A DNA stretch of 64,000 nucleotides, taken from Niabella soli DSM 19437 (GTDB lineage Bacteria > Bacteroidota > Bacteroidia > Chitinophagales > Chitinophagaceae). The translations under genes and the position numbers were made by a program. Positions 1 to 64,000 of the stretch are shown here, one piece after another. The stretch is from contig NZ_CP007035.1 of assembly GCF_000243115.2 (NCBI RefSeq), forward strand, positions 1,860,001 through 1,924,000, read 5' to 3'. The notes under the pieces are model-generated. The model did no database searches and was not told the DNA's origin. It saw only the letters and a list, made by a program, of their open reading frames with translations. Every line of letters starts with the position of its first letter. Within the stretch, counting starts at the first letter, position 1.

Positions 1-20
1 GCAAAAATGCGCTTTTGCCC

Positions 21-28
21 TATTTTTG
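21..28 (+). promoter_or_regulatory. mutS -7 promoter box (TATTTTTG)
   Basis: TATTTTTG matches the Bacteroidota -7 consensus TAnnTTTG. It ends only 6 bases before the mutS ATG at 35, so a start site 5-7 bases downstream of the box would give a leaderless or nearly leaderless mRNA. The -33 element would lie at or beyond the window edge. Confidence 0.6.
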
Positions 29-34
29 CCCTCC

Positions 35-2656
35 ATGGCCAAAGTAAAAAATAACCCCCAGGATACCCCGCTGATGCAGCAGCATAAGGCGATTAAGCAG
101 AAATACCCGGATGCAATACTCCTGTTTCGTGTGGGTGACTTCTATGAAACCTTTGGCCAGGACGCCGTCATAGCGTCCCAGGTGCTGGGCATTACGCTAA
201 CCAAACGCAATAACGGGGCCGCCGCCTCGCTGGACCTTGCCGGTTTTCCGCACCATTCGCTGGATACTTATTTACACAAACTGGTGAAAGCGGGCTACCG
301 GGTGGCGATCTGCGATCAGTTGGAAGATCCTAAACAAGCCAAGGGCATCGTAAAACGGGGTGTTACCGAAATGCTTACACCGGGCACGGCAGTGAACGAC
401 AAACTGCTGGAGCATAAAAACAATAATTTTCTTGCAGGGATTCATTTTACCGATAACGATCAGTTCGGTCTTGCCTTTTTAGATCTTTCTACCGGCGCGT
501 TTTTTATCGCCGAAGGCGACAAAGAATACGCGGATAAATTGCTGCAAAGCTTTAACCCGTCAGAAACAATCTTTCAACGGCATCAACAAAAAAGATATAA
601 AGAATACTTTGGCGGTAAAACTTATATTTATACGTTAGACGAATGGATCTTTGACGTAACGTATGCACAGGATACCTTGCTAAAACATTTCCAGACACAT
701 TCATTAAAAGGCTTTGGGATTGAAGGGCTGGAACTGGGCATTACTGCCGCAGGCGCATTGATCCACTACCTGAGAGATACCGAGCATCCGAATCTTCAGC
801 ACATAACCGCCATTGAAAGCATCCGCAAAAATGATTTTCTGTGGATGGATAAGTTCACCATCCGTAATCTCGAACTGATGGGCGGCGGCCCTGATCAGCA
901 TACCCTCATCAGTGTTTTGGATAACACCACCTCCCCCATGGGAGCGCGCTTATTAAAACGATGGATGATCTTTCCACTGATCGACATTCAAAAAATAAAC
1001 GAGCGGCTGGATGTTGTGGAACTGCTGATCAAAGAAACAGATCTTCGTCAATCTTTAATACAGGCGATCAAACAATGTGGAGATATAGAACGACTGGTAG
1101 CAAAGATCCCCACAAAAAAGATCAATCCCAGGGAAATATTACAACTCGCCAGGGGACTGCAACAGGTGGCTATTATCAAACAACTTTGCGAAGCCGAACA
1201 ACAAGGCTATTTGCAACAGGTGGGTGCTGCATTGGATCCCTGTCCTATAATTGCGGCGAAAATAAGTGCACAGATTATTGAAAACCCTCCGGCCTCAATA
1301 GCCAAAGGAGGAATGATCCAAACCGGCGTGCTGCCCGGGCTGGATGAATTAAGAACGATCTCTCAAAACGGGAAAGCCTACCTGGCCCAATTGCAGACCA
1401 AAGAGGCAGAACAGACGGGCATCAGCTCGCTTAAGATCGGGTTCAACAATGTATTTGGTTATTATCTTGAAGTAACCAATATTCATAAGGCAAAGGTTCC
1501 CGACAGTTGGATTCGCAAGCAGACCCTTACCAATGCGGAGCGCTACATCACCCCTGAATTAAAAGAATACGAAGAGAAAATTACCGGCGCCGAAGAAAAA
1601 ATACTGACGCTGGAACAACAGCTTTACGAGCAGTTGCTAAATGAATTGTTTACCTGGCTGGTCCCCATTCAAACGAACGGCAATCTTATCGCCGTGCTGG
1701 ATTGCCTTTGCTGCTTCGCACATAATGCGCTGCAGTATCAATATAAACGGCCCGTTGTTCATGAAGGCGCAGATTGGAGTGTAAAAGAAGCAAGACATCC
1801 CGTGATTGAGCGCAATCTGCCGGTGGGTGAGGCCTACATCAGCAATGACCTGGAACTGAATAAAACCGATCAGCAGATCATCATTCTTACCGGTCCGAAC
1901 ATGAGCGGTAAATCAGCACTGTTAAGACAAACAGCGCTGATCACCCTGATGGCGCATATGGGAAGTTTTGTTCCGGCAACTGAAGCCCATATTGCATTGA
2001 CCGATAAAATATTTACCCGTGTGGGCGCTTCCGACAATCTAAGTGGCGGCGAAAGTACCTTCATGGTGGAGATGAATGAAACAGCCTCCATTATTAATAG
2101 TATTACCGACAGAAGCCTGGTGTTACTTGATGAAATAGGTCGTGGTACTTCTACCTATGATGGCATTTCCATAGCCTGGAGCATTGCCGAATACCTGCAT
2201 CAATCGCCGCACAAACCCAAAACACTATTTGCCACCCATTACCACGAGCTTAATGAACTGGAAGAAAAGTTCACGGGCATCAAAAACTATCATGTCACCA
2301 ATAAAGAAATAGGCAATAAGATCATCTTCCTGCGCAAACTGGCGCGTGGTGGCAGTACCCATAGCTTTGGTATTCATGTAGCCAAGATGGCCGGTATGCC
2401 GCCAGCCCTGATCAACCGGGCTAACCAGATACTGGAACAACTGGAACATAAACATGTTGATGAAAAAAACGCCGGCACTTCCATCACAGAAAAAATAAAA
2501 GACATCACTAACCCGAAATTCCAGCTCTCGATATTTGACGTGCACAGCCAAACTTTTGATGAGATCCGGCAATTGCTCACGGATATCGACATTAACCGGC
2601 TCACTCCGGTAGAAGCGCTGCTGAAATTACAGGAGATAAAGGGAAAATTACAGTAG
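35..2656 (+). CDS. mutS: DNA mismatch repair protein MutS
   Basis: MutS recognises base mismatches and small loops and starts methyl-independent or methyl-directed repair with MutL; it acts as a dimer on DNA in the cytoplasm. The 873-residue product has the usual length of the MutS1 family. Seen in the sequence: the mismatch-contacting Phe-Tyr-Glu at about residues 36-38, a connector and lever region, a Walker A motif (GPNMSGKS) near residue 620, a Walker B DEIGRG and the ABC-type GTSTYDG segment, followed by the dimerisation helix-turn-helix near the end. I start at ATG 35 rather than an in-frame TTG nine bases earlier, because the TTG lies inside the -7 promoter box and the family begins a few residues before the first helix. 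The acetyltransferase gene follows 40 bases downstream. Identification is certain. Confidence 0.97.
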   Translation: MAKVKNNPQDTPLMQQHKAIKQKYPDAILLFRVGDFYETFGQDAVIASQVLGITLTKRNNGAAASLDLAGFPHHSLDTYLHKLVKAGYRVAICDQLEDPKQAKGIVKRGVTEMLTPGTAVNDKLLEHKNNNFLAGIHFTDNDQFGLAFLDLSTGAFFIAEGDKEYADKLLQSFNPSETIFQRHQQKRYKEYFGGKTYIYTLDEWIFDVTYAQDTLLKHFQTHSLKGFGIEGLELGITAAGALIHYLRDTEHPNLQHITAIESIRKNDFLWMDKFTIRNLELMGGGPDQHTLISVLDNTTSPMGARLLKRWMIFPLIDIQKINERLDVVELLIKETDLRQSLIQAIKQCGDIERLVAKIPTKKINPREILQLARGLQQVAIIKQLCEAEQQGYLQQVGAALDPCPIIAAKISAQIIENPPASIAKGGMIQTGVLPGLDELRTISQNGKAYLAQLQTKEAEQTGISSLKIGFNNVFGYYLEVTNIHKAKVPDSWIRKQTLTNAERYITPELKEYEEKITGAEEKILTLEQQLYEQLLNELFTWLVPIQTNGNLIAVLDCLCCFAHNALQYQYKRPVVHEGADWSVKEARHPVIERNLPVGEAYISNDLELNKTDQQIIILTGPNMSGKSALLRQTALITLMAHMGSFVPATEAHIALTDKIFTRVGASDNLSGGESTFMVEMNETASIINSITDRSLVLLDEIGRGTSTYDGISIAWSIAEYLHQSPHKPKTLFATHYHELNELEEKFTGIKNYHVTNKEIGNKIIFLRKLARGGSTHSFGIHVAKMAGMPPALINRANQILEQLEHKHVDEKNAGTSITEKIKDITNPKFQLSIFDVHSQTFDEIRQLLTDIDINRLTPVEALLKLQEIKGKLQ

Positions 2657-2696
2657 AAAGCATATCCATCGGTTAGGTGTAACTTAAAAAACTATA

Positions 2697-3251
2697 ATGA
2701 CAGAAAAAGAAAAGTGCAAACAGGGACTGCTCTATGCAGCGAATGATGAACAATTAACAGCGGAGCGGCGTATTTGCAAAAGTATATGCCAGCAATATAA
2801 TCAAACGGAATATTCAAACATCGAAAAAAGAAATGAGCTCCTTGAAAAAATAATCAAAAAAACCAAACAGCATTTTGTAATTGAACAACCGTTTTGGTGC
2901 GACTATGGCTATAATATTGAGCTGGGTGAAAACTTCTATTCGAATCACAATCTTATCATATTAGATGGCGCCAAAGTAACGTTTGGAGATAACGTATTTA
3001 TAGGGCCTAATTGCGGTTTCTATACGGCGGGGCATCCGGTAAATATTGAACAAAGAAATGAAGGGCTCGAATATGCCCAACCTATTACCATCGGCAATAA
3101 CGTTTGGCTGGGTGGAAATGCAGTAGTTATGCCTGGTGTAACCATTGGTGATAATACAATTATAGGAGCCGGAAGCGTGGTAACTAAACCGATTCCGGGG
3201 AATGTGGTTGCAGTGGGCAATCCCTGCCGTATTTTAAAAGAATTAAAATAA
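2697..3251 (+). CDS. Maltose/galactoside O-acetyltransferase family protein
   Basis: This 184-residue protein belongs to the maltose/nodulation/galactoside O-acetyltransferases (Maa, LacA, NodL), which move an acetyl group from acetyl-CoA to a sugar hydroxyl. An N-terminal Maa-type helical region (about 1-60) is followed by a left-handed hexapeptide beta-helix made of imperfect I/V-G-x-x-x-x repeats from about residue 75 to the end. The catalytic histidine is H113 in YTAGHP. Family members are cytoplasmic trimers. It follows mutS by 40 bases with no obvious terminator, so read-through is possible, but there is no functional link. The physiological substrate cannot be told from sequence; general detoxification of non-metabolised sugars is the usual proposal. 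Confidence 0.9.
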   Translation: MTEKEKCKQGLLYAANDEQLTAERRICKSICQQYNQTEYSNIEKRNELLEKIIKKTKQHFVIEQPFWCDYGYNIELGENFYSNHNLIILDGAKVTFGDNVFIGPNCGFYTAGHPVNIEQRNEGLEYAQPITIGNNVWLGGNAVVMPGVTIGDNTIIGAGSVVTKPIPGNVVAVGNPCRILKELK

Positions 3252-3441
3252 CAACGCCGCAAAGTAACATTTGGCCAGGGAGCCGGTGAAACGATAGGTC
3301 AAAGACAATTGACAACAATATCTTCCCGCATTTCCGTCTTCCCGGCACTGATTTGCGTCTGGCTTTTTACACGGCCACAAAGGGCTTCTCCGCTTTTCAC
3401 ATTTCTTTCGTTTCTTTGCACCTGCTGAACAATACAAACAA

Positions 3442-4185
3442 ATGAAATTAGATATATTAGCTATCGGTGTGCACCCGGACGACGTAGAGTTATGCTGCGC
3501 GGGCACGCTGTTAAAAGAAATCCAATCCGGAAAAAAGGCCGGAATCATTGACCTTACCCAGGGGGAATTAGGTACCAGGGGCACAAAGGAAACCCGTTAT
3601 AAGGAAGCTGCCGATGCGGCACGGATCATGGGCGTCTCCGTAAGAGAGAATTTAAAAATGCGGGACGGCTTTTTTAAAAATGATGAGGAGCACCAGCTAC
3701 AATTGATAAAAGTGATCCGCAAATACCAGCCCGATATTATTTTGGGCAATGTATTGAACGACCGGCATCCCGACCATGGCCGCGCAGGGCATTTGATCAA
3801 CGACGCCTGCTTCCTCTCGGGATTGGCTAAGATCGAAACGTTTGACGATGCCGGCGCCCCCCAGCAAAAGTGGCGCCCTGCCTATTTCTTTCAATACATG
3901 CAAGATTGGTTTCATGATCCCAACCTGGTTATTGACATTTCCGATGTTATTGACCTCAAAATGAAAGCAATAGAAGCATACGCCACCCAATTTTATACAG
4001 GTGCTGCCCCCTCGGGGGATGCGGAGCCCCAAACCTACATCTCTACGCCGGACTTCCGGGAAAGCATTTTAGCCAGAAGCCGCATGCTGGGCAAGCGGAT
4101 CGGCGTAAAATATGCAGAAGGCTTATTGAGTACCAAGGTAATAGGAATGTCCAACCTATCAGGCGTTATCCTGAATGAGACCTGA
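3442..4185 (+). CDS. bshB1: Bacillithiol biosynthesis deacetylase BshB1
   Basis: BshB1 removes the acetyl group from GlcNAc-malate to give GlcN-malate, the second step of bacillithiol synthesis, and uses a divalent metal. The 247-residue protein is a LmbE/PIG-L family member: the metal-binding HPDD motif is at residues 11-14 and the second motif HPDH at 109-112. Bacillithiol is the low-molecular-weight thiol of many Bacteroidota as well as Firmicutes, and Bacteroidota BshB1 proteins have this length and start. bshA and bshC are not in the window. The leader contains TTTCTTTG at 3411-3418, one base off the TAnnTTTG box, with a leader of about 20 bases. A general LmbE deacetylase on another GlcNAc conjugate is the alternative. 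Confidence 0.88.
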   Translation: MKLDILAIGVHPDDVELCCAGTLLKEIQSGKKAGIIDLTQGELGTRGTKETRYKEAADAARIMGVSVRENLKMRDGFFKNDEEHQLQLIKVIRKYQPDIILGNVLNDRHPDHGRAGHLINDACFLSGLAKIETFDDAGAPQQKWRPAYFFQYMQDWFHDPNLVIDISDVIDLKMKAIEAYATQFYTGAAPSGDAEPQTYISTPDFRESILARSRMLGKRIGVKYAEGLLSTKVIGMSNLSGVILNET

Positions 4186-4248
4186 TAAACGTTAAAAAGC
4201 CGCCCTTTATTTTGTGAAATTTAATGCGGAAAGCTTATGGGTTTTGGT

Positions 4249-4256
4249 TACCTTTG
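4249..4256 (+). promoter_or_regulatory. Promoter -7 box upstream of the desaturase (TACCTTTG)
   Basis: TACCTTTG fits TAnnTTTG exactly and lies 34 bases before the ATG at 4291. It overlaps the beginning of the longer possible reading frame (ATG 4237), which argues for the downstream start. Confidence 0.55.
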
Positions 4257-4290
4257 CACACCGAAATATAAATATAAAAGTATTCTAACA

Positions 4291-5373
4291 ATGGCTTTTC
4301 CAAAATTTGCAACTCCCCCGCCCCCTTCATTTCACACGGTTTTAAAAAACCGGGTTCATGATTATTTTGAAGAGAAAGGTGTGCAAAGTACCGGAAATTT
4401 TCGCCTGTACTCAAAAGCTCTGTTCCTGGTTGCGGGTTTTTTGGCGGTTTATATTCACCTCGTATTCTTTACGCCCGCCACTGCCTGGGCTATCATCGAA
4501 TGTTTATTGCTGGGGCTGTTCACATCGGCCATCGGCTTCAACATTATGCATGATGGTGCGCACGGGAGTTTCAGCAGCAAGCCCTGGGTAAATACCCTGG
4601 CCGCATCTTCTTTAAATTTTCTTGGAGCCAATACTTTTATGTGGAAGATGAAGCATAATGTGATCCATCACGCTTATACCAATATTGACGGGATTGATGA
4701 CGACCTTGATGCCAAGCCCTTTTTGAGACTCTGCGAATCGCAGAAGTTTTACAAAATGCACCGGTACCAGCATCTTTATTTCTGGTTCGCGTATTCATTG
4801 CTGTATCTTTTCTGGATCTTCTTTTCCGACTACAAAAAATATTTTACGGGCAAAGTGGGTGATATCCCTTTAAAGAAAATGAAGCCCAAAGACCATTTCG
4901 TATTTTGGGGATTTAAGTTATTGCATATTTTCCTTTTTGTGGCGTTCCCCATTTATATGCTGGGTTTTGAGGACTGGGCCATCGGCTTCCTGGTATACAC
5001 GCTTTTTTCCGGTTTTGTACTTAGTATTGTTTTTCAGTTAGCGCATACGGTTGAAGACACTCATTTCCCTGTTGTGAACGAGCAAAACAATAAAGTAGAC
5101 GATGAGTGGGCCATTCACCAGTTGAAGACCACAGCCAATTTTGCCACAAAAAACAGGTTAGCCTGTTGGTTTATGGGCGGATTAAATTTCCAGGTGGAGC
5201 ATCATCTTTTCCCCAAGATATCGCATATACACTATCCAAGGATCAATAAGATCATCAAAAACACCTGTAAGGAGTTCAATGTAAGTTATATTGAATTCCC
5301 GAAAGTGTTCTCCGCTTTTGTTTCGCATGTTGCGTACCTGAAGGAACTCAGCAACCCGGGGCTGGCACATTAG
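4291..5373 (+). CDS. Membrane fatty acid desaturase (acyl-CoA/acyl-lipid type)
   Basis: An integral-membrane di-iron desaturase of about 360 residues that introduces a double bond in acyl chains. All three histidine boxes are visible: HDGAH at residues 87-91, HNVIHH at 122-127, and QVEHH at 301-305. The Gln-x-x-His-His form of the third box is characteristic of front-end and linoleoyl-CoA desaturase-like proteins, though no cytochrome b5 domain is fused here. Hydrophobic segments at about 42-62, 67-85, 165-180, 205-225 and 230-252 fit the fold. I choose ATG 4291 because the in-frame ATG at 4237 precedes the promoter box. A hairpin terminator follows at 5398. Likely role: unsaturated membrane lipids; regiospecificity cannot be read from sequence. 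Confidence 0.9.
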   Translation: MAFPKFATPPPPSFHTVLKNRVHDYFEEKGVQSTGNFRLYSKALFLVAGFLAVYIHLVFFTPATAWAIIECLLLGLFTSAIGFNIMHDGAHGSFSSKPWVNTLAASSLNFLGANTFMWKMKHNVIHHAYTNIDGIDDDLDAKPFLRLCESQKFYKMHRYQHLYFWFAYSLLYLFWIFFSDYKKYFTGKVGDIPLKKMKPKDHFVFWGFKLLHIFLFVAFPIYMLGFEDWAIGFLVYTLFSGFVLSIVFQLAHTVEDTHFPVVNEQNNKVDDEWAIHQLKTTANFATKNRLACWFMGGLNFQVEHHLFPKISHIHYPRINKIIKNTCKEFNVSYIEFPKVFSAFVSHVAYLKELSNPGLAH

Positions 5374-5397
5374 CATTAACAATAAACCTGAAAGGTT

Positions 5398-5432
5398 AAA
5401 CGATAAACGCGAGTGGGCCGCATTTATCGTTT
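5398..5432 (+). terminator. Hairpin after the desaturase gene
   Basis: Perfect 10-base arms AAACGATAAA (5398-5407) and TTTATCGTTT (5423-5432), extended inside by GCG/CGC across a mismatch. The U-rich tail is short, so termination is plausible but not assured. The arms resemble the AAACGATAAACG words seen in other gaps of the window. Confidence 0.45.
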
Positions 5433-5534
5433 CGCGTCTCACCATGCAATAAGCATAACACTGGTTAAATTTTTCTTAGCCGGTAGAATCATACAATTTT
5501 ATCGATACATTTGATGTAATAAACGATGCCAGTA

Positions 5535-6002
5535 ATGAAAAAAATTCATTTATTACTTCTTTTGATTTTATTGTCCGCCATGAAGCTGAACGCCCAGGAA
5601 AAAAATAATGCCGCGGTGCTTGCCAATCATCAGGCCATTTACGTTGTAGACCTGAAGAAGGCTGCCAACTTTTACGCCTCCATCATCGGTTTGCAGCAGG
5701 TAGAGGAGCCTTTCAAGATAGGAAAGCACGCCTGGTTCAAGACCGGTCCGCATACAACCCTCCATATCATTCTTGGTGCTGATAAACCGAAGGAATATTT
5801 TAAGAACAATCACATGTGCTTTAGCGTTCGCTCATTAGATGACTTTATTGCCAAGCTGGATAAGAATCACGTTAGCTATGAAGATGTAAAAGGACAAAAA
5901 AGCGCCGTTACTACCCGTGTGGATGGCGTAAAACAAATATGGCTGCAAGACCCCGATAATTACTGGATAGAGATCAATAACGATCCGTCGGTGTTTCAAT
6001 AG
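5535..6002 (+). CDS. Secreted VOC (glyoxalase/bleomycin-resistance fold) protein
   Basis: A 155-residue protein with an N-terminal signal peptide (hydrophobic LLLLLILLSAM, cleavage likely after Leu-Asn-Ala-Gln region) followed by one vicinal-oxygen-chelate domain of two beta-alpha-beta-beta-beta units. Features of the fold that can be seen are AIYVVDLKKAANFYASIIGL near the start and the closing DPDNYWIEI. Family members bind a metal and act as dioxygenases, isomerases or antibiotic-binding proteins; the exported location is unusual for them but frequent in Bacteroidota. A nearby in-frame ATG nine bases upstream (5526) is an alternative start; ATG 5535 gives the Met-Lys-Lys start usual for signal peptides. 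Substrate unknown. Confidence 0.8.
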   Translation: MKKIHLLLLLILLSAMKLNAQEKNNAAVLANHQAIYVVDLKKAANFYASIIGLQQVEEPFKIGKHAWFKTGPHTTLHIILGADKPKEYFKNNHMCFSVRSLDDFIAKLDKNHVSYEDVKGQKSAVTTRVDGVKQIWLQDPDNYWIEINNDPSVFQ

Positions 6003-6329
6003 AGCGCACGCTCTTTTCGCACAGGTGGCACCGATTCGGGTACATGACAGATTTATCTTTTCAGCTCCGGCAGGAGCGGCTGTGTTTATAGAAAATATAC
6101 GAACGGGGATTATGCTCCCCTGGAGCCATAGCCACTCCGTTTGAATTCAACATTTTTTATCAAAAGCGAAGGTTCATTATCAAATGCAATACTAACAGGA
6201 GCTCGCCTTTATCGCCCTAACGAAACGATCAGCTCTCACCTTTCGCGATAATGCCCTTTTACATTCCTTATTCATATATTCCTTATTCTACATTCTCTGG
6301 AAGGCGCCGCTTAAGAAAATGGCATTGCT
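6003..6329. other. Gene-free gap between VOC gene and ruvA
   Basis: About 330 bases between two convergent genes. I see a small GCTCC/GGAGC hairpin at 6064-6077 but no convincing reading frame, promoter or strong terminator. Confidence 0.5.
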
Positions 6330-6917
6330 TTATAGGCTCTTTAGCGCTTTTTTAATGAGCTGCTCCAGCCCGATCCCCGGCTCCTGGGCCATCGTTTTCC
6401 GGATAGCGCCTTCTCCCATCGCGCGGTTGATCCCCAGCGCCATGAGGGCTCCCAGTGCATCCTGCATCAGGGAAGAGCCGGCGCTTTGTAAAGGTTCAAT
6501 AGTAAGGTCGGTACCAGCCTTCCCCAGTTTATCTTTTAATTCCAACACCGCCCGCTCGGCCGTTTTTTTCCCGATCCCTTTAATGCGCTCCAAGGCTTTT
6601 GCATCTCCGTGGGTAATGGCTGTTATGATCTCCTCGGGCTTCATGTAGGAAAGCATCAGGCGGGCCGTCCCGGCGCCAATGCCGGAGACGCTGATCAGTC
6701 CCAAAAAAATTTCCTTTTCCTTTGCTTCAGCAAAACCATAAAGCAGTTGGGCATCTTCGCGCACCAAAAGGTGCACAAACAGCAAGCCGGCATCCGCATG
6801 TTCTATTTTTGAAAACGTATTCAAACTGATGTTCACTTCATACCCTACTCCATTAACATCAACAACTACCGTCGATGGTGTTTTATAAACAAAGTTCCCT
6901 TTTAAATAAGCATACAT
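6330..6917 (-). CDS. ruvA: Holliday junction branch migration protein RuvA
   Basis: RuvA binds four-way junctions as a tetramer and loads the RuvB helicase for branch migration in recombinational repair. The 195-residue protein shows the N-terminal OB-fold (MYAYLKGNF start, VDVNGVGYEV), two helix-hairpin-helix motifs (SGIGAGTARLML and KGIGKKTAERAVLELKDKL) and a C-terminal RuvB-binding helical domain. The start is put at 6917 (MYAYLKG), because the family begins exactly there and a TACTTTCG box lies four bases upstream; an in-frame ATG at 6935 would place six extra residues over that box. ruvB and ruvC are not in the window. Confidence 0.95.
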   Translation of the reverse strand: MYAYLKGNFVYKTPSTVVVDVNGVGYEVNISLNTFSKIEHADAGLLFVHLLVREDAQLLYGFAEAKEKEIFLGLISVSGIGAGTARLMLSYMKPEEIITAITHGDAKALERIKGIGKKTAERAVLELKDKLGKAGTDLTIEPLQSAGSSLMQDALGALMALGINRAMGEGAIRKTMAQEPGIGLEQLIKKALKSL

Positions 6918-6921
6918 AGCG

Positions 6922-6929
6922 CGAAAGTA
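6922..6929 (-). promoter_or_regulatory. ruvA -7-like box (TACTTTCG) four bases before ATG
   Basis: Read on the reverse strand TACTTTCG is one base off TAnnTTTG, and the ruvA ATG (6917) follows after CGCT. This predicts a leaderless ruvA transcript. Confidence 0.45.
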
Positions 6930-7030
6930 ATACATTCTGACATCAGCCGAATACTATAAAACGGGGAATTAATATCCGTTTGATTTAACGAACCTGCTCA
7001 TTTTGATGCAAACTATTCTTTTTTATCCCC

Positions 7031-7038
7031 TAACTTTG
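7031..7038 (+). promoter_or_regulatory. fabH promoter -7 box (TAACTTTG)
   Basis: TAACTTTG matches TAnnTTTG exactly, 28 bases before the fabH ATG. A possible -33 TTTG at 7002-7005 is spaced 25 bases away, slightly wide. Confidence 0.55.
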
Positions 7039-7066
7039 GCTCCAAAAAATTATTTATAATAATACG

Positions 7067-8068
7067 ATGAGCAATAAAATTACCGCAGCCATCACAGCCG
7101 TTGGCGGATATGTTCCCGAAGATAAGTTAACAAACCAGGACCTGGAGAAAATGGTAGATACTACTGACGAGTGGATCCGTACAAGAACAGGAATTGAGGA
7201 GCGCAGAATATTACGTGGCGAAGGAAAGGGCATATCTGAAATGATTGTACCGGCGGTAAAACAGTTGCTCGAAAAACGCGGTATTGATGCATCTGAAATT
7301 GACTGTTTGATTGTGGGCACCGTTACCCCCGATATGGTGTTCCCTGCCACCGCAAATATTGTTTGCGATAAGATAGGGGCAAAAAATGCCTGGGGTTTTG
7401 ACGTATCAGCAGCATGCTCGGGGTTTCTTTATACGCTGACCTTAGGTTCAAGTTTAATTGAAAGCGGCCGTTATAAAAAAGTAGTGGTGGTGGGAGCGGA
7501 TAAGATGAGCGCCATTATTGATTATACAGACCGTGCCACCTGCATTATTTTTGGCGATGGGGCCGGCGCAGTCTTGCTGGAACCCGCTGAAAACGGCTTT
7601 GGCATAAAAGATAGTCTTCTGAGAAGTGATGGCAGCGGTGCACAATATCTGAAAATGAAAGCAGGCGGTTCTATGTATCCCGCCTCTGCGGAAACCGTTG
7701 CAGCAAAAGAACATTTTGCTTTCCAGGAAGGCAAAACCGTTTTTAAATTTGCAGTTACCGGCATGGCGAATATAAGCGCTGAATTATTGGAAAAAAATAA
7801 TCTGACCGGCAACGATATCGCCTGGCTGGTTCCCCATCAGGCCAACCTGCGGATCATTGACGCAACAGCAGAACGCATGGGATTACCCAAGGAAAAGGTT
7901 ATGATCAATATTCAACGGTTTGGGAACACTACCGCAGCAACGATCCCTTTATGCTTATGGGAGTGGGAGCCTCAATTAAAAAAAGGAGACAAATTGGTAC
8001 TGGCTGCTTTTGGCGGAGGGTTTACCTGGGGCGCCACATTAGTAGAATGGGCCTACGATCCTAAATAG
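7067..8068 (+). CDS. fabH: 3-oxoacyl-ACP synthase III (FabH)
   Basis: FabH condenses acetyl-CoA (or branched acyl-CoA) with malonyl-ACP to start fatty acid synthesis. The 333-residue protein has the family length and all catalytic residues: Cys117 in AACSGF, His257 in PHQANLRI and Asn287 in FGNTTAA. The start [14 protein letters not shown] is typical of the family. It has its own promoter at 7031 and is not linked with rpmF/plsX here, so it may be one of several FabH copies, perhaps one tuned to branched primers, but that is inference. Neighbours are on the opposite strand. Confidence 0.95.
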
Positions 8069-8138
8069 CAGCATATTTTTTCCCGTTGATTTATACAGAT
8101 CTTTTTCGCTGATCTATGCAGATCGTTTCGTTTTCTCG

Positions 8139-9353
8139 TTAAGGCTGCAGGAAATTTGATGCTCCTTTCTCATATGGAGCTGGTTTTTGTCTTATATAAA
8201 GATGCCCATACACCAGCAACAGACCTAACAACAGCGGCATTATTTCTGAGAAAGGCATTTTCTGAATGCCGCAACTATGAACAATAATGGCTGCCATCAG
8301 CAATAGTATTCCAAAAAGAGCATACCCCCTTAAAAACCGGTATTGTTTTTTTATGAAAAAGGGCACGGCTATATTGAATGGTATTGCCCACAATACGTTC
8401 CAGTTATTTTTACAAGACTGATGATCGGTTACCAGCCACATAAACAACAACTGTAAGCCAAGCAAGCCGGTTGCGATCAGTACCAGGGAACAAAACAGCT
8501 TTTTTACTGTTTTTAAGCGGGGCGATAAAAAGCTTAAGCCCAATAAAAGAAAAAAAACAGAAAACACTATGAACGGTACATTGATCGCAGCCGCAACCTT
8601 CCTCGTTTTTCCGGGCAAAAGCTGCTGCGTGGTTGCGAAGGGTGCTCCCTTGTAACTGGCCCCCTGAAAGGCTTTACATAAATAATCCGGTAAAAAAAGC
8701 GCCGTGCGTTCTGTCATCTGTTTATCCACAGGACTTCCCAAAACAAGATCGATACCCAACCGCTCCCAATGTTTATTTTCAAGGTATTGATCAATAACGC
8801 TTCGGTACGAAACAGTTGTATTTCCTAATACCGGGCCGAACGAAAATGCAGGCCCCAGCACCTTTGGGAAAATATCGCGTACCCGCGTAGCACAATTATC
8901 AAAAAGAAAATCATACCGGTAAGATCTGTTTTCAGGCAAAAGGTTCGTTTCTAAAAACTGCCGGACCTTTTCTTTTTCGGTAAGCGTCAATTGCAACACC
9001 TGTTCTGCAACCCCACGCGATTCATAGCGGTAGCTTTGGATAAAGTCCTGAAAATCCTCTTTGTCCAGGAAATACAACAGTTTCCCTAACGTAAACCTGG
9101 TGTAAAAATCTGGATCATTAAAATCAAAAGTTCCGTAATTATAAACGATGTCGGTTCCGGCAGTTGAATCAATAATGCGCACGGCTGTGTGCCCAAACGA
9201 GGCATACAGTTCCTCCCCAACAGCACAGGTAAGAATACTGATACGCAGCCGGTTATTGGCAACGTTCCTTTGCTCCGGCTGCGGTTGAGCATGCGCCCGG
9301 AATAAAATACCAATCAGGAAAAGCAGAAATCCATGTCGTAACGCACTCACCAT
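8139..9353 (-). CDS. DUF4105 (Lnb N-terminal domain-like) membrane protein
   Basis: A 404-residue protein with an N-terminal signal segment (about 8-22), a periplasmic DUF4105 domain (about 35-230) and four or five hydrophobic C-terminal segments (about 258-280, 285-310, 318-335, 342-362, 370-388). The domain shows the conserved His55 in SFGHTAVRI and Cys154 in FDNCATRVRD, a Cys-His arrangement of the papain/NlpC-like kind. The family is found in Bacteroidota, and proteins with this domain have been named Lnb-like, i.e. proposed lipoprotein N-acyltransferases; this role is taken from family knowledge, not shown here. It is the last gene of a likely reverse-strand group with yceI (16-base gap) and the CoA-binding protein. 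Confidence 0.78.
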   Translation of the reverse strand: MVSALRHGFLLFLIGILFRAHAQPQPEQRNVANNRLRISILTCAVGEELYASFGHTAVRIIDSTAGTDIVYNYGTFDFNDPDFYTRFTLGKLLYFLDKEDFQDFIQSYRYESRGVAEQVLQLTLTEKEKVRQFLETNLLPENRSYRYDFLFDNCATRVRDIFPKVLGPAFSFGPVLGNTTVSYRSVIDQYLENKHWERLGIDLVLGSPVDKQMTERTALFLPDYLCKAFQGASYKGAPFATTQQLLPGKTRKVAAAINVPFIVFSVFFLLLGLSFLSPRLKTVKKLFCSLVLIATGLLGLQLLFMWLVTDHQSCKNNWNVLWAIPFNIAVPFFIKKQYRFLRGYALFGILLLMAAIIVHSCGIQKMPFSEIMPLLLGLLLVYGHLYIRQKPAPYEKGASNFLQP

Positions 9354-9369
9354 GAATTGAAGTTACCCG

Positions 9370-9909
9370 TTATTTTGCCACCACCGTCAACACAATATTC
9401 ACTTTATCACTCAAGGTCATGCTGCTGCCCCCGATCTTATAATCCTGGCGGATCAGCGGGAAGCCCCCGGTCAGCCGGTATCCCCCGCTAACGGGCTTTG
9501 CAATAAAATCAAATTTTATTTCTTTTGAAATTCCATGCATGGTTAAAATAGCTTCCGCATAGTAAGTGTCGCCTGATTTAGGAAGGATCCGTTTGGATTG
9601 CAGCCGGATCTGCGGGTATTTTGCTGCATCAAAAAAATCGGAGGTTTTCAAATGCGCGTCCCGCTTATCGATCCCGGTTTTAATGGTGGCTACCTCCACC
9701 GTAACATCAAAATTACTTTTATCCGGAGTTGTTTTGTTTATTGTAATGGTTCCTTTCAACCCCGAAAAAGTACCATTCACATCCATTCCCATATTGCGCG
9801 CTATAAAAGCCACTTTGCTTTCGGCATCGGATGGTTTCAATACCTGCGCTTGTAAGGAAACGGTTGCCGTCAAGAATAGCACAGCCAACGCAAAACTCGT
9901 TTTCTTCAT
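9370..9909 (-). CDS. YceI-family periplasmic lipid-binding protein
   Basis: A 179-residue secreted protein with a clear signal peptide (about 1-21, ending Leu-Gln-Ala-Gln) followed by one YceI domain. The lipocalin-like fold is recognised from DAESKVAFIARNMG near the start, the GTFSGLKGTI strand, the DKRDAHLKTSDFFDAAKYP segment and the final IRQDYKIGG. YceI proteins bind isoprenoids or other amphiphiles in the periplasm; their cellular job is not settled. It lies 7 bases after the CoA-binding gene and 16 bases before the DUF4105 gene on the same strand, so co-transcription is likely. Confidence 0.9.
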   Translation of the reverse strand: MKKTSFALAVLFLTATVSLQAQVLKPSDAESKVAFIARNMGMDVNGTFSGLKGTITINKTTPDKSNFDVTVEVATIKTGIDKRDAHLKTSDFFDAAKYPQIRLQSKRILPKSGDTYYAEAILTMHGISKEIKFDFIAKPVSGGYRLTGGFPLIRQDYKIGGSSMTLSDKVNIVLTVVAK

Positions 9910-9916
9910 AATATAA

Positions 9917-10279
9917 TTAAAATTGGTTTGTAGATAATAACACTAAAGTGCAGGCCTCCAAAGGTTGAATGCCCTGTTCCCGGGCCTTTGCAGCCAGTTG
10001 TTCGTTTTCTGCGCCAGGGTTGAAAATAATCCGCTTAGGATGCAGGTTCAGTATATAAGATTCATATTCTTTTTGGTTTTCACGATTAAGATAAACGGAT
10101 ATGGTGTCTACCTCTTTCTCATCCGTTTTTTTATTTTGAATGAACACATCGCCGACCTTCCCTTCTTTTTTTCCAATAGCGACTACTGCATGGTCGTGCG
10201 CCCGCAGCCGTTTCACCGCCATATTGCTATACCGTTCGGGATTCTCTGAAGCGCCTAATACGATCGTTTTTTTATTCAT
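9917..10279 (-). CDS. CoA-binding (YccU-like) protein
   Basis: A 120-residue single-domain Rossmann protein of the CoA_binding_2 family. Seen: the nucleotide-binding start TIVLGASENPERYSNMAVKRL, the phrase HAVVAIGKKEGKVGDV, and the conserved IIFNPGAENEQLAAKA region with a late Cys in LEACTLVLL. Family members resemble the CoA-binding domain of succinyl-CoA synthetase, but no reaction is known. I start at ATG 10279 because a longer open frame upstream runs through GC-rich repeat-like DNA and has no family match. Together with YceI and the DUF4105 gene it forms a probable three-gene unit. Confidence 0.85.
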   Translation of the reverse strand: MNKKTIVLGASENPERYSNMAVKRLRAHDHAVVAIGKKEGKVGDVFIQNKKTDEKEVDTISVYLNRENQKEYESYILNLHPKRIIFNPGAENEQLAAKAREQGIQPLEACTLVLLSTNQF

Positions 10280-10379
10280 AACTATTTTTTTGACAGGAAA
10301 GCAGTGCGTCCAAAGCAACTGAAAAACAAACCTTCCCCCTTTTCCGCCTTCCCGGCTGACCAAACTACAGTATAATAGA

Positions 10380-10411
10380 ACAGGCTGCCCCATGTAAAGG
10401 TTGCAGCCTGT
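10380..10411 (-). terminator. Stem-loop after the pdhC gene
   Basis: Arms ACAGGCTGC and GCAGCCTGT (10380-10388 and 10403-10411) form a 9-base-pair stem in the gap between the E2 gene and the CoA-binding gene. On the reverse strand it is followed by TTCTATTATA, a poor U-tract; on the forward strand by AATTTTATTT. Confidence 0.45.
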
Positions 10412-10436
10412 AATTTTATTTGTGCTTTTTTTGTAG

Positions 10437-12080
10437 TTACACCAACATCCGCAGCGGTTCTTCCAACAATTCTTTCAACGTTTGCAGGAAGGCAGCTCCT
10501 TTAGCGCCGTCCACCACGCGGTGATCGCAGCTTAAAGTAACCTTCATAATATTTCCCGGAACAACTGCGCCATTTTTAACAACAGGCACTTGTGAGATGC
10601 CTCCTATTGCCAGGATACAGGCATCAGGAGGGTTAATAATGGCGGTAAATTCATCTACCCCAAACATTCCCAGGTTGGAGATCGTAAAAGTGCTTCCTTC
10701 CCAATCTGAAGGTTGCAGTTTCTTATCTTTTGCCTTTTTGGCGTAGTCTTTTACCTCTGTTGCAATCTGAGACAATGATTTTGCATCAGCGAAACGCACT
10801 ACCGGCACCAGCAGGCCATCTTCTATTGCTACAGCCACACCGATATTCACATGGTGATTAACACGGATCTTATCTCCCAGCCAACTACTGTTAATAGCCG
10901 GATGTTTTCTCAATGCCACCGCACATGCCTTTAGAACAAAGTCATTAAAGGAAATTTTTACAGGGCTGGTTTCGTTGATCTTAGCGCGACTCGTCACGGC
11001 ATTATCCATGTCGATCTGCATCGTTACATAAAAATGCGGCGCCGAATATTTACTTTCCGCCAGTCGTTTGGCGATCACCTTACGCATCTGGGAAACCGGA
11101 ACTTCTTCAAAACTCACCTGTCCGGCAGGTGCTGCAACTACGGGCTGCGCAGCGCTTTGAGCGGCCGCCGGTGCTGGAGCGGTGCCCGGCTTATAGTTAT
11201 CGATATCTGATTTTATGATGCGCCCGTTGTCGCCTGTTCCCTGCACCAGGCTCAGATCAATCCCTTTATCCGCCGCCATTTTTTTGGCCAGCGGAGAGGC
11301 TTTCACGCGGCCATCCCCCGACGTATCTGTCTGTACTGCCGCGGGCTCCGCCGCTACCGCAGGAGCTGCCTGTTGTGCAGCAGGCTGTTCTGCCGCCGCA
11401 GGTGCCGCTACAGCCCCGCCACCTTTTACAGCCGCAACAATGGCATTCACATCAACGTTGGCAGCATCGCCAATAATACAAAGCAGGTCGTTCACCTGGA
11501 TCTTTTCGCCTTTTTGCGCCCCCTGGTACAATAAGGTACCATTCTTATAGCTTTCCAGCTCCATAGTGGCCTTATCGGTTTCGATCTCCGCCAACAGGTC
11601 GCCTTTTTTAACCGGATCACCAATATTTTTGGCCCAGCTTGCAATAACACCTTCTGTCATGGTATCGCTCAAACGGGGCATTAAAACCACTTCTTCCATC
11701 TTGGACACATCCACAGTTGGCGCTGCTTCTGTTTTTGAAGGAGCTACAGTTTGGGAAGCAGTAGCTTCCGGAGCCGCTTCGGTTTTTGTTTCAGTTTTGG
11801 CAGCGCCCCCGTTTCCGCCTACTAACCCGGAAACATCTTCCCCCGCTTCACCTACGATCGCCAAAAGGTCATCCACCTGGAGTTTGGAGCCTTTGGGGCC
11901 GCCCAGGTACAGGATAACGCCATCCTTATAGCTTTCCAGCTCCATGGTGGCTTTATCGGTTTCAATTTCCGCCAATAAATCGCCCTTTTTAACGGGATCA
12001 CCCACTTTCTTATGCCAGTCTGCAATTACACCTTCTGTCATTGTATCGCTCAAACGGGGCATTAATATCTTCTCTGCCAT
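10437..12080 (-). CDS. pdhC: Pyruvate dehydrogenase complex dihydrolipoamide acetyltransferase (E2)
   Basis: E2 carries the acetyl group made by E1 on its lipoyl arms and transfers it to CoA, and forms the core of the pyruvate dehydrogenase complex. The 547-residue protein has two lipoyl domains with modified lysines K43 and K170 (both in ETDKATMEL), Ala/Pro-rich linkers, a peripheral-subunit-binding domain (about 257-295, KASPLAKKMAADKGI) and a C-terminal acyltransferase domain (about 315-547) with His520 and Asp524 in DHRVVDGA. Two lipoyl domains are usual for Bacteroidota E2. No E1 or E3 genes are next to it, so the complex is scattered. A TAATTTCG box lies 18 bases upstream. Confidence 0.95.
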   Translation of the reverse strand: MAEKILMPRLSDTMTEGVIADWHKKVGDPVKKGDLLAEIETDKATMELESYKDGVILYLGGPKGSKLQVDDLLAIVGEAGEDVSGLVGGNGGAAKTETKTEAAPEATASQTVAPSKTEAAPTVDVSKMEEVVLMPRLSDTMTEGVIASWAKNIGDPVKKGDLLAEIETDKATMELESYKNGTLLYQGAQKGEKIQVNDLLCIIGDAANVDVNAIVAAVKGGGAVAAPAAAEQPAAQQAAPAVAAEPAAVQTDTSGDGRVKASPLAKKMAADKGIDLSLVQGTGDNGRIIKSDIDNYKPGTAPAPAAAQSAAQPVVAAPAGQVSFEEVPVSQMRKVIAKRLAESKYSAPHFYVTMQIDMDNAVTSRAKINETSPVKISFNDFVLKACAVALRKHPAINSSWLGDKIRVNHHVNIGVAVAIEDGLLVPVVRFADAKSLSQIATEVKDYAKKAKDKKLQPSDWEGSTFTISNLGMFGVDEFTAIINPPDACILAIGGISQVPVVKNGAVVPGNIMKVTLSCDHRVVDGAKGAAFLQTLKELLEEPLRMLV

Positions 12081-12098
12081 TACCAGTATTATTTTCGC

Positions 12099-12106
12099 CG
12101 AAATTA
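12099..12106 (-). promoter_or_regulatory. pdhC -7-like box (TAATTTCG)
   Basis: On the reverse strand TAATTTCG, one base off TAnnTTTG, lies 18 bases before the pdhC ATG, giving a leader of about a dozen bases. Confidence 0.4.
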
Positions 12107-12297
12107 AGGTAAAATGATGAAATATACTTTAAAAGATCGTCAGGATTTCATGAATAAAATGAGTTGAACCTATACGAATAATTGTATTTTTGGCTTTTAT
12201 GATAAACCGGCGCGGATGATGGAGTTATGCCTTCATTTTGTGCTGTAACGCAACTATTCGCAGGGGGTGTTGCGTCTAAGCTCTGTAATTGACTGAA

Positions 12298-12954
12298 ATG
12301 AAAAAGATAGGATTATCTATATTGATGGGGGTATTACTGCATACGCTGGTATGGGGTCAGAAGAAATTGACCGAGGGAACTGTTTATTATGATATTGTGA
12401 TCAACACCAATAACAGTAAACCTTCAGTGCCTGCAATGATGGATGGTGCTACTACGGTTGTTTACCTGAAGGGAAGTTCCAGCCGCTCCGATTTTGTTTC
12501 CTCGCTGGGATCGCAGTCTACGATCATCGATGGCAAAACCGGCAATGTGACCATTTTAAAGGATTATGGCACGCAGAAATTCATGTCGAGCCTTTCCCAG
12601 ACAGAATGGAAAAACATCAACAAGCGCTACGACAATCCAACCTATACTATTGAGAATGAATTTAAAACAATAGCTACCTATAATTGCCAGAAGGCGATCG
12701 GTAAGCTGAGCGACGGCACTACGTTCACCGTTTATTTTACCAAAGACCTGGTTCCGGTGAATACTGAATTCCAGAATATTGCCCGCAACCTTCCGGGCCT
12801 GGCGATGGAGTACGAAGCTGTACAGGGGAAAACAAAAATTACTTACACCGTATCCAATGTCGATTTCGGAGCAGTGCCGTTATCGAAATTTGATCTGCCC
12901 CAGTCTGGGTACCGGGTTATTCCTTACACCGAATTAATGAAAAGTAAAAAGTAG
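12298..12954 (+). CDS. Secreted protein, DUF4412-like, function unknown
   Basis: A 218-residue exported protein: signal peptide about residues 1-21 (KKIGLSILMGVLL, ending Val-Trp-Gly-Gln), then an all-beta domain. The pattern of a YYDIVI strand near the start, a CQKAIGKLSDGTTFTVYFT hairpin in the middle and a GLAMEYE strand resembles DUF4412 and, more distantly, the GLPGLI proteins found elsewhere in this window. These families are periplasmic and have no proven function. I use ATG 12298, since an in-frame TTG nine bases earlier has no support. It stands alone between a reverse-strand E2 gene and a reverse-strand operon. Confidence 0.7.
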   Translation: MKKIGLSILMGVLLHTLVWGQKKLTEGTVYYDIVINTNNSKPSVPAMMDGATTVVYLKGSSSRSDFVSSLGSQSTIIDGKTGNVTILKDYGTQKFMSSLSQTEWKNINKRYDNPTYTIENEFKTIATYNCQKAIGKLSDGTTFTVYFTKDLVPVNTEFQNIARNLPGLAMEYEAVQGKTKITYTVSNVDFGAVPLSKFDLPQSGYRVIPYTELMKSKK

Positions 12955-13080
12955 GTACGCTACTTTTGAAAGAAAGGGTTCCCGCAGATTTCTGCGGATA
13001 AATCAACATAACTTCCCGTCTTTGCAGCTTCCCGGCAACTATTGAGCTTCTCAGATCCCGCGAACTTTGCAGCAGCCGAC

Positions 13081-13389
13081 TTAATTACCAAATGCTTCCA
13101 GCCAGGCCAGCACGCCTCCTTCTACGTTTACGGTATTTTTAAAACCCATTGATTCCAGCAACTGGCAGGCCATAGCGCTTCTTTTGCCGCTACGGCAATG
13201 AATAATGAGCTCTTCGTCTTTCAGCGGCTCCAGCTCCTCTACTTCCATATGCTGGATCTGCCCGAGCGGGATCAGTTTTGCGCCGATATTATATTCTTCA
13301 TATTCAGCAGGTTCCCGTACGTCGATCAGGTTTATTTTTTCCCCACTGTCTATTCTTTTTTTAAGTTCTTCTACTGTGATTGTATTCAT
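13081..13389 (-). CDS. Single-domain rhodanese-like protein
   Basis: A 102-residue stand-alone rhodanese domain. The active-site cysteine is Cys65 in HCRSGKRS, a six-residue loop of the GlpE/PspE type; the start IDVREPAEY and the closing VEGGVLAW are standard. Such proteins carry sulfane sulfur on the cysteine for thiol or Fe-S chemistry. Its ATG overlaps the stop codon of the PASTA gene (ATGA), so it is translationally coupled in the ddl-PASTA-rhodanese operon. That context does not reveal a sulfur acceptor. Confidence 0.93.
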   Translation of the reverse strand: MNTITVEELKKRIDSGEKINLIDVREPAEYEEYNIGAKLIPLGQIQHMEVEELEPLKDEELIIHCRSGKRSAMACQLLESMGFKNTVNVEGGVLAWLEAFGN

Positions 13390-14255
13390 GGCTTTGGAAT
13401 ATTAGAAGTTTTTTTAGTTGAATCCTTATGTACCGTATGAGACGAATCGATCTTATTCCCATTTCCTGCACTGGTGGAATCTACCACCGGCCGTTCCAGG
13501 CTTAGCCAGATGTCAACGATTTGCCCGGGCCGGATTGTTCGGGGCGTACCATCAATATCAAACCGGTCGGGACTTTGCCGGTACACAAAAGCATTTAAAG
13601 TATCCGTAACACCACCGGAGGTTATAACAGATCCCAGGCCAAGCCCTTTACCTTCCAGCACGGCCTTTGCATCACCAAAGGTTAGCCCGATCAGATTGGG
13701 CACCGATACGGAAGTTCCCAAACCATTGCCTACAACCAGGTCTATTTTTGAGCCTTCACGGATTTTTGCACCCGGCTGAATATCCACTCCATTGTACAAT
13801 TGCTGCAATACCGAATTTTTTGCAAAATCGGGTTTAAAGGTAGTATCACCCAGTTTTAGCCTCAGATTTTGCAAGGTAAGCTCCGCGCTTCTTAAACTAT
13901 AGCCAATGATATTGGGCATCTCAACCAGCGGCGGCACCGCCCGGTTGATTGTTAAATAAACGGTCCGGGTAGATTTAACCACATCCAGCTCATCCGGTAT
14001 TTGCCGTACCACCTGCAGCGGTTTCAGGCTGTCGATATAAACACTGTCCTGTACTTCGATAGAAAAGCCGGCATCGCTCAATATTTTTTCCGCCTGCGGC
14101 AATGTTTTTCCCAGCACGGACGGCACTGTTTTAGCGTCATTGTGATGCGTTAACCATCCTAAAGAAAGGATCACGGCCGAAAACAATGCCAATGCTAAAG
14201 TAACCCCGGCCACAATATTTACCCACAGCGGTCTGCTTGTAATAAATTTAAACAT
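13386..14255 (-). CDS. Membrane-anchored PASTA-domain protein
   Basis: A 289-residue protein with a short cytoplasmic tail, one membrane segment (about 10-35) and three PASTA domains (about 40-110, 112-182, 184-258), each starting with a Val/Met-Pro-Asn/Ser-hydrophobic-Gly motif (VPSVLGKTL, MPNIIGYSL, VPNLIGLTF). A Ser/Thr/Lys-rich tail ends the protein. PASTA domains bind peptidoglycan stems or beta-lactams and are normally attached to Ser/Thr kinases or penicillin-binding proteins; here no catalytic domain is present. It follows ddl by 31 bases, which fits a cell-wall role, and overlaps the rhodanese gene by 4 bases. Confidence 0.9.
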   Translation of the reverse strand: MFKFITSRPLWVNIVAGVTLALALFSAVILSLGWLTHHNDAKTVPSVLGKTLPQAEKILSDAGFSIEVQDSVYIDSLKPLQVVRQIPDELDVVKSTRTVYLTINRAVPPLVEMPNIIGYSLRSAELTLQNLRLKLGDTTFKPDFAKNSVLQQLYNGVDIQPGAKIREGSKIDLVVGNGLGTSVSVPNLIGLTFGDAKAVLEGKGLGLGSVITSGGVTDTLNAFVYRQSPDRFDIDGTPRTIRPGQIVDIWLSLERPVVDSTSAGNGNKIDSSHTVHKDSTKKTSNIPKP

Positions 14256-14286
14256 TCATCAAAAATATATGTGGTAAATATAGGAC

Positions 14287-15279
14287 TTAAGCAAAACATT
14301 CATCCACTAATAAAGAATAAAAATCTGTGAGATTTCCCCCTGCGGCTGCTACCTGCTGAGGCACAATACTTGCGGCACTTTGCCCCGGGATCGTATTTAC
14401 TTCCAACATAAAAGGCCTGCCGGCAACTTCATTATAAATAAAATCAATCCGGATCACCCCGCGGCAATTAAATACCTCGTACACTTTCTTTGCAGCAGCG
14501 CGTACTTTTTCTGCTATAGCTTCCTCCACCACTGCAGGCGTAATTTCGGATGACTTCCCTTCATACTTAGCTTCAAAGTCAAAAAAGGCTTTATCAGCAT
14601 GGGCCTTTACCTCCGTCAGCGGCAAAACGGTTATCCGGCCCTTCGATTGGTACACCCCCACGGTAAATTCACGGCCGGTGATCATTTCTTCTACCAACAC
14701 CTGCGCATCTTCTTTAAATGCTTTCGCTATGGCCGCTTCCAGTTCTTCTGCTTTTGCTACCTTGCTCATGCCAATGCTGGAACCGCCGTTATTGGGCTTC
14801 ACAAATAAGGGAAGCTTTAATTGTTCCAGTACTGTTGCTGCCGTCACGGGCGTATGGGCAAACAAATGCAGGGAGTTGGCCACATCGATCCCCGCCATTT
14901 TTGCCACCGCAACCGTATAACGTTTATTAAAGGTAATTGCAGAAGTGGTGGCATCGCAACCCGTGTAGGGAATCTTCAGCATATCAAAATATCCCTGCAG
15001 TTTTCCATCCTCACCCGGGGTGCCATGCATCCCCAGGAGCACTGCATCAAATTGCACTTTCTGATCACTTTCCCAAATAGTAAAATCATCTTTACTTACC
15101 CTGGTTTTATTGCCCAGACTGTCGGTATAAAACCATCCGTCCGGGTTAATATCAATAATAAACACATTATACCGCTGCCGGTCCAGGTGCTTATCTATCG
15201 TGGCCGCACTCTTATACGAAATAACAGATTCTCCCGATAAGCCACCTGTTACCAATGCAATGTTCTTTTTTCGCTCCAT
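14287..15279 (-). CDS. ddl: D-alanine--D-alanine ligase
   Basis: Ddl joins two D-alanines with ATP for peptidoglycan synthesis. The 330-residue protein has the ATP-grasp layout: an N-terminal GGLSGESVISYKSA segment, a HGTPGEDGKLQGYFD motif near residue 90, PLFVKPNNGGSSIGM in the ATP-binding region, EEMITGREFTVGV, and the metal-binding end MLEVNTIPGQS. Length and motifs are complete. It is the first gene of a three-gene reverse-strand operon with a PASTA protein and a rhodanese. Confidence 0.96.
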   Translation of the reverse strand: MERKKNIALVTGGLSGESVISYKSAATIDKHLDRQRYNVFIIDINPDGWFYTDSLGNKTRVSKDDFTIWESDQKVQFDAVLLGMHGTPGEDGKLQGYFDMLKIPYTGCDATTSAITFNKRYTVAVAKMAGIDVANSLHLFAHTPVTAATVLEQLKLPLFVKPNNGGSSIGMSKVAKAEELEAAIAKAFKEDAQVLVEEMITGREFTVGVYQSKGRITVLPLTEVKAHADKAFFDFEAKYEGKSSEITPAVVEEAIAEKVRAAAKKVYEVFNCRGVIRIDFIYNEVAGRPFMLEVNTIPGQSAASIVPQQVAAAGGNLTDFYSLLVDECFA

Positions 15280-15312
15280 AGTTTTACTTTTTGATGCTTG
15301 CTTCGCAGCTAT

Positions 15313-15346
15313 AAAAAAAGGCTCGCTGCCGTTGGCAGAAAGCCTG
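15313..15346 (-). terminator. Rho-independent terminator after the ferredoxin gene
   Basis: On the reverse strand AGGCT..CTGCC and GGCAG..AGCCT pair into an interrupted stem followed directly by TTTTTTTAT. It lies between the ferredoxin stop and the ddl start, so it ends the ferredoxin transcript. Confidence 0.75.
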
Positions 15347-15367
15347 AATGAAAAAATTTATTACCGG

Positions 15368-15715
15368 TTATAAATGTAATTTTTCTTTTTTTGCCAGTAA
15401 TTCTTCAACGGTTTCCTGGTATTGCTCATCCGGAACGCAGCAATCCACGGGGCAAACGGAAGCACATTGCGGCTCCTCATGAAATCCCTGGCATTCGGTA
15501 CATTTATCGGGAACAATATAATAAGTATCATCACTGATCGGCGGGTTCTTAAAATGCGCATCCACCACACTGCCGTTAAATAATTTATATTCGCCGGTTA
15601 CCGCATTGCCATCTGAAATGGTCCACTCCACCCCGCCTTCGTAAATTGCATTATTCGGACACTCAGGTTCACAAGCCCCGCAGTTAATACATTCTTCTGT
15701 TATTTTTATTGCCAT
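15368..15715 (-). CDS. 4Fe-4S dicluster ferredoxin (YfhL-like)
   Basis: A 115-residue electron carrier with two cluster motifs: [12 protein letters not shown] at the N-terminus and CTECQGF...[10 protein letters not shown] near residues 73-95. The long spacer inside the second motif (QGFHEEPQ) is typical of YfhL-type ferredoxins, which bind clusters of low potential. It is transcribed away from the LuxC-like acyl-CoA reductase gene, 71 bases apart, an arrangement I recall as recurring in Bacteroidota (established pattern by memory, not verified here). The redox partner is unknown; the divergent reductase is one candidate. Confidence 0.92.
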
Positions 15716-15786
15716 CTCTTCAAAATTATTATTTGGTTAAAAGTTGTGTTTTATCGTTTTATTTTGCACAAAATTAATCATTGAAG

Positions 15787-16794
15787 ATGAGATTAGCGCA
15801 ACGTATTGAATTATTAGTAAAATTGGGGCAGTATATGCTGGGAGCGGATGAAGATTGGCAGGAAGCGAAAACACTGGCCTTTAGAAAGAATGGATGGTTC
15901 CTTCCTGAATTTATCGATCTGGCGGTTAAAAATATCGCCACCAGTTTTTTGCAGGAAGCAACTTTGAAAAAATGGACCGCGGCCTACCCTGCCCTTGCTG
16001 CTGACACCAACCCATCGCAACTGGTTGGCCTGGTAATGGCGGGTAATATTCCGATGGTAGGATTTCATGATATGTTGTGCATTTTTATAAGCGGCAATAA
16101 AGCGCTGGTCAAAGCCTCCTCAAAAGATGAAACGCTGATACCCCACCTTGTAAAAAAAATGATCGGATGGGAACCGGAAGTGGAGCAACTCATCTCCTTT
16201 GCCGCTTTACTAAAAGGATGCGATGCCTATATTGCCACCGGAAGCGATAATACCGCGGGATATTTCGATTATTATTTTTCAAAATACCCAAGCCTCATCC
16301 GGCGCAACCGCACTTCGGCGGCCATATTAACGGGGAGGGAAACAACAGAAGAACTGGAAGGGCTGGCAGATGATGTACAATTGTATTTTGGACGGGGCTG
16401 CAGGAATGTAACCAAACTATTTGTGCCGGAACAATACGGGTTTGAGCCCCTGCTGCGGATATTTCAAAAATACGATTACCTTTCAGAGGTGCATAAGTAC
16501 AAAAACAATTATGATTATAACCTGGCGCTCTACCTGCTGAACCACCGGTTTTACATGAGCACGCCGGCGTTGCTCCTGGTAGAGGACCCTTCTTTTTTCG
16601 CGCCTGTAAGTCAGCTTAATTACGGATACTATAGCAACAGATCAGATCTTGCCGGCGAATTGATCAATAATTCATCGGTGCAGTGCATTGTGGGGCACGG
16701 ATATATCCCCTTCGGAATTGCACAAAAACCGGCCATTGATCAGTATGCCGACGGGGCGGATACCCTGCAGTTTTTATTGGACTTAAACGCCTAG
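15787..16794 (+). CDS. LuxC-type acyl-CoA reductase family protein
   Basis: A 335-residue member of the LuxC family within the aldehyde dehydrogenase superfamily. LuxC enzymes reduce activated fatty acids to aldehydes with NADPH. Seen: the VMAGNIPMVGFHD loop near residue 83-95, the SGNKALVKASSKDETLIPHL segment, a TGSDNTAGYF motif and the probable nucleophile Cys205 in FGRGCRNVTK. The protein is shorter than bioluminescence LuxC (about 480) but normal for the Bacteroidota form. No lux genes are near, so light emission is not implied. The start is ATG 15787; an in-frame TTG six bases upstream is rejected. It is divergent from the ferredoxin gene. Confidence 0.85.
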   Translation: MRLAQRIELLVKLGQYMLGADEDWQEAKTLAFRKNGWFLPEFIDLAVKNIATSFLQEATLKKWTAAYPALAADTNPSQLVGLVMAGNIPMVGFHDMLCIFISGNKALVKASSKDETLIPHLVKKMIGWEPEVEQLISFAALLKGCDAYIATGSDNTAGYFDYYFSKYPSLIRRNRTSAAILTGRETTEELEGLADDVQLYFGRGCRNVTKLFVPEQYGFEPLLRIFQKYDYLSEVHKYKNNYDYNLALYLLNHRFYMSTPALLLVEDPSFFAPVSQLNYGYYSNRSDLAGELINNSSVQCIVGHGYIPFGIAQKPAIDQYADGADTLQFLLDLNA

Positions 16795-16929
16795 TATAAA
16801 GCCCCTTCAAAGTACGAAGACTTTAGTAAAACTTTGTTAAACTGGCTTGCGGTTTTATCAAATATCCTTTGCAATTTGTTATTTTGTAGCGCGTAATTAA
16901 TGAAAAATGAATATTAAATAAACAGAACA

Positions 16930-18486
16930 ATGAAATTGAAACAACTTCTTTTAGTGATTGCAGTAAGTGTGGTATCTGCATTTGCAGGTGTTTTCCTTTA
17001 CGGAAAATTTGCGCGGGGGGGAACGAGCGGCATCGGTGCGCCAACCGATGGAAAATTACCCGCGAACTATGCGGCTTTTTTCGACAGCAATGGCACAGCC
17101 GCAGAACCAACCGATTTTACCAAAGCGTCGCAATCGGCCATTCCGGCGGTAGTGCATATCAAAACAAAAATTCCGGCAAAAAAGCTTAGTAATAACCTGC
17201 CTAACCGCGGCAGAAGCGGTGATCCGTTTGACGATTTTTTTGGCGATATGTTTGGTGTAGGACCCCAGATACAGCCTGAGCAAAAAGCATCGGGCAGCGG
17301 TGTGATCATTAGTCAGGATGGCTATATTGTAACCAATAACCATGTGGTTTCAGACGGGGCAGACGGTGTGGCTCCTGAAATTAAAGTAACCCTGAATGAA
17401 GGCAGAAAAGTATATACCGCCAAAGTAGTGGGGCGTGATCCGAGCACGGACCTTGCCGTATTAAAGGTAGACGCTACCAACCTGCCTTATATGATCTATG
17501 GCAACTCAGACGATGCAAAGATCGGGCAATGGGTGCTGGCTGTAGGTTATCCTTTTAACCTGGAAGCAACGGTTACCGCCGGTATTATCAGCGCCAAAGG
17601 AAGAAATATCGGTATCAACGCGCAGCAAAGCGTGTCGCCGGTTGAATCCTTCCTGCAAACAGATGCTGCGGTAAACCCCGGCAACAGCGGCGGTCCGTTA
17701 ATCAATACCAACGGACAATTGCTAGGCATCAACTCTGCTATCCTGGCGCCTACCGGAACGTATGCCGGTTATTCTTTTGCGATCCCGGTAAACATTGTAA
17801 AAAAAGTGGTAAATGACATTATCAAATATGGTGATGTAAAACGGGGCTATATCGGCATTACCTATTCGCCTACCGACCAGCAGAACGCGCAAAGTTTAAG
17901 AGCTAAAGGAATACAGACCGATGCGGGTGTATATGTTTCAGGCGTTTCCGACAACGGTGGGGCGGCAAAAGCAGGCATTAAGGCCGGCGATGTGATCACA
18001 AAAATAAACGGCACAGATATTACCTCTGTAAACCAGATGGGCGGTACTATTGCAAGCGCCCAGCCCGGCGATAAAGTAAAACTAAGCTACCTGAGGGGCG
18101 GCAAGGAATACACTTCGGATATTACCCTTACTGCAAAACCGAACGAGGTTAAGATCACCGCCAGCGGTGTTTTAAGTGATCAGTTGGGAGTGGACCTTGC
18201 AAACGTGGACAGTAAACGGGCAGCCCAGTTACATATACAGGGAGGCGTTGAGATCAAAAACATCCGGGCAAACGGATTATTGAGCAAGAGCCGTATCGAC
18301 AAAGGATTTGTAATTACCTCTGTAAACGGGCAACCGGTTAAATCGGTTGACGACCTGGCGAAGGTATTGGCTGCCAGCAGAAGCGGTGCCGTACAATTTA
18401 ATGGTATTTACCCCGGGTACAGCGGACAGTACTCTTACCAGATCAACCTGAACGGTGATGGCAATGATGATGATTCCAGTTATTAG
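16930..18486 (+). CDS. DegP/DegQ-type periplasmic serine protease
   Basis: A 518-residue HtrA-family protease and chaperone that degrades misfolded envelope proteins. An N-terminal membrane or signal segment (about 5-25) is followed by a trypsin-like domain with catalytic His138 (NNHVV), Asp174 (STDLAVL) and Ser253 (GNSGGPL), then two PDZ domains (about 285-385 and 400-495). The tail is Gly/Asp-rich. All catalytic residues are present. The gene stands alone, with a strong terminator at 18514. Because the N-terminal segment lacks a clear cleavage site it may stay anchored as in DegS, but two PDZ domains favour DegP/DegQ. Confidence 0.94.
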   Translation: MKLKQLLLVIAVSVVSAFAGVFLYGKFARGGTSGIGAPTDGKLPANYAAFFDSNGTAAEPTDFTKASQSAIPAVVHIKTKIPAKKLSNNLPNRGRSGDPFDDFFGDMFGVGPQIQPEQKASGSGVIISQDGYIVTNNHVVSDGADGVAPEIKVTLNEGRKVYTAKVVGRDPSTDLAVLKVDATNLPYMIYGNSDDAKIGQWVLAVGYPFNLEATVTAGIISAKGRNIGINAQQSVSPVESFLQTDAAVNPGNSGGPLINTNGQLLGINSAILAPTGTYAGYSFAIPVNIVKKVVNDIIKYGDVKRGYIGITYSPTDQQNAQSLRAKGIQTDAGVYVSGVSDNGGAAKAGIKAGDVITKINGTDITSVNQMGGTIASAQPGDKVKLSYLRGGKEYTSDITLTAKPNEVKITASGVLSDQLGVDLANVDSKRAAQLHIQGGVEIKNIRANGLLSKSRIDKGFVITSVNGQPVKSVDDLAKVLAASRSGAVQFNGIYPGYSGQYSYQINLNGDGNDDDSSY

Positions 18487-18513
18487 TAATAGCTGACATT
18501 TTATAAGAAAAAA

Positions 18514-18546
18514 AACCGTCTCAAAAGAATTGAGGCGGTTTTTTTG
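18514..18546 (+). terminator. Rho-independent terminator after the DegP-type gene
   Basis: Stem AACCGtCTCA / TGAGgCGGTT with an AAAGAAT loop, followed by TTTTTTTTG. Confidence 0.85.
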
Positions 18547-18751
18547 TTGGAACCCCGTTGCAGGTCACCGGTTTCCGGATTCTTGTTTCCCTTTTCTCAT
18601 TATAAAAAAAAGCGATACCTTGTATAGGGAAACGAGTGGCTTTTCAAAACGGTTTCCGTAGAAAACGCAGATCAAATGCAAAAAAGAGCCATCAGCGAAG
18701 TTCAGCAGGGTATTAATGATCAAGCTCTTTAAACGCTAAATAAACTTTATC

Positions 18752-19618
18752 ATGAAAAAAATTCTAGCCCTGACCGATTTTTCCAGCAATGCCGACCAGG
18801 CGGCACGGTATGCATTAACCCTGGTGCAAAAATGGCAAAGCGGCGAACTCACATTGCTGCATACTTTTGAACCGCCGGTATTCATTAATGACGCCGCCGG
18901 CAACTTAACACCCGATGGCATCCCCAACCCGGTTAATTACTCACTGGTGATGGAGCAGGCCGACCTGATGCGCCAATCCGGCGAAGAGCGGATTACGGTT
19001 CTTAAAGAGGAGCTGGAAGCAACAACGACCCATAACCTTACTATAAAAACTATTGTTGAAGAGGGTTTCCTGGGCGACTCAGCCAATGAAATTATCCAAA
19101 AAGAATTGACAGACCTCGTAGTTATGGGAATAAAAGGCAAAACGGGGCTGGAAAAGATCATTATGGGGAGCAACGCTGTAAAAGCCATCGGTGCCATTGA
19201 CGCTCCCCTGTTAATTGTTCCCGATAAGGTGTCTATAACTACCCCCACAAAAATTGGACTGGCTTCAGACCTTAGTTTGCTTTCTGCTGAGAACCTGCGC
19301 CAGTTGCACAATTTTTTAAATGCATTTAACGGCGCATCCCTGTCTGTAATAAATATAAATATGGACAAAACCAGCGCTACCAATGAAGAAAGAATCAGTG
19401 CGCTAAAAGCGCAGCTATCCGACCTGGACCCCGCATTTTATTTTATCGAAGCACCGCATATTGAAACCGGTCTGGAAACCTTTGTCCGGGAAAACGCCAT
19501 TTCAATACTGATCTTCATTCATCATGAAAAGGGCTTCTTTGCCAGCCTGTTTCACAAAAGCATCAGCAAACAAATTGCCTGGCATACAACAGTGCCGGTA
19601 TTGCGGTTGAAGAATTAA
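18752..19618 (+). CDS. Tandem universal stress protein (UspA family)
   Basis: A 288-residue cytoplasmic protein made of two Usp domains (about 1-145 and 150-288). The first has the family start KKILALTDFSSNADQAARYAL and the ATP-loop-like VVMGIKGKTGLEKIIMGSNAV with a closing APLLIVP; the second is more divergent, with LIFIHHEKGF and VPVLRLKN. Tandem Usp proteins respond to starvation or stress and often bind ATP in one half only; here the first half keeps the Gly-x2-Gly-x9-Gly-Ser pattern. It is monocistronic. No target can be inferred. Confidence 0.92.
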   Translation: MKKILALTDFSSNADQAARYALTLVQKWQSGELTLLHTFEPPVFINDAAGNLTPDGIPNPVNYSLVMEQADLMRQSGEERITVLKEELEATTTHNLTIKTIVEEGFLGDSANEIIQKELTDLVVMGIKGKTGLEKIIMGSNAVKAIGAIDAPLLIVPDKVSITTPTKIGLASDLSLLSAENLRQLHNFLNAFNGASLSVININMDKTSATNEERISALKAQLSDLDPAFYFIEAPHIETGLETFVRENAISILIFIHHEKGFFASLFHKSISKQIAWHTTVPVLRLKN

Positions 19619-19827
19619 GCGCGACAGTTTAGACTTTTTAACCACATAGATACAATAGAAATCATAGCGTTTAAGGCGGCATAGATTTCCCCGCCGTGGC
19701 GGGAAACATAGCTACTATGTTTTCTGCTATCATATCTACGTGCCTGTCCAGCAGGGCAGGACAAGTTATAGTTAAAATAATTTAGTTATACAGAATGCAC
19801 GAATAACTTGTTTACCGCAAATTGTGG

Positions 19828-21261
19828 TTATTGCTTCTCATACACCAGGAAACCATAAGGCGCAATTTCAAAATGTTTGCCGGTTGTAAAATCACTGGCA
19901 ACGCCTGTAAAAACATTTTTGAACGAGCCGGCAAGATTGGAATCACTGATATCAAATTGCAGCCCTTTTGCATCAGAAAAATTCAACACCACCAGCACTT
20001 CTCTATTCCCGTTCTTTCTGAGGTAAGCAAGGATCTTATCGTCGGCAGTGGTAGCCAATTTATAAGTAATAACAGCAGGATCGCCTCCACGCAACGCAGG
20101 GTTATTGGTATGAAGATCCAATAGTGTCCTGTAAAAATCCATCAGCGTCAGGCCTTCTTTTGCACCCGCACTCTTTGACGGCCAAGGGATCGGGTCCTTA
20201 TCAAAAAACTTAAGCCGCTTGTCTTTTAAAGGGAGCTCCTGCCCACTGTACAGCAGTGGAATACCGTTCCAGGTACAACTGAAAACCGCCAGCGGTTGTG
20301 CCAGGTTACCATATTTTTCATATTCGGTACCATTCCAACTGTTTTCATCATGATTGCTGGTAAACCAGGCCCGCATGCTGGAATCGCCGAGAGCGCTGTA
20401 TTGCTTCAGCAGCTCAAACAAACCGGACAGCGGCTGCTGTTGCTTAAAAAAATCTTCTGTCTGGTGCATCCATTTCCAGGAATAGCTTGCATCAAATACT
20501 TTTCCGTACTCCGGGTTTTCCAGTTCGTCAAATTCGCCCAGCCAGAACAGGGGTTTCAGGGCATCCAACTGCGGGCGCGCTTCCTGCCAGAAATCCACTT
20601 CCACCCAGGAAGCCAGATCACAACGGAAACCATCGATGCCAGTGTGCTGCACCCAGAACTTCATGGCGTCGATCATTGCTTTTCTCAGTTCCGGATTTTT
20701 ATAGTTCAATTCAATAATATCGTCCATACCACTGGCAGCATGAAAACTACCATCGCTGTCATGCAAATAATAATCAGGATGCGTCTTCGTCCATACATGA
20801 TCCCATCCGGTATGATTCGCCACCCAATCGATGATCACTTTAAATCCCATTGTATGCGCCTGTTGTACCAACCGCTGAAAATCTTCCAGTGTACCAAATT
20901 CGGGGTTAACCGCCGTATAGTCGGAACAGGCATAATAACTGCCCAATGTGCCCTTGCGTTTTTCTTTTGCAATGGGCGTAACCGGCATAAACCAAAGCGT
21001 TTGCACGCCCATGTCTTTTAAACGCGGTAACGCAGCCGCAAAAGCGTTAAAAGTGCCTTCAGGTGTATATTGGCGAATATTTACTTCGTAGATATTGGTG
21101 GAATGGGCCCATTCCGGAGTTCTTTTTCCCACTGTTGTCATAACCGTTTGTTTTTCCTTTGAGTCCTTTTTCCCGCGTTCCTTTGGCATCAGTTTGCAGG
21201 ATAATGCGCCAAAAGCCATCCCGATAGCTACCGGGACCAGCACTAGATACAGGACTCTCAT
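19828..21261 (-). CDS. GH13 alpha-amylase family lipoprotein
   Basis: A 477-residue alpha-glucan hydrolase. The N-terminus is a lipoprotein signal with a GALSC lipobox (Cys at 22), so the enzyme is likely membrane-anchored on the periplasmic or outer side. GH13 motifs in order: DWVANH (region I), GFRCDLA (nucleophile Asp, region II), WLGEFDE (acid Glu, region III) and TSNHDEN (region IV). A C-terminal beta domain follows (from about 390, including LVVLNFSD). It may cut starch or maltodextrin; exact specificity is unknown. It faces away from ispH with only 46 bases between the starts and opens the carbohydrate island of this window. Confidence 0.92.
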   Translation of the reverse strand: MRVLYLVLVPVAIGMAFGALSCKLMPKERGKKDSKEKQTVMTTVGKRTPEWAHSTNIYEVNIRQYTPEGTFNAFAAALPRLKDMGVQTLWFMPVTPIAKEKRKGTLGSYYACSDYTAVNPEFGTLEDFQRLVQQAHTMGFKVIIDWVANHTGWDHVWTKTHPDYYLHDSDGSFHAASGMDDIIELNYKNPELRKAMIDAMKFWVQHTGIDGFRCDLASWVEVDFWQEARPQLDALKPLFWLGEFDELENPEYGKVFDASYSWKWMHQTEDFFKQQQPLSGLFELLKQYSALGDSSMRAWFTSNHDENSWNGTEYEKYGNLAQPLAVFSCTWNGIPLLYSGQELPLKDKRLKFFDKDPIPWPSKSAGAKEGLTLMDFYRTLLDLHTNNPALRGGDPAVITYKLATTADDKILAYLRKNGNREVLVVLNFSDAKGLQFDISDSNLAGSFKNVFTGVASDFTTGKHFEIAPYGFLVYEKQ

Positions 21262-21270
21262 GTCATTTGT

Positions 21271-21303
21271 TTTGCTGAAGATAGTTATTAAAGATTAATT
21301 TTG
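21271..21303 (+). promoter_or_regulatory. ispH promoter: TTTG (-33) and TAATTTTG (-7)
   Basis: TTTG at 21271-21274 and TAATTTTG at 21296-21303 are separated by 21 bases, fitting the Bacteroidota sigma-A promoter. The ispH ATG (21308) starts four bases after the -7 box, so transcription would begin at or next to the start codon. Confidence 0.65.
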
Positions 21304-21307
21304 CGCC

Positions 21308-22537
21308 ATGAAGCAGTTTGAGGTACCGTTTTTTTACAGAAGTCCGCTAATATCCAATATTAAAAGAAAAAGAAGAAGTACGGATAAGTTAAAGAAAGAC
21401 TTTTCGCCCACCCTTTTGGATTTTGGAGCAGTACAAATTTACCTGGCCCGGCATTTTGGCTTTTGTTATGGTGTAGAGAATGCAATTGAAATTGCTTTTA
21501 AAACGGTGGATGAAAATCCCGGGAAGCGGATCTTTTTGCTAAGTGAAATGATCCATAACCCGCAGGTAAATGAAGACCTTTTAAGCCGCGGAGTACGGTT
21601 TTTACAGGACACGCACGGTAAACAGATCATCCCTTTTGAAGACCTTACCCGTGAAGATATTGTGCTGATCCCGGCGTTTGGCACCACCCTGGAGATCGAA
21701 AAAAAATTAAAGGAGATCGGCATTCGTACAGAGCAATATAATACCACCTGCCCTTTTGTTGAAAAGGTATGGAACCGCAGTGAAAGCATTGCAAAAAAAG
21801 CCTACGCTATTATCATTCATGGCAAGCCCAGCCATGAAGAAACCAGGGCCACTTTTTCGCATGCGGCTTCCAATGCTCCCTCTGTGGTGGTGCGGGATAT
21901 GCAGCAAACCATTGAACTGGCAAAATACATTACCGGTGAAAAACCTGCAGCGGATTTTTACACCGAGTTTAAGGGACAATTCAGCGAGGGCTTTGACCTT
22001 GAAAAAGATTTGTCGCGCATCGGGGTGGTAAACCAAACAACCATGCTGGCGAGCGATACTCAGGCCATTGCTGATTATTTAAAACAGGTAATGATTGAAA
22101 AATATTCATTGACCAAAGAAACGCTTGCCGAGCGCTTTGCAGACACAAGAGATACCCTTTGCTACGCCACTAACGACAACCAGACCTCGGTAATGGAAAT
22201 GCTGACGACCGCCGCTGATTTCGCGATTGTGGTGGGCGGGTACAATTCTTCCAATACCTCCCACCTGGTAGAACTTTGTGAAGAAAAGCTGCCTACTTAT
22301 TTCATTAATAACGCCGGCAAGATCCTTAACCGTAATGAAATATTACATTACGATTTCCATAAAAAACAGGAACTGCTTACCAACGGTTTTCTTCCGGATC
22401 ACGCACCGGTAAAGATACTGATGACCAGTGGCGCTTCCTGTCCGGATGCCCTGGTGGAAAAGGTGATTGAAAAAATAGCGGGCTTTTTTACGAGTGAGGA
22501 ACAATTGAGTAAAATGACGGCGCAGTTTTCTGCATAG
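21308..22537 (+). CDS. ispH: 4-hydroxy-3-methylbut-2-enyl diphosphate reductase (IspH)
   Basis: IspH makes isopentenyl and dimethylallyl diphosphate in the last step of the MEP isoprenoid pathway, using a 4Fe-4S cluster. The three cluster cysteines are Cys53 (FGFCYGVENA), Cys148 (NTTCPFVEKVW) and about Cys378 (GASCPDALVE). At 409 residues it is the long form, with an N-terminal extension and an insertion around residues 205-270 relative to the E. coli enzyme of about 315; long forms are known in cyanobacteria, plants and Bacteroidota. The start is supported by the promoter box immediately upstream. No other MEP gene is in the window. Confidence 0.95.
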   Translation: MKQFEVPFFYRSPLISNIKRKRRSTDKLKKDFSPTLLDFGAVQIYLARHFGFCYGVENAIEIAFKTVDENPGKRIFLLSEMIHNPQVNEDLLSRGVRFLQDTHGKQIIPFEDLTREDIVLIPAFGTTLEIEKKLKEIGIRTEQYNTTCPFVEKVWNRSESIAKKAYAIIIHGKPSHEETRATFSHAASNAPSVVVRDMQQTIELAKYITGEKPAADFYTEFKGQFSEGFDLEKDLSRIGVVNQTTMLASDTQAIADYLKQVMIEKYSLTKETLAERFADTRDTLCYATNDNQTSVMEMLTTAADFAIVVGGYNSSNTSHLVELCEEKLPTYFINNAGKILNRNEILHYDFHKKQELLTNGFLPDHAPVKILMTSGASCPDALVEKVIEKIAGFFTSEEQLSKMTAQFSA

Positions 22538-22578
22538 TTTAAAAAATGTGTGATGGAAAAGCCGCGTGCTAATTATTA

Positions 22579-22604
22579 GCCGGAAATGCGGAAAGACGGG
22601 AAAG
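22579..22604. repeat. Intergenic GCCGGAAATGCGG word repeat
   Basis: One copy of the degenerate repeat also found at 3325-3346, 10335-10356, 13013-13036, 55985-56003, 56065-56090 and 63540-63559. The words GCCGGAAATGCGG and AAAGACGGG appear in different order in different copies. Confidence 0.6.
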
Positions 22605-22772
22605 TCATGCCGGCCGATAAATACTTTTTTGCTAGTGCTATGTCAAGCACATTTTATTAGGCCACAAAAGCACTAAGCCACTAAGTTATTATTCTTGGAG
22701 CCTTCGCGTCGTCGTGGCATCAGACATTATATACTTGACTTAACACTAGTTTTTGGCGCGCTGTAGCAAAAC

Positions 22773-22802
22773 AAAAAATGTGCGACTGTGAAGCCGCACA
22801 TT
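22773..22802 (-). terminator. Terminator after the glgP-like gene
   Basis: Perfect 8-base arms AATGTGCG / CGCACATT; on the reverse strand the stem is followed by TTTTTTG. Confidence 0.75.
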
Positions 22803-22823
22803 ACTATTAAGTTTATCGGTGAT

Positions 22824-24491
22824 CTATTGAACCGGCGCGTTATACATCAGTTCATAATATTCGTGCGCCATGCGGTTACTTTCAAACTGCCACCGTACGT
22901 CCTGCATACCATTCTTCATGATCTGGCGCCAGGTATTGTAGTCGTTGTAATACAATGGAATGATCTGGGAAGTAAGAATTTCATATAATTTATTCAAATC
23001 GTATTCGTCCTGCTCCTGCACGTGCATATTGGCATAATCTGCTTTAGGGATCACGAAACCGTTATGCCCGTTATTGATAAATTCAGGGATCCAGCCATCA
23101 TCGGTAGAGAAATTAACCGCACCGTTCATAGCGGCGGTCATGCCACTGGTACCCGATGCTTCGCGCGGAACACGGGGGTTATTCAGCCATACGTCGGCAG
23201 CCTGTTTCAGGCGTTTGGACAGTCCCAACTCATAACCGATCATTACAGACACATTTTTATAGCTCTTACTTAAATGCACCAGTTCGTTAAATTCTCCTAT
23301 TGCCGGAAAGTCCATCGGATAAGGTTTTCCGGCCCAAATGATCTGGATCGGATATTGGGTATTGGTCATCAGTTCATGAAACCGCTCTCTGTCCGAAGCA
23401 ATCAGTCCCGCTCTTTTGTAGCCCGCAAACCTCCTGGCCCATACGATGGTGAGCACATCCGGGCTAAACAATTTGCCGGTTTGATCTGCCACTATCTCAA
23501 AAGCCCTTTTCTTCAGGAATTTCTTACGATCATCAAAACCGTAGTCGTCGCCCACATCTTTGAACTTATACATTTGCTTATCGGCCCAGTAGGTCCAGTT
23601 CTGTGCATTCGTAATGGATATGATGGGGCAGATACCATCATATTTGCCCCACATTTCACGCGACACTTCCCCATGCAACCGCGAAACCCCATTGGCAATA
23701 TGCGCAAAACGCAGGGCCACCAGTGAATGATTAAACTGATCTTCCGGGTCATGCGTCAGCGCCTTTACTTCATCCACGCTCAAGCCACAGAAATAACTCA
23801 TTTTATGGCAGAGGTAGATATCATGTTTTTCATTGCCGGCTTCTTCCGGAGTATGCGTGGTAAATACCAGGCGCTTTTTTACTTCGTTAAGATCACGATG
23901 ATACTTCTGGTATAAATAAAAAGCAGCCGAAAGGCCATGCGCTTCGTTTAAATGATAAATTTCAGGGTTGAATCCCAGCAGGTCGATCAGCTTGGCGCCA
24001 CCCACCCCCAGCAAAATGAACTGCGCTACTTTGGTTGCCACGTTGGCATCATACAGCTTATGCGAAATAGTTTGCGATACATAATCGTTTTCCGGCAGGT
24101 CGGTGCTCAGCAGGAACAGTGGCGCGGTTTTGAACGTTTCGGGGGCCAGGTAGTAGGCCTTTACCCAAACCGGGGCGTCATGTACCAGTATTTGAAATTT
24201 GATGCCGGTGTCTTCCAGAAAGCTGTACAATTTTTCATTCCAGGCCACATCCAGCGTCTGGTCCTGGTTGCGCTCCTGGTCGTAATACCCGTATTTCCAT
24301 AAAATACCAATTCCGATCATATTTTGCTTCAACTCATAAGCACTCCGGAAATGCGAGCCGGATAAAAATCCCAATCCACCACTATAAATCTTCAACGGCT
24401 GATGAATGGCAAATTCCATCGAAAAATAAGCTGCTTTTTTCTCATAATTCTTATCTACTTCATAAGGCACTTTGAAATTCTCAAAACTCAT
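22824..24491 (-). CDS. glgP: Alpha-glucan phosphorylase family protein (GT35), short form
   Basis: A 555-residue GT35-family protein of the short Bacteroidota type, compared with about 800-850 for E. coli GlgP/MalP. Phosphorylases release glucose-1-phosphate from glycogen with pyridoxal phosphate as cofactor. Seen: the start YFSMEFAIHQPLKIYSGGLG, HLNEAHG, VFTTHTPEEAGN, RRFAGYKRAGL and EASGTSGMTAAMNG near residue 450. In the last motif the position usually filled by the PLP-binding lysine (GTGNMK or GTSGMK) is threonine, confirmed at codon level. This may be a subfamily trait or mean a changed mechanism. It lies 150 bases after glgB on the same strand, so glycogen metabolism is the likely setting. 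Confidence 0.85.
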   Translation of the reverse strand: MSFENFKVPYEVDKNYEKKAAYFSMEFAIHQPLKIYSGGLGFLSGSHFRSAYELKQNMIGIGILWKYGYYDQERNQDQTLDVAWNEKLYSFLEDTGIKFQILVHDAPVWVKAYYLAPETFKTAPLFLLSTDLPENDYVSQTISHKLYDANVATKVAQFILLGVGGAKLIDLLGFNPEIYHLNEAHGLSAAFYLYQKYHRDLNEVKKRLVFTTHTPEEAGNEKHDIYLCHKMSYFCGLSVDEVKALTHDPEDQFNHSLVALRFAHIANGVSRLHGEVSREMWGKYDGICPIISITNAQNWTYWADKQMYKFKDVGDDYGFDDRKKFLKKRAFEIVADQTGKLFSPDVLTIVWARRFAGYKRAGLIASDRERFHELMTNTQYPIQIIWAGKPYPMDFPAIGEFNELVHLSKSYKNVSVMIGYELGLSKRLKQAADVWLNNPRVPREASGTSGMTAAMNGAVNFSTDDGWIPEFINNGHNGFVIPKADYANMHVQEQDEYDLNKLYEILTSQIIPLYYNDYNTWRQIMKNGMQDVRWQFESNRMAHEYYELMYNAPVQ

Positions 24492-24641
24492 ATATACTGA
24501 TTAAGGTTTGCAAAATAAGCGAAATATAGCGATAAACATGTATAAAATACACAGCCGTTAATAACAGTGTGGATAAAACACATTGAATCGTTGCACCGGT
24601 ATATACCGACGACTTTTTTTATATAGTGATAAGGCGCTCGT

Positions 24642-26606
24642 TTATTTCAGTATCACTCCGGCCAGTGGCGGCAGGTTGAGGGTGATCTTATAGCGCTGGT
24701 TTTCTTTATCAATACATTCTGACCGGATGGTTTGGTTGAATACATCTCCGGTGCCATCATACTCTTTACTATCAGAATTAAACAATTCCTGCGTATACTT
24801 TTTTCCCGACACTTCAATCACCCAGTCATGCTGCACTTCCGGCGTCATGTTCAGCACCACCAACAACTCCTGTTCCGGTGCGTTGCCTTTTCGTTTGTAT
24901 ACGATCACACCTTGTTCCCGGTGGTTCAGGTCCACCCATTCAAATCCATCGGTATTAAACTGGTTCAGGTGCATGGCCGGTTCAGCCACCAGGACCTTGT
25001 TCAATGTGCGTAAACATTCCTGCGCGCCCTTATGACTGTTGTGCTGCAGTAAAGACCAATCCAGTTCCGATTTATAATTCCACTCTGAGGTTTGCCCAAA
25101 CTCAGATCCCATAAATAATAATTTCGCTCCCGGGTGCGTCCACATATAAGTGAAGAATAACCGGAGGTTCGCAAATTTCTGCCAAAGGTCGCCGGGCATC
25201 TTAAAGATCAGCGGGCTCTTGCCGTGCACTACCTCGTCATGACTGATGGGCAGCATAAAATTCTCATCATAATAATACATCAGGCTAAAAGTGAAATCGT
25301 TCTGATGGTATTGCCGGTAAACCGGATCCAGTTTAAAATAATCCAGTGAATCGTGCATCCAGCCCATCATCCATTTCATGCCAAAGCCCAGTCCGCCTTC
25401 AAACGTAGGCTTCGAGACCCCCGGCCAGTCAGTAGCTTCTTCCGCAATCGTCTGTGTATCCGGAAAATCGCGGTACACTGTTTCATTCAGGTGCTTTATA
25501 AAACGGATCGCTTCCAGGTTGCCGTCGCCGCCGAACTCATTGGGCTCCCACTCTCCTTCCTTCCTGGAATAATTTAGTTTCAGCATGGAACTTACGGCAT
25601 CCACCCGCAAACCGTCAATATGAAATACTTCCAGCCAGAAGCGGGCGCTGCTGATCAAAAACGATTTCACCTCTCCCCTTTTATAATTAAACACATAAGA
25701 GTTCCAGTCCGGGTGATAGCCTTTCCGCATATCAGCGTATTCATAAGTATGCTCTCCGTCAAACATAAAGAGGCCATGCGCATCATAGGGAAAATGAGAC
25801 GGCACCCAATCAAGGATCACGCCGATGCCAGCTTTATGAAAAGCATCTACCAGGCGCATAAAGCCTTGTGGATCGCCAAAGCGGGAGGTAGGTGCGAAAT
25901 ACCCCGTTGTCTGGTAGCCCCAGCTCCCGTCGAAGGGATGTTCGGTTACCGGCATCAGCTCCACATGTGTAAAGCCCATTCCCTTTACATAGGGCACCAG
26001 GCGTTCCACCAACTGATCATAAGAATTATAAGAATGTTCGTCCGACGGATCCGGCCGCTGCCAGCTTGCGAGGTGCACTTCATAAACGCTCCAGGGAGCC
26101 TCTAATGCATTATGCTCTTTTCGCTGCGTTTCCATCCAGGATTGATCCTTCCATTCATAATGCAGGTCCCAGGTGATGGAAGCCGTCATGGGCCGCAGTT
26201 CCCAGTAATGTGCAAAGGGATCGCCTTTATCCACCGCATTATTGGCTCCCACAATATGATATTTATAAACCTCTCCCTGCTTAAATCCCGGAATAAAACC
26301 TTCCCAGATACCGCTGTTATCCCAGCGTGCCGTAAGCGGATGGGTAATTTTGTCCCAGTCGTTAAAATTCCCCGTAACAAAAACAAAACGGGCGTTAGGG
26401 GCCCACACACAAAAATACATCCCCCATTGGCCGTTGACCTGGATGGAATGTGATCCAAATTTCTCATACAGGGAATAATGCGTTCCGTTCTGAAAATTCT
26501 GAACATCTGTTGGCGTCAGTAATGAGTAAGTCCAGACAGGCTTAGAGGTATCGATAAAGTTCTCGGCTTCAAAAGCTTCCTGTAGTTTGTTGATATCGGT
26601 AGGCAT
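24642..26606 (-). CDS. glgB: 1,4-alpha-glucan branching enzyme
   Basis: GlgB cuts alpha-1,4 chains and reattaches them as alpha-1,6 branches of glycogen. The 654-residue protein has an N-terminal CBM48 domain (about 45-140), a GH13 barrel with GLRVDAV (nucleophile Asp), AEEATDWPG (acid Glu) and PISHDEVVHG, and a C-terminal beta domain with LLVVLNMTP. Motifs and length are complete. The start is uncertain: ATG 26606 (MPTDINKL) is chosen, while an in-frame ATG at 26642 would add twelve residues. The glgP-like gene follows on the same strand; glgC and glgA lie 12 kb away on the same strand, so the glycogen genes form a loose cluster rather than one operon. Confidence 0.93.
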   Translation of the reverse strand: MPTDINKLQEAFEAENFIDTSKPVWTYSLLTPTDVQNFQNGTHYSLYEKFGSHSIQVNGQWGMYFCVWAPNARFVFVTGNFNDWDKITHPLTARWDNSGIWEGFIPGFKQGEVYKYHIVGANNAVDKGDPFAHYWELRPMTASITWDLHYEWKDQSWMETQRKEHNALEAPWSVYEVHLASWQRPDPSDEHSYNSYDQLVERLVPYVKGMGFTHVELMPVTEHPFDGSWGYQTTGYFAPTSRFGDPQGFMRLVDAFHKAGIGVILDWVPSHFPYDAHGLFMFDGEHTYEYADMRKGYHPDWNSYVFNYKRGEVKSFLISSARFWLEVFHIDGLRVDAVSSMLKLNYSRKEGEWEPNEFGGDGNLEAIRFIKHLNETVYRDFPDTQTIAEEATDWPGVSKPTFEGGLGFGMKWMMGWMHDSLDYFKLDPVYRQYHQNDFTFSLMYYYDENFMLPISHDEVVHGKSPLIFKMPGDLWQKFANLRLFFTYMWTHPGAKLLFMGSEFGQTSEWNYKSELDWSLLQHNSHKGAQECLRTLNKVLVAEPAMHLNQFNTDGFEWVDLNHREQGVIVYKRKGNAPEQELLVVLNMTPEVQHDWVIEVSGKKYTQELFNSDSKEYDGTGDVFNQTIRSECIDKENQRYKITLNLPPLAGVILK

Positions 26607-27057
26607 ATGATCAGTTGTTAAGCAATGTACGATATTTTTCAACGCAATGTTAGGGGAGACGAATTCTGGTTACAGGGTACAGGTTTCAGGTTACTGGTTT
26701 CAGGTTTCAGGAGGTTACTGGTTTCTGGATGCTGGTTTCTGGATATGCGTTCAGCATTGCGCATTCCGCGTTTAGCGTTCATTATCGTTACAGGATTCTC
26801 AATACCGGATGCTAGATACTCGGTTCTGGTTGCTGGAATCGATCGAGCATCATGTATTAAAATATCCCGCGTTCCGCATTGCGCATTAAGCGTTCTGCAT
26901 TCAGCGTCATTCGCCCCTCAAAAACCGCTATTCACCCCATTTTTTGTATTCTTTAACGTATTTCGAACTTATTTACGCATTAAGTGTTATGGAAAACAGT
27001 CATTTTTGTGTCACCAACTTAATGCCATAAAGAAAAATAACCCAACCATTAAAACCG
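26607..27057. repeat. Gap with word-like repeats (TTTCAGG/TTACTGG and GCATTCAGCG types)
   Basis: About 450 bases between divergent genes. 26675-26750 is a run of CAGGTTTCAGG / TTACTGG / TTTCTGGATGCTGG words; 26745-26780 and 26864-26912 hold GCGTTCAGCATTGCGCATTCCGCG-type words; 26800-26855 contains GGATGCTAGATAC and GAATCGATCGAGCATCA, matching 36214-36302. The promoter of the receptor gene must lie near 26940-27040, but no exact TAnnTTTG is visible. Confidence 0.6.
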
Positions 27058-29862
27058 ATGAGATTAAAAAAAGTAACCTTCCTGCTGCTCTTTGCCGTGC
27101 TGCACCAATTCGTCTACGCACAAAACGCTACCATAAAAGGACAATTAACCGATTCTTCCGAGCATAAAAGTTTAAAAAGTACCGTTGTTGCTTTTTTAAG
27201 ATCGAAGGATTCCGTTTTGGCAGCCTATACCCGGGCTAACGAGGAGGGCAGGTTTTCGGTTTCGGGCTTAGATAGTGGAAAGTATATTGCCATGATCACC
27301 CACCCCTATTTTGCAGAGTATTTTGGCAACATTACTTTATCGCCGGGTCAGCACCTTGACATGGGTCTGGTAAACATGCTCTCCAAAATGAAATTGATGG
27401 AAGAAGTGATCGTAAAAGGCAACCGTGCCATGTTTATATCAGGCGATACCACGGTATTTACGGCAGACAGTTTTAAGGTGGCTGAAGGAGCTAATGTAGA
27501 AGAGCTTTTCAGAAAGTTGCCGGGGTTCCAGGTAGATGGGAAAGGGAACATCACGGCATTGGGTAAAAAAGTTGAGCGCCTGCTGGTGGACGGCGAAGAA
27601 TTTTTTGGGGATGATCCCGGCATCGCCAGTAAAAACCTGCGGGCAGATAATGTAAAGGAAGTGCAGGTGTACGAGGGCAAAAGCGACCAGGCAGCCTTTA
27701 CGGGTATCGATGACGGAAAATCGAAACAAACCATTAACCTGAAACTGAAGGATGATAAAAAGAAAGGCTATTTCGGAAAACTGGAAGCCGGCGGCGGGCT
27801 GAACGACAAAAAACTGGGGACCCAAAACACTTTTAGCAATGCCGCAATGATCAACGCCTTTAAAGGGAAACGAAAACTGGCTGCCTATGCAATCATGAGC
27901 AATACGGGCAAATTGAACCTGGATTGGCAGGACCAGCAGAAATACAGCCAGAGCGCGGTAGATGTAAGCATCAATGACGATGGAACCACTGATTACAACT
28001 GGAATGGCGATAATTACAATTTTTCCAATGGCGGAACGCCTACCAACTGGAACCTGGGATTGCAATATAACAATAAATTCAACCAGGATAAGCAGGGCGT
28101 AAACCTGGGCTACCGGTTGGTTAAAATGAACACCCCTTTTAGCCAGCAAACCTATGCCGCTAATTACCTGCCGGATTCCAGTTGGAAAACCAATGAGCAG
28201 CGCAACAATTACAGCACGGTCTTAAAGCAGTCGCTTAACGGAACGTTTGATTATAAAATTGATTCGATGAATTCATTGAAATTGCGCATCAATGGTAATA
28301 CGAATCACACCAATTCCGATTTTGCCTCTTACAATGAATCGGTAACGATGGCAGACCGTATGATCAACTCCAATGCTTCCCATGGCAGCAGCAAAAGCGA
28401 TAACCAGGCTTTAAACACCAATTTGCTTTGGATGCATAAGTTTAAAAAACTATACCGGACCTTATCATTGAATCTGGGCTATTCCTTCTACCAAACCAAT
28501 ACCGACGCACTCTGGTACTCCAACCTTACTTTTTACAGGAACGGCGATTCGTCTTCTTCCAGAATAACAGATCAGAACACTTTAATAAAAAACCATTCTA
28601 ATACCGTCTCGGCCCGCGTGGCTTATACCGAACCATTGGCCAAAGATGTATATATGGAGTTCAGTTATAACTTTAGCAATGCCAACAATACCAATAACAG
28701 GGATGTTTATTCAAAAAACGACCAGTCGCAGGCCTATGACACATTCATCGACAGCCTCAGCAATAATTACAAATACAATATTATGAGTAATATGCCGGGG
28801 CTGAACTTCAGGATGGTCAAGAAAAAGATGAACCTGAGCATCGGAAGCACGGTTGGCATGAATCATTGGGAACAACTGGACCTTACCCAAAACAACACCC
28901 GGTTGTACAATTTTGTAAACTACAACCCCAATGCGCAATTCTCCTATAAGCTTACGCAATCATCGAGAATCAATTTCTATTACAATGGCCGCTCCACCGC
29001 ACCTTCGCTGGATGACCTGCAGCCCATCATCAACAATACCGATCCTTTAAATATCAAAACGGGCAATCCCAATTTAAAACCATCCTTCTCACACAACTTT
29101 AATTTGTATTATAATTCGTTTAAGATGACTACCGAAAGAGGCCTGTTTGCCAGTGTCAACTACGGTATCACGCAAAACGCATTTACGCAGTTCAGCCAGT
29201 TTGTCGATTCCGTGCGACGTTACTACACGGTAAACACCAATGGCGTCTACTATTTCAATGGCAACTTTGACTATCGCTTTAAATTAAAAAAACCGGGGAT
29301 CATATTGGGTGCAGGCCCCAACATCAACCTAAACAACCGGGTTGATTTTGTGATGGACGCTTCCAATAACGCGGTTAAAAATATAACCCGCTCCCGGAAC
29401 TATGGCACCCGCCTGACCATCGGGAAAGAAAAGGCAGATAAATACTATATCTATATTAACCCGAACATCAATTACAACACCAGTGTGGGAACCGTAAGTA
29501 CCAATGCCAACGCCAAATACTGGGCTTACGGGTATAACATCTGGGGGAACTTAAAACTTCCAAAGGATTTTGAATTGTCTACAGAAGTAGATGCCAACTT
29601 CCGCCAGAAAGATCCCCGCTTCCCCTCCAACAATAACTACACGATCTGGAATGGATTTTTCAGCAAAAAGTTTCATAAAAAGGAGTTTGAATTAAAGGGC
29701 AGTGTTTATGATATCCTGAACCAGAACCGTGGTTACAACCGCAATTTCAACAGCTATTCCTTCACCGAAACCTACAACAATACGTTCCGGCGCATGTGGC
29801 TGGTGTCGTTTATATGGAATTTCACAAAAAATCCCGGAGCGCCTGCGGCTCCGGCCAAATAA
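27058..29862 (+). CDS. Outer-membrane beta-barrel receptor (OMP_b-brl_3 type), copy 1
   Basis: A 934-residue TonB-dependent-receptor-like protein of the outer membrane. Signal peptide about 1-22 (ending Val-Tyr-Ala-Gln), a carboxypeptidase-regulatory-like beta domain (about 24-105, ATIKGQLTDSSEHKSLK), a plug region (about 110-230, GDTTVFTADSFKVAEGANVEELFRKLPGF), then a long Asn/Tyr-rich barrel. The last residues form SFIWNFTKN before an Ala/Pro tail. Such proteins move or bind large ligands, but no substrate is evident. The stop codon overlaps the ATG of the next gene, a GLPGLI protein, and the pair is repeated directly downstream, with plug segments nearly identical to the second copy. Confidence 0.88.
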   Translation: MRLKKVTFLLLFAVLHQFVYAQNATIKGQLTDSSEHKSLKSTVVAFLRSKDSVLAAYTRANEEGRFSVSGLDSGKYIAMITHPYFAEYFGNITLSPGQHLDMGLVNMLSKMKLMEEVIVKGNRAMFISGDTTVFTADSFKVAEGANVEELFRKLPGFQVDGKGNITALGKKVERLLVDGEEFFGDDPGIASKNLRADNVKEVQVYEGKSDQAAFTGIDDGKSKQTINLKLKDDKKKGYFGKLEAGGGLNDKKLGTQNTFSNAAMINAFKGKRKLAAYAIMSNTGKLNLDWQDQQKYSQSAVDVSINDDGTTDYNWNGDNYNFSNGGTPTNWNLGLQYNNKFNQDKQGVNLGYRLVKMNTPFSQQTYAANYLPDSSWKTNEQRNNYSTVLKQSLNGTFDYKIDSMNSLKLRINGNTNHTNSDFASYNESVTMADRMINSNASHGSSKSDNQALNTNLLWMHKFKKLYRTLSLNLGYSFYQTNTDALWYSNLTFYRNGDSSSSRITDQNTLIKNHSNTVSARVAYTEPLAKDVYMEFSYNFSNANNTNNRDVYSKNDQSQAYDTFIDSLSNNYKYNIMSNMPGLNFRMVKKKMNLSIGSTVGMNHWEQLDLTQNNTRLYNFVNYNPNAQFSYKLTQSSRINFYYNGRSTAPSLDDLQPIINNTDPLNIKTGNPNLKPSFSHNFNLYYNSFKMTTERGLFASVNYGITQNAFTQFSQFVDSVRRYYTVNTNGVYYFNGNFDYRFKLKKPGIILGAGPNINLNNRVDFVMDASNNAVKNITRSRNYGTRLTIGKEKADKYYIYINPNINYNTSVGTVSTNANAKYWAYGYNIWGNLKLPKDFELSTEVDANFRQKDPRFPSNNNYTIWNGFFSKKFHKKEFELKGSVYDILNQNRGYNRNFNSYSFTETYNNTFRRMWLVSFIWNFTKNPGAPAAPAK

Positions 29863-30635
29863 TGAAGCTCATGATACTACGCAACACTCTTCTGATAACA
29901 CTCCTGCTCCTTTCATTGGGCAGCAGTGCACAAAAATTCATCACCAGCGGTTCCATTACTTACGAAGCACGCACGAACGTCATTAAATCGATTCCCTGGC
30001 TGGATGAGAATGATGATTTTTTCCGGCAGATCAAGGACCAGGTTCCCCAGTTTTCGATGAACTACTATACCTTAAACTTCTCGGATAATAAAACCATTTA
30101 TTCCTTTCTGAAAAATACGGATACAAAGAAAGTGCCCGAATGGTATAAATTCAGCGATGAGGACAATATCTGGTATAATGACTTCGGCACAGGAAAATCT
30201 GTAGATAAAAAAGCGGTCCGGTGGGACGATACCTACCTGATTGCCGGCGATATTCACCCTCAGCAATGGCGGGTATATCCCACCGACAACACCGTCATTG
30301 CAGGTTTCAACTGCAGAAAGGCAAGTACGGTTATTTTCGACAGCGTATATGTATTCGCTTATTATACCGATGAGATCGCCGTAAGCGGCGGGCCAATGGG
30401 GTTAAACGGGCTTCCGGGAATGATCCTGGGTGTAACCATTCCCCGGCTGGCCACCAGTTGGATTGCTACTTCTCTTTCGCTGGATGTGGCGGCCGCATCT
30501 ATCACCCCGCCGGTAAAAGGAGGGAAAAAGAAAACGGTGGAGGAACTAAAAACAACTTTTAACGATTTCAAAAAAAACTGGGGCAAGGAAGAACTAAAGT
30601 ATTTCAACCCCATTTACTGGAGAACATTTTTATAA
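29862..30635 (+). CDS. GLPGLI family secreted protein, copy 1
   Basis: A 257-residue protein with a signal peptide (LLITLLLLSLGSSAQ) and an all-beta fold. The family signature is GLPGMILGVTIPRL near residue 182; GGPMGLNGLPG and the final YWRTFL are shared with the second copy. GLPGLI proteins occur only in Bacteroidota and are usually paired with TonB-type receptors; function unknown. Start and stop overlap (TAATGA), so it is translationally coupled to the receptor gene. ATG 29871 is an alternative start. The preceding in-frame codons from 29796 lie inside the receptor gene and are not used. Confidence 0.88.
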   Translation: MKLMILRNTLLITLLLLSLGSSAQKFITSGSITYEARTNVIKSIPWLDENDDFFRQIKDQVPQFSMNYYTLNFSDNKTIYSFLKNTDTKKVPEWYKFSDEDNIWYNDFGTGKSVDKKAVRWDDTYLIAGDIHPQQWRVYPTDNTVIAGFNCRKASTVIFDSVYVFAYYTDEIAVSGGPMGLNGLPGMILGVTIPRLATSWIATSLSLDVAAASITPPVKGGKKKTVEELKTTFNDFKKNWGKEELKYFNPIYWRTFL

Positions 30636-30648
30636 AATTTTGCTTTTA

Positions 30649-30684
30649 TTACTAACTTTACGTAGTTTTACGTAAAGTTAGTAA
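30649..30684. promoter_or_regulatory. Perfect 16-bp inverted repeat upstream of receptor copy 2
   Basis: The arms TTACTAACTTTACGTA and TACGTAAAGTTAGTAA (30649-30664 and 30669-30684) are perfect and separated by GTTT. They lie 14 bases after the first GLPGLI stop and 57 bases before the next ATG. There is no U-run on either side, and the arms are AT-rich, so an operator or an RNA hairpin is as likely as a terminator. Confidence 0.6.
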
Positions 30685-30741
30685 ATGTAACATTCTAACA
30701 ATTTGCCCGACTTAATAATAAGCACATCATCAAAACCTATC

Positions 30742-33537
30742 ATGAGAATAAAAAAATACGTTCTGCTTGCCGCACTCCTGGGCTTTATTGCCGTATCAAA
30801 AGCACAAAACGGCGGCTCCATAAAGGGCCACCTGGCTGACACCGTGGAGCATAAGGACCTAACCAATACTTTAATAACCGTAATGAACGCCGGCGATTCA
30901 TCACTGGCCGGATTCACCAGAACCGCAAAAGACGGGGCTTTTCAGGTTGCGAACCTGGATACCGGAAGGTACATTATTATGATCACGCATCCTTATTTTG
31001 CCGACATCTTCGAGAATGCTACGCTCGCCGCAGGCGCAACGTCTGATCTAAAAACGATCCATATGCTTTCCAAAATAAAACTGATGGAGGAAGTGGTCGT
31101 AAAGGGAAACCGTTCTATTTTCATGTCGGGCGATACAACAGTTTTCACAGCAGACAGTTTTAAAGTAGCCGAGGGCGCCAATGTAGAAGAACTATTAAAA
31201 AGATTGCCGGGCTTCCAGGTAGATAAAGACGGTAAGATCACTGCCCTGGGTAAAAAAGTGGAACGTGTATTGGTGGATGGGGAAGAATTTTTTGGCAGCG
31301 ATCCGGGAATAGCCACCAAAAATCTTCGTGCTGACAATATCAAAGAAGTGCAGGTATATGACGGCAAAAGCGATCAGGCCGCTTTCACGGGCATTGATGA
31401 CGGCAAGAGCAAGCAAACACTGAATCTTAAGTTGAAGGAGGATAAGAAAAAAGGATATTTCGGGAAAATTGAAGTAGGAGGAGGACTAAAAGACAAATCG
31501 GAAATTGGCGGAGATAATAAGTTCAACAATTCCATTATGCTAAATGCCTTTAAAGCAAAACGCAAAATTGCGGCCTACGGCATCATGAGCAACACCGGCA
31601 TGCTAAACCTGAACTGGGAAGACCAGGAGAAATACGGTGGCGAAAATGAGAATATGCAGGTATCGGACGATGGAAGCGCTATAATGTATTTTGGTGGCGG
31701 CGGCAACCGAAGCGATGGCATCCCCACGAACTGGAATGCCGGCTTCCATTACAGTAATAAATTCGACGCAGACCAGTACAGTCTTAACGCCGGGTACAAA
31801 TTTGTAAAGATCAATGCCCCGGCTTATATACGCACCAATTCGATCCAGTTTACCCCCGACTCCACCTGGAAAAACAACTCCGTCAACAATAATTTCAGTT
31901 CCGATATCCGTCACCGCATGAACCTGATGATAGAAGACAAGATCGACTCAATGAATACCGTCAGGATAAGAGCAACCGGAAACAAAGGATTATTAAAAAC
32001 CGAAGGGGATTTGTATACGGAAAACCTGACGCAGGATGGACGATTTATTACCCGGAGCGACGCGCGCAATTCGAATGAAACCAACAATGGTGGCGTAGAT
32101 GCAAATGTATTGTGGATGCATAAATTCAAAAAGCAATACCGTACATTTTCAGCCACGGCCGGCATTAATTACAGCAATTCAGATAATAAAGGGCACCAGT
32201 ATTCCAAGGCGGAATTCTATAAAACACTTGGAGCAATACCGGATTCAATAGCTGTTATTGACCAGCAACGCACTAATAACAATGAATCAAAATCAGTGAA
32301 TGCGCGGGTGGCTTACACGGAACCTATTGTAAAAGATTTTTATCTTGAGTTTAGTTACGCATTTTATAAGAATAACTCCATCCGAAAACGCTTCAGCTAT
32401 GATAAGGGAGGCTCAGGGGATTACGATCAACTCAATCCGCTGTTCAGCAATGACTTTGAGTTTAACAATACCAGCAACGCGCCGGGGCTCAACTTCAGGG
32501 TCAATAAAAAGAAATACAACTATTCATTTGGTACAACCGTTAATTTTAACCAATACCAACGTATCAATCATACGGATGCCAGCAACAGTCTTTATAACTT
32601 CACTAACTACAACCCCCGGGCCAATTTCAATTATAAACTAAAGCCCTCAGAGAGCATCTATGGCGGCTATTCTGGCTATGCCAACGCGCCTTCCCTGGAT
32701 ATGCTGCAGCCCATTATTGACAATACGCAGCAACTCAACCAGCGCGTAGGAAACCCGGATTTAAAACCTTCATTCCAGCACTCTTTCAACCTGGGGTACA
32801 ACTCCTGGAAAATGCTTACGGAACGAAATATGTATTTCTACTCTAACTATTCAATAACCCAGAATGCGTTTGTAAATTTCAATGATTATACCAACCTGGT
32901 ACAGAAATATAAAACCGTAAATGCAAACGGCGTTTCTAATTTTTATCTCTACATGGGCTATGGTTTCAAACTAAAGAAACCCGGTATCCGTATCGATATC
33001 AACCCCGGCTATAATAGCGGCCACAGTATTGAGTTCATCAAAAACGCCGCCAACCCGGACGGTGTTAAAAATAGCACCAGCAGAAGCTCTTACAACTTTG
33101 GCCTCGGCATTCAAAAATCATTTTCAGATCAGAAATACAATATCTGGGTGCGGCCCAATACTTCTTATAACAACACCAAAGCCACTGTAAATACCAGTGT
33201 AAATCAAAAATACTGGTCTTACGGGCTCAATAGCGAACTCCGGGGAAAGATCACCAAAAACTTCGAATTAAGAACCGATGTAAATGGCACGTACCGGCAA
33301 AAGACCCCCGACTTTACGAACAATGTGAACTTCACCATCTGGAACGCCACAGCCATTCAGCGTTTCCATAAAAATGAATTTGAGTTTTGGTTTAGGGTAA
33401 ACGATATCCTCAATCAGAATACGGGTTACAACCGGTACGGCTTTACCGAAACCTACCGCACCGTATTAAAAAGATTTTACCTGTTGTCCTTTATATGGAA
33501 CATAAACAGTAATAAAAGCGCAGCCCCTGCAAAATAA
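30742..33537 (+). CDS. Outer-membrane beta-barrel receptor (OMP_b-brl_3 type), copy 2
   Basis: A 931-residue paralogue of the preceding receptor. Signal peptide about 1-24 (AALLGFIAVSKAQ), regulatory-like domain (SIKGHLADTVEHKDL), plug with GDTTVFTADSFKVAEGANVEELLKRLPGF and GKKVERVLVDGEEFFG, then a Tyr/Asn-rich barrel ending SFIWNINSN. The plug is far more alike between the copies than the extracellular parts of the barrel, as expected if the two copies bind different ligands. An in-frame TTG at 30703 precedes the ATG 30742 that I use, since the latter gives a standard signal peptide. A second GLPGLI gene follows after 12 bases. Confidence 0.88.
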   Translation: MRIKKYVLLAALLGFIAVSKAQNGGSIKGHLADTVEHKDLTNTLITVMNAGDSSLAGFTRTAKDGAFQVANLDTGRYIIMITHPYFADIFENATLAAGATSDLKTIHMLSKIKLMEEVVVKGNRSIFMSGDTTVFTADSFKVAEGANVEELLKRLPGFQVDKDGKITALGKKVERVLVDGEEFFGSDPGIATKNLRADNIKEVQVYDGKSDQAAFTGIDDGKSKQTLNLKLKEDKKKGYFGKIEVGGGLKDKSEIGGDNKFNNSIMLNAFKAKRKIAAYGIMSNTGMLNLNWEDQEKYGGENENMQVSDDGSAIMYFGGGGNRSDGIPTNWNAGFHYSNKFDADQYSLNAGYKFVKINAPAYIRTNSIQFTPDSTWKNNSVNNNFSSDIRHRMNLMIEDKIDSMNTVRIRATGNKGLLKTEGDLYTENLTQDGRFITRSDARNSNETNNGGVDANVLWMHKFKKQYRTFSATAGINYSNSDNKGHQYSKAEFYKTLGAIPDSIAVIDQQRTNNNESKSVNARVAYTEPIVKDFYLEFSYAFYKNNSIRKRFSYDKGGSGDYDQLNPLFSNDFEFNNTSNAPGLNFRVNKKKYNYSFGTTVNFNQYQRINHTDASNSLYNFTNYNPRANFNYKLKPSESIYGGYSGYANAPSLDMLQPIIDNTQQLNQRVGNPDLKPSFQHSFNLGYNSWKMLTERNMYFYSNYSITQNAFVNFNDYTNLVQKYKTVNANGVSNFYLYMGYGFKLKKPGIRIDINPGYNSGHSIEFIKNAANPDGVKNSTSRSSYNFGLGIQKSFSDQKYNIWVRPNTSYNNTKATVNTSVNQKYWSYGLNSELRGKITKNFELRTDVNGTYRQKTPDFTNNVNFTIWNATAIQRFHKNEFEFWFRVNDILNQNTGYNRYGFTETYRTVLKRFYLLSFIWNINSNKSAAPAK

Positions 33538-33549
33538 AATACCAGTACC

Positions 33550-34293
33550 ATGAAGCATTCTATTATTTTCCTTTTGTTCTTCTTCGTAATCGTTGCAACC
33601 AATCACGCACAAAAATTTATTACCAGCGGTACTGTTGAATATGAAGTAAAAACTAATATTAAAAAAGGCCTCGAAGGCGAGGATGATATGTGGAGCAGGG
33701 CCCTCATCGATAAGATACCGGCTTTCACCGTCAACTACTATTCCTATTCCTTTACCGATAACAAAGGGCTCTATAAATTCGACCGCACAGGCGATAAACA
33801 AAAAATCAGCAGTTGGCTTACCGGAGTGGAAGAGGATAACATCTGGTACAATGATTACCAGGCGCATAAATATTCCAACCTCATTACTATCGACAACTAT
33901 AACATCGTTGAAGGCGACGAGAAAAAAATAAAATGGAAGCTAAGCCCTTCCGAAACCACCGTTATAGCCGGTTTCAACTGCCGCAAAGCCAGTGCTATTC
34001 TTTTTGATAGCGTATACGTATTCGCTTATTATACTGAAGAAATACCCATTAGTGGTGGCCCGATGAATATGCATGGGCTTCCGGGATTAATACTGGGATT
34101 AACCATTCCCCGCCTGTACTCCAGTTGGATTGCAACTTCATTGAAACTGGACGTTACAACGCCTGTTGCACCACCGGTAAAGGGTAAAAAGGTTACCGAA
34201 ACCTTTGTTATCAATGCACTAAAAGAATACGGAAAAAGATGGACGGGTGGCGACAAGTTTACCAACAAGCTTATTTGGAGAACGTTTTTATAG
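33550..34293 (+). CDS. GLPGLI family secreted protein, copy 2
   Basis: A 247-residue paralogue of the protein at 29862. Signal peptide about 1-20 (FLLFFFVIVATNHAQ), then KFITSGTVEYEV, NCRKASAILFDSVYVFAYYTEEIP, the signature GLPGLILGLTIPRL and the end IWRTFL. The best-kept stretches are the same as in copy 1 (DNIWYND, AGFNCRKAS, SGGPM). It ends the four-gene receptor unit. The next gene is a GH13 enzyme on the opposite strand, but no direct link between GLPGLI proteins and glucan use is known. Confidence 0.88.
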   Translation: MKHSIIFLLFFFVIVATNHAQKFITSGTVEYEVKTNIKKGLEGEDDMWSRALIDKIPAFTVNYYSYSFTDNKGLYKFDRTGDKQKISSWLTGVEEDNIWYNDYQAHKYSNLITIDNYNIVEGDEKKIKWKLSPSETTVIAGFNCRKASAILFDSVYVFAYYTEEIPISGGPMNMHGLPGLILGLTIPRLYSSWIATSLKLDVTTPVAPPVKGKKVTETFVINALKEYGKRWTGGDKFTNKLIWRTFL

Positions 34294-34361
34294 TTGTCAG
34301 TAGTCAGTTGTTAGTTATCAGCTATTAGTTGGTTTTTGATAATGCAGCGGAAATTGATATC

Positions 34362-36200
34362 CTATTTCGTCAATTCCAATACCCGGTCCGACATCGGAGC
34401 CAATGTAAGAGAGTCTTTAAGTGGGGTAACCTGTCCGGTGACAACATCCCGGGCACTTTGAAATCCGTTCAGCCGTTCTGCAAAACGGTTTAAGGCAATA
34501 GCAGCGGGCATTTTGTTCGTATTCATTGCGCATAGAATCGTTTGCTGTCTGTCGTAACGAAAATAAATATACACCCCATCATACGGCGCAAACTGCATCA
34601 ACTTTCCAGTTGTAAGGGCCGAAGACCTTTTCCTGAAATTAGCTAAGGTTCTGATATAATTAAACAGGATATTCTCTTTTCCCGTTCTTCCTGCAGCCGT
34701 AAATTTATTGACTTTATCTCCTGCCCAGCCGCCGGGAAAATCTTTACGTACCTGCCCGTCATTGGGACTGGTAGTACCTTCCATCAGCACCTCACTTCCA
34801 TAATAAAGTTGTGGAATGCCCCGGCAGGTCAGCAGCCAGGCCAGGGCCAGTTTATATTTGGCCGTATCTTCATTAACAACAGAATAAAAGCGCGGGAGAT
34901 CATGATTATCCAGGAAAATAACTTCACGCGTGGGGTCCTTATAAACAAAATCCTGGGCAAGCGTGGTGTAGACTTTATTTACACCCTCCGTCCAGCCAAA
35001 AGGTTCATTAACCGCAGGAATGATCCCGTAGAACAACAATTGAAAATCTGTTGTGGCCTGCAGGTTGCTTTTAAAAGGAATGGAATAATTGTTCTGACAG
35101 AAATAACTTTGGTTCGGCACGCCGTGCACCCAGGTTTCGCCAAAAATGCTGATCCGGGGGTATTCATCATATAAGGCCTGGTTACAGCGGTTCATAAAGT
35201 TGAGGTCGTTATAAGCGTACGTATCAATGCGCCATCCGTCGATACCAAATTCCTCCACACACCAGAGCGCATGCTGGATCAAAAAATTTTGTACAAAAGG
35301 GTTACTTTGATCCCAATCCGGCATTGAAGGCACGAACCAACCATCCTGCATTATTTTTTTATCGATCTGCGCGCCATGCGGATCAAAGATCGCCTGGTCT
35401 TTATAATTGGTTTGTGTAAATTTTGGCCAGCGGTGAAACCAGGTACTGTCCGGCTGATCCCGGAATAAAACATGTTCCAGGCCGGTATGATTATATACCG
35501 CGTCCTGTATTATTTTCATTCCTTTTAAATGAGCTGCATCAATCAAATCTTTATAGGCCGCGGCTCCGCCGATGCGCGGATCAATTTTATAATGATTGGT
35601 GAACGCATAGCCATGTTCGGTTCTATCGGGCATATCATTTTCTATAACCGGATTTAACCAGATAGCCGTAACACCCAAATCCTTTAAATAATCCAAATGA
35701 TTTTGCACGCCTTTCAGGTCGCCCCCGTGGCGTTCAAAAACAGAGTCGCGGTTAAGCGACTGGTCCCGCATGCCCGGTACGCGATCATTGGAAGGATCGC
35801 CATTACTAAACCGGTCCGGCATGATCAGATATACCAGATCTGCCGAAGTAACACCGTTGGCAAACGTCCTCCCATTACCCGTTCTGCGGCTTTTCAATGG
35901 CCAGTCTGCTGTCGTTTCTCCTATTTTTATTTTAACCGTTCCGGGTTTTGCAACAGGGCTGATCATAAGTTCCAGCACCAGGTAATGCGGGTTCTTAAAT
36001 TTTGATATTTTATTAAGCGTTACGCCGGGATATGCAAGGGTTACGTTTTGGGTTTTTATATCCTGCGCTGCCGCACGCACCAATACTTCCACCTTGTTCC
36101 ACTTCATGTTTATCCACCAGTTGGTTGGGTATAGTTCAAATTGCGCGTTGGCCGTTGTTGCCAAAAACAGCAGTATTAAAAAATAACAGGCTCTTTTCAT
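34362..36200 (-). CDS. Periplasmic GH13 neopullulanase/cyclomaltodextrinase-like enzyme (SusA-like)
   Basis: A 612-residue secreted GH13 enzyme with signal peptide (about 1-19, FLATTANAQ), an N-terminal cyclomaltodextrinase-type beta domain (about 20-120), the barrel with DAVYNHTG (region I), GWRIDTY (nucleophile Asp), IFGETWV (acid Glu) and FLDNHDL (region IV), and a C-terminal beta domain. Related Bacteroides SusA and neopullulanases cut maltodextrins or pullulan in the periplasm to maltose/glucose. A sugar MFS follows 97 bases downstream in the reverse orientation of the map, i.e. upstream on the transcript, so the two may form an operon for import. Exact specificity is not readable. Confidence 0.92.
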   Translation of the reverse strand: MKRACYFLILLFLATTANAQFELYPTNWWINMKWNKVEVLVRAAAQDIKTQNVTLAYPGVTLNKISKFKNPHYLVLELMISPVAKPGTVKIKIGETTADWPLKSRRTGNGRTFANGVTSADLVYLIMPDRFSNGDPSNDRVPGMRDQSLNRDSVFERHGGDLKGVQNHLDYLKDLGVTAIWLNPVIENDMPDRTEHGYAFTNHYKIDPRIGGAAAYKDLIDAAHLKGMKIIQDAVYNHTGLEHVLFRDQPDSTWFHRWPKFTQTNYKDQAIFDPHGAQIDKKIMQDGWFVPSMPDWDQSNPFVQNFLIQHALWCVEEFGIDGWRIDTYAYNDLNFMNRCNQALYDEYPRISIFGETWVHGVPNQSYFCQNNYSIPFKSNLQATTDFQLLFYGIIPAVNEPFGWTEGVNKVYTTLAQDFVYKDPTREVIFLDNHDLPRFYSVVNEDTAKYKLALAWLLTCRGIPQLYYGSEVLMEGTTSPNDGQVRKDFPGGWAGDKVNKFTAAGRTGKENILFNYIRTLANFRKRSSALTTGKLMQFAPYDGVYIYFRYDRQQTILCAMNTNKMPAAIALNRFAERLNGFQSARDVVTGQVTPLKDSLTLAPMSDRVLELTK

Positions 36201-36213
36201 GATAAAAAAATTG

Positions 36214-36302
36214 AAGGATACTAGATACCAGTTTCTGGATACTGGATATTAGTTTCTGGATCGTATCAATCGAGCACCCAGAATCGAGGATCGAGCATCA
36301 AG
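36214..36302. repeat. Word-like repeat (TTTCTGGATACTGGATA / ATCGAGCA)
   Basis: The gap between the MFS and SusA-like genes consists of GATACTAGATACCAGTTTCTGG-type words and AATCGAGGATCGAGCATCAAGCATCG words, similar to 26800-26855. The last bases run into the MFS stop region. Confidence 0.5.
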
Positions 36303-37623
36303 CATCGCGTTTTTCCTTAACCAACACCAAACAGATCACCGCCGCCAGGATCATCAGCCCCCCGCCTACCTGTACGGCCAGCAGCCGGTCGTTATGCAGC
36401 ACGTTCCGCATCAGCCATCCAAATCCCAGCGAAGCAATGATCTCGGGCAGTACAATAAAGAAATTAAAAATACCCATATACACGCCTACTTTATTCCGGG
36501 GCAGCACACCGCTCAGCATCGCATAAGGCATGCTCAGGATACTGGCCCATGCAATCCCAACGCCGGTCATACACCCGTACAGCATATATTTATTTTTCAC
36601 CCAGGCTACGCTGATCAGGCCAATGGCACCAGCTATCAAACAGAGCGCATGGGTTGCCTTTCTTCCTAATTTATCGGCAATTGAAGGCAACACCAACGCA
36701 AACAAAAAAGTAACCACGCTGTAATAAGCAAGGGTCAGGCTTCCAAAATCAGCACCCGCGGCATACACGGGATCATTCCCGTCTTTCCCACCGAATACAT
36801 TTATCGCCACCGCCGTAGTATAATAAAACCACATCAGGAACAAACCGGGCCAGGTAAAAAACTGAACAATTGATATAGCGCGCATTTTTGGCGGCATCTT
36901 CCGCAGGGCATCAATAATTTCAGCAAAACCATTCTCCTTTTCATTTTGTTTACCTGGCGCATCACCACCGGCCAATACTTCGGGGGGATATTCTTTTGAT
37001 GTAAAAACAGTGTACAAAACCGCTCCTATAAAAAAGAAGGCTCCCAAGTAAAAAGACCATTTTACATTTTCGGGGATCGTTCCCTGTGCTGCCGTATTAC
37101 TAAAATGAAAAACATTCCGCATCAGCCACGGCAACGCCGATGCGATACTGCCGCCCAGCCCGATCATAAAACTTTGCATGATAAACCCGCGGTTCACCTG
37201 GCTGTCCGGCAATTTATCCGTAACAAAAGCCCGGAAGGGCTCCATCGATACATTTCCAAAAACATCCAGCACCCATAACAATCCGGCGGCCATCCACAAC
37301 GCGCTGCTATGCGGCATTACTATCAAAGCAATGGAGCTTATTATTGCCCCGATCATAAAATAAGGCCGGCGCCGGCCCCAGCGCGGGTGCCAGGTCCTGT
37401 CGCTCAGGTACCCGATAATGGGCTGTACCAGCAAGCCGGTGAGGGGCGCCGCAAGGAACAACAGTGGCACCTGGTCCGGATTGGCCCCCAGGTTTTCATA
37501 AATACGTCCCATGTTGGCCCGCTGCAGGTCCCACCCAAACTGGATCCCAAAGAACCCCACGCTCATGTTCACTATTGCTGCAAAAGATAACCGGGGCTTC
37601 GAATCGTTTCTTGTTACTGACAT
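36298..37623 (-). CDS. SLC45-like MFS sugar transporter
   Basis: A 441-residue major facilitator with about 12 membrane segments. The start FAAIVNMSVGFFGIQFGWDLQRAN and the loop motif GYLSDRTWHPRWGRRRPYF are typical of the SLC45/GPH-like sugar transporters, which move disaccharides or glucose with protons. A cytoplasmic loop at about 215-235 separates the halves. ATG 37623 is used; an in-frame TTG two codons earlier is not supported. Its position between glgC and a SusA-like amylase suggests import of maltose, maltodextrin or glucose (inference). Confidence 0.88.
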   Translation of the reverse strand: MSVTRNDSKPRLSFAAIVNMSVGFFGIQFGWDLQRANMGRIYENLGANPDQVPLLFLAAPLTGLLVQPIIGYLSDRTWHPRWGRRRPYFMIGAIISSIALIVMPHSSALWMAAGLLWVLDVFGNVSMEPFRAFVTDKLPDSQVNRGFIMQSFMIGLGGSIASALPWLMRNVFHFSNTAAQGTIPENVKWSFYLGAFFFIGAVLYTVFTSKEYPPEVLAGGDAPGKQNEKENGFAEIIDALRKMPPKMRAISIVQFFTWPGLFLMWFYYTTAVAINVFGGKDGNDPVYAAGADFGSLTLAYYSVVTFLFALVLPSIADKLGRKATHALCLIAGAIGLISVAWVKNKYMLYGCMTGVGIAWASILSMPYAMLSGVLPRNKVGVYMGIFNFFIVLPEIIASLGFGWLMRNVLHNDRLLAVQVGGGLMILAAVICLVLVKEKRDA

Positions 37624-37653
37624 TGGCAATCGGTTTAAAATGTAAAATTAATA

Positions 37654-37666
37654 TGTATTAAATACA
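37654..37666. promoter_or_regulatory. Palindrome TGTATT-A-AATACA upstream of the MFS gene
   Basis: A 13-base perfect palindrome lies 30 bases before the MFS start in an AT-rich promoter region. It could be the operator of a sugar-responsive regulator; no regulator gene is in the window. Confidence 0.3.
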
Positions 37667-37683
37667 CATTAAAAAATATTTTG

Positions 37684-37710
37684 AAAAAAACTGGTCGCGA
37701 AAACCAGTTT
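37684..37710 (-). terminator. Terminator after glgC
   Basis: On the reverse strand AAACTGG / CCAGTTT (7 bp) with loop TTTTCGCGA is followed by TTTT. It separates the glgA-glgC unit from the MFS gene. Confidence 0.7.
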
Positions 37711-37726
37711 CCCCATTTTAAGAACT

Positions 37727-39007
37727 TTAAATAACGAAACCGTCAGGTATAATGGCGCCCTTCTTAACTACGATGATCCCATCCTTTACCGTGTACAATT
37801 CATGATCAGCATTCTCCAGATGCGCCCCGCCATTCAGCCGTACATCATCCCCAATACGGCAATTTTTATCAATAATGCAATTGCGCAGGTAACAGCGCCG
37901 GCCGATGCCAATAGGCGGTACGCCTTTGTTCTGATCGCGACTGATATCTTCGATGGTCTCATAATAATCACTCCCCATCAGGTAACAGCTTACCACTGTA
38001 GACCCATACCCGATCCGCGAGCGGATCCCGATAACGCTATGCTCGATCCGGGAGGCGTTAATAATACATCCCTCGGCAATAACTGTTTTTTCCAAAGTAG
38101 TACCGCTGATCTTCGCCGGTGGCAACATCCGGGGACGGGTATAGATGGATTTGGTATTATCAAATAAATTAAATTCGGGTATATCGGAGGTCAGTTCCAG
38201 GTTGGCTTCAAAAAAAGAATAAATATTTCCGATATCCGTCCAGTAGCCTTCATACTGGAAGCTGGCCACCTGGTATTCATTTATGGAAGAAGGAATGATC
38301 TCTTTTCCAAAGTCAGTAGCATCGGGATGTTTTTTCAACAACAGGTCCAGGAGCAGTTTACGGTTAAATATATAAATCCCCATGGAAGCCAGGTAGTTTC
38401 TTCCCTTCTGTTGCATGGCGGGGCCGGTGTCACTTGTCCACTCACCCAATATATCCTTTGATGGTTTCTCAATGAAAGAACTGATCATGTTGTGCTCATC
38501 GGTTTTCAGAATACCGAACTCTGGAGCCTCCCGGTCGCCTACGGGTATCGTGGCAATGGATATCTGAGCGCCGCTTTCTTTATGATTTTTCAGCATTTCT
38601 GTAAAGTCCATCTGGTAGAGCTGGTCACCCGAAAGGATCAACACATATTCACTGGGGAAAGGGGCCAGGTGGCGTAAACTCTGTCGCACCGCATCTGCCG
38701 TTCCCTGGAACCAGGTCGGGTTATCCGGCGTTTGCTCCGCGGCAAGGATATCTACAAACGCATCGCTGAACGCGCTAAAGCGATATGTGTTTTTTATATG
38801 CCGGTTCAGGGAGGCGGAGTTAAACTGCGTCAGCACGAACATCCGGTGAATATCAGAGTTAATGCAGTTCGAAATAGGTATGTCTACCAGGCGGTATTTT
38901 CCGGCTATGGGTACAGCAGGCTTTGAGCGATTACTGGTTAAAGGGGCCAGCCGCGTACCGGCACCACCGCCCAGAATCATGGCAACGATTTCATTTGAAA
39001 AAGACAT
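37727..39007 (-). CDS. glgC: Glucose-1-phosphate adenylyltransferase
   Basis: GlgC makes ADP-glucose from glucose-1-phosphate and ATP, the committed step of bacterial glycogen synthesis. The 426-residue protein has the nucleotide-binding GGGAGTRLAPLTSNRSKPA from residue 13, YRLVDIPISNC, the sugar-phosphate part FIEKPS, and a C-terminal left-handed beta-helix. Length fits the family. It lies 49 bases downstream of glgA on the same strand and has a terminator of its own, so glgA-glgC is an operon. Confidence 0.95.
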   Translation of the reverse strand: MSFSNEIVAMILGGGAGTRLAPLTSNRSKPAVPIAGKYRLVDIPISNCINSDIHRMFVLTQFNSASLNRHIKNTYRFSAFSDAFVDILAAEQTPDNPTWFQGTADAVRQSLRHLAPFPSEYVLILSGDQLYQMDFTEMLKNHKESGAQISIATIPVGDREAPEFGILKTDEHNMISSFIEKPSKDILGEWTSDTGPAMQQKGRNYLASMGIYIFNRKLLLDLLLKKHPDATDFGKEIIPSSINEYQVASFQYEGYWTDIGNIYSFFEANLELTSDIPEFNLFDNTKSIYTRPRMLPPAKISGTTLEKTVIAEGCIINASRIEHSVIGIRSRIGYGSTVVSCYLMGSDYYETIEDISRDQNKGVPPIGIGRRCYLRNCIIDKNCRIGDDVRLNGGAHLENADHELYTVKDGIIVVKKGAIIPDGFVI

Positions 39008-39056
39008 AGTTTATAGTATTATTTTTATCTATATATTAAATATAAGCTGGAAACGG

Positions 39057-40508
39057 TTAATCCTCTGATATTTTATTGGTTGGCAACAAAGATTCATAAA
39101 GTCCGAGATACTGTTTGGCCGACATATCCCATCCATGATCGATGGTCATCATTTTTTCGCGCATAGCGTTATACAGATCGTGTTTGTTATTATACAGATC
39201 AATAGCGCGGCCAACAGAATAAGCGATATCACCCACACTGGACTGTTCCATCTTTATTCCAAAGCCATCCTTATCGCCATAGTCCACTACGGTATCTTTC
39301 AACCCGCCTATATTACGCACCATAGGTACCGTTCCATAGCGCAACGCGTAAAGCTGGTTCAATCCACAGGGCTCCACGCGGCTGGGCATCAGCAAAAAAT
39401 CGGAGCCTGCGTACATCAGATGGCTCAATCCTTCATTGTATCCGATATAACTATTAAAATACCCTTTAAACCGCTGATTCATGTGGCTCAGCTGTTCTTC
39501 GATCCAGGGGTCACCCGAGCCCAATATTAAAAAGTTGGCTTTACCCTGGTATTGGTAAACCGACTGACTAATGGCATCCGGTAAAAGATCTGCCGCCTTC
39601 TCCCCCACCAGCCGGCCAATAAAAGTGATCAGGGGCTTTTCAGGATCTAACCCGAACTGACCGGCAAGCTCCAGCTTGTTTTTATCTTTTCCTTTTTCAA
39701 CCAGCTCCTTATTATAATTCTTAACAATGAACGAATCGGTCTCAGGATCCCACACCTCGTTATCGATACCATTTATAATACCAATACTTTTTCCTTTTTC
39801 ATATTCAAAAAGATTGTGCAGCCCGTTAGCGGAATGTTTCAGCTCATCCATATAACTCGGGCTTACCGTTGTTACCTTCCAGGCGCATTTAACCGCCGAC
39901 GCCATAGGGTTAATGGCATTATCCCAATCCAGCAAACCCCGGTTCCAGGAATCATATGCCGGTATATAATAATATTTATCCCATCCGAATTGCCCCTGGT
40001 ATTCTCCGTTATGCACGGTAAAAACAGTAGGCACATTACCCAACTGGTAGCGAAATGCATAAGCATGCCGCATCATAAAAGGCACCAGCCCGGTTTGGTG
40101 GTCATGACAATGAACAATATCCGGTTTGTGCTGCCAGCGGCTCAGCCAATCGCAAACGGCCAGCTGAAATGCTACGAACCGCTCGGTATCATCATCATAC
40201 CCGTAAATGCGTTCCCGGTCCAGCTTGCCATTAATATCAACGAGGTATAGATCAAACCCCAACTTGTTTGTTTTTTCCTTGATCACACTATACTTAAACC
40301 ACTCGTTTCCCAAAGCCTGACCTCCCTCGTGCACCAGCTCCCATTCGTTCTGGTATAAGAATTTGGTACGATACATAGGCATCACTACTTTGGCTACATG
40401 GCCCAGTTCGTTTTGGTACTTAGGCAACGCACCCACAACATCACCCAGCCCGCCGGCCTTGGCCATCGGGTAACACTCCGCAGAAACATGAATTATTTCC
40501 ATAAACAT
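39057..40508 (-). CDS. glgA: Glycogen synthase (ADP-glucose type)
   Basis: GlgA extends alpha-1,4 chains with ADP-glucose (GT5). The 483-residue protein has the N-terminal substrate motif KAGGLGDVVGALP (about 17-29), HCHDHQTGLVPF, FTVHNGEYQG, the FIGRLVGEKAADLL hinge and the C-terminal motif LMPSRVEPCGLNQLYALRYGTVP. ATG 40508 follows a GGAAG-like ribosome binding site at about 9 bases; ATG 40502 would remove two residues, and an upstream ATG at 40535 has no support. It precedes glgC by 49 bases. Confidence 0.94.
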   Translation of the reverse strand: MFMEIIHVSAECYPMAKAGGLGDVVGALPKYQNELGHVAKVVMPMYRTKFLYQNEWELVHEGGQALGNEWFKYSVIKEKTNKLGFDLYLVDINGKLDRERIYGYDDDTERFVAFQLAVCDWLSRWQHKPDIVHCHDHQTGLVPFMMRHAYAFRYQLGNVPTVFTVHNGEYQGQFGWDKYYYIPAYDSWNRGLLDWDNAINPMASAVKCAWKVTTVSPSYMDELKHSANGLHNLFEYEKGKSIGIINGIDNEVWDPETDSFIVKNYNKELVEKGKDKNKLELAGQFGLDPEKPLITFIGRLVGEKAADLLPDAISQSVYQYQGKANFLILGSGDPWIEEQLSHMNQRFKGYFNSYIGYNEGLSHLMYAGSDFLLMPSRVEPCGLNQLYALRYGTVPMVRNIGGLKDTVVDYGDKDGFGIKMEQSSVGDIAYSVGRAIDLYNNKHDLYNAMREKMMTIDHGWDMSAKQYLGLYESLLPTNKISED

Positions 40509-40635
40509 TTTTTCTTCCGTTACTAATGTAAGCATATTTTATGAATGCGCAGGGTTTGACCAAAAACAATTAAAAATTTTTATTTACCCGATTACTATTT
40601 ACATTTACCCCTTGATAAAACATTAAACGATTGAT

Positions 40636-42123
40636 ATGAGTAATCAAACAACTAAGTGGTCCCAATTTGGTACGCTCATTACAGTTTTCTTTTTTTGGGG
40701 GTTTGTTGCTGCCAGTAATGACATTCTGATTCCCGTATTTAAACATGCTTTTAAATTGACGCAGGTAGAAAGCCAATGGGTAACCCTTGCTTTCTATTTA
40801 CCCTATACCATTGGATCTATTATTTATTTTGCCGTTTCAAAATCAATAGGTGGCGACCTTTTAAATAAGATCGGTTATAAAAATGGCATCACTTACGGGC
40901 TGATCATTTCTACATTGGGTGCACTCATTTTTTATCCGGCGGCCAACAGCGCTTCTTACGCGTTAATGTTAACGGCATTATTTGTGGTAGGGCTTGGATT
41001 TTCATTACAACAGATCGCCGCCAATCCGCTGGCGATCGTAATGGGCGACCCCAAGTCTGGTTCCCAGCGATTGAGCATGGCCGGCGGTATCAATAATTTC
41101 GGAACAACGATCGGCCCGCTGCTGGTAAGCTTTGCTATTTTTGGGAGCGTTACGGGTGGCTCCGACAATGCCAATATCGACAGTGTAAAGATCCCCTATC
41201 TTATACTGGGCGCGGCATTCCTTTTAGTGGCCATTCTTTTTAAATTTTCGTCCGTCCCGAATAAGATCGACCTGGGAAAAACCGCCGGTGCTGAAAATGA
41301 ATTTGAGTCCGAACAAGCCGGTGATCCTGCGAACGAAAGCGCCAAAGTTACCGCCGACAGGCCTTCTGTATTTAATTATCCTCAATTGGTATTGGGCATG
41401 ATCGCCATATTCGTTTATGTAGGAGTGGAAGTAGCTACTGCCAGTAACCTGCCCAACTACCTGGAAAAAGATATGGGCATACTTACCAAGGACGTAGCCC
41501 CCTACGTGTCGCTTTACTGGGCAAGCCTTATGATGGGGCGCTGGACGGCTTCCATAGGTGCATTCAATGTAAAGGCCGGTGCTAAAAAAATATTAAGTTT
41601 CTTTATGCCTTATCTTGCCTTTGCGGTTTACATTATTGTAAATAAAATAGCGGGGCACGATGTAACGCCCTTTTATTATTATGCAATTGTAATTGTGGCG
41701 CTCATCCTGGGGAATATAGTAAGCGCCGATAGTCCTGCCCGCATGCTTTTGATCTACTCCTTAATGGGCATTACTGCACTCTGCATTGGAATGCTCACAA
41801 CAGGAATGGTAAGTGTTTTTGCTTTTATAAGTGTGGGACTATTCTGCAGCACCCTGTGGCCCTGTATTTTCACCCTGAGCATTGCAGGCCTGGGCAAGCA
41901 TACCAATGAAGGAAGCAGCCTGTTGGTGATGATGATCCTGGGCGGGGCGTTGCTGCCGGTAGTACAGGGAAAACTGGCAGATGGTGCCATTGGAATAAAA
42001 TACAGCTACCTATTAGGCGCCCTTTGTTTTGCCTACCTGGCCTTTTACGCCATAAAAGCCAAAGCAACATTGAGAAACCAGGGGATTGACTATGACGTAA
42101 AAACAGCCGGAAGCGGACATTAA
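40636..42123 (+). CDS. FHS-type hexose MFS permease (FucP/GluP-like)
   Basis: A 495-residue 12-segment facilitator of the fucose/galactose/glucose:proton symporter family. Seen: FFFWGFVAASNDILIPVFKHAFKL at the start, GLGFSLQQIAANPLAIVMGDPKSG in the N-terminal half, and an enlarged central loop (about 215-250) between the two halves. It ends 12 bases before the ROK glucokinase, so the pair forms an uptake and phosphorylation operon. Glucose is the likely substrate by this pairing (inference); fucose, galactose or mannose are possible. Confidence 0.92.
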   Translation: MSNQTTKWSQFGTLITVFFFWGFVAASNDILIPVFKHAFKLTQVESQWVTLAFYLPYTIGSIIYFAVSKSIGGDLLNKIGYKNGITYGLIISTLGALIFYPAANSASYALMLTALFVVGLGFSLQQIAANPLAIVMGDPKSGSQRLSMAGGINNFGTTIGPLLVSFAIFGSVTGGSDNANIDSVKIPYLILGAAFLLVAILFKFSSVPNKIDLGKTAGAENEFESEQAGDPANESAKVTADRPSVFNYPQLVLGMIAIFVYVGVEVATASNLPNYLEKDMGILTKDVAPYVSLYWASLMMGRWTASIGAFNVKAGAKKILSFFMPYLAFAVYIIVNKIAGHDVTPFYYYAIVIVALILGNIVSADSPARMLLIYSLMGITALCIGMLTTGMVSVFAFISVGLFCSTLWPCIFTLSIAGLGKHTNEGSSLLVMMILGGALLPVVQGKLADGAIGIKYSYLLGALCFAYLAFYAIKAKATLRNQGIDYDVKTAGSGH

Positions 42124-42135
42124 TTTTTTTTGAAA

Positions 42136-43113
42136 ATGGAAAATGATATGGGTGTAATAGATTTGTCAATGGAATTGGCAATTGGTATAGACATTGGTGG
42201 CACCAACACCAAATACGGAATAGTGAACCACCGCGGGGAGATCCTGGACAAAGGCGATATTAAAACAGATGCCTTTCCAACGATTGAAGAATTCATCAAC
42301 GGGCTTCATGAGGCAGTATCCCCGATCATAGAAAAATATGCGTCTGTCGGAATAAAAGGAATTGGCCTCGGTGCACCTAATGGCAATTATTATACGGGCA
42401 CCATTGAATATGCCCCTAACCTTCCCTGGCGCGGGGTTATTCCCATCGCAAAAATGATAACCGAAAGATTTAGCGTTCCCTGCACGCTTACCAATGATGC
42501 CAACGCGGCGGCAATGGGCGAAATGCTGTACGGCGCGGCGCGGGGCATGAAGGATTTTATAATGATCACCCTGGGCACCGGCGTGGGAAGTGGTATTGTA
42601 TCCAACGGATTGATGATCTATGGGCACGATGGATTTGCCGGCGAGCTGGGACACATCATAGTACGCCCCGGCGGCCGTAAGCACTGGAGCACCGGAGCGC
42701 ACGGTTCGCTGGAAGCCTATTGTTCCGCCACCGGGATTTCTATAACGGCCAAAAAACTAAGGGCCGAGAATATTCATTCTGCTTTAAATGAGATACCGGA
42801 AGACAAGATCGATTCCCGGGCCGTATTTGAAATGGCGGAGAAAGGCGATGAAACTGCTAAAGAAGTATTCCGGTATACCGGCCAAATATTAGGGGAAGCG
42901 TTGGCTAACTTTATCATGTTCTCTTCCCCCGAAGCCATCATACTTTTTGGCGGCGTTATAAAAGCAGGCGATTATATTATGAAGCCCACAAGAGAGCATA
43001 TGGAAAAAAACCTGCTCCCCATTTTCCAGAATAAAGTAAAACTGGTGTTTAGCGAGCTGAAAGAAGCAGATGCTGCTATTTTGGGCGCCAGCGCACTGGC
43101 CTGGGAATCATAA
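42136..43113 (+). CDS. ROK family glucokinase
   Basis: A 325-residue sugar kinase that phosphorylates glucose (or a related hexose) with ATP. Seen: the ATP-binding IDIGGTNTKYGIV (about 18-30), the catalytic Asp121 in TNDANAAAMGE, and GTGVGSGIV. The usual ROK zinc motif CxCGxxGC after ELGH is absent: the segment at 181-191 reads RKHWSTGAHGS. No DNA-binding domain is fused. Start is taken at ATG 42136; ATG 42151 or 42172 are possible. It follows the FHS permease by 12 bases. Confidence 0.9.
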   Translation: MENDMGVIDLSMELAIGIDIGGTNTKYGIVNHRGEILDKGDIKTDAFPTIEEFINGLHEAVSPIIEKYASVGIKGIGLGAPNGNYYTGTIEYAPNLPWRGVIPIAKMITERFSVPCTLTNDANAAAMGEMLYGAARGMKDFIMITLGTGVGSGIVSNGLMIYGHDGFAGELGHIIVRPGGRKHWSTGAHGSLEAYCSATGISITAKKLRAENIHSALNEIPEDKIDSRAVFEMAEKGDETAKEVFRYTGQILGEALANFIMFSSPEAIILFGGVIKAGDYIMKPTREHMEKNLLPIFQNKVKLVFSELKEADAAILGASALAWES

Positions 43114-43490
43114 ACACATTTATTATTTTTGGTTTGAGGTTTATTGTTTGACGTCTAAAGTTTACGTCCTGAAACGAGCAACCGGCATCAAACTTGGCTG
43201 CCGCAATCGTCAAACGATAAACGTGAAATCGCGTCGATCAGCGGACCAGAAACCAGTAACCTGAAACTTGTAACTAAAAGGATCTCTGTTAAAAATAGTT
43301 AGACCTCCGTTGTAGCTACCAAATGGAATTATAAAACGGATCTATTGTTCCTGGTTTGACGTCTGACGTTTATCGTTTCACCTCCAGAAACCAGCAACCT
43401 GAAACTTGTAACTAAAAAAAGGGTCTCCGCTAAAAATAACGGGGACCCTGTTGTAACTACCAAACCAAACTACTATCTTCAGCACCTTTA
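43114..43490. repeat. Gap with word repeats and an imperfect direct duplication
   Basis: About 375 bases between convergent genes. A unit of about 75 bases (CCAGAAACCAG..AACCTGAAACTTGTAACT..) occurs at 43248-43322 and again, changed, at 43386-43466. GTTTGACGTCTGACGTTTATCGTTT-type words fill the rest. The second unit holds the terminator at 43420-43452; in the first unit the same stem is decayed. Confidence 0.65.
43420..43452 (-). terminator. Terminator after the DUF4136 gene
   Basis: On the reverse strand GGGTCcCCG and CGGaGACCC form a stem over a TTATTTTTAG loop, followed by TTTTTTTAG. Confidence 0.75.
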
Positions 43491-44126
43491 TCAGTGCATA
43501 TTACCATAACGGTCATATCCTTTTCTGCTGCCACGATACGTGTTGTTATACCGGCTGGTTGATTCCCATTTCCGGAAAATGGCATCCACGATCCGGTCAA
43601 TCTCCCTTCCGGAAATCCTCCGGCTGTCCACCTCGTCTGTCGCCCACCCCTGCATGACCGTTTCGTCTGTATAAGAATCCACCATGGTGATGGTAATGGT
43701 ACCTTCTTTTGTTGGTACCGCATAATTATCATATCCCATAAACATGGAAGGATAATATACATTGTAGAAGCGGCCGCGATACGGGTTATAAAAAGTTCTG
43801 AAGCCGCCCCATCCGTACATCGGGTCCGAGACCACCCGGCTTCCTCTTTGCACCAGCACATCATAACTTAAGATCACATCCGGGTTACTGGTCACCTGCC
43901 GCAGACCTTTGGTTTGTTCCAAACGGGCGGTAACAGCCGATTTGATCTGATCTTCCATCATAGAGCTTCGTGCCCTGCGGTCCTTGGGTTGCGCCCAGGC
44001 AAAAGTTCTGTACTTACCAAAATTGGCATTCTGAGAAGTTTCAATATGGGCTGTTGGCCCGCAACTCGCCAACAACACCAATGCCAGAACAGGTAATGCA
44101 AAAGTTTTTAGAACATAGTTTTTCAT
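43491..44126 (-). CDS. DUF4136 domain lipoprotein
   Basis: A 211-residue outer-membrane or periplasmic lipoprotein: signal with lipobox LVLLASC (Cys about 22), then a DUF4136 domain with the FGKYRTFAWAQPKD start, IKSAVTARLEQTKGL and the closing RIVDAIFRKW. Short Tyr/Arg/Gly-rich stretches follow. The family is common in Bacteroidota and Proteobacteria, and its function is unknown. It is monocistronic with its own terminator. Confidence 0.9.
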   Translation of the reverse strand: MKNYVLKTFALPVLALVLLASCGPTAHIETSQNANFGKYRTFAWAQPKDRRARSSMMEDQIKSAVTARLEQTKGLRQVTSNPDVILSYDVLVQRGSRVVSDPMYGWGGFRTFYNPYRGRFYNVYYPSMFMGYDNYAVPTKEGTITITMVDSYTDETVMQGWATDEVDSRRISGREIDRIVDAIFRKWESTSRYNNTYRGSRKGYDRYGNMH

Positions 44127-44316
44127 TTTTACTGAATTTTCTACTTTTTAGACGCATAAACCCCTCAATAGATAACAGCAGGATTGTAAATTATTTGTGA
44201 AAAAATCACCCTTTACCTGGCTGATCCGGAAAAAGGAAAGCGCTGTATCAATCAGATAGAAAACTTAGCTACCTTTGGAAAAACTTTCGCTTTAACAGTC
44301 AACCAAATTTGTTACA

Positions 44317-46197
44317 ATGAAAAACCTTTTATTGCTTGTTGCCCTGGCCTTTTCCGCCAATATTTTTGCGCAATCTAACCTGACCCTCAAACCTGAACGT
44401 CCAAAAGCCGGTGAAACAGTCCATTTTTCTTATCTGCCCGGTGGCGACCTGGAAGGAACAGATAAAACGCCAACCGCCTATGTTTTAAAAATAGGCTCCG
44501 GCGGCCCACAGATGGAAGACATTCCATTAAAAAAAGAAAAAGATCAGTTTGTAGGGTCCGTCAGTACCGACACATCGTTAAACCTGCTGGTTTTTGGATT
44601 TAACATTGATGATAAAATAGATAACAACGCCGATAGCGGTTACCTGGTGCCGGTATACCATGCTGATAGCTTACGGCCGGAAGCTTATTCGAATCTTGCA
44701 TACTTTTATGATAACATCGGTGAACGGAAATTTGGTGTAAAGCGAAACGCCCAAAAAGTAATGTATTACTATAAAAAGGAAATGGAGCTTTATCCGGATA
44801 AAAGGAACGATGTAATCAGAAGCTACCTTTTTGCTTTGATGCGCAGCGATAAAGAAAAGGGAAACACAGCGATACAGTCAGAAATTGAAAAAGCACTATC
44901 ATCAGGTTTAAAAACCGCGTCCGACTATTCGAAAGTAAGCTCGCTTTACTCAATGCTGCGCCTGCCCCAGCAAATGGCATTTTTCACAAATCTCAAAAAA
45001 GAAAAATTTCCTGATGAAAAATTAACTTCCCAGGATTATTATGAAAAATTCAACGCAGCCGCCAATTTAACAGATAGGGAAACAATTGTAAAGGATGTAA
45101 TTAAAGCCACCAACCCACCTTCTTTCGACGGATTTTTAGCAATGATGCAAGGGCAGATACTTATAGGTTATGCGTATAAGAAAGACTGGGACAATTTTAA
45201 AAGATATGCTTCAGAGACAAAGGCTCCATCAGCAAAAATGAATGCTTACAACGAAGCTGCCTGGAAACTGCAGGGAGACAGTGCTGATTTGCCCTTTGCA
45301 GCGGAATTATCAAAACAAGCAGTCGCCTATGCAAAAGCTGAACTAAAAAATCCGAAAGAACCCAAGCCTAAAATGTCATTGAACAAAGAATGGCTGGAGC
45401 AGCGCCAGAACCGTTACTCTCAATTTGCAGATACCTATGCTATGGTGCTTTACAAATCAGGAAAGTATAAAGAAGGGTATTCGTATGCAAAAGACGCAGC
45501 GTTAACCAATGCAAAAGGTCAAAATAAAAACTACAACAACACCTATGCCCTCCTGGCTGAAAAAGCCCTTCCGGTAAAAAAATACCAGCCGGAGCTGGAA
45601 CAGTTTGTAAAAGAAGGCAAAGCCAGCGATGCAATTAAAAAGATACTTAAACGGGCATATACAACGCAACATGCCTCAGCCGATGGCTACGATCAATACC
45701 TGGCCACCCTGGAACAGGGTGCCAAACTTAAAATGATTGAAAAACTAAAGAAAGAAAAACTAAATGACCCCGCACCAAAGTTTGCGCTCAACGACCTATC
45801 CGGCAACAAGGTGAATATAGAGGACCTCAAAGGGAAAACCGTGATCGTTGATTTTTGGGCTACCTGGTGCGGCCCCTGCAAGGCATCCTTTCCATCTATG
45901 AATAAAATGGTGGGCAAATATAAAGACAACCCCGACGTTAAATTTTTATTTGTAGATACCTGGGAAAATGTAGACGATAAACAAAAAAATGCTGCGGATT
46001 TTATTACAAAAATGAAATACGATTTTCATGTGCTGCTGGATAATGACAGCAAAGTCGTCACCCAGTTTAACGTACCAGGCATCCCCACAAAATTTGTCAT
46101 TGGCAAGGACGGCAATATAAAATTTAAAGCAGTGGGGTTTGAAGGCGATCAGTTATTGGAGCAGGAACTGGAAGCAATGATTGGACTTGCCAATTAA
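44317..46197 (+). CDS. Secreted TlpA-like thioredoxin-domain protein with large N-terminal region
   Basis: A 626-residue exported protein: signal peptide about 1-19 (ALAFSANIFAQ), a beta-rich N-terminal domain (about 20-125), a long helical, tetratricopeptide-like region (about 125-480) and a C-terminal thioredoxin domain (about 485-626) with the redox site WCGPC (Cys518, Cys521) and cis-proline region VPGIPTKF. TlpA/ResA-type domains reduce or oxidise cysteines of exported proteins. The large N-terminal part is typical of Bacteroidota versions and probably binds a client. The SIMPL gene follows 35 bases downstream on the same strand. Confidence 0.9.
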   Translation: MKNLLLLVALAFSANIFAQSNLTLKPERPKAGETVHFSYLPGGDLEGTDKTPTAYVLKIGSGGPQMEDIPLKKEKDQFVGSVSTDTSLNLLVFGFNIDDKIDNNADSGYLVPVYHADSLRPEAYSNLAYFYDNIGERKFGVKRNAQKVMYYYKKEMELYPDKRNDVIRSYLFALMRSDKEKGNTAIQSEIEKALSSGLKTASDYSKVSSLYSMLRLPQQMAFFTNLKKEKFPDEKLTSQDYYEKFNAAANLTDRETIVKDVIKATNPPSFDGFLAMMQGQILIGYAYKKDWDNFKRYASETKAPSAKMNAYNEAAWKLQGDSADLPFAAELSKQAVAYAKAELKNPKEPKPKMSLNKEWLEQRQNRYSQFADTYAMVLYKSGKYKEGYSYAKDAALTNAKGQNKNYNNTYALLAEKALPVKKYQPELEQFVKEGKASDAIKKILKRAYTTQHASADGYDQYLATLEQGAKLKMIEKLKKEKLNDPAPKFALNDLSGNKVNIEDLKGKTVIVDFWATWCGPCKASFPSMNKMVGKYKDNPDVKFLFVDTWENVDDKQKNAADFITKMKYDFHVLLDNDSKVVTQFNVPGIPTKFVIGKDGNIKFKAVGFEGDQLLEQELEAMIGLAN

Positions 46198-46232
46198 AAT
46201 GGATTTCCTATTTTTACAATAAATAAAACACT

Positions 46233-46982
46233 ATGAACACAGAGAACACCAACCGCAATTTTTTAGGATTGATCATCCTTGGTATTTGCATTATTATCAC
46301 AGGGTTGCTGGTAGCAGGCGCTTATAAATATAAGTTCAAATCAAGACAGGTGATCCGCGTTACCGGAAGCGCAGAAAAAGATTTTGGCAGCGACCTGATC
46401 GCCTGGAATGGCAGTTACAACAGGTCCAATTTTGATTTAAAAGCCGCTTATGCCCAGTTAAAACAAGATGAAATGAACGTGCGGAATTACCTTACCCGAA
46501 AAGGTATCACTCCCAACCAGATGATCTTTTCTTCTATAAAAATCGATAAGATCTTCAAATCAAATTATAACGAAGAAACAAAATCAACTTCCTCTGAGTT
46601 CCAGGGATACAATCTCACACAAAATGTAAAAGTGGAATCCAACGATATCGCGAAGGTGGAATCCTTGTCCCGGGAGATCACTGAACTTATAGAAACCGGC
46701 ATTGAGCTAAATTCACCCGAGCCATTATATTTCTATACAAAGCTGGCAGATCTTAAACTGGACCTGTTGGCAAAGGCCGCAGCCGACGCAAGAAAGCGGG
46801 CGGAAACGATTGCAAAAAATACCGGCGGTTCTTTGGGGAGTGTAACCAAAGCCAATATGGGCATTTTCCAGATAACCGGGAAAAATAGCGATGAGGATTA
46901 TAGCTACGGCGGTACATTTAATACTTCTGCAAAAAATAAGACGGCCAGCATTACCGTTAACCTGGAATGCGAGGTAAAATAG
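46233..46982 (+). CDS. SIMPL (DUF541) domain protein, membrane-anchored
   Basis: A 249-residue protein with one N-terminal membrane segment (about 10-28) and a SIMPL/DUF541 domain. The start of the domain, RVTGSAEKDFGSD, and the AAADARKRAETIAKNTGG motif near residue 190 fit the family, and the final segment ITVNLECEVK closes it. SIMPL proteins of E. coli (YggE) protect against oxidative stress and form ring-like oligomers; the biochemical role is not known. It is close behind the thioredoxin-like gene, suggesting co-transcription. Confidence 0.88.
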   Translation: MNTENTNRNFLGLIILGICIIITGLLVAGAYKYKFKSRQVIRVTGSAEKDFGSDLIAWNGSYNRSNFDLKAAYAQLKQDEMNVRNYLTRKGITPNQMIFSSIKIDKIFKSNYNEETKSTSSEFQGYNLTQNVKVESNDIAKVESLSREITELIETGIELNSPEPLYFYTKLADLKLDLLAKAAADARKRAETIAKNTGGSLGSVTKANMGIFQITGKNSDEDYSYGGTFNTSAKNKTASITVNLECEVK

Positions 46983-47293
46983 GTGATGATCCCTACCGGT
47001 CGTTTGCTCCTGCAGATAGTGTGAAGGATCTTCTTAGAAGGTCATCGGAAAACCAACTGAATAGTTCTGCTGACATTCCGTTGCACTTCATTTGGCGGGA
47101 TCCGGTAGGAGTTATCGGATAAGGTCCCGTTTGTGAAAAACGCCCCATTCACTATTCACCTTTCACTTCTCACGTTTCACTACGTCCTACTCGCTATTCG
47201 CCCCATTTTACCTCCAAAAGCGCTCCCAAACAAGCCGGTCCGGCTCCCGTTAATTACATTTAAATCCCAAAAATGCAGTAATTTTGCACCCCT
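46983..47293. repeat. Gap with TTCACTATTCACC-type words
   Basis: About 310 bases. 47143-47205 is a run of ATTCACTATTCACCTTTCACTTCTCACG-type words, which recur at 55146-55175, 59690-59716 and inside valS at 48773-48835. No gene is visible in the first 160 bases. Confidence 0.55.
47279..47286 (+). promoter_or_regulatory. valS -7 box (TAATTTTG), ATG seven bases later
   Basis: TAATTTTG matches TAnnTTTG exactly and is followed by seven bases and the valS ATG. The transcript would start at or just before the ATG. Confidence 0.6.
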
Positions 47294-50128
47294 ATGGAAT
47301 TGACGAAAAATTTTGAACCCGCAGCAATTGAGATCCGGTGGACGGACCATTGGAAGGAAAAAGGTTATTTTAACAGTACCCCGGATGAACGCCCGGCTTT
47401 TACGGTGGTCATCCCGCCCCCCAATGTTACCGGTGTATTGCATATGGGTCATACGCTGAACGAAACCGTACAGGACATCCTGGTACGCCGGGCACGCATG
47501 AGCGGGTACAACGCCTGTTGGGTTCCGGGCAGCGACCATGCGTCAATTGCCACCGAAGCAAAAGTGGTGCAGATGCTGAAGGAGAAGGGCATCGATAAAA
47601 ATACCCTGACCCGCGAAGAATTTTTGAAATACGCTTTTGAATGGAAGGAAAAATATGGCGGCATCATTTATAACCAGATCGAACGGCTGGGCTGTAGTGT
47701 AGACTGGAACCGGGTGAACTTCACCATGGACGATCATTATTACAAGGCTGTTATAAAGGTTTTTGTTGACCTATATAATAAAGGATTGATCTATCGCGGG
47801 GCGCGGATGATCAACTGGGACCCTGCTGCTAAAACGGCATTAAGCGATGAAGAAGTAGAATACCGCGAAGTACAGAGTAAGTTATATTATATACAATACA
47901 AGCTGGACAGCGAGAGCGTTGCAGAGAAAATGAAAGGGAAGACTGGTTTAGAATCTTCCCTTACAAACAGGCGAGCTGTGCCTTCCAACGAATTGGAATC
48001 CTTCTCTCACACGTCCGAAACGACTCCTGCGGATACAAAGGTACCAAAAATTATTGATTTTGATATTTTAGCTAATAATGTAACCGATAGTACTTCAGAT
48101 CAATTCATTACCATTGCCACTACCCGCCCGGAAACAATTTTGGGTGATACCGCCATCTGCGTAAATCCTAATGATGAGCGCTACCAGCATTTAAAAGATG
48201 CTTACGCTTTTGTGCCTTTGATCAACCGTCGCATTCCTATCATTTTTGATGAATACGTGGATATGGAGTTTGGTACCGGTGCTTTAAAGATCACGCCGGC
48301 ACATGACATCAACGACTATAACCTGGGGTTGAAACACAACCTGGAAGTAATTGATACCTTAAACGAGGACGGTACACTGAGCGAAGCCGCGCAGTTGTAT
48401 GTTGGGGAAGATCGCTTTGAAGTGCGGAAGAAGATCGTGATTGACCTGGAGAAATCAGGCAATCTGGTTAAAACAGAGGACATCATTAACAAGAACGGTT
48501 TCTCCCAACGCAGCAATGCGGTAGTGGAACCCCGTATTTCCACGCAATGGTTTGTCAAAATGAAACCATTGGCCGAGCCTGCTTTGAAGGCCGTGGTTGA
48601 TGGCGATATAAAAATCCATCCCGGCGACCGTTTCCTGGCTACTTATAAATATTGGCTGGAGAATGTAAAAGATTGGTGCATCAGCCGCCAGTTGTGGTGG
48701 GGCCAGCAAATACCGGCTTGGTATGCTCCCGATGGAACCTTTGTGGTGGCAGAGAACAAAGAGGAAGCTTTTAGTCAATGGTCAAAGGTGAATAGTGAAT
48801 CGGCAAACAGCATTGGCCATTCACCATTCATTATTGACGACTTTAAGCAAGACAGCGACGTGTTGGATACTTGGTTCTCCTCCTGGCTCTGGCCCAGCGA
48901 AGTGTTTCATGGCATCACCAATCCCGGCAATCCCGACATCAACTACTACTACCCTACTTCCGTTTTAGTAACCGGTCAGGATATTATTTTCTTCTGGGTG
49001 GCACGCATGGTAATGGCCGGACTGGAATATGAAAAAGAGATTCCATTTAAGGATGTGTATTTTACCGGCATGGTACGCGATAAGCTGGGTCGCAAGATGA
49101 GCAAGTCGCTCGGCAACTCTCCTGATCTGCTGAACCTGATCGATACCTATGGCGCCGATGCGGTACGCTTTGGAATTATGATTGCCGCACCGGCTGGTAA
49201 CGACCTGCTTTTTGATGAAAGCTCATTGGAACAGGGACGCAACTTCAACAACAAAATGTGGAACGCGTTAAAGCTGATCCGCATGTGGCAAAACAATCCG
49301 AATGGTATCAGCGCAGCAACAGGCAATGAACCGGATGCTGCAGCTGCATGGATGAAACATCGGATTGCAGCCGCTAAAGCAGAAATGGAAAGCCTGTTTA
49401 AAGAATTCCGTCTCAGCGAAGGATTAAAAACATTATACTCCCTGATATGGGACGACTTCTGTTCCTGGTATCTCGAATGGCAGAAACCCGCCTTTGGCGC
49501 ACCTACCAGCCAGGCAAAGTTGCAGGCAACGATCGGTTTCTTTGAAGAACTGCTGCAACTGCTCCACCCCTACATGCCGTTTATTACGGAAGAAATTTAT
49601 CATTTGCTGCGTGAACAAAAAGATGATTTGTCTGTAAAACAATACGCCACTACAGCACCCGCAGATGATGCGATCTTGGCGCAAGGCGAATTGTTGAAAC
49701 AAACGATCACAGCCATCCGCGATGCGCGGGTGAAAAACAATATTAAACCGAAAGAAGCCGTTACACTATTTGTACAAACTGCACAACCGCAGATCTATAG
49801 TAACCTGGCCTCCATTTTACAACGGCAGGCAAATGTAGATGCGGTAAGCATTACAGAAGCAGCGGTTGATAAATGTATTAATGTAATGGTGGGTAAAGAC
49901 AAACTGTTTATTCAGCCAGCTACCGAACTGGACACCAGTATCCAGAAAGAACAACTGGAAAAAGATCTGCAATACTTACAGGGCTTCCTGGTTTCCGTTG
50001 ACAAGAAATTGAGCAATGAGCGCTTTGTGCAAAATGCAAAGCCGGAGGTAGTAGAGATCGAACGCCGGAAGAAAGCCGATGCGGAGGAAAAGATAAAAGC
50101 CATCGAAGAAAGTCTGAAAAATCTTTAA
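47294..50128 (+). CDS. valS: Valine--tRNA ligase
   Basis: ValRS charges tRNA-Val and edits threonine. The 944-residue protein has the HMGH signature (residues 50-53) in PPPNVTGVLHMGHTLN, the editing domain with TIATTRPETILGDTA, KMSKSLGN, an anticodon-binding domain and a C-terminal coiled coil (about 880-944). Two regions look inserted compared with what I know of Bacteroidota ValRS: about 60 residues at 206-269, just before the editing motif, and about 24 residues at 493-516, before DVLDTWFSSWLWP. DNA of the second insert resembles an intergenic repeat of this genome (see findings). The core is intact, so the enzyme is expected to work. Confidence 0.96.
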   Translation: MELTKNFEPAAIEIRWTDHWKEKGYFNSTPDERPAFTVVIPPPNVTGVLHMGHTLNETVQDILVRRARMSGYNACWVPGSDHASIATEAKVVQMLKEKGIDKNTLTREEFLKYAFEWKEKYGGIIYNQIERLGCSVDWNRVNFTMDDHYYKAVIKVFVDLYNKGLIYRGARMINWDPAAKTALSDEEVEYREVQSKLYYIQYKLDSESVAEKMKGKTGLESSLTNRRAVPSNELESFSHTSETTPADTKVPKIIDFDILANNVTDSTSDQFITIATTRPETILGDTAICVNPNDERYQHLKDAYAFVPLINRRIPIIFDEYVDMEFGTGALKITPAHDINDYNLGLKHNLEVIDTLNEDGTLSEAAQLYVGEDRFEVRKKIVIDLEKSGNLVKTEDIINKNGFSQRSNAVVEPRISTQWFVKMKPLAEPALKAVVDGDIKIHPGDRFLATYKYWLENVKDWCISRQLWWGQQIPAWYAPDGTFVVAENKEEAFSQWSKVNSESANSIGHSPFIIDDFKQDSDVLDTWFSSWLWPSEVFHGITNPGNPDINYYYPTSVLVTGQDIIFFWVARMVMAGLEYEKEIPFKDVYFTGMVRDKLGRKMSKSLGNSPDLLNLIDTYGADAVRFGIMIAAPAGNDLLFDESSLEQGRNFNNKMWNALKLIRMWQNNPNGISAATGNEPDAAAAWMKHRIAAAKAEMESLFKEFRLSEGLKTLYSLIWDDFCSWYLEWQKPAFGAPTSQAKLQATIGFFEELLQLLHPYMPFITEEIYHLLREQKDDLSVKQYATTAPADDAILAQGELLKQTITAIRDARVKNNIKPKEAVTLFVQTAQPQIYSNLASILQRQANVDAVSITEAAVDKCINVMVGKDKLFIQPATELDTSIQKEQLEKDLQYLQGFLVSVDKKLSNERFVQNAKPEVVEIERRKKADAEEKIKAIEESLKNL

Positions 50129-50178
50129 CTATAAAAGCGATACAGCTTCATAGAAAGTTTTAACCGGCTTAAACAATT

Positions 50179-50216
50179 ACCGCCAATGTATTTTAAAATA
50201 CATTGGCGGTTTTATT
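50179..50216 (+). terminator. Terminator after valS (32-bp perfect palindrome)
   Basis: ACCGCCAATGTATTTT and its complement (50179-50210) form a perfect inverted repeat, followed by TTTATTT. It lies between the convergent valS and collagen-like genes. Confidence 0.85.
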
Positions 50217-50248
50217 TATGAGATACCTGGTTGCTGCTGCGCACGAAA

Positions 50249-50923
50249 TTATTGAGGGATACTCAACGTATTACACAAGGCACCATAACTGAGGACATTA
50301 AGGTTTGTATTAGCCAGCGCTACTTTCACCGCTCCGGGAATGATCACATAACGAAACGTATGGGCAGGACTGATTGACCCCGAGGAAGTATAGGCATTCA
50401 TGCTGCTAACAAGGTTGATCCGCAAATTTCCAACCGTCGCGTCCGCGGACCAGGTATCAATATTAGTGGCAGTGCCGATCTGGTAGTATATATGTATCGG
50501 CAGTACTGAAGTTTGGTCGGTAGGCCACAAGGTAGTATTATAGCCATTCAGCTTTCCATACACCAGCACTGTTCCGGTATTCAATATATCCTGGGTAATT
50601 CCCGGCGCTGCTTTATTATAATCTAAATTAATGATACCAAATCGGGTAGTTACCGTATAAGCAGCAGGAGTAAACCAATCCGAATATTGTACGTTGGCTG
50701 TTCCGGCAGGGCCTTGTGCGCCGGTGGGACCTTGAGCTCCTGCCGGTCCCTGCGAGCCGGCTGGCCCCTGCGTTCCGGCCGGACCCTGAGCGCCTCCGGG
50801 ACCCTGCGTTCCCGCCGGTCCCTGTGCTCCGGTAGCTCCCTGAGGACCGGGGTCTCCTTTTTTACAGCTAAATAATAAAAGGGTCCCGGCAAATAACAAT
50901 ACACTTAATTGACAAAGTTTCAT
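50249..50923 (-). CDS. Collagen-like (Gly-X-Y) lipoprotein
   Basis: A 224-residue lipoprotein: signal with lipobox LLLFSC (Cys about 20), then 18 Gly-X-Y triplets (GDPGPQ..GPAGTA, about 23-76) rich in GPA, GAQ and GTQ, and a C-terminal non-repetitive beta-rich domain of about 145 residues. Bacterial collagen-like proteins form triple helices and often mediate surface contacts; the C-terminal domain would be the trimerisation or binding head. ATG 50923 is chosen over an upstream frame without signal-peptide support. Gene is monocistronic. The DNA of the repeat is GC-rich and internally repetitive, so copy-number variation is likely. Confidence 0.85.
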   Translation of the reverse strand: MKLCQLSVLLFAGTLLLFSCKKGDPGPQGATGAQGPAGTQGPGGAQGPAGTQGPAGSQGPAGAQGPTGAQGPAGTANVQYSDWFTPAAYTVTTRFGIINLDYNKAAPGITQDILNTGTVLVYGKLNGYNTTLWPTDQTSVLPIHIYYQIGTATNIDTWSADATVGNLRINLVSSMNAYTSSGSISPAHTFRYVIIPGAVKVALANTNLNVLSYGALCNTLSIPQ

Positions 50924-51055
50924 ATGGGTTGTTTTGAGGTTAAAATAATTTTTCAAAAATAACCCGGGGCAAATCATCTGAAAATACCTGAATTAAGCTA
51001 TCAGGCCTGATAATTGCTATCAGAAGAACATATTCAATTTTAAAACCCTCAGGCT

Positions 51056-51571
51056 ATGAATAAATTTTTTCTATTAATTGTCGTTTTATTTTGCTTAAGT
51101 ATCGCACAACGCGCCTCCGCACAATTGAAAGGCTTTAGCATCGGGCCCTATGGAGAACTTGCTTTTCCCACAGGCGATTTTCAGAAAGATTTTAAAACAG
51201 GCGTCGGTGTTGGCGCCCAGGCGGATATTCGGCTTATAAAAAGCTGGGCAGCCACCGGCTCTATCGGATATATGTATTTTAGAGGTAAGGATGTAATGGA
51301 CCCAACAACCGGGAACGAATACAAAGTGCCCGACCTTAAAGCTGTGCCTATAAGGGTAGGTGTAAAATACCGCCCCATTCCGTTGCTTTATCTGAAACTG
51401 GAATCAGGAACGGCCGCCTTAAGCGGAAAAAATTACAGCGGTTCAGCTTTTATTTTATCACCGGGTGTGGGATTAAAAATCCTTGGGTTCGACTTTCAGG
51501 CCAAATATGAAGCCTGGATGAAAGACGGCACCAAAGGCTTCTGGGGATTAAAGGCAGGATGGAATTTTTAG
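51056..51571 (+). CDS. Small outer-membrane beta-barrel protein
   Basis: A 171-residue exported protein: signal peptide about 1-22 (FCLSIAQRASAQ) and alternating hydrophobic strands ending in an aromatic C-terminal Phe (LKAGWNF), the mark of an outer-membrane barrel. Regular Gly-aromatic hairpins (GPYGELAFPTGDF, SIGYMYF) fit the OMP_b-brl family of 8-10 strands. No function can be assigned. It is monocistronic. Confidence 0.82.
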   Translation: MNKFFLLIVVLFCLSIAQRASAQLKGFSIGPYGELAFPTGDFQKDFKTGVGVGAQADIRLIKSWAATGSIGYMYFRGKDVMDPTTGNEYKVPDLKAVPIRVGVKYRPIPLLYLKLESGTAALSGKNYSGSAFILSPGVGLKILGFDFQAKYEAWMKDGTKGFWGLKAGWNF

Positions 51572-51762
51572 ATACTTACAGCAAATTTGTGCCAATCTGC
51601 GCACGATTTTTCCCGCTGATCTCCGCTGATCCTTTTCGCTGATATATCTCTTTGGCATTTGATCTGCGCTAATCTGCGGGCTTTTTCTCTTCAGATTTGA
51701 TTGCCTATAAAAACAGTACCTTGCTTGTCGTTGCGCATTTCAAAAATAGCAGCGCTATATAA

Positions 51763-52656
51763 ATGAAGTACCTGTTCTGTCTTTTTATTTTTGCCGGGCT
51801 GTATGGCTATGGACAAAATAATCTGCAAGTTGTAGATACATTACCGCTCAAACAATCTTTAACGGGTAAACATTCCCATCCGCGGTTGCTTCGTTATTTG
51901 AACGCAGCTCAATGGAATGATCTTTTCCCCAACCGGTACGGGCTAAAATTAAAAGATTCCTTAAACCATAACCCGGATTTTTATTCCTTCAAAGCTTTTG
52001 CGACCGCAGCAACCGCATTTCCCCGGTTTCTTTCCGAAGGTGATATAACGACGCAAAAAAGGGAGCTGGCGGCCTTCCTGGCCAACATGGCACAGGAAAC
52101 AAGTGGCGGATGGACTGAGGCGCCGGGCGGTTATTTTAAGTGGGGGTTGTATTTTCTGCAGGAGCAATCGCAGCAGGGCATCCTGAATAATTATGCAGAC
52201 ACTTCCAAAAAGAATTATATGCCGGTACCGGGTAAGGCCTATTATGGCCGGGGGCCCAAACAACTAAGCTGGAATTATAACTATGGGCAATTTAGCGAAG
52301 CCTGGTTTGGCAACAAAGACACCTTACTGCAACACCCCGAATTATTAGCACAAGACCCAGTATTATCTTTTGCTTCTGCCCTTTGGTTCTGGATGACCCC
52401 ACAACGGCCCAAACCTTCCTGCCACGACATCATAGTGGGCAAATGGCAACCTAATGCCATGGACAGCGCAAAAAATATACAGCCCGGCTTTGGCGCTACG
52501 GTTAATATTATTAACGGTGGGGTCGAGTGCGGCAAGGGAACAGCCTTGCAAAAGACCACCTACCGTTATGAATATTACAAATACTTCTGTAACTATTTTA
52601 AAGTATCACCTGGTGAAAATATCAGTTGCAGTGATCAAAAACCATTTGGGCAGTAG
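51763..52656 (+). CDS. GH19 chitinase (class I type), secreted
   Basis: A 297-residue enzyme with signal peptide (FAGLYGYGQ, about 1-18) and one GH19 domain that hydrolyses chitin by inversion. The catalytic pair is Glu112 (MAQETSGGW) and Glu134 (YFLQEQ), 22 residues apart as in plant chitinases. Further family marks are YYGRGPKQLSWNYNYG, ALWFWMTPQ, CHDIIVG and INGGVECG. No chitin-binding domain is fused. GH19 is mostly known from plants and actinobacteria, so the gene may have come by transfer, although its base composition does not stand out. The TonB receptor 50 bases downstream is on the same strand. Confidence 0.94.
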   Translation: MKYLFCLFIFAGLYGYGQNNLQVVDTLPLKQSLTGKHSHPRLLRYLNAAQWNDLFPNRYGLKLKDSLNHNPDFYSFKAFATAATAFPRFLSEGDITTQKRELAAFLANMAQETSGGWTEAPGGYFKWGLYFLQEQSQQGILNNYADTSKKNYMPVPGKAYYGRGPKQLSWNYNYGQFSEAWFGNKDTLLQHPELLAQDPVLSFASALWFWMTPQRPKPSCHDIIVGKWQPNAMDSAKNIQPGFGATVNIINGGVECGKGTALQKTTYRYEYYKYFCNYFKVSPGENISCSDQKPFGQ

Positions 52657-52694
52657 TACGAACAACTGTAATCCTTTCATTAGTAGCGTTTCTT

Positions 52695-52702
52695 TATTTT
52701 TG
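52695..52702 (+). promoter_or_regulatory. Receptor gene -7 box (TATTTTTG), ATG four bases later
   Basis: TATTTTTG fits TAnnTTTG, and the ATG at 52707 follows after GCGG. This suggests a separate, leaderless transcript for the receptor gene, despite the short distance to the chitinase gene. Confidence 0.55.
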
Positions 52703-52706
52703 GCGG

Positions 52707-55091
52707 ATGCGAAAGATCTTCTACCTAACCCTGTTGCTGTTATGGAATACACTATCCCAGGCTCAAATCTCCATTCACGGACAAGTGCAGGATGATGCCG
52801 GGGCACCTGTTCCCGCTGCCACCATAACCTGGTTGAGGTCCCGGGCGGATTCAAAATCGGTGACCACAGATTCATCCGGAAAATTCCTAATTCCATCGCT
52901 TCAGGTAGGAACAAAATATCACCTCGAAGTATCGGCCGTGAATCATGAGGAAGCCAAACTTACTCTTGAACTTAAGAACGACACCACGATCCGCATAGTA
53001 TTACCACGTAATAACACAATGCTGAACAATGTTACGGTGAGCGGTCGCGCTAAATTGATACAAATGAAGCCCAACAAAACGATTGTGAATATTGCAGATA
53101 ATCTCACCATCGTAGGTAGTAATATCGCAGAAGCATTGCAAAAAATTCCCGGCATTCGTATCAGTAACGATGAGGTTTCTATTCCAGGCAAAGGTGCTGT
53201 CCAGATAATGCAGGACGGACGACTGCTGCAGCTCTCACAAAAGGAGCTTTTAAGCTATTTAAAATCGATCCCGGCCGGAACCGTATCAAAAATCGAAATT
53301 ATCACCAATCCTTCGGCAGCGTATGATGCCTCGGGAAATGCGGGTCTGATCAACATTATCACCAAACGTACTACCCAACAGGGGTACAGCGGCAGTATAC
53401 AGGCGGGGTACAAACAATACCAACACTATCCGGGTATGGATGCAACCGGAAATATCAACTATAATTCGGGCAAATGGCAGCTTTACGCCAATGCAAATAT
53501 TTTCCGCATCCGGCACAAATATGGTTTTCGCTGGGAAGAATATTACCCGGACCGTACCTGGATCATGAGCGATACCGGCGATTACAAACAGCAAAACCTG
53601 GCGATCAATGCCGGGGCCGATTACCAGCTTTCTTCCAAATCAACCATAGGATTTAACGTGGGCTTTTCGAGATATTTTGAGGGTGGCGCCGACTATGTGC
53701 GCAATTCTAATTATAATGGCAGCGGCCAGACAGACTCTGTGCTCACCACCTATGCCGATTATTTTCCTGTGGCCAGAACACAGTCTTATAATTTATATTA
53801 CAAAACCAAACTGGATACCAGCGGTAAAACCTTTTCACTGGACGGGAGCTATCTTACATTCTATCGTACCGATACCTCCAACGTTACCGCCAGAAGCTTT
53901 TTACCGGATGGGCAGCCCATCCCTTCCTCAACCGCGCGTTATACCAACGCCACTACGCAAAACATAAATATCTATGCGGTAAAAGCAGATATGGAATTGC
54001 CGCTTTCCTTTGCCCGCCTGCAGTTTGGCGGCAAGATAAATTTTATAGATATGTATGATGATCTCCGGTATTATCGTGTCAGTAATCCAGGGTACACCTA
54101 TGACAGAGACCTTAGCAATGAATATAAGTACACCGAAAATAGTCAGGCCCTCTATGTAAACGTTAACCGGGAATTGGGCAACTGGTCATGGGAAGCCGGG
54201 CTGCGCGGGGAACTGACGCAAACCAATGGCTATTCCTTTCTTTCAGGGCAACGGAACAACAACAATTATCTGAAGCTTTTTCCCAATGCGCTGATTAGTT
54301 ATAAAATGAATGGAGCCAATTTGTTTTCTCTCACTTATAATAAAAGAGTGCGCCGCCCTACATTCTGGAACCTCAATCCCTATAAGTCGATATTAACAGC
54401 TTATAGTTACTATGAGGGTAATCCCTTCCTGCAACCGGAATACAACAGCAATTTCCAATTGCTGCATATTTATAAAAACAAGCTCACCAGCGCCCTGTTT
54501 GCAACGATCACCAATAATGGATTTGATGACATCACCATTGCGCATGCAGATACAAATTTTGTACTGCGTACCCCCAAAAACTTTGTGAACAGTCTTCGCA
54601 TAGGTTTATCCGAAGCCTATACTTTTTCAACCTTCCGCTGGTGGGAAAGCACTACCCTGCTGAATATTTATTATACAGATGGACGATCCAAACTTTCCTA
54701 TGTCGCAGACCGCAAGGGTTGGGGTGCTTATGTTTCCAACAGCAATACACTGTATTTTAATACTGCCAAAACGTTGGCGGCAGCAATAAATTTCTGGTAC
54801 CAGTTCCCGGAAGTCAGTTTAGTGAACCGATCAGACCCCTACTGGAACCTGGACCTGGGTTTTAACGCCGTACTGGTCAAGGACAAACTAACCCTTAACG
54901 CCAACGTGCAGGATGTATTTGGAACCAGTGCCGCTTCCTACACCAATGTGGTGAACAATGTGCAACAGCGATACGCTACGCTGCAGCTCAACCGCAACTA
55001 TTCCCTCACCCTTATCTTCAAATTTGGTAAAAAAGACCTGAAAGCCATCGAACATACCAATAGCGACCAGGAAGAACGGAAACGGATCTGA
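52707..55091 (+). CDS. TonB-dependent receptor-like outer-membrane protein (OMP_b-brl_3)
   Basis: A 794-residue outer-membrane receptor. Signal peptide about 1-20 (LTLLLLWNTLSQAQ), a carboxypeptidase-regulatory-like domain (about 21-95, ISIHGQVQDDAGAPVPAATI), a plug (about 105-215, with IAEALQKIPGIRISNDEV and TNPSAAYDASGNAGLINI) and a barrel rich in Tyr and Asn. It may import a ligand with TonB energy. Position next to a chitinase makes an oligosaccharide plausible, but the protein is closer to general OMP_b-brl_3 receptors than to SusC. Last residues are charged rather than aromatic, unlike typical barrels. Confidence 0.88.
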   Translation: MRKIFYLTLLLLWNTLSQAQISIHGQVQDDAGAPVPAATITWLRSRADSKSVTTDSSGKFLIPSLQVGTKYHLEVSAVNHEEAKLTLELKNDTTIRIVLPRNNTMLNNVTVSGRAKLIQMKPNKTIVNIADNLTIVGSNIAEALQKIPGIRISNDEVSIPGKGAVQIMQDGRLLQLSQKELLSYLKSIPAGTVSKIEIITNPSAAYDASGNAGLINIITKRTTQQGYSGSIQAGYKQYQHYPGMDATGNINYNSGKWQLYANANIFRIRHKYGFRWEEYYPDRTWIMSDTGDYKQQNLAINAGADYQLSSKSTIGFNVGFSRYFEGGADYVRNSNYNGSGQTDSVLTTYADYFPVARTQSYNLYYKTKLDTSGKTFSLDGSYLTFYRTDTSNVTARSFLPDGQPIPSSTARYTNATTQNINIYAVKADMELPLSFARLQFGGKINFIDMYDDLRYYRVSNPGYTYDRDLSNEYKYTENSQALYVNVNRELGNWSWEAGLRGELTQTNGYSFLSGQRNNNNYLKLFPNALISYKMNGANLFSLTYNKRVRRPTFWNLNPYKSILTAYSYYEGNPFLQPEYNSNFQLLHIYKNKLTSALFATITNNGFDDITIAHADTNFVLRTPKNFVNSLRIGLSEAYTFSTFRWWESTTLLNIYYTDGRSKLSYVADRKGWGAYVSNSNTLYFNTAKTLAAAINFWYQFPEVSLVNRSDPYWNLDLGFNAVLVKDKLTLNANVQDVFGTSAASYTNVVNNVQQRYATLQLNRNYSLTLIFKFGKKDLKAIEHTNSDQEERKRI

Positions 55092-55357
55092 TACGGGAGC
55101 TGAGAATCTCCTGGTTTCAGTATCATTGCTTGTCGTTTGTCAGAAGTGAATGGTCAATAGTCAATGGTGAATAGGAGAAGTTATATTAAAGAATAAAGTC
55201 TGCGCATCTGGCGTTTCACATTTAGCATTTAGCATTTTGCATTCAGCATTATGCATTCAGCGTTTAGCGTCAGCATTTAGCTATTCAATCTGTAGAAAAA
55301 TAAAGGGCGCGTATACTGTTACGCCCCCTTTACGTGCTGAGTTGAATGTGCTGAACC
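55092..55357. repeat. Gap with GTCAATGGTGAATAG and GCATTTAGCATTCAGC words
   Basis: 55146-55175 holds GTGAATGGTCAATAGTCAATGG-type words; 55212-55280 is an almost continuous array of 6-9 base units TTTAGCA / TTCAGCA / TTTTGCA. The array is too irregular for a CRISPR or VNTR. Confidence 0.6.
55299..55330 (-). terminator. Terminator after the DUF937-like gene
   Basis: On the reverse strand AAAGGGgGCGT and ACGCgCCCTTT pair around AACAGTAT, followed by ATTTTTC. Confidence 0.7.
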
Positions 55358-55699
55358 TTATTGCGGCTGTTCTCCGCGATTCGCGAATTTTTGCAATAAC
55401 CCGGGTAAGGCCGCTGAAATAGCGCCGGTAACGGCTGGTGGCAGACCAAATTTAGTGGTCAGGGAACCGATCAGGCCGCCTTCAATAGCGTTGGTAAGGG
55501 TGCCTCCGCCCCCAATCGCGTTTTTAAGGGTATCTAAGATACCACCACCGGACGACTGATCAGCAGTTGCGGTACCGCTGCTGATATGATTCGCAATTTC
55601 ATTGTGAAGTGCATCTGCCTGTTCGGGAGTAAGGTTGGCTGCGATGTCGGGATGATCTGCAAGCTGGCTTTTTACAGCATTTAAGATTTCGTCAAACAT
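55358..55699 (-). CDS. DUF937-like small protein
   Basis: A 113-residue protein without signal peptide. The N-terminal helix FDEILNAVKSQLADHP and the Gly-rich middle, followed by GGLIGSLTTKFGLPPAVTGAISAALPGLL, resemble DUF937/YidB-like proteins, small Bacteroidota and proteobacterial proteins of unknown role. The central Ser/Gly-rich linker (about 40-65) is low complexity. Nothing nearby indicates a function. It has its own terminator. Confidence 0.7.
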   Translation of the reverse strand: MFDEILNAVKSQLADHPDIAANLTPEQADALHNEIANHISSGTATADQSSGGGILDTLKNAIGGGGTLTNAIEGGLIGSLTTKFGLPPAVTGAISAALPGLLQKFANRGEQPQ

Positions 55700-56184
55700 A
55701 GTTAGGATTTTAAAAATTAGACATTTAAGGTACAGCTATTTCTTTATACCCAAAATTAAATTATCATAATATTAATAGTCCGGTGACGGCAGAAAATCAA
55801 TTGCCGTGTTTTGGGTTCCCGCAGATCTCGGCAGAAAAATCGCACCTCCAACTAAAAGCTGTGCAAATCTGTGGAATCCGTGAGAAAAAAAGTCGTGCAA
55901 TGCAGCTTCCCGTTGATCTTCGCGGAATAAACGAATCAGCGATTATCTGCGAATAAGATCCGCGGCATCTGCGGGCCAATAATAAGCCGGAAATGCGGTA
56001 AGCCCTTCCAACTAAACTTCTGTGCCAATCTGTGGCATCTGTGAGAAAAAAATCTGCAGGCAATGGCCGGGAAGCCGGAAATGCGGAAAGGTTTTATTCT
56101 TCAACTTCCAACTTACCGTCTCACCGGCCCTATTAACAAAAAAACCCCCGCTTCGCGGAGGTTTCTATAATTAAAAGGTAAAGA
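55700..56184. repeat. Gap with AATCTGTGGNATC/CGCAGAT words
   Basis: About 485 bases. 55810-56050 is built from words such as CCCGCAGATCTCGGCAG, GTGCAAATCTGTGGAATC, ATCTGCGGGCC, which recur at 12981-13003, 51593-51690 and 60510-60570. GCCGGAAATGCGG repeats stand at 55985-56003 and 56065-56090. No gene seen. Confidence 0.6.
56138..56168 (-). terminator. Terminator after pnp
   Basis: On the reverse strand AACCTCCGC GAA GCGGGGGTT forms a stem (one G-U pair) followed by TTTTTTTGTT. Confidence 0.85.
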
Positions 56185-58353
56185 TTAATTATTCTCAGGA
56201 GCGCCGCCTTCTTTCCTTTCCGGGCGGGGAATTAACGCCTTGCGGGACAATTTGAACTTGCCTGATTTAGGATCAGTGCCGATCAGTTTTACCTTCATAG
56301 CATCGCCTTCTTTCACCACACCTTCCAAAGTCTCCAGGCGCTTCCAGCTGATCTCGCTGATGTGCACCAGGCCTTGTTTACCCGGCAGGAATTCTACAAA
56401 AGCGCCAAACTCTTTGATCCCTTTTACTACGGCATCATAAACATCACCCACTACCGGAACGGCTACAATGCCTTTGATCCAGTTCTCAGCTTTTTCAACC
56501 GCAGCTTTTTCCACACCAAAAATGCTGATCTCGCCGCGATTGTTTACTTCCTCGATATTGATGGTCGTACCGGTTTCACGCTGCATTTCCTGGATCACTT
56601 TACCCCCTGGCCCGATCACAGCTCCGATAAATTCTTTTTCAATAAACATTTTCACTACCCGTGGTGCATGGGCTTTCACCTCAACACGCGCTTCCGGCAT
56701 CGCCTGGTACATATGGTCCAGAATGTGCATCCGGCCGGCTTTCGCCTGCTCCAATGCCTGCTGCATCACTTCCATTGGCAACCCGTCTACTTTAATATCC
56801 ATTTGTACGCCGCAAATACCATCGCGGGTACCGGTAACTTTAAAGTCCATATCACCCAGGTGATCTTCATCGCCTAATATATCGCTTAAGATAGCAAACT
56901 TATCTTCTTTGGTAATCAACCCCATAGCAATACCGGACACATGTTTTGGAACAGGTACACCTGCATCCATCAACGCCAGTGAACCGGCACAAACGGTTGC
57001 CATGGAAGAGGATCCGTTCGATTCCAGGATATCGCTCACTACGCGTACGGTGTAACCAAAATCATCATTACCCGTTGGCATCATTTGCTTCAGGGAACGC
57101 ATCGCCAGGTTACCATGACCAACTTCTCTCCGGCCGGGACCACGCATGGGCTTCACCTCGCCGGTAGAAAAAGGAGGGAAATTATAATGTAAAATAAACT
57201 TGGTATAATCAGATTTTGCCGCAGATTCAATCAGCAACTCATCTAAAGCCGTACCCAATGTAACTGTTGTAAGTGATTGTGTTTCACCTCTGGTAAATAA
57301 TGCAGATCCGTGGGGAGAAGGCAGTACATCAACTTCCATATCCAGCGGACGGATCTCCGTAAGCGCCCGGCCATCCAGTCGCACCCGCTCATCCAGGATC
57401 ATATCCCGCACCACATCATATTGCAGATCGTGGTAATAGCCTTTGGCCATTTTCTTTTGGGCGTCGGTAAATGGCGCTTCTTCTGTTGCGGCCTCTTCCA
57501 GGCTCTTCAGCAGCTCGTCCTGGATCGCATCAAAGCGGTCGCTGCGCTCATGTTTGGCCAGCTTTCCTTTTGATACTTCATATACTTTATCTTTTGCAAA
57601 ACTGTATACTTTCTCTCGAAGTGTTTCATCCTGAGCGGGCTTTGTGTAATCACGTTTTCCGGTTACGCCTTTCAGATCGCGCAGGGCTTCCTGTGCTTTG
57701 ATCTGGATGCGGATGGCATCATGTGCTACGCTCAGGGCCTTCACCAGGTCGTCCTCGCTGCACTCCTGTGCTTCACCTTCCACCATCATCAGGTTTTTCT
57801 CGGTAGCGGCAATGATAAAGTCGATGTCGGACTCTTCCATTTCCGAACGGGTCGGGTTGATCTTGAACTGTCCGTTCACGCGTCCAACCCGTACTTCGCT
57901 GATAATTTCTTTAATAGGCACATCCGATACCGCCAGCGCCGCCGAAGCAGCCAGGCAGGCCATTGCATCGGGCAGGATCTCAGGATCACTGCTGATCAGG
58001 GTTACCAATACCTGCACTTCGCACAAATAATCGTCGGGGAACAGGGGGCGCAACGCACGGTCGATCAAGCGGGAGATCAGCACTTCTGAATCACTCAGGC
58101 GGCCTTCACGCTTGAAGAAGGAACCCGGGATACGACCGGCAGAAGCAAATTTTTCCTGGTAGTCTACCGTGAGCGGAAAAAAGCTCTGTCCTTCTTTGGG
58201 TTCTTTGTTAGCTACCACGGTAGCCAGTAAAATACTTTTTCCCATGGTTACGGTTACCGAACCATCGGCCTGGCGCGCCAGGCGGCCGGTTTCAATGGTC
58301 ACTTCGCGACCATCGCCTATATCAAATACCTTTCTAAGAGGTTGTTGTAACAT
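56185..58353 (-). CDS. pnp: Polyribonucleotide nucleotidyltransferase
   Basis: PNPase degrades RNA phosphorolytically from the 3' end and can add tails; it is a trimer and part of RNA-degrading complexes. The 722-residue protein has two RNase PH domains (start [22 protein letters not shown]), the middle helical linker, a KH domain with [16 protein letters not shown] and a C-terminal S1 domain ([22 protein letters not shown]). I start at ATG 58353 (MLQQPLRKV), since the open frame upstream to 58494 has no family match. It forms the classic rpsO-pnp pair, with a 240-base leader holding a hairpin. Confidence 0.95.
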
Positions 58354-58484
58354 AAAATAAGATTGAAATTTTTTATTAATGGACCCGGCAGCAGTGCTTC
58401 TATGCCCGTGACGGGGTCCGGTTGCGTCGCACATTGGAGCGCCGGGAATTCTGTTCAGCAAAAAAACGGCAAGTATAAAAACAG

Positions 58485-58517
58485 CTATTCCCAATATCCG
58501 CCGGACATTGGGAATAG
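58485..58517 (-). promoter_or_regulatory. Hairpin between rpsO and pnp
   Basis: CTATTCCCAAT / ATTGGGAATAG (11 bp) with a further TCC/GGA after one mismatch. On the reverse strand it is followed by CTGTTTTTATAC. It sits where E. coli has the rpsO terminator and the RNase III site of the pnp leader, so it may be a partial terminator or processing site. Confidence 0.55.
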
Positions 58518-58593
58518 ATTATTGTAGAAGTATTGATTGCGGCAATCAAAAACCGGATAAACATTCACCAACACCCATCGGGATAGGAGAACC

Positions 58594-58863
58594 TTATTTT
58601 CTAAGACCCAGTTTTTCAATTAAGGCACGGTAGCCCTGCAGGTTGTGCTTTTGCAGGTACGTCAGCAGGCTTTTACGCTTACCAACCATTTGCATCAGGC
58701 CACGGTGGGTGGAAAAATCTTTTTTATTGCTTTTTAAGTGCGTGCTGATCTGTGCAATACGCTCAGTCAGTTGCGCTACCTGTCCTTCAATAGAACCGGT
58801 ATTAGTGGCGCTGCCACCATATTCTGCAAAAATTGCTTCGTTTCTTTCTTTTGTAATTGGCAT
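58594..58863 (-). CDS. rpsO: 30S ribosomal protein S15
   Basis: S15 binds 16S rRNA early in assembly of the small subunit. The 89-residue protein has the usual length and marks: GSIEGQVAQLTERI, HLKSNKKDFSTHRGL and VGKRKSLLTYL. Upstream lies a TACCTTTG promoter box with a leader of about 50 bases, long enough for the autoregulation known for S15. pnp follows on the same strand. Confidence 0.97.
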   Translation of the reverse strand: MPITKERNEAIFAEYGGSATNTGSIEGQVAQLTERIAQISTHLKSNKKDFSTHRGLMQMVGKRKSLLTYLQKHNLQGYRALIEKLGLRK

Positions 58864-58915
58864 CTTTGTTTTTTTAAATGGTCATCCGATTGTTTCTATT
58901 CAATAATTTCGGCTG

Positions 58916-58923
58916 CAAAGGTA
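58916..58923 (-). promoter_or_regulatory. rpsO promoter -7 box (TACCTTTG)
   Basis: On the reverse strand TACCTTTG matches TAnnTTTG exactly; the leader to the rpsO ATG is about 45-50 bases. Confidence 0.6.
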
Positions 58924-59040
58924 ACGCAATAGCAGGAATTTACAAATTAAATGTTTCACAGCGTTTTTACATTTCCTATACCATTATAACACATTAAATA
59001 TCAACGAAATAATTCTATTTTTACAGGAAATTCAAAACTT

Positions 59041-59205
59041 TAAACGCAGAATGCAAATTGCTGAACGCTCAGCGCCAGCCAAACCGTGAACTATTGATTA
59101 TTTACCTTCCGACAAACGTCAAACAATAAACGCAAAACGTCAGACATTAAACTTTGAACCTGGCCCCAGGGACCTGAAACCTGGAACCTGCAACTTGTAA
59201 CCTTT
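59041..59205. repeat. Left member of a direct repeat flanking the DUF6157-like gene
   Basis: Blocks GCTGAACGC, CCAAACCGTGA, ACCTTCCGRCAAACGTC, ATAAACGCAAAACGTCAGAC and CCTGGAACCTGCAACTTGTAACC occur here and in the same order at 59653-59815 on the other side of the gene. The rest of the gap 58864-59229 is AT-rich and shows no gene. Confidence 0.65.
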
Positions 59206-59229
59206 CCATAAACTACCTTTATACCAAAA

Positions 59230-59643
59230 ATGAACGGTTACACCACCAATTACATAAATACCTTCATACAAACCGCCGATGATAGTCCTGCGGTTTCCGG
59301 TGAAGTTCCCCCGTTAAAAGGCGATAAAAAAACAGCGGCAAACATCCAGTTTGAGCTGATCAGTAAACATCCCTATAAATACACATCAGACGACGTATTG
59401 TTTCAGGTGTACGCCAATAAGAATGATCTTACAAAAGCCGAATATAAATCAGAACGGGAGAAATTCTTTTCAAAAGGCCAGCCCTGTCTCAGGGCCTCCC
59501 CACTCACCAAGCGTTATGGCTGGGGCATACATAGCAATGCCGAAGGCAGGATCGCCCTTTATGGAGTTGAGACGGAAACGTACAAAAAATTATCCCGGGA
59601 CGGCACTCTGAAAATCGTGAAAGCAATGAAGTCAGGCAGGTAA
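59230..59643 (+). CDS. DUF6157-like small cytoplasmic protein
   Basis: A 137-residue protein without signal or membrane segment. TTNYINTFIQTADDSPAV at the start, FELISKHPYKYTSDDVLF in the middle and LTKRYGWGIHSNAEGRIALY are the traits by which I place it in the DUF6157 family (from memory). The role is unknown. A TACCTTTA box at about 59213 is one base off the consensus and ends some 10 bases before the ATG. The gene is enclosed by two imperfect 165-base direct repeats. Confidence 0.72.
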   Translation: MNGYTTNYINTFIQTADDSPAVSGEVPPLKGDKKTAANIQFELISKHPYKYTSDDVLFQVYANKNDLTKAEYKSEREKFFSKGQPCLRASPLTKRYGWGIHSNAEGRIALYGVETETYKKLSRDGTLKIVKAMKSGR

Positions 59644-59652
59644 GCATCACGC

Positions 59653-59815
59653 GCAACGCTGAATGCTGAACGCCCAACCAAACCGTGAGCTGTTGACCAT
59701 TCACTATTGTCTATTACTCCATCCACCTTCCGGCAAACGTCAAACGATAAACGCAAAACGTCAGACATAAATTACGAACCCCGAACCTGGAACTTGTAAC
59801 CTGAAACCTGAAACT
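59653..59815. repeat. Right member of a direct repeat flanking the DUF6157-like gene
   Basis: Same order of blocks as 59041-59205, with an extra TTGACCATTCACTATTGTC stretch. The 30-base stretch beginning AAACGTCAAACGATAAACGC is nearly identical in both. Confidence 0.65.
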
Positions 59816-59866
59816 CCTGTCGTTGGCATAAAGTTTGCCCCCGTTTATTGATCCAAAATCCGTTTC

Positions 59867-60364
59867 ATGACCCGTATCCCAGGTTTTCTCTTTACTATCG
59901 CATTTATACTTTTAATCAGTTCCTGCGCCGCCCCTTCCCGCGCCCAGGACAACGACAACGAACCCGGCTTTAGCAGCAACGCCTTGCTAGGGCAGATCAA
60001 TGCTATTCGCGCAAAAGGATGCAATTGCGGGGGCGTGCGCTACCGCGCGGTTCCTCCGGTACGGTGGAATACGAAACTGGAAAATGCTGCGGTTGCGCAA
60101 AGTAATTATATGCAGCGAACCAATCAGCTAACCCATACGGGGCGCAACGGCACTACCCCCGGGAAAAGAATTACAGCCGCGGGCTACCGGTGGAGTTATA
60201 TGGCCGAGAACGTTGCCATGGGACAGCAAAACACCACCCAGGTCATGCAAAGCTGGCTGCAAAGCCCGGCTCATTGCAAAAACATTATGAGCCCTTACGT
60301 TTCCGAAATTGGCGCAGCCCGTTCCGGGCGTTACTGGACGCTCGATCTGGCCAATCCCCAATAA
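59867..60364 (+). CDS. CAP (SCP-like) domain lipoprotein
   Basis: A 165-residue protein with a lipoprotein signal (lipobox LLISSC, Cys about 20) and one CAP domain of the CRISP/antigen 5/PR-1 superfamily. Seen: LLGQINAIRAKGCNCGGV, VRWNTKLENAAVAQSNYM, LTHTGRNGTTPGKRI, MAENVAMGQQ and SPAHCKNIMSPYVSEIGAARSGRYW. The His and Glu that form the CAP cavity are present. Bacterial CAP proteins are exported, with proposed lipid-binding or protease-inhibitory roles. No partner gene is next to it. Confidence 0.9.
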   Translation: MTRIPGFLFTIAFILLISSCAAPSRAQDNDNEPGFSSNALLGQINAIRAKGCNCGGVRYRAVPPVRWNTKLENAAVAQSNYMQRTNQLTHTGRNGTTPGKRITAAGYRWSYMAENVAMGQQNTTQVMQSWLQSPAHCKNIMSPYVSEIGAARSGRYWTLDLANPQ

Positions 60365-60408
60365 TATTCTTGGCCGGGGAGATGGCAAGGCGGTAAGTTA
60401 CTAGCGCT

Positions 60409-60635
60409 CTTCGGAACTTGCAGTTCCGAAGTTCCCTTTTGTCGCTTCAAGCGACAAAATAAGGTTGCGAAACTACAAGTTTCGCAGAGTGTGGAAGCAA
60501 TGGCTCACAGAACTGCACAGAAAAAAATATCAACCGAAAAAATCTGTGCAAATCCGGGTAATCTGTGAGCAAAAAAATACATTCGGCGGTGCAAGGCTGC
60601 AAGCCTAGCACCATTATGCTATCGCCTCCGGCGAT
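60409..60635. repeat. Array of five small hairpins upstream of miaE
   Basis: Hairpins at 60409-60431 (CTTCGGAACT/AGTTCCGAAG, loop TGC), 60437-60459 (TTTTGTCGCTT/AAGCGACAAAA), 60466-60486 (TGCGAAACT/AGTTTCGCA, loop ACA), 60588-60612 (GGTGCAAGGCT/AGCCTAGCACC, one mismatch) and 60621-60635 (ATCGCC/GGCGAT, loop TCC). Stems differ in sequence but share size and tiny loops. Between the third and fourth lies an AATCTGTGCAAATC-type word run. Confidence 0.7.
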
Positions 60636-60649
60636 CAGTTAATTTATAT

Positions 60650-60657
60650 TAATTTCG
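60650..60657 (+). promoter_or_regulatory. miaE -7-like box (TAATTTCG), ATG six bases later
   Basis: TAATTTCG is one base off TAnnTTTG and is followed by CACCCT and ATG, the same layout as at valS (TAATTTTG CACCCCT ATG). Confidence 0.5.
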
Positions 60658-60663
60658 CACCCT

Positions 60664-61272
60664 ATGGACCTTTCTCAAGACACGAAAAATATCCTGGGAC
60701 TGAAGCTGCCCACAGATCCCCGGTGGGTGAACCTGGCTGAAATCTCGCTGGAAGCGATCCTTACAGATCATGCCTATTGCGAACAAAAAGCAGCCACCAC
60801 CTGCATCTCCATTATACAACGCTATAGCGATAAAGACAAGCTGGTAAAAGCATTGGCACCCATCGTTACGGAAGAATGGGGCCATTTTCGCCTGGTATTA
60901 CAGGAGCTGGAAAAAAGAGGCTTAAAACTGGGGCGTCAAAGAAAGGACGAGTATGTAAACGCCTTATTACAATTCCAGGAAAAGGGCGGTCACCCGGATG
61001 ACGTCTTCCTGGACAGGCTGCTTACCATGGCAATGATCGAAGCCCGGAGCTGCGAACGTTTTAAACGGCTGAGTGAAGGATTAAACGATCCTTACATGAG
61101 TAAATTCTACCGCCGCTTTATGGAAAGCGAGGCCGGGCATTACACCTTATTTATTGAATTAGCGGAAACCTACCTGCCGAAAGAAAAAGTGCGGGCGCGC
61201 TGGGAGACATGGCTGCAACATGAAAAAGCGTTGATGAAAGAGATGGAAGTGCGGGGCGACCGTATCCATTAA
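60664..61272 (+). CDS. miaE: tRNA-(ms2io6A)-hydroxylase (MiaE)
   Basis: MiaE hydroxylates the isopentenyl group of ms2i6A-37 in tRNAs reading UNN codons, with a di-iron centre and oxygen. The 202-residue protein is a ferritin-like four-helix bundle; iron ligands seen are Glu40, ExxH at 71-74 (EEWGH), Glu126 in IEARSCERF and ExxH at 156-159 (SEAGH). The start LGLKLPTDPRWVNLAE is typical. The gene has a leaderless-type start and is followed by an inverted repeat shared with the convergent bufC. Confidence 0.92.
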   Translation: MDLSQDTKNILGLKLPTDPRWVNLAEISLEAILTDHAYCEQKAATTCISIIQRYSDKDKLVKALAPIVTEEWGHFRLVLQELEKRGLKLGRQRKDEYVNALLQFQEKGGHPDDVFLDRLLTMAMIEARSCERFKRLSEGLNDPYMSKFYRRFMESEAGHYTLFIELAETYLPKEKVRARWETWLQHEKALMKEMEVRGDRIH

Positions 61273-61323
61273 AGACCTGTGAGGTTTCCGCCACGGCGGA
61301 CAGGTTTGAAACCTCACAGGTCT
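61273..61323. terminator. 15-bp inverted repeat between miaE and bufC
   Basis: AGACCTGTGAGGTTT (61273-61287) and AAACCTCACAGGTCT (61309-61323) are perfect, with a CCGCCACGGCGG hairpin inside. It follows the miaE stop directly, and its right arm includes the first two bases of the bufC stop codon. It would act as a bidirectional terminator; the ACCTGTGAGGTTT word is a common Bacteroidota repeat. Confidence 0.6.
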
Positions 61324-62071
61324 ATTTTGCAAACCCTGCTATCAACCCCTGTTGCAGTGCCGTTTGCAGAAAATTCAGTACGGCTTCTTTGTCGGTTTCC
61401 GACAATTGCAAAGCATTTTCCCTTTCGAACAATGAAAATAATTCCGTGCCTGTATAAGGCGCTTCTTCCAGGTATTCAATCATACGTACCAGGGCCGCGG
61501 CCACATCTGTAAAGATCACTTCGCCATCGGAATTGCGATGGCCTACTACAAAGTAGTGTCCTTTGTCAGACGCCCTGATCGTTCCCGGATTTTTCTGATG
61601 AACCGGGTATTCAAAGGTCAGTAATAAATGTTCGGGGTTTATCATCAGCTTATCTGTTCGAAGATCGCCGCTTGCTGCTGCGGAAATAAGCTGATCTTCC
61701 ATCATGAACAGTTCTACCTCTACCCACTCAAACCACAGTAATTCCTTTAAAAACGAATAAGTGTCTAAAATTGAATGTGTCGTTTCTGTAAGATATTGAT
61801 AAAACTCTTTCGGCATGTACCATACCTGCGGCGACTGGCAGGGATGGTTGGTGAAAAAATCGTGAACAATTGCGTTCCATTCTGCCTCTTCCAAAAGGTC
61901 GTATGTAAGGGGGTATGCGTTTTGCAGCATGTCATCGATCACATTCAATACCAATCTTCGATACTGCGGCACATTTTCTTTTACTACTCCTGGAATATTT
62001 TCAAGCATACCGGTGCGGCAATAGTTGGCCAGCGCCGATTGGTATTGTTGTGTGGTGTTACGCAATTGCAT
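61322..62071 (-). CDS. bufC: HvfC/BufC family RiPP modification partner (DUF2063)
   Basis: A 249-residue protein of the DUF2063 family, earlier named DNA-binding domain, now known to pair with DUF692 enzymes. Seen: YRRLVLNVIDDMLQNAYPLTYDLL in the N-terminal helical domain (about 1-110), YMPKEFYQYL, and a C-terminal winged-helix-like domain (about 170-249). The partner recruits the precursor peptide to the MNIO enzyme, by analogy with BufC/HvfC and MbnC. It overlaps bufB by 14 bases, so the two are translationally coupled. Identification depends on context as well as on the sequence. Confidence 0.88.
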   Translation of the reverse strand: MQLRNTTQQYQSALANYCRTGMLENIPGVVKENVPQYRRLVLNVIDDMLQNAYPLTYDLLEEAEWNAIVHDFFTNHPCQSPQVWYMPKEFYQYLTETTHSILDTYSFLKELLWFEWVEVELFMMEDQLISAAASGDLRTDKLMINPEHLLLTFEYPVHQKNPGTIRASDKGHYFVVGHRNSDGEVIFTDVAAALVRMIEYLEEAPYTGTELFSLFERENALQLSETDKEAVLNFLQTALQQGLIAGFAK

Positions 62072-62888
62072 AATTTTTGGTCTGCAAAGCAGCCTGTTTA
62101 ATCCTGTTTAACCGCTCCATTTCCGCCTGCAGTTCGTTCAACTGCGGAAAATTAAAATCCCGTTCCAGCAGCACCGGAACATCCCGTTGCAATAATTGCA
62201 TGGCAAAAGCATACAGATCGTATACCGGGTCAACAATAGCTTCCCCGTGTGTATCGATGATCAGGGTGTCGGATACCTGCTCATGACCGGCCATGTGGAT
62301 ATAGGCCACGCGATCCATCGGCAACTCTTTTAAAAAGGCTTTGGGATCATACTGATGATTAAATCCGTTTACATAAACATTATTCACGTCCAGCAGCAGA
62401 TCACAATCTGCTTCTTCAAGAATAGCGTTTATAAAATCGATCTCTTTCATTTCCGGGGCTACCGGTGTGTAGTAGCTCACAATTTCAATAGCGATCCTTC
62501 GTTCCAGCAGCTCCTGGATGGTCCGGATCCTGGCAGCAACATGTTTCACTGCATCATTTGTAAAGGGTATGGGCAGCAGATCGTATAAATGCGCATTATC
62601 GCATTTCGCGTAACTCAGGTGTTCGGAATAGATCCGGGCATTGGTTTCTTTCAGAAATATTTTTACTTTCTTCAAAAATTCAAAATCCAGCTCGTCGGGG
62701 CTGCCAATAGACAACGACAGCCCATGGGTAAAAAGCGGGTAGCGCTCCAATACTTTATTGAATTGTTTTCGCCAGTAGCCCCCTACCCCGACCCAGTTCT
62801 CCGGAGCCACCTCCACAAATGCCGGTTTTAAGACATCACTGGTTAAGAATGCTTCGCCAAAATCTTTCCGATACCCTATCCCTACCAT
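62058..62888 (-). CDS. bufB: MNIO-type RiPP maturase (DUF692, BufB/HvfB-like)
   Basis: A 276-residue TIM-barrel enzyme of the DUF692 family, the multinuclear non-haem iron-dependent oxidases to which MbnB, HvfB and BufB belong; they oxidise cysteines in precursor peptides to oxazolone/thioamide or thiooxazole groups. Probable metal ligands are His55, Glu89-His90 (SEHLSY), Glu135, Asp167/Asn169 (LDVNNVYVN), His198 (YIHMAGH), Asp212/His214 (DTHGEA) and Glu242 (LERDFN). Start: ATG 62888 (MVGIGYRKDFG); an in-frame TTG nine bases upstream is possible. It lies 68 bases after the precursor gene. Confidence 0.92.
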   Translation of the reverse strand: MVGIGYRKDFGEAFLTSDVLKPAFVEVAPENWVGVGGYWRKQFNKVLERYPLFTHGLSLSIGSPDELDFEFLKKVKIFLKETNARIYSEHLSYAKCDNAHLYDLLPIPFTNDAVKHVAARIRTIQELLERRIAIEIVSYYTPVAPEMKEIDFINAILEEADCDLLLDVNNVYVNGFNHQYDPKAFLKELPMDRVAYIHMAGHEQVSDTLIIDTHGEAIVDPVYDLYAFAMQLLQRDVPVLLERDFNFPQLNELQAEMERLNRIKQAALQTKNYAIA

Positions 62889-62956
62889 TAATGACAAATT
62901 TTAAAATAACGGCAGGTGCCTAAAAATCGACCGTTAAACACCCGCCGGTTAAAAAT

Positions 62957-63292
62957 CTATTGCCCGTCTTTGGGTTTTGTTGTCGTATCTTTCTTCTTCA
63001 TTGATTTCTTTCCTGTTTTTGAACCACATTTACCATCCCCGCACTTACCATCACCACACTTTCCTTCTTTTCCTTTTTTCATAGTGCTATCGCTCTTGGC
63101 TTTATCTCCGCCGCACTTCAGTTCAAAATTTTTTGCAGCTCCCTTTTTTTCCAGGAGGTTGGTACGCATCTCTGCCCCCGTACCCAGCGAACTGTAATTA
63201 AATAATCCATTAGCATTTGCAGAAAATCCGGCCGCAGCAATAATCGCTCCGGTAAGTAAGGAACCTTTTACGATACTTTTTTTCTTTTCCAT
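62957..63292 (-). CDS. bufA: RiPP copper-metallophore precursor (bufferin/HvfA-like)
   Basis: A 111-residue peptide with an N-terminal signal sequence (about 1-27; GSLLTGAIIAAAGFSANA), a leader region (about 28-70) and a Lys/Gly-rich core with three tandem pentapeptides: EGKCG (76-80), DGKCG (81-85) and DGKCG (86-90). Cysteines are at 60, 79, 84 and 89. HvfA and bufferin precursors carry the same EGKCG repeats, whose cysteines are converted by the MNIO enzyme; the product binds copper. The tail is Lys/Thr-rich. Located directly before bufB and bufC, it is the predicted substrate. It has fewer repeats than some known precursors. Confidence 0.85.
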   Translation of the reverse strand: MEKKKSIVKGSLLTGAIIAAAGFSANANGLFNYSSLGTGAEMRTNLLEKKGAAKNFELKCGGDKAKSDSTMKKGKEGKCGDGKCGDGKCGSKTGKKSMKKKDTTTKPKDGQ

Positions 63293-63592
63293 TTTTTAAG
63301 TTTTATTGTGTTAGAAATGTTTACAGGTGAATAAACAAAGGGCCATAGGCATAACAATGCATTTCTATAAAATTAGAGAAATATCAGGCAAAAAATAAAA
63401 ATCCTGTTTGTTAAATTATTTTTTCACAGGCATGGAGTTATCCCATTACACAATCAGCACATCGGAATATCAAAAGTAGCGCCAGGCCCCGGGGAGGGTG
63501 AGAAGATAACAAACCGCGCCCGAAAAACTAGACATCCCCGAATTTCCGGTTTCCCGGCTATCGATCCGGTCCGCTTTAATACGGCCGTCCGG
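63293..63592. other. Gap between doxX and bufA
   Basis: 300 bases expected to hold the bufA promoter. An AT-rich stretch lies at 63340-63425; no exact TAnnTTTG box and no known copper-regulator operator is seen. A GCCGGGAAACCGGAAATTC repeat copy is at 63540-63559 on the reverse strand. Confidence 0.4.
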
Positions 63593-63982
63593 TTATTTTT
63601 CCACTTCCCCCGCATGGATCGCGTCCATAGACCAGGCGCCATTACCGGCGATCAAAAAATAGATCAGCAGCAACAGTACCACAATTGCCAGTAAAAGATT
63701 GGAAAAGGGTTCCATTACGTTGCCGAAAAAAGGTGCGAAGAAGACCGCGCCGAGCAGCACCGGGAGTTGCATTATGCAGGCAGCCCGGGTCAACCACCCG
63801 AAAGTAAGCAAGATACCGCCCAGGATATGCGCTCCCACTACATAATGGCCCACCAGCAGCTCTGAAAAGGAGCCGAACGACATCCACCCTGGCATCAGGC
63901 TCATAAGGCTGGTATAATTCTGCGCAAACTGGACACCTTTGTAAATCAGGAATAATCCCAGACTGATCCGCACAAGATCCAT
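63593..63982 (-). CDS. DoxX family membrane protein (start possibly outside the window)
   Basis: A protein of at least 129 residues with four membrane segments (about 4-20, 45-65, 72-95, 100-118), of the DoxX type; FLIYKGVQFAQNY and GILLTFGWLTRAACIMQL are typical. DoxX proteins accompany HvfABC/Buf operons in Proteobacteria and are thought to be membrane electron carriers. ATG 63982 starts at MDLVRISLG, but the frame stays open to position 64000 (residues HHPKW before it), so the true start may be further upstream. It is transcribed in the direction of bufA across a 300-base gap. Confidence 0.82.
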   Translation of the reverse strand: MDLVRISLGLFLIYKGVQFAQNYTSLMSLMPGWMSFGSFSELLVGHYVVGAHILGGILLTFGWLTRAACIMQLPVLLGAVFFAPFFGNVMEPFSNLLLAIVVLLLLIYFLIAGNGAWSMDAIHAGEVEK

Positions 63983-64000
63983 CCATTTTGGATGGTGTGT

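Follow-up and report, generated by a model that had tools for sequence, protein, structure and literature searches.

The window, by which we mean the whole stretch of 64,000 nucleotides from Niabella soli DSM 19437 that was analysed, very likely carries a three-gene operon of the hvfABC type that belongs to the Lys-Cys branch of the captophorins and directs the synthesis of an exported copper-binding peptide. The product is most likely an exported Lys-rich peptide in which three or four Cys residues would become copper-binding 5-thiooxazoles. A preliminary description of this DNA had placed a precursor, a DUF692 enzyme and a DUF2063 partner here, the last two overlapping by 14 bases, and all three are ORFs as claimed; its observations are partly confirmed and its interpretation is partly supported. 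The features, all on the minus strand, are as follows:

61322..62071, minus: hvfC-like partner (DUF2063 and NGO1945_C), 249 aa; NF050145, PF09836, PF22106
62058..62888, minus: hvfB-like MNIO (DUF692) enzyme, 276 aa, ATG start; NF003818 and PF05114
62957..63292, minus: hvfA/bufA-like precursor, ORF of 111 aa with four Cys, Lys-rich past the signal peptide
63023..63067, minus: core EGKCG-DGKCG-DGKCG, residues 76-90, with Cys79, Cys84 and Cys89
63110..63124, minus: ELKCG unit with Cys60, conserved in the family, a possible fourth modification site
63164..63187, minus: LGTGAEMR box between signal peptide and core (family form LG[ST]GxEVR)
63212..63292, minus: probable Sec signal peptide, residues 1-27 (ending SANA), read by eye, possibly a leader too
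63593-64036, minus: DoxX ORF of 147 aa that extends beyond the end of the window, 300 nt upstream of the precursor

The enzyme, its partner and their relatives

The MNIO passes the HvfB model NF003818 (388.8 bits, cut-off 360) and scores 329 bits with PF05114; a TTG at 62897 is a possible alternative start. Its partner passes the HvfC model NF050145 narrowly, by about 1 bit (143.1 bits, cut-off 142), and exceeds the cut-offs of both PF09836 (66.7 bits, cut-off 27.2) and PF22106. All 85 distinct loci, counting the window, have a relative of this partner beside the MNIO; they are the 90 loci with an MNIO identity of at least 55%, less L070 (short upstream DNA) and four duplicates. In the locus set, 105 of 106 loci were matched by tblastn at 1e-5, L019 being the one without a match.

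Two other memberships were tried and rejected. For the bufferins, the MNIO stays below the BufB model NF050167 (265.1 bits, cut-off 310) and the precursor has no DUF2282 match; for chryseobasin (ChrA/ChrH), the ChrH model NF050165 gives 52.4 bits against a cut-off of 600, and the precursor lacks the CPxCGxG end. Both Buf1 (DUF2282) and Buf2/Cys-Lys bufferins share the enzyme superfamily and partner type with the window, but they possess other precursors, and their sampled enzymes lie on another branch.

Eleven residues (E26, H55, H90, E135, D167, N170, N177, H198, D212, H214 and E242) are identical in all 111 aligned MNIOs, an alignment that excludes L001 and L002 as copies of the window; together with Asp244, they would serve as iron ligands or catalytic base. 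The predicted structure, built with 28 hand-picked enzymes (set A2), has a pLDDT of 89.6, and its best PDB match is 3BWW (TM 0.81, 39% identity), a Histophilus somni protein closely related to HvfB. Through the 3BWW alignment, we carried over by inference the Lys-Cys signature and FonB numbering of PMC13097082. On this mapping, Arg7 and Asp244 are each present in 90 of the 90 close enzymes (identity at least 55%) and Phe245 in 86, with Tyr in the other four. FonB and the window MNIO would thus have the Arg and Asp-Phe in common, but the window enzyme has Lys (position 8) for the second Arg, Arg16 of FonB; Arg is found at this position in 22/90.

Plasmid enzymes of Acinetobacter and Moraxella, whose precursors are of the KCG type, also have the Arg and Asp-Phe. 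At the Phe245 position, four enzymes with Cys-Lys precursors and one with a DUF2282 precursor carry Gly (three), Asp (one) or Ala (one), the precursor classes of outside enzymes having been assigned by reading the sequences, except for the annotated DUF2282. The Phe rule is imperfect: Asn takes this place in L111, a Sphingomonas plasmid enzyme that has a KC-containing precursor and falls with the KCG enzymes in the tree.

The tree holds 107 MNIOs, the duplicates L025, L029, L041 and L104 having also been removed. It sets 86 enzymes of the Bacteroidota/Ignavibacteriota type on one side of a branch (support 99/98), joins this group to the KCG-type Pseudomonadota (97/93), and separates the KCG side from the Cys-Lys/DUF2282 enzymes (99/97); long branches meet in this tree. 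The window MNIO falls among the Bacteroidota/Ignavibacteriota enzymes, within the EGKCG (Lys-Cys) branch; it does not group with other DUF692 clades, an outcome that the preliminary description had raised against itself. Among the 80 best named loci of at least 142 matches, 77 are from Bacteroidota/Ignavibacteriota by their record titles.

The sister copy L023 allows selection to be assessed. In this comparison, dN is 0.021 and dS 0.727 for the precursor (a ratio of about 0.03), 0.025 and 0.567 for the MNIO, and 0.093 and 1.081 for the partner, that is, purifying selection on all three genes; within the three core units, the only differences are synonymous codons. The HvfB-like MNIO is patchily present, in 2/17 genus genomes and, at an identity of at least 61%, in 6/147 family genomes (own genome included in both counts). 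Base composition gives no signal of recent transfer, the GC of the operon being 0.443 and the mean 0.452 (sd 0.017, 2-kb windows).

The precursor and its likely product

Read by eye, the precursor begins with a basic N-terminus, a hydrophobic stretch and ANA, and similar N-termini are found in a set of 54 hand-picked precursors (A3: the window's own, 51 of 76 references and two plasmid ones, with three starts trimmed by hand). In HvfA, the signal peptide has a leader-like role (PMC13419390). The layout of the window precursor is common to 84 other distinct precursors, and the distance from the end of the precursor gene to the MNIO start is 44-129 nt in 77/85 distinct loci. An LGSG-like box is present in 82/85 distinct precursors, with G37 and R43 each at least 90% conserved in A3, and this conservation suggests that the LGTGAEMR box could possibly be a recognition element.

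The precursor passes neither HvfA model (NF050188, 11.8 bits, cut-off 95; NF050137, 10.5 bits, cut-off 19.5) and has no match to them at E 0.01, whereas 45/54 and 43/54 A3 members do. We therefore class it as HvfA-like, of the broader Lys-Cys class, and not as HvfA proper. A match to the Pfam family VOMI was under its cut-off and was taken as chance.

The three adjacent pentapeptides EGKCG, DGKCG and DGKCG can be read directly, as had been noted. Like the oxazolin system HvfA/HvfB/HvfC of Haemophilus influenzae, the window has KCG units, a precursor with what is probably a signal peptide and the A-B-C gene order, and passes the HvfB/HvfC cut-offs. It differs in having D in two units, the LGTGAEMR box, a precursor below the HvfA cut-offs and no HvfX, and in the arrangement of its Cys: HvfA has six in three AEGKCGEGKCG motifs (PMC13419390), the window three tandem units plus ELKCG. 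The D for E had been taken to be distinguishing; however, DGKCG is found in 45/85 distinct precursors, and FonBC modified a DGKCG substrate fully (PMC13097082). The fontiphorin system FonA/FonB/FonC and the captophorins share 5-mer Lys-Cys repeats and a DUF2063 partner with the window (PMC13097082). The Buf_EGKCG/oxazolin group is alike in its MNIO, DUF2063 protein and EGKCG precursor with a signal peptide, which in the window is a probable one, but the window precursor is neither of the 17-residue-repeat nor of the EF-hand type, and its operon is without an HvfX-type DoxX (PMC12452194).

By analogy, the HvfC-like DUF2063 partner would bind the N-terminal region of the precursor. Before Sec export, the MNIO, an iron-dependent enzyme, would turn the xGKCG cysteines into 5-thiooxazoles by oxidation, with a mass change of about -4 Da for each. 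Signal peptide cleavage would leave a Lys-rich peptide of ~84 residues with three tandem modified Cys and probably a fourth at Cys60, which would bind copper outside the cytoplasm and so buffer copper stress. If cleavage falls after Ala27, the calculated monoisotopic mass of the remaining residues 28-111 is 8820.40 without modification, 8808.31 with three modified Cys and 8804.28 with four. The oxazolone/thioamide chemistry quoted earlier for HvfA has since been re-assigned to 5-thiooxazole (PMC13097082, PMC13419390).

The number of modified Cys deserves caution. Cys60 had been described as an extra leader Cys, but it sits in ELKCG, the conserved first unit of the family (ELxCG type). It is a real possibility, if not the one we favour, that only the three tandem Cys are modified and that Cys60 stays free or makes another contact, for structure or recognition. 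Cys60 lies 19 residues before the Cys of the next unit, a single-repeat substrate was left unmodified by FonBC (PMC13097082), and the first unit of relatives frequently lacks Lys at position 3 (ELNCG 11/85, ELACG 9/85). Against this, Cys60 is an invariant column in the A3 alignment, its 5-mer has the form E/D-x-x-C-G/S/A in 84/85 precursors, with position 1 and the small residue at position 5 as in modified units, and FonA double variants tolerate Ala, Arg and Thr at position 3 (PMC13097082).

A second question is whether a peptide modified as we propose would handle another soft metal or an oxidant and not copper, which we consider unlikely. ECF-type sigma/anti-sigma pairs often accompany stress genes, and such a pair accompanies most relatives, though it is absent beside the window operon. 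Roles beyond copper have been proposed for some MNIO clusters (PMC12452194); EGKCG products that were tested with copper nevertheless did bind it, heterogeneously and with precipitation, and their physiological role is described as open (PMC13097082). Neither HvfX nor a sigma factor nor any copper gene belongs to the window operon, so the proposed copper role is that of the family.

Genes beside the operon

The preliminary description counted doxX as a fourth gene, in a doxX-bufA-bufB-bufC operon with the DoxX ORF as an HvfX-like partner. The ORF is real, lies on the same strand and matches Pfam DoxX (34.7 bits, cut-off 23.6), but its full-length HvfX score is 10.9 bits against a cut-off of 80, below the 53.1 and 46.0 bits of two other DoxX proteins of the same genome (both also under the cut-off). 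The DoxX downstream of the Daejeonella operon L024 scores 129.5 bits. Iterated search placed the window DoxX at no other locus of the 85, though upstream DNA is short in some (L023 52 bases, others 0.4-1.2 kb). The window-type DoxX (73-82% identity) occurs without an HvfB-like MNIO in 7/16 other genus genomes, and in three of these (G397, G399 and G401), which lack the operon, MiaE is still followed by other genes and then DoxX, and what lies past DoxX is also retained. In G402, whose MNIO is 95% identical, the operon is present and DoxX was not detected; the two occur together in 1/17 genus genomes, the window's own. The four-gene reading is thus largely refuted, and we consider it very improbable; DoxX is rejected as an operon member and is a resident neighbour that segregates independently.

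Returning to the three-gene operon, HvfX (DoxX) is frequent but not universal in HvfABC/Lys-Cys captophorin clusters. An HvfX-type DoxX adjoins the operon in 55/81 relatives with enough flank, but not at the window locus, where the partner gene is followed by a MiaE-like gene. That the cluster is decayed or inactive, having lost its regulator and HvfX, is hardly credible: sigma, anti-sigma and HvfX are missing beside it and the L024 sigma and DoxX, used as queries against the genome, matched it only weakly (30.2 and 37.9 bits), but the three ORFs are intact, the catalytic-site residues are complete, selection is purifying on each gene, and L036, L037 and L083, with ample flanks, lack the same three genes.

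Short inverted repeats are present in the 300-base gap between DoxX and the precursor. In 60500-64000, Rfam gives no match, and promoter-like sites number 9, against 5.8 (sd 2.2) in shuffles. Bacteroidota-type promoters have the motif TTTG / TAnnTTTG, for which no match was obtained with mononucleotide shuffles as the control.

A Bacteroidota and Ignavibacteriota branch

The HvfB/HvfC models, active-site residues, tree and precursor conservation support the suggestion that the HvfA/HvfB/HvfC (EGKCG) system is present here in a Bacteroidota version. We would tentatively go further, while giving this extension somewhat less than even chances: the Bacteroidota/Ignavibacteriota precursors may form a distinct bipartite subclass, in which the partner would read the LG[ST]GxEVR box, a set-apart ELxCG unit, also modified, would serve as founding copper site, and the [DE]GKCG array downstream of it would vary. 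Most members would have their own ECF sigma/anti-sigma switch, and the window lineage would have shed both this pair and HvfX.

A word search of the main text of PMC13097082 gave 0 matches for Bacteroidota, and the branch is undescribed in the open-licence main texts searched, whose supplements or figures may list a member. As the HvfA models match most of the 54 chosen precursors (E up to 0.01), it should be seen as an extension of a known family and not as a surprise. The gene content of the operon is corrected to three genes, without doxX, and the operon very probably represents a known family, from a group of bacteria with few descriptions so far. A copper-handling RiPP pathway whose characterised members in the literature consulted are from Pseudomonadota has a branch with many members among Bacteroidota and Ignavibacteriota, and the LGSG box, ELxCG unit and sigma-factor cassette of this branch are precursor and cluster features that can be tested directly.

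The operon and its enzyme

The precursor, DUF692 and DUF2063 reading frames of the preliminary description were all recovered, including the 14-base overlap between the MNIO and partner genes:

62957–63292, minus strand: precursor gene, 111 residues
62058–62888, minus strand: MNIO/DUF692 gene
61322–62071, minus strand: DUF2063 partner gene
60664–61272, opposite direction to the operon: MiaE-like gene, next downstream (Pfam MiaE, 144.1 over 27)
running past the window end to 64036: DoxX gene, upstream of the precursor after 300 bases

Against curated models, the MNIO scores above the HvfB cut-off (388.8 bits, cut-off 360) and below those of BufB (265.1 bits, cut-off 310), ApyH, ChrH and MbnB; the partner narrowly passes HvfC (143.1 bits, cut-off 142). 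An AlphaFold2 model of the MNIO, built from 28 chosen enzymes (pLDDT 89.6), retrieved the HvfB relative 3BWW first (TM 0.81, 39% identity) and TglH and MbnB structures next. Residues E26, H55, H90, E135, D167, N170, N177, H198, D212, H214 and E242 do not vary across 111 aligned MNIOs.

In a maximum-likelihood tree of 107 MNIO enzymes, in which the program flagged meeting long branches, one side of a 99/98 branch holds the 86 enzymes of a Bacteroidota/Ignavibacteriota group. This group adjoins the KCG-type Pseudomonadota enzymes and L111, a plasmid enzyme, at 97/93, and is separated from the Cys-Lys/DUF2282 enzymes at 99/97. Membership of another DUF692 clade had been raised as evidence against the assignment; the window's enzyme lies in the group beside the KCG type, apart from the Cys-Lys/DUF2282 enzymes. 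Two further MNIO loci from the window's family (L009, L010), with very different Cys-rich candidate precursors upstream, have enzymes on the Cys-Lys/DUF2282 side.

The genome, one contig of 4.70 Mb, contains a single PF05114 match. The closest named record among the matches listed is L023, a Niabella MAG (MNIO identity 95%) whose DNA is identical to that of genus-mate G402 over all 6,286 bases compared. Between the window and L023 the partner (83% identity; dN 0.093, dS 1.081) evolves faster than the precursor, in which 31 codons carry synonymous and 5 non-synonymous changes, none of the latter inside the units. A CAP-domain (YkwD-like) protein beside MiaE (59867–60364) is kept in L023 at 91%.

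DoxX, regulators and the genomic slot

The DoxX gene, earlier counted as part of the operon, should be excluded from it. HvfX-type DoxX genes of relatives lie on the downstream side (next to the operon at 55 of the 81 loci whose flank is long enough), and against the HvfX model (cut-off 80) the DoxX of L024, a Daejeonella locus, scores 129.5 versus 10.9 for the window's. No counterpart of the latter was found at the other 84 loci, though the upstream flank is short in some. A homologue occurs in 6 of 16 genomes searched, its own included; in the other four of these with an HvfB-like MNIO (G145, G065, G289, G381), the two are on different contigs or more than 1 Mb apart.

Within the genus, DoxX segregates separately from the operon: seven genomes without an HvfB-like MNIO carry an orthologue (73–82% identity), and only the window's, 1 of 17, has both. 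G402 has the operon and no DoxX match, which is weaker evidence because that genome is fragmented and about 90% complete. Three genus-mates (G397, G399, G401) keep the order MiaE, slot, DoxX, endonuclease-like, YggS-like (the last two named by eye), the operon's genes being unmatched in the region; both slots inspected (G397, G401) are occupied by other genes. The operon therefore occupies a variable slot, with DoxX as its resident neighbour.

Two of the seven DoxX carriers (G391, G401), and also G119, have a distant MNIO (23–27% identity) beside a CPxCGMG precursor; these are of the chryseobasin kind, a known group (PMC12636315). At L015, L016, L018, L021, L022, L148 and L149, too, distant MNIOs have short ORFs nearby that end in CPACGMG or a similar sequence; these are chryseobasin-type clusters, which three genomes of the genus also have.

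A sigma factor precedes the operon at 57 of the 72 loci with sufficient flanking DNA, and a small anti-sigma-like protein at 58 of them; the window, one of the 72, has neither. In most relatives the two form a recurrent cassette before the operon (e.g., L004, L024, L081); those of L024 score 74.2 against the ECF sigma model (cut-off 42.9) and 47.4, slightly below the cut-off of 50, against the anti-sigma model. Searching the window's genome with the L024 sigma gave partial, weak matches only (best 30.2 bits), and the L024 DoxX retrieved a pair of generic matches (37.9 and 25.5 bits), so no orthologue of either was found. Three of the 69 other loci for which both flanks are available (L036, L037 and L083) likewise lack sigma, anti-sigma and HvfX. 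In a Moraxella plasmid (L108), an IS4-family transposase gene (2975–4147) separates MNIO from partner.

The precursor family

An upstream precursor was obtained for 89 of the 90 loci at an MNIO identity of 55% or more (L070 lacks the DNA), and 85 of the 89, counting the window's, are distinct. The common layout is a signal peptide, an LGSG-like box (82/85), a first ELxCG-type unit and a variable number of xGKCG units in a Lys-rich background. The first cysteine past the signal region falls within E/D-x-x-C-G/S/A in 84 of 85 precursors (in L089 a different cysteine precedes this unit), and an alignment of 54 chosen precursors leaves Met1, Cys60, Lys78 and Cys79 invariant. Cys60, previously taken for an extra leader cysteine, is therefore the family's first unit. 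Nor does Asp in place of Glu set the window apart: EGKCG occurs in 78 and DGKCG in 45 of 85 precursors, and position 1 of the xxKCG units is E 200 times, D 137 times and Q 13 times, so the replacement is ordinary. Three adjacent units are found in 15 of 85, and the exact DGKCGDGKCG pair in the window and L023 only.

At E ≤ 0.01, a threshold distinct from the curated cut-offs, two HvfA models match 45 and 43 of the 54 aligned precursors and neither matches the window's, which makes it an outlying family member. Records named Beijerinckiaceae, Patescibacteria and Saccharibacteria (L041, L043, L073) have Bacteroidota-like loci and are possibly misbinned contigs; the L041 precursor is the same as that of L006, whose genome belongs to the window's family.

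Expected product and place in the family

FonB of the fontiphorin system has Arg15, Arg16, Asp249 and Phe250, described for the Lys-Cys (EGKCG) class (PMC13097082), which we assigned, by inference from the 3BWW alignment, to Arg7, Lys8, Asp244 and Phe245 of the window's MNIO. Across the 90 loci, Arg7 and Asp244 are universal, Phe245 is present in 86 (Tyr in the other 4), and at position 8 Lys (68 loci) outnumbers Arg (22). Eight plasmid enzymes were compared. Arg-Arg and Asp-Phe occur in the pair beside KCG precursors (Acinetobacter and Moraxella); in the four beside Cys-Lys precursors Phe is replaced by Gly (3) or Asp (1), and in the one beside a DUF2282 precursor by Ala. The eighth, L111, shows that the rule is not strict: its precursor contains KC units, and the enzyme carries Pro at position 8 and Asn in place of Phe.

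HvfBC and FonBC convert the cysteines of EGKCG units to 5-thiooxazoles (about −4 Da; re-assigned in PMC13097082 and PMC13419390); HvfA without its signal sequence lost just 2.5 Da (PMC13419390). The window's HvfB-like MNIO and partner would act on the unit cysteines in the same way. Given this chemistry and the full modification of a DGKCG substrate by FonBC (PMC13097082), three thiooxazoles are expected, and probably there would be four; against four, FonBC failed to modify a substrate bearing one repeat (PMC13097082). Tested EGKCG products bound copper heterogeneously, their physiological role being left open by the authors (PMC13097082), and the window's product may, by analogy, buffer copper.

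The word 'bacteroid' is absent from the main text of the surveys PMC12452194 and PMC13097082; the former places the EGKCG group mostly in Pseudomonadota, and PMC12636315 mentions Bacteroidota for the ChrH branch. The family itself is already known and curated HvfA models already match most of the chosen relatives, so the window's operon is a further member of a known family.
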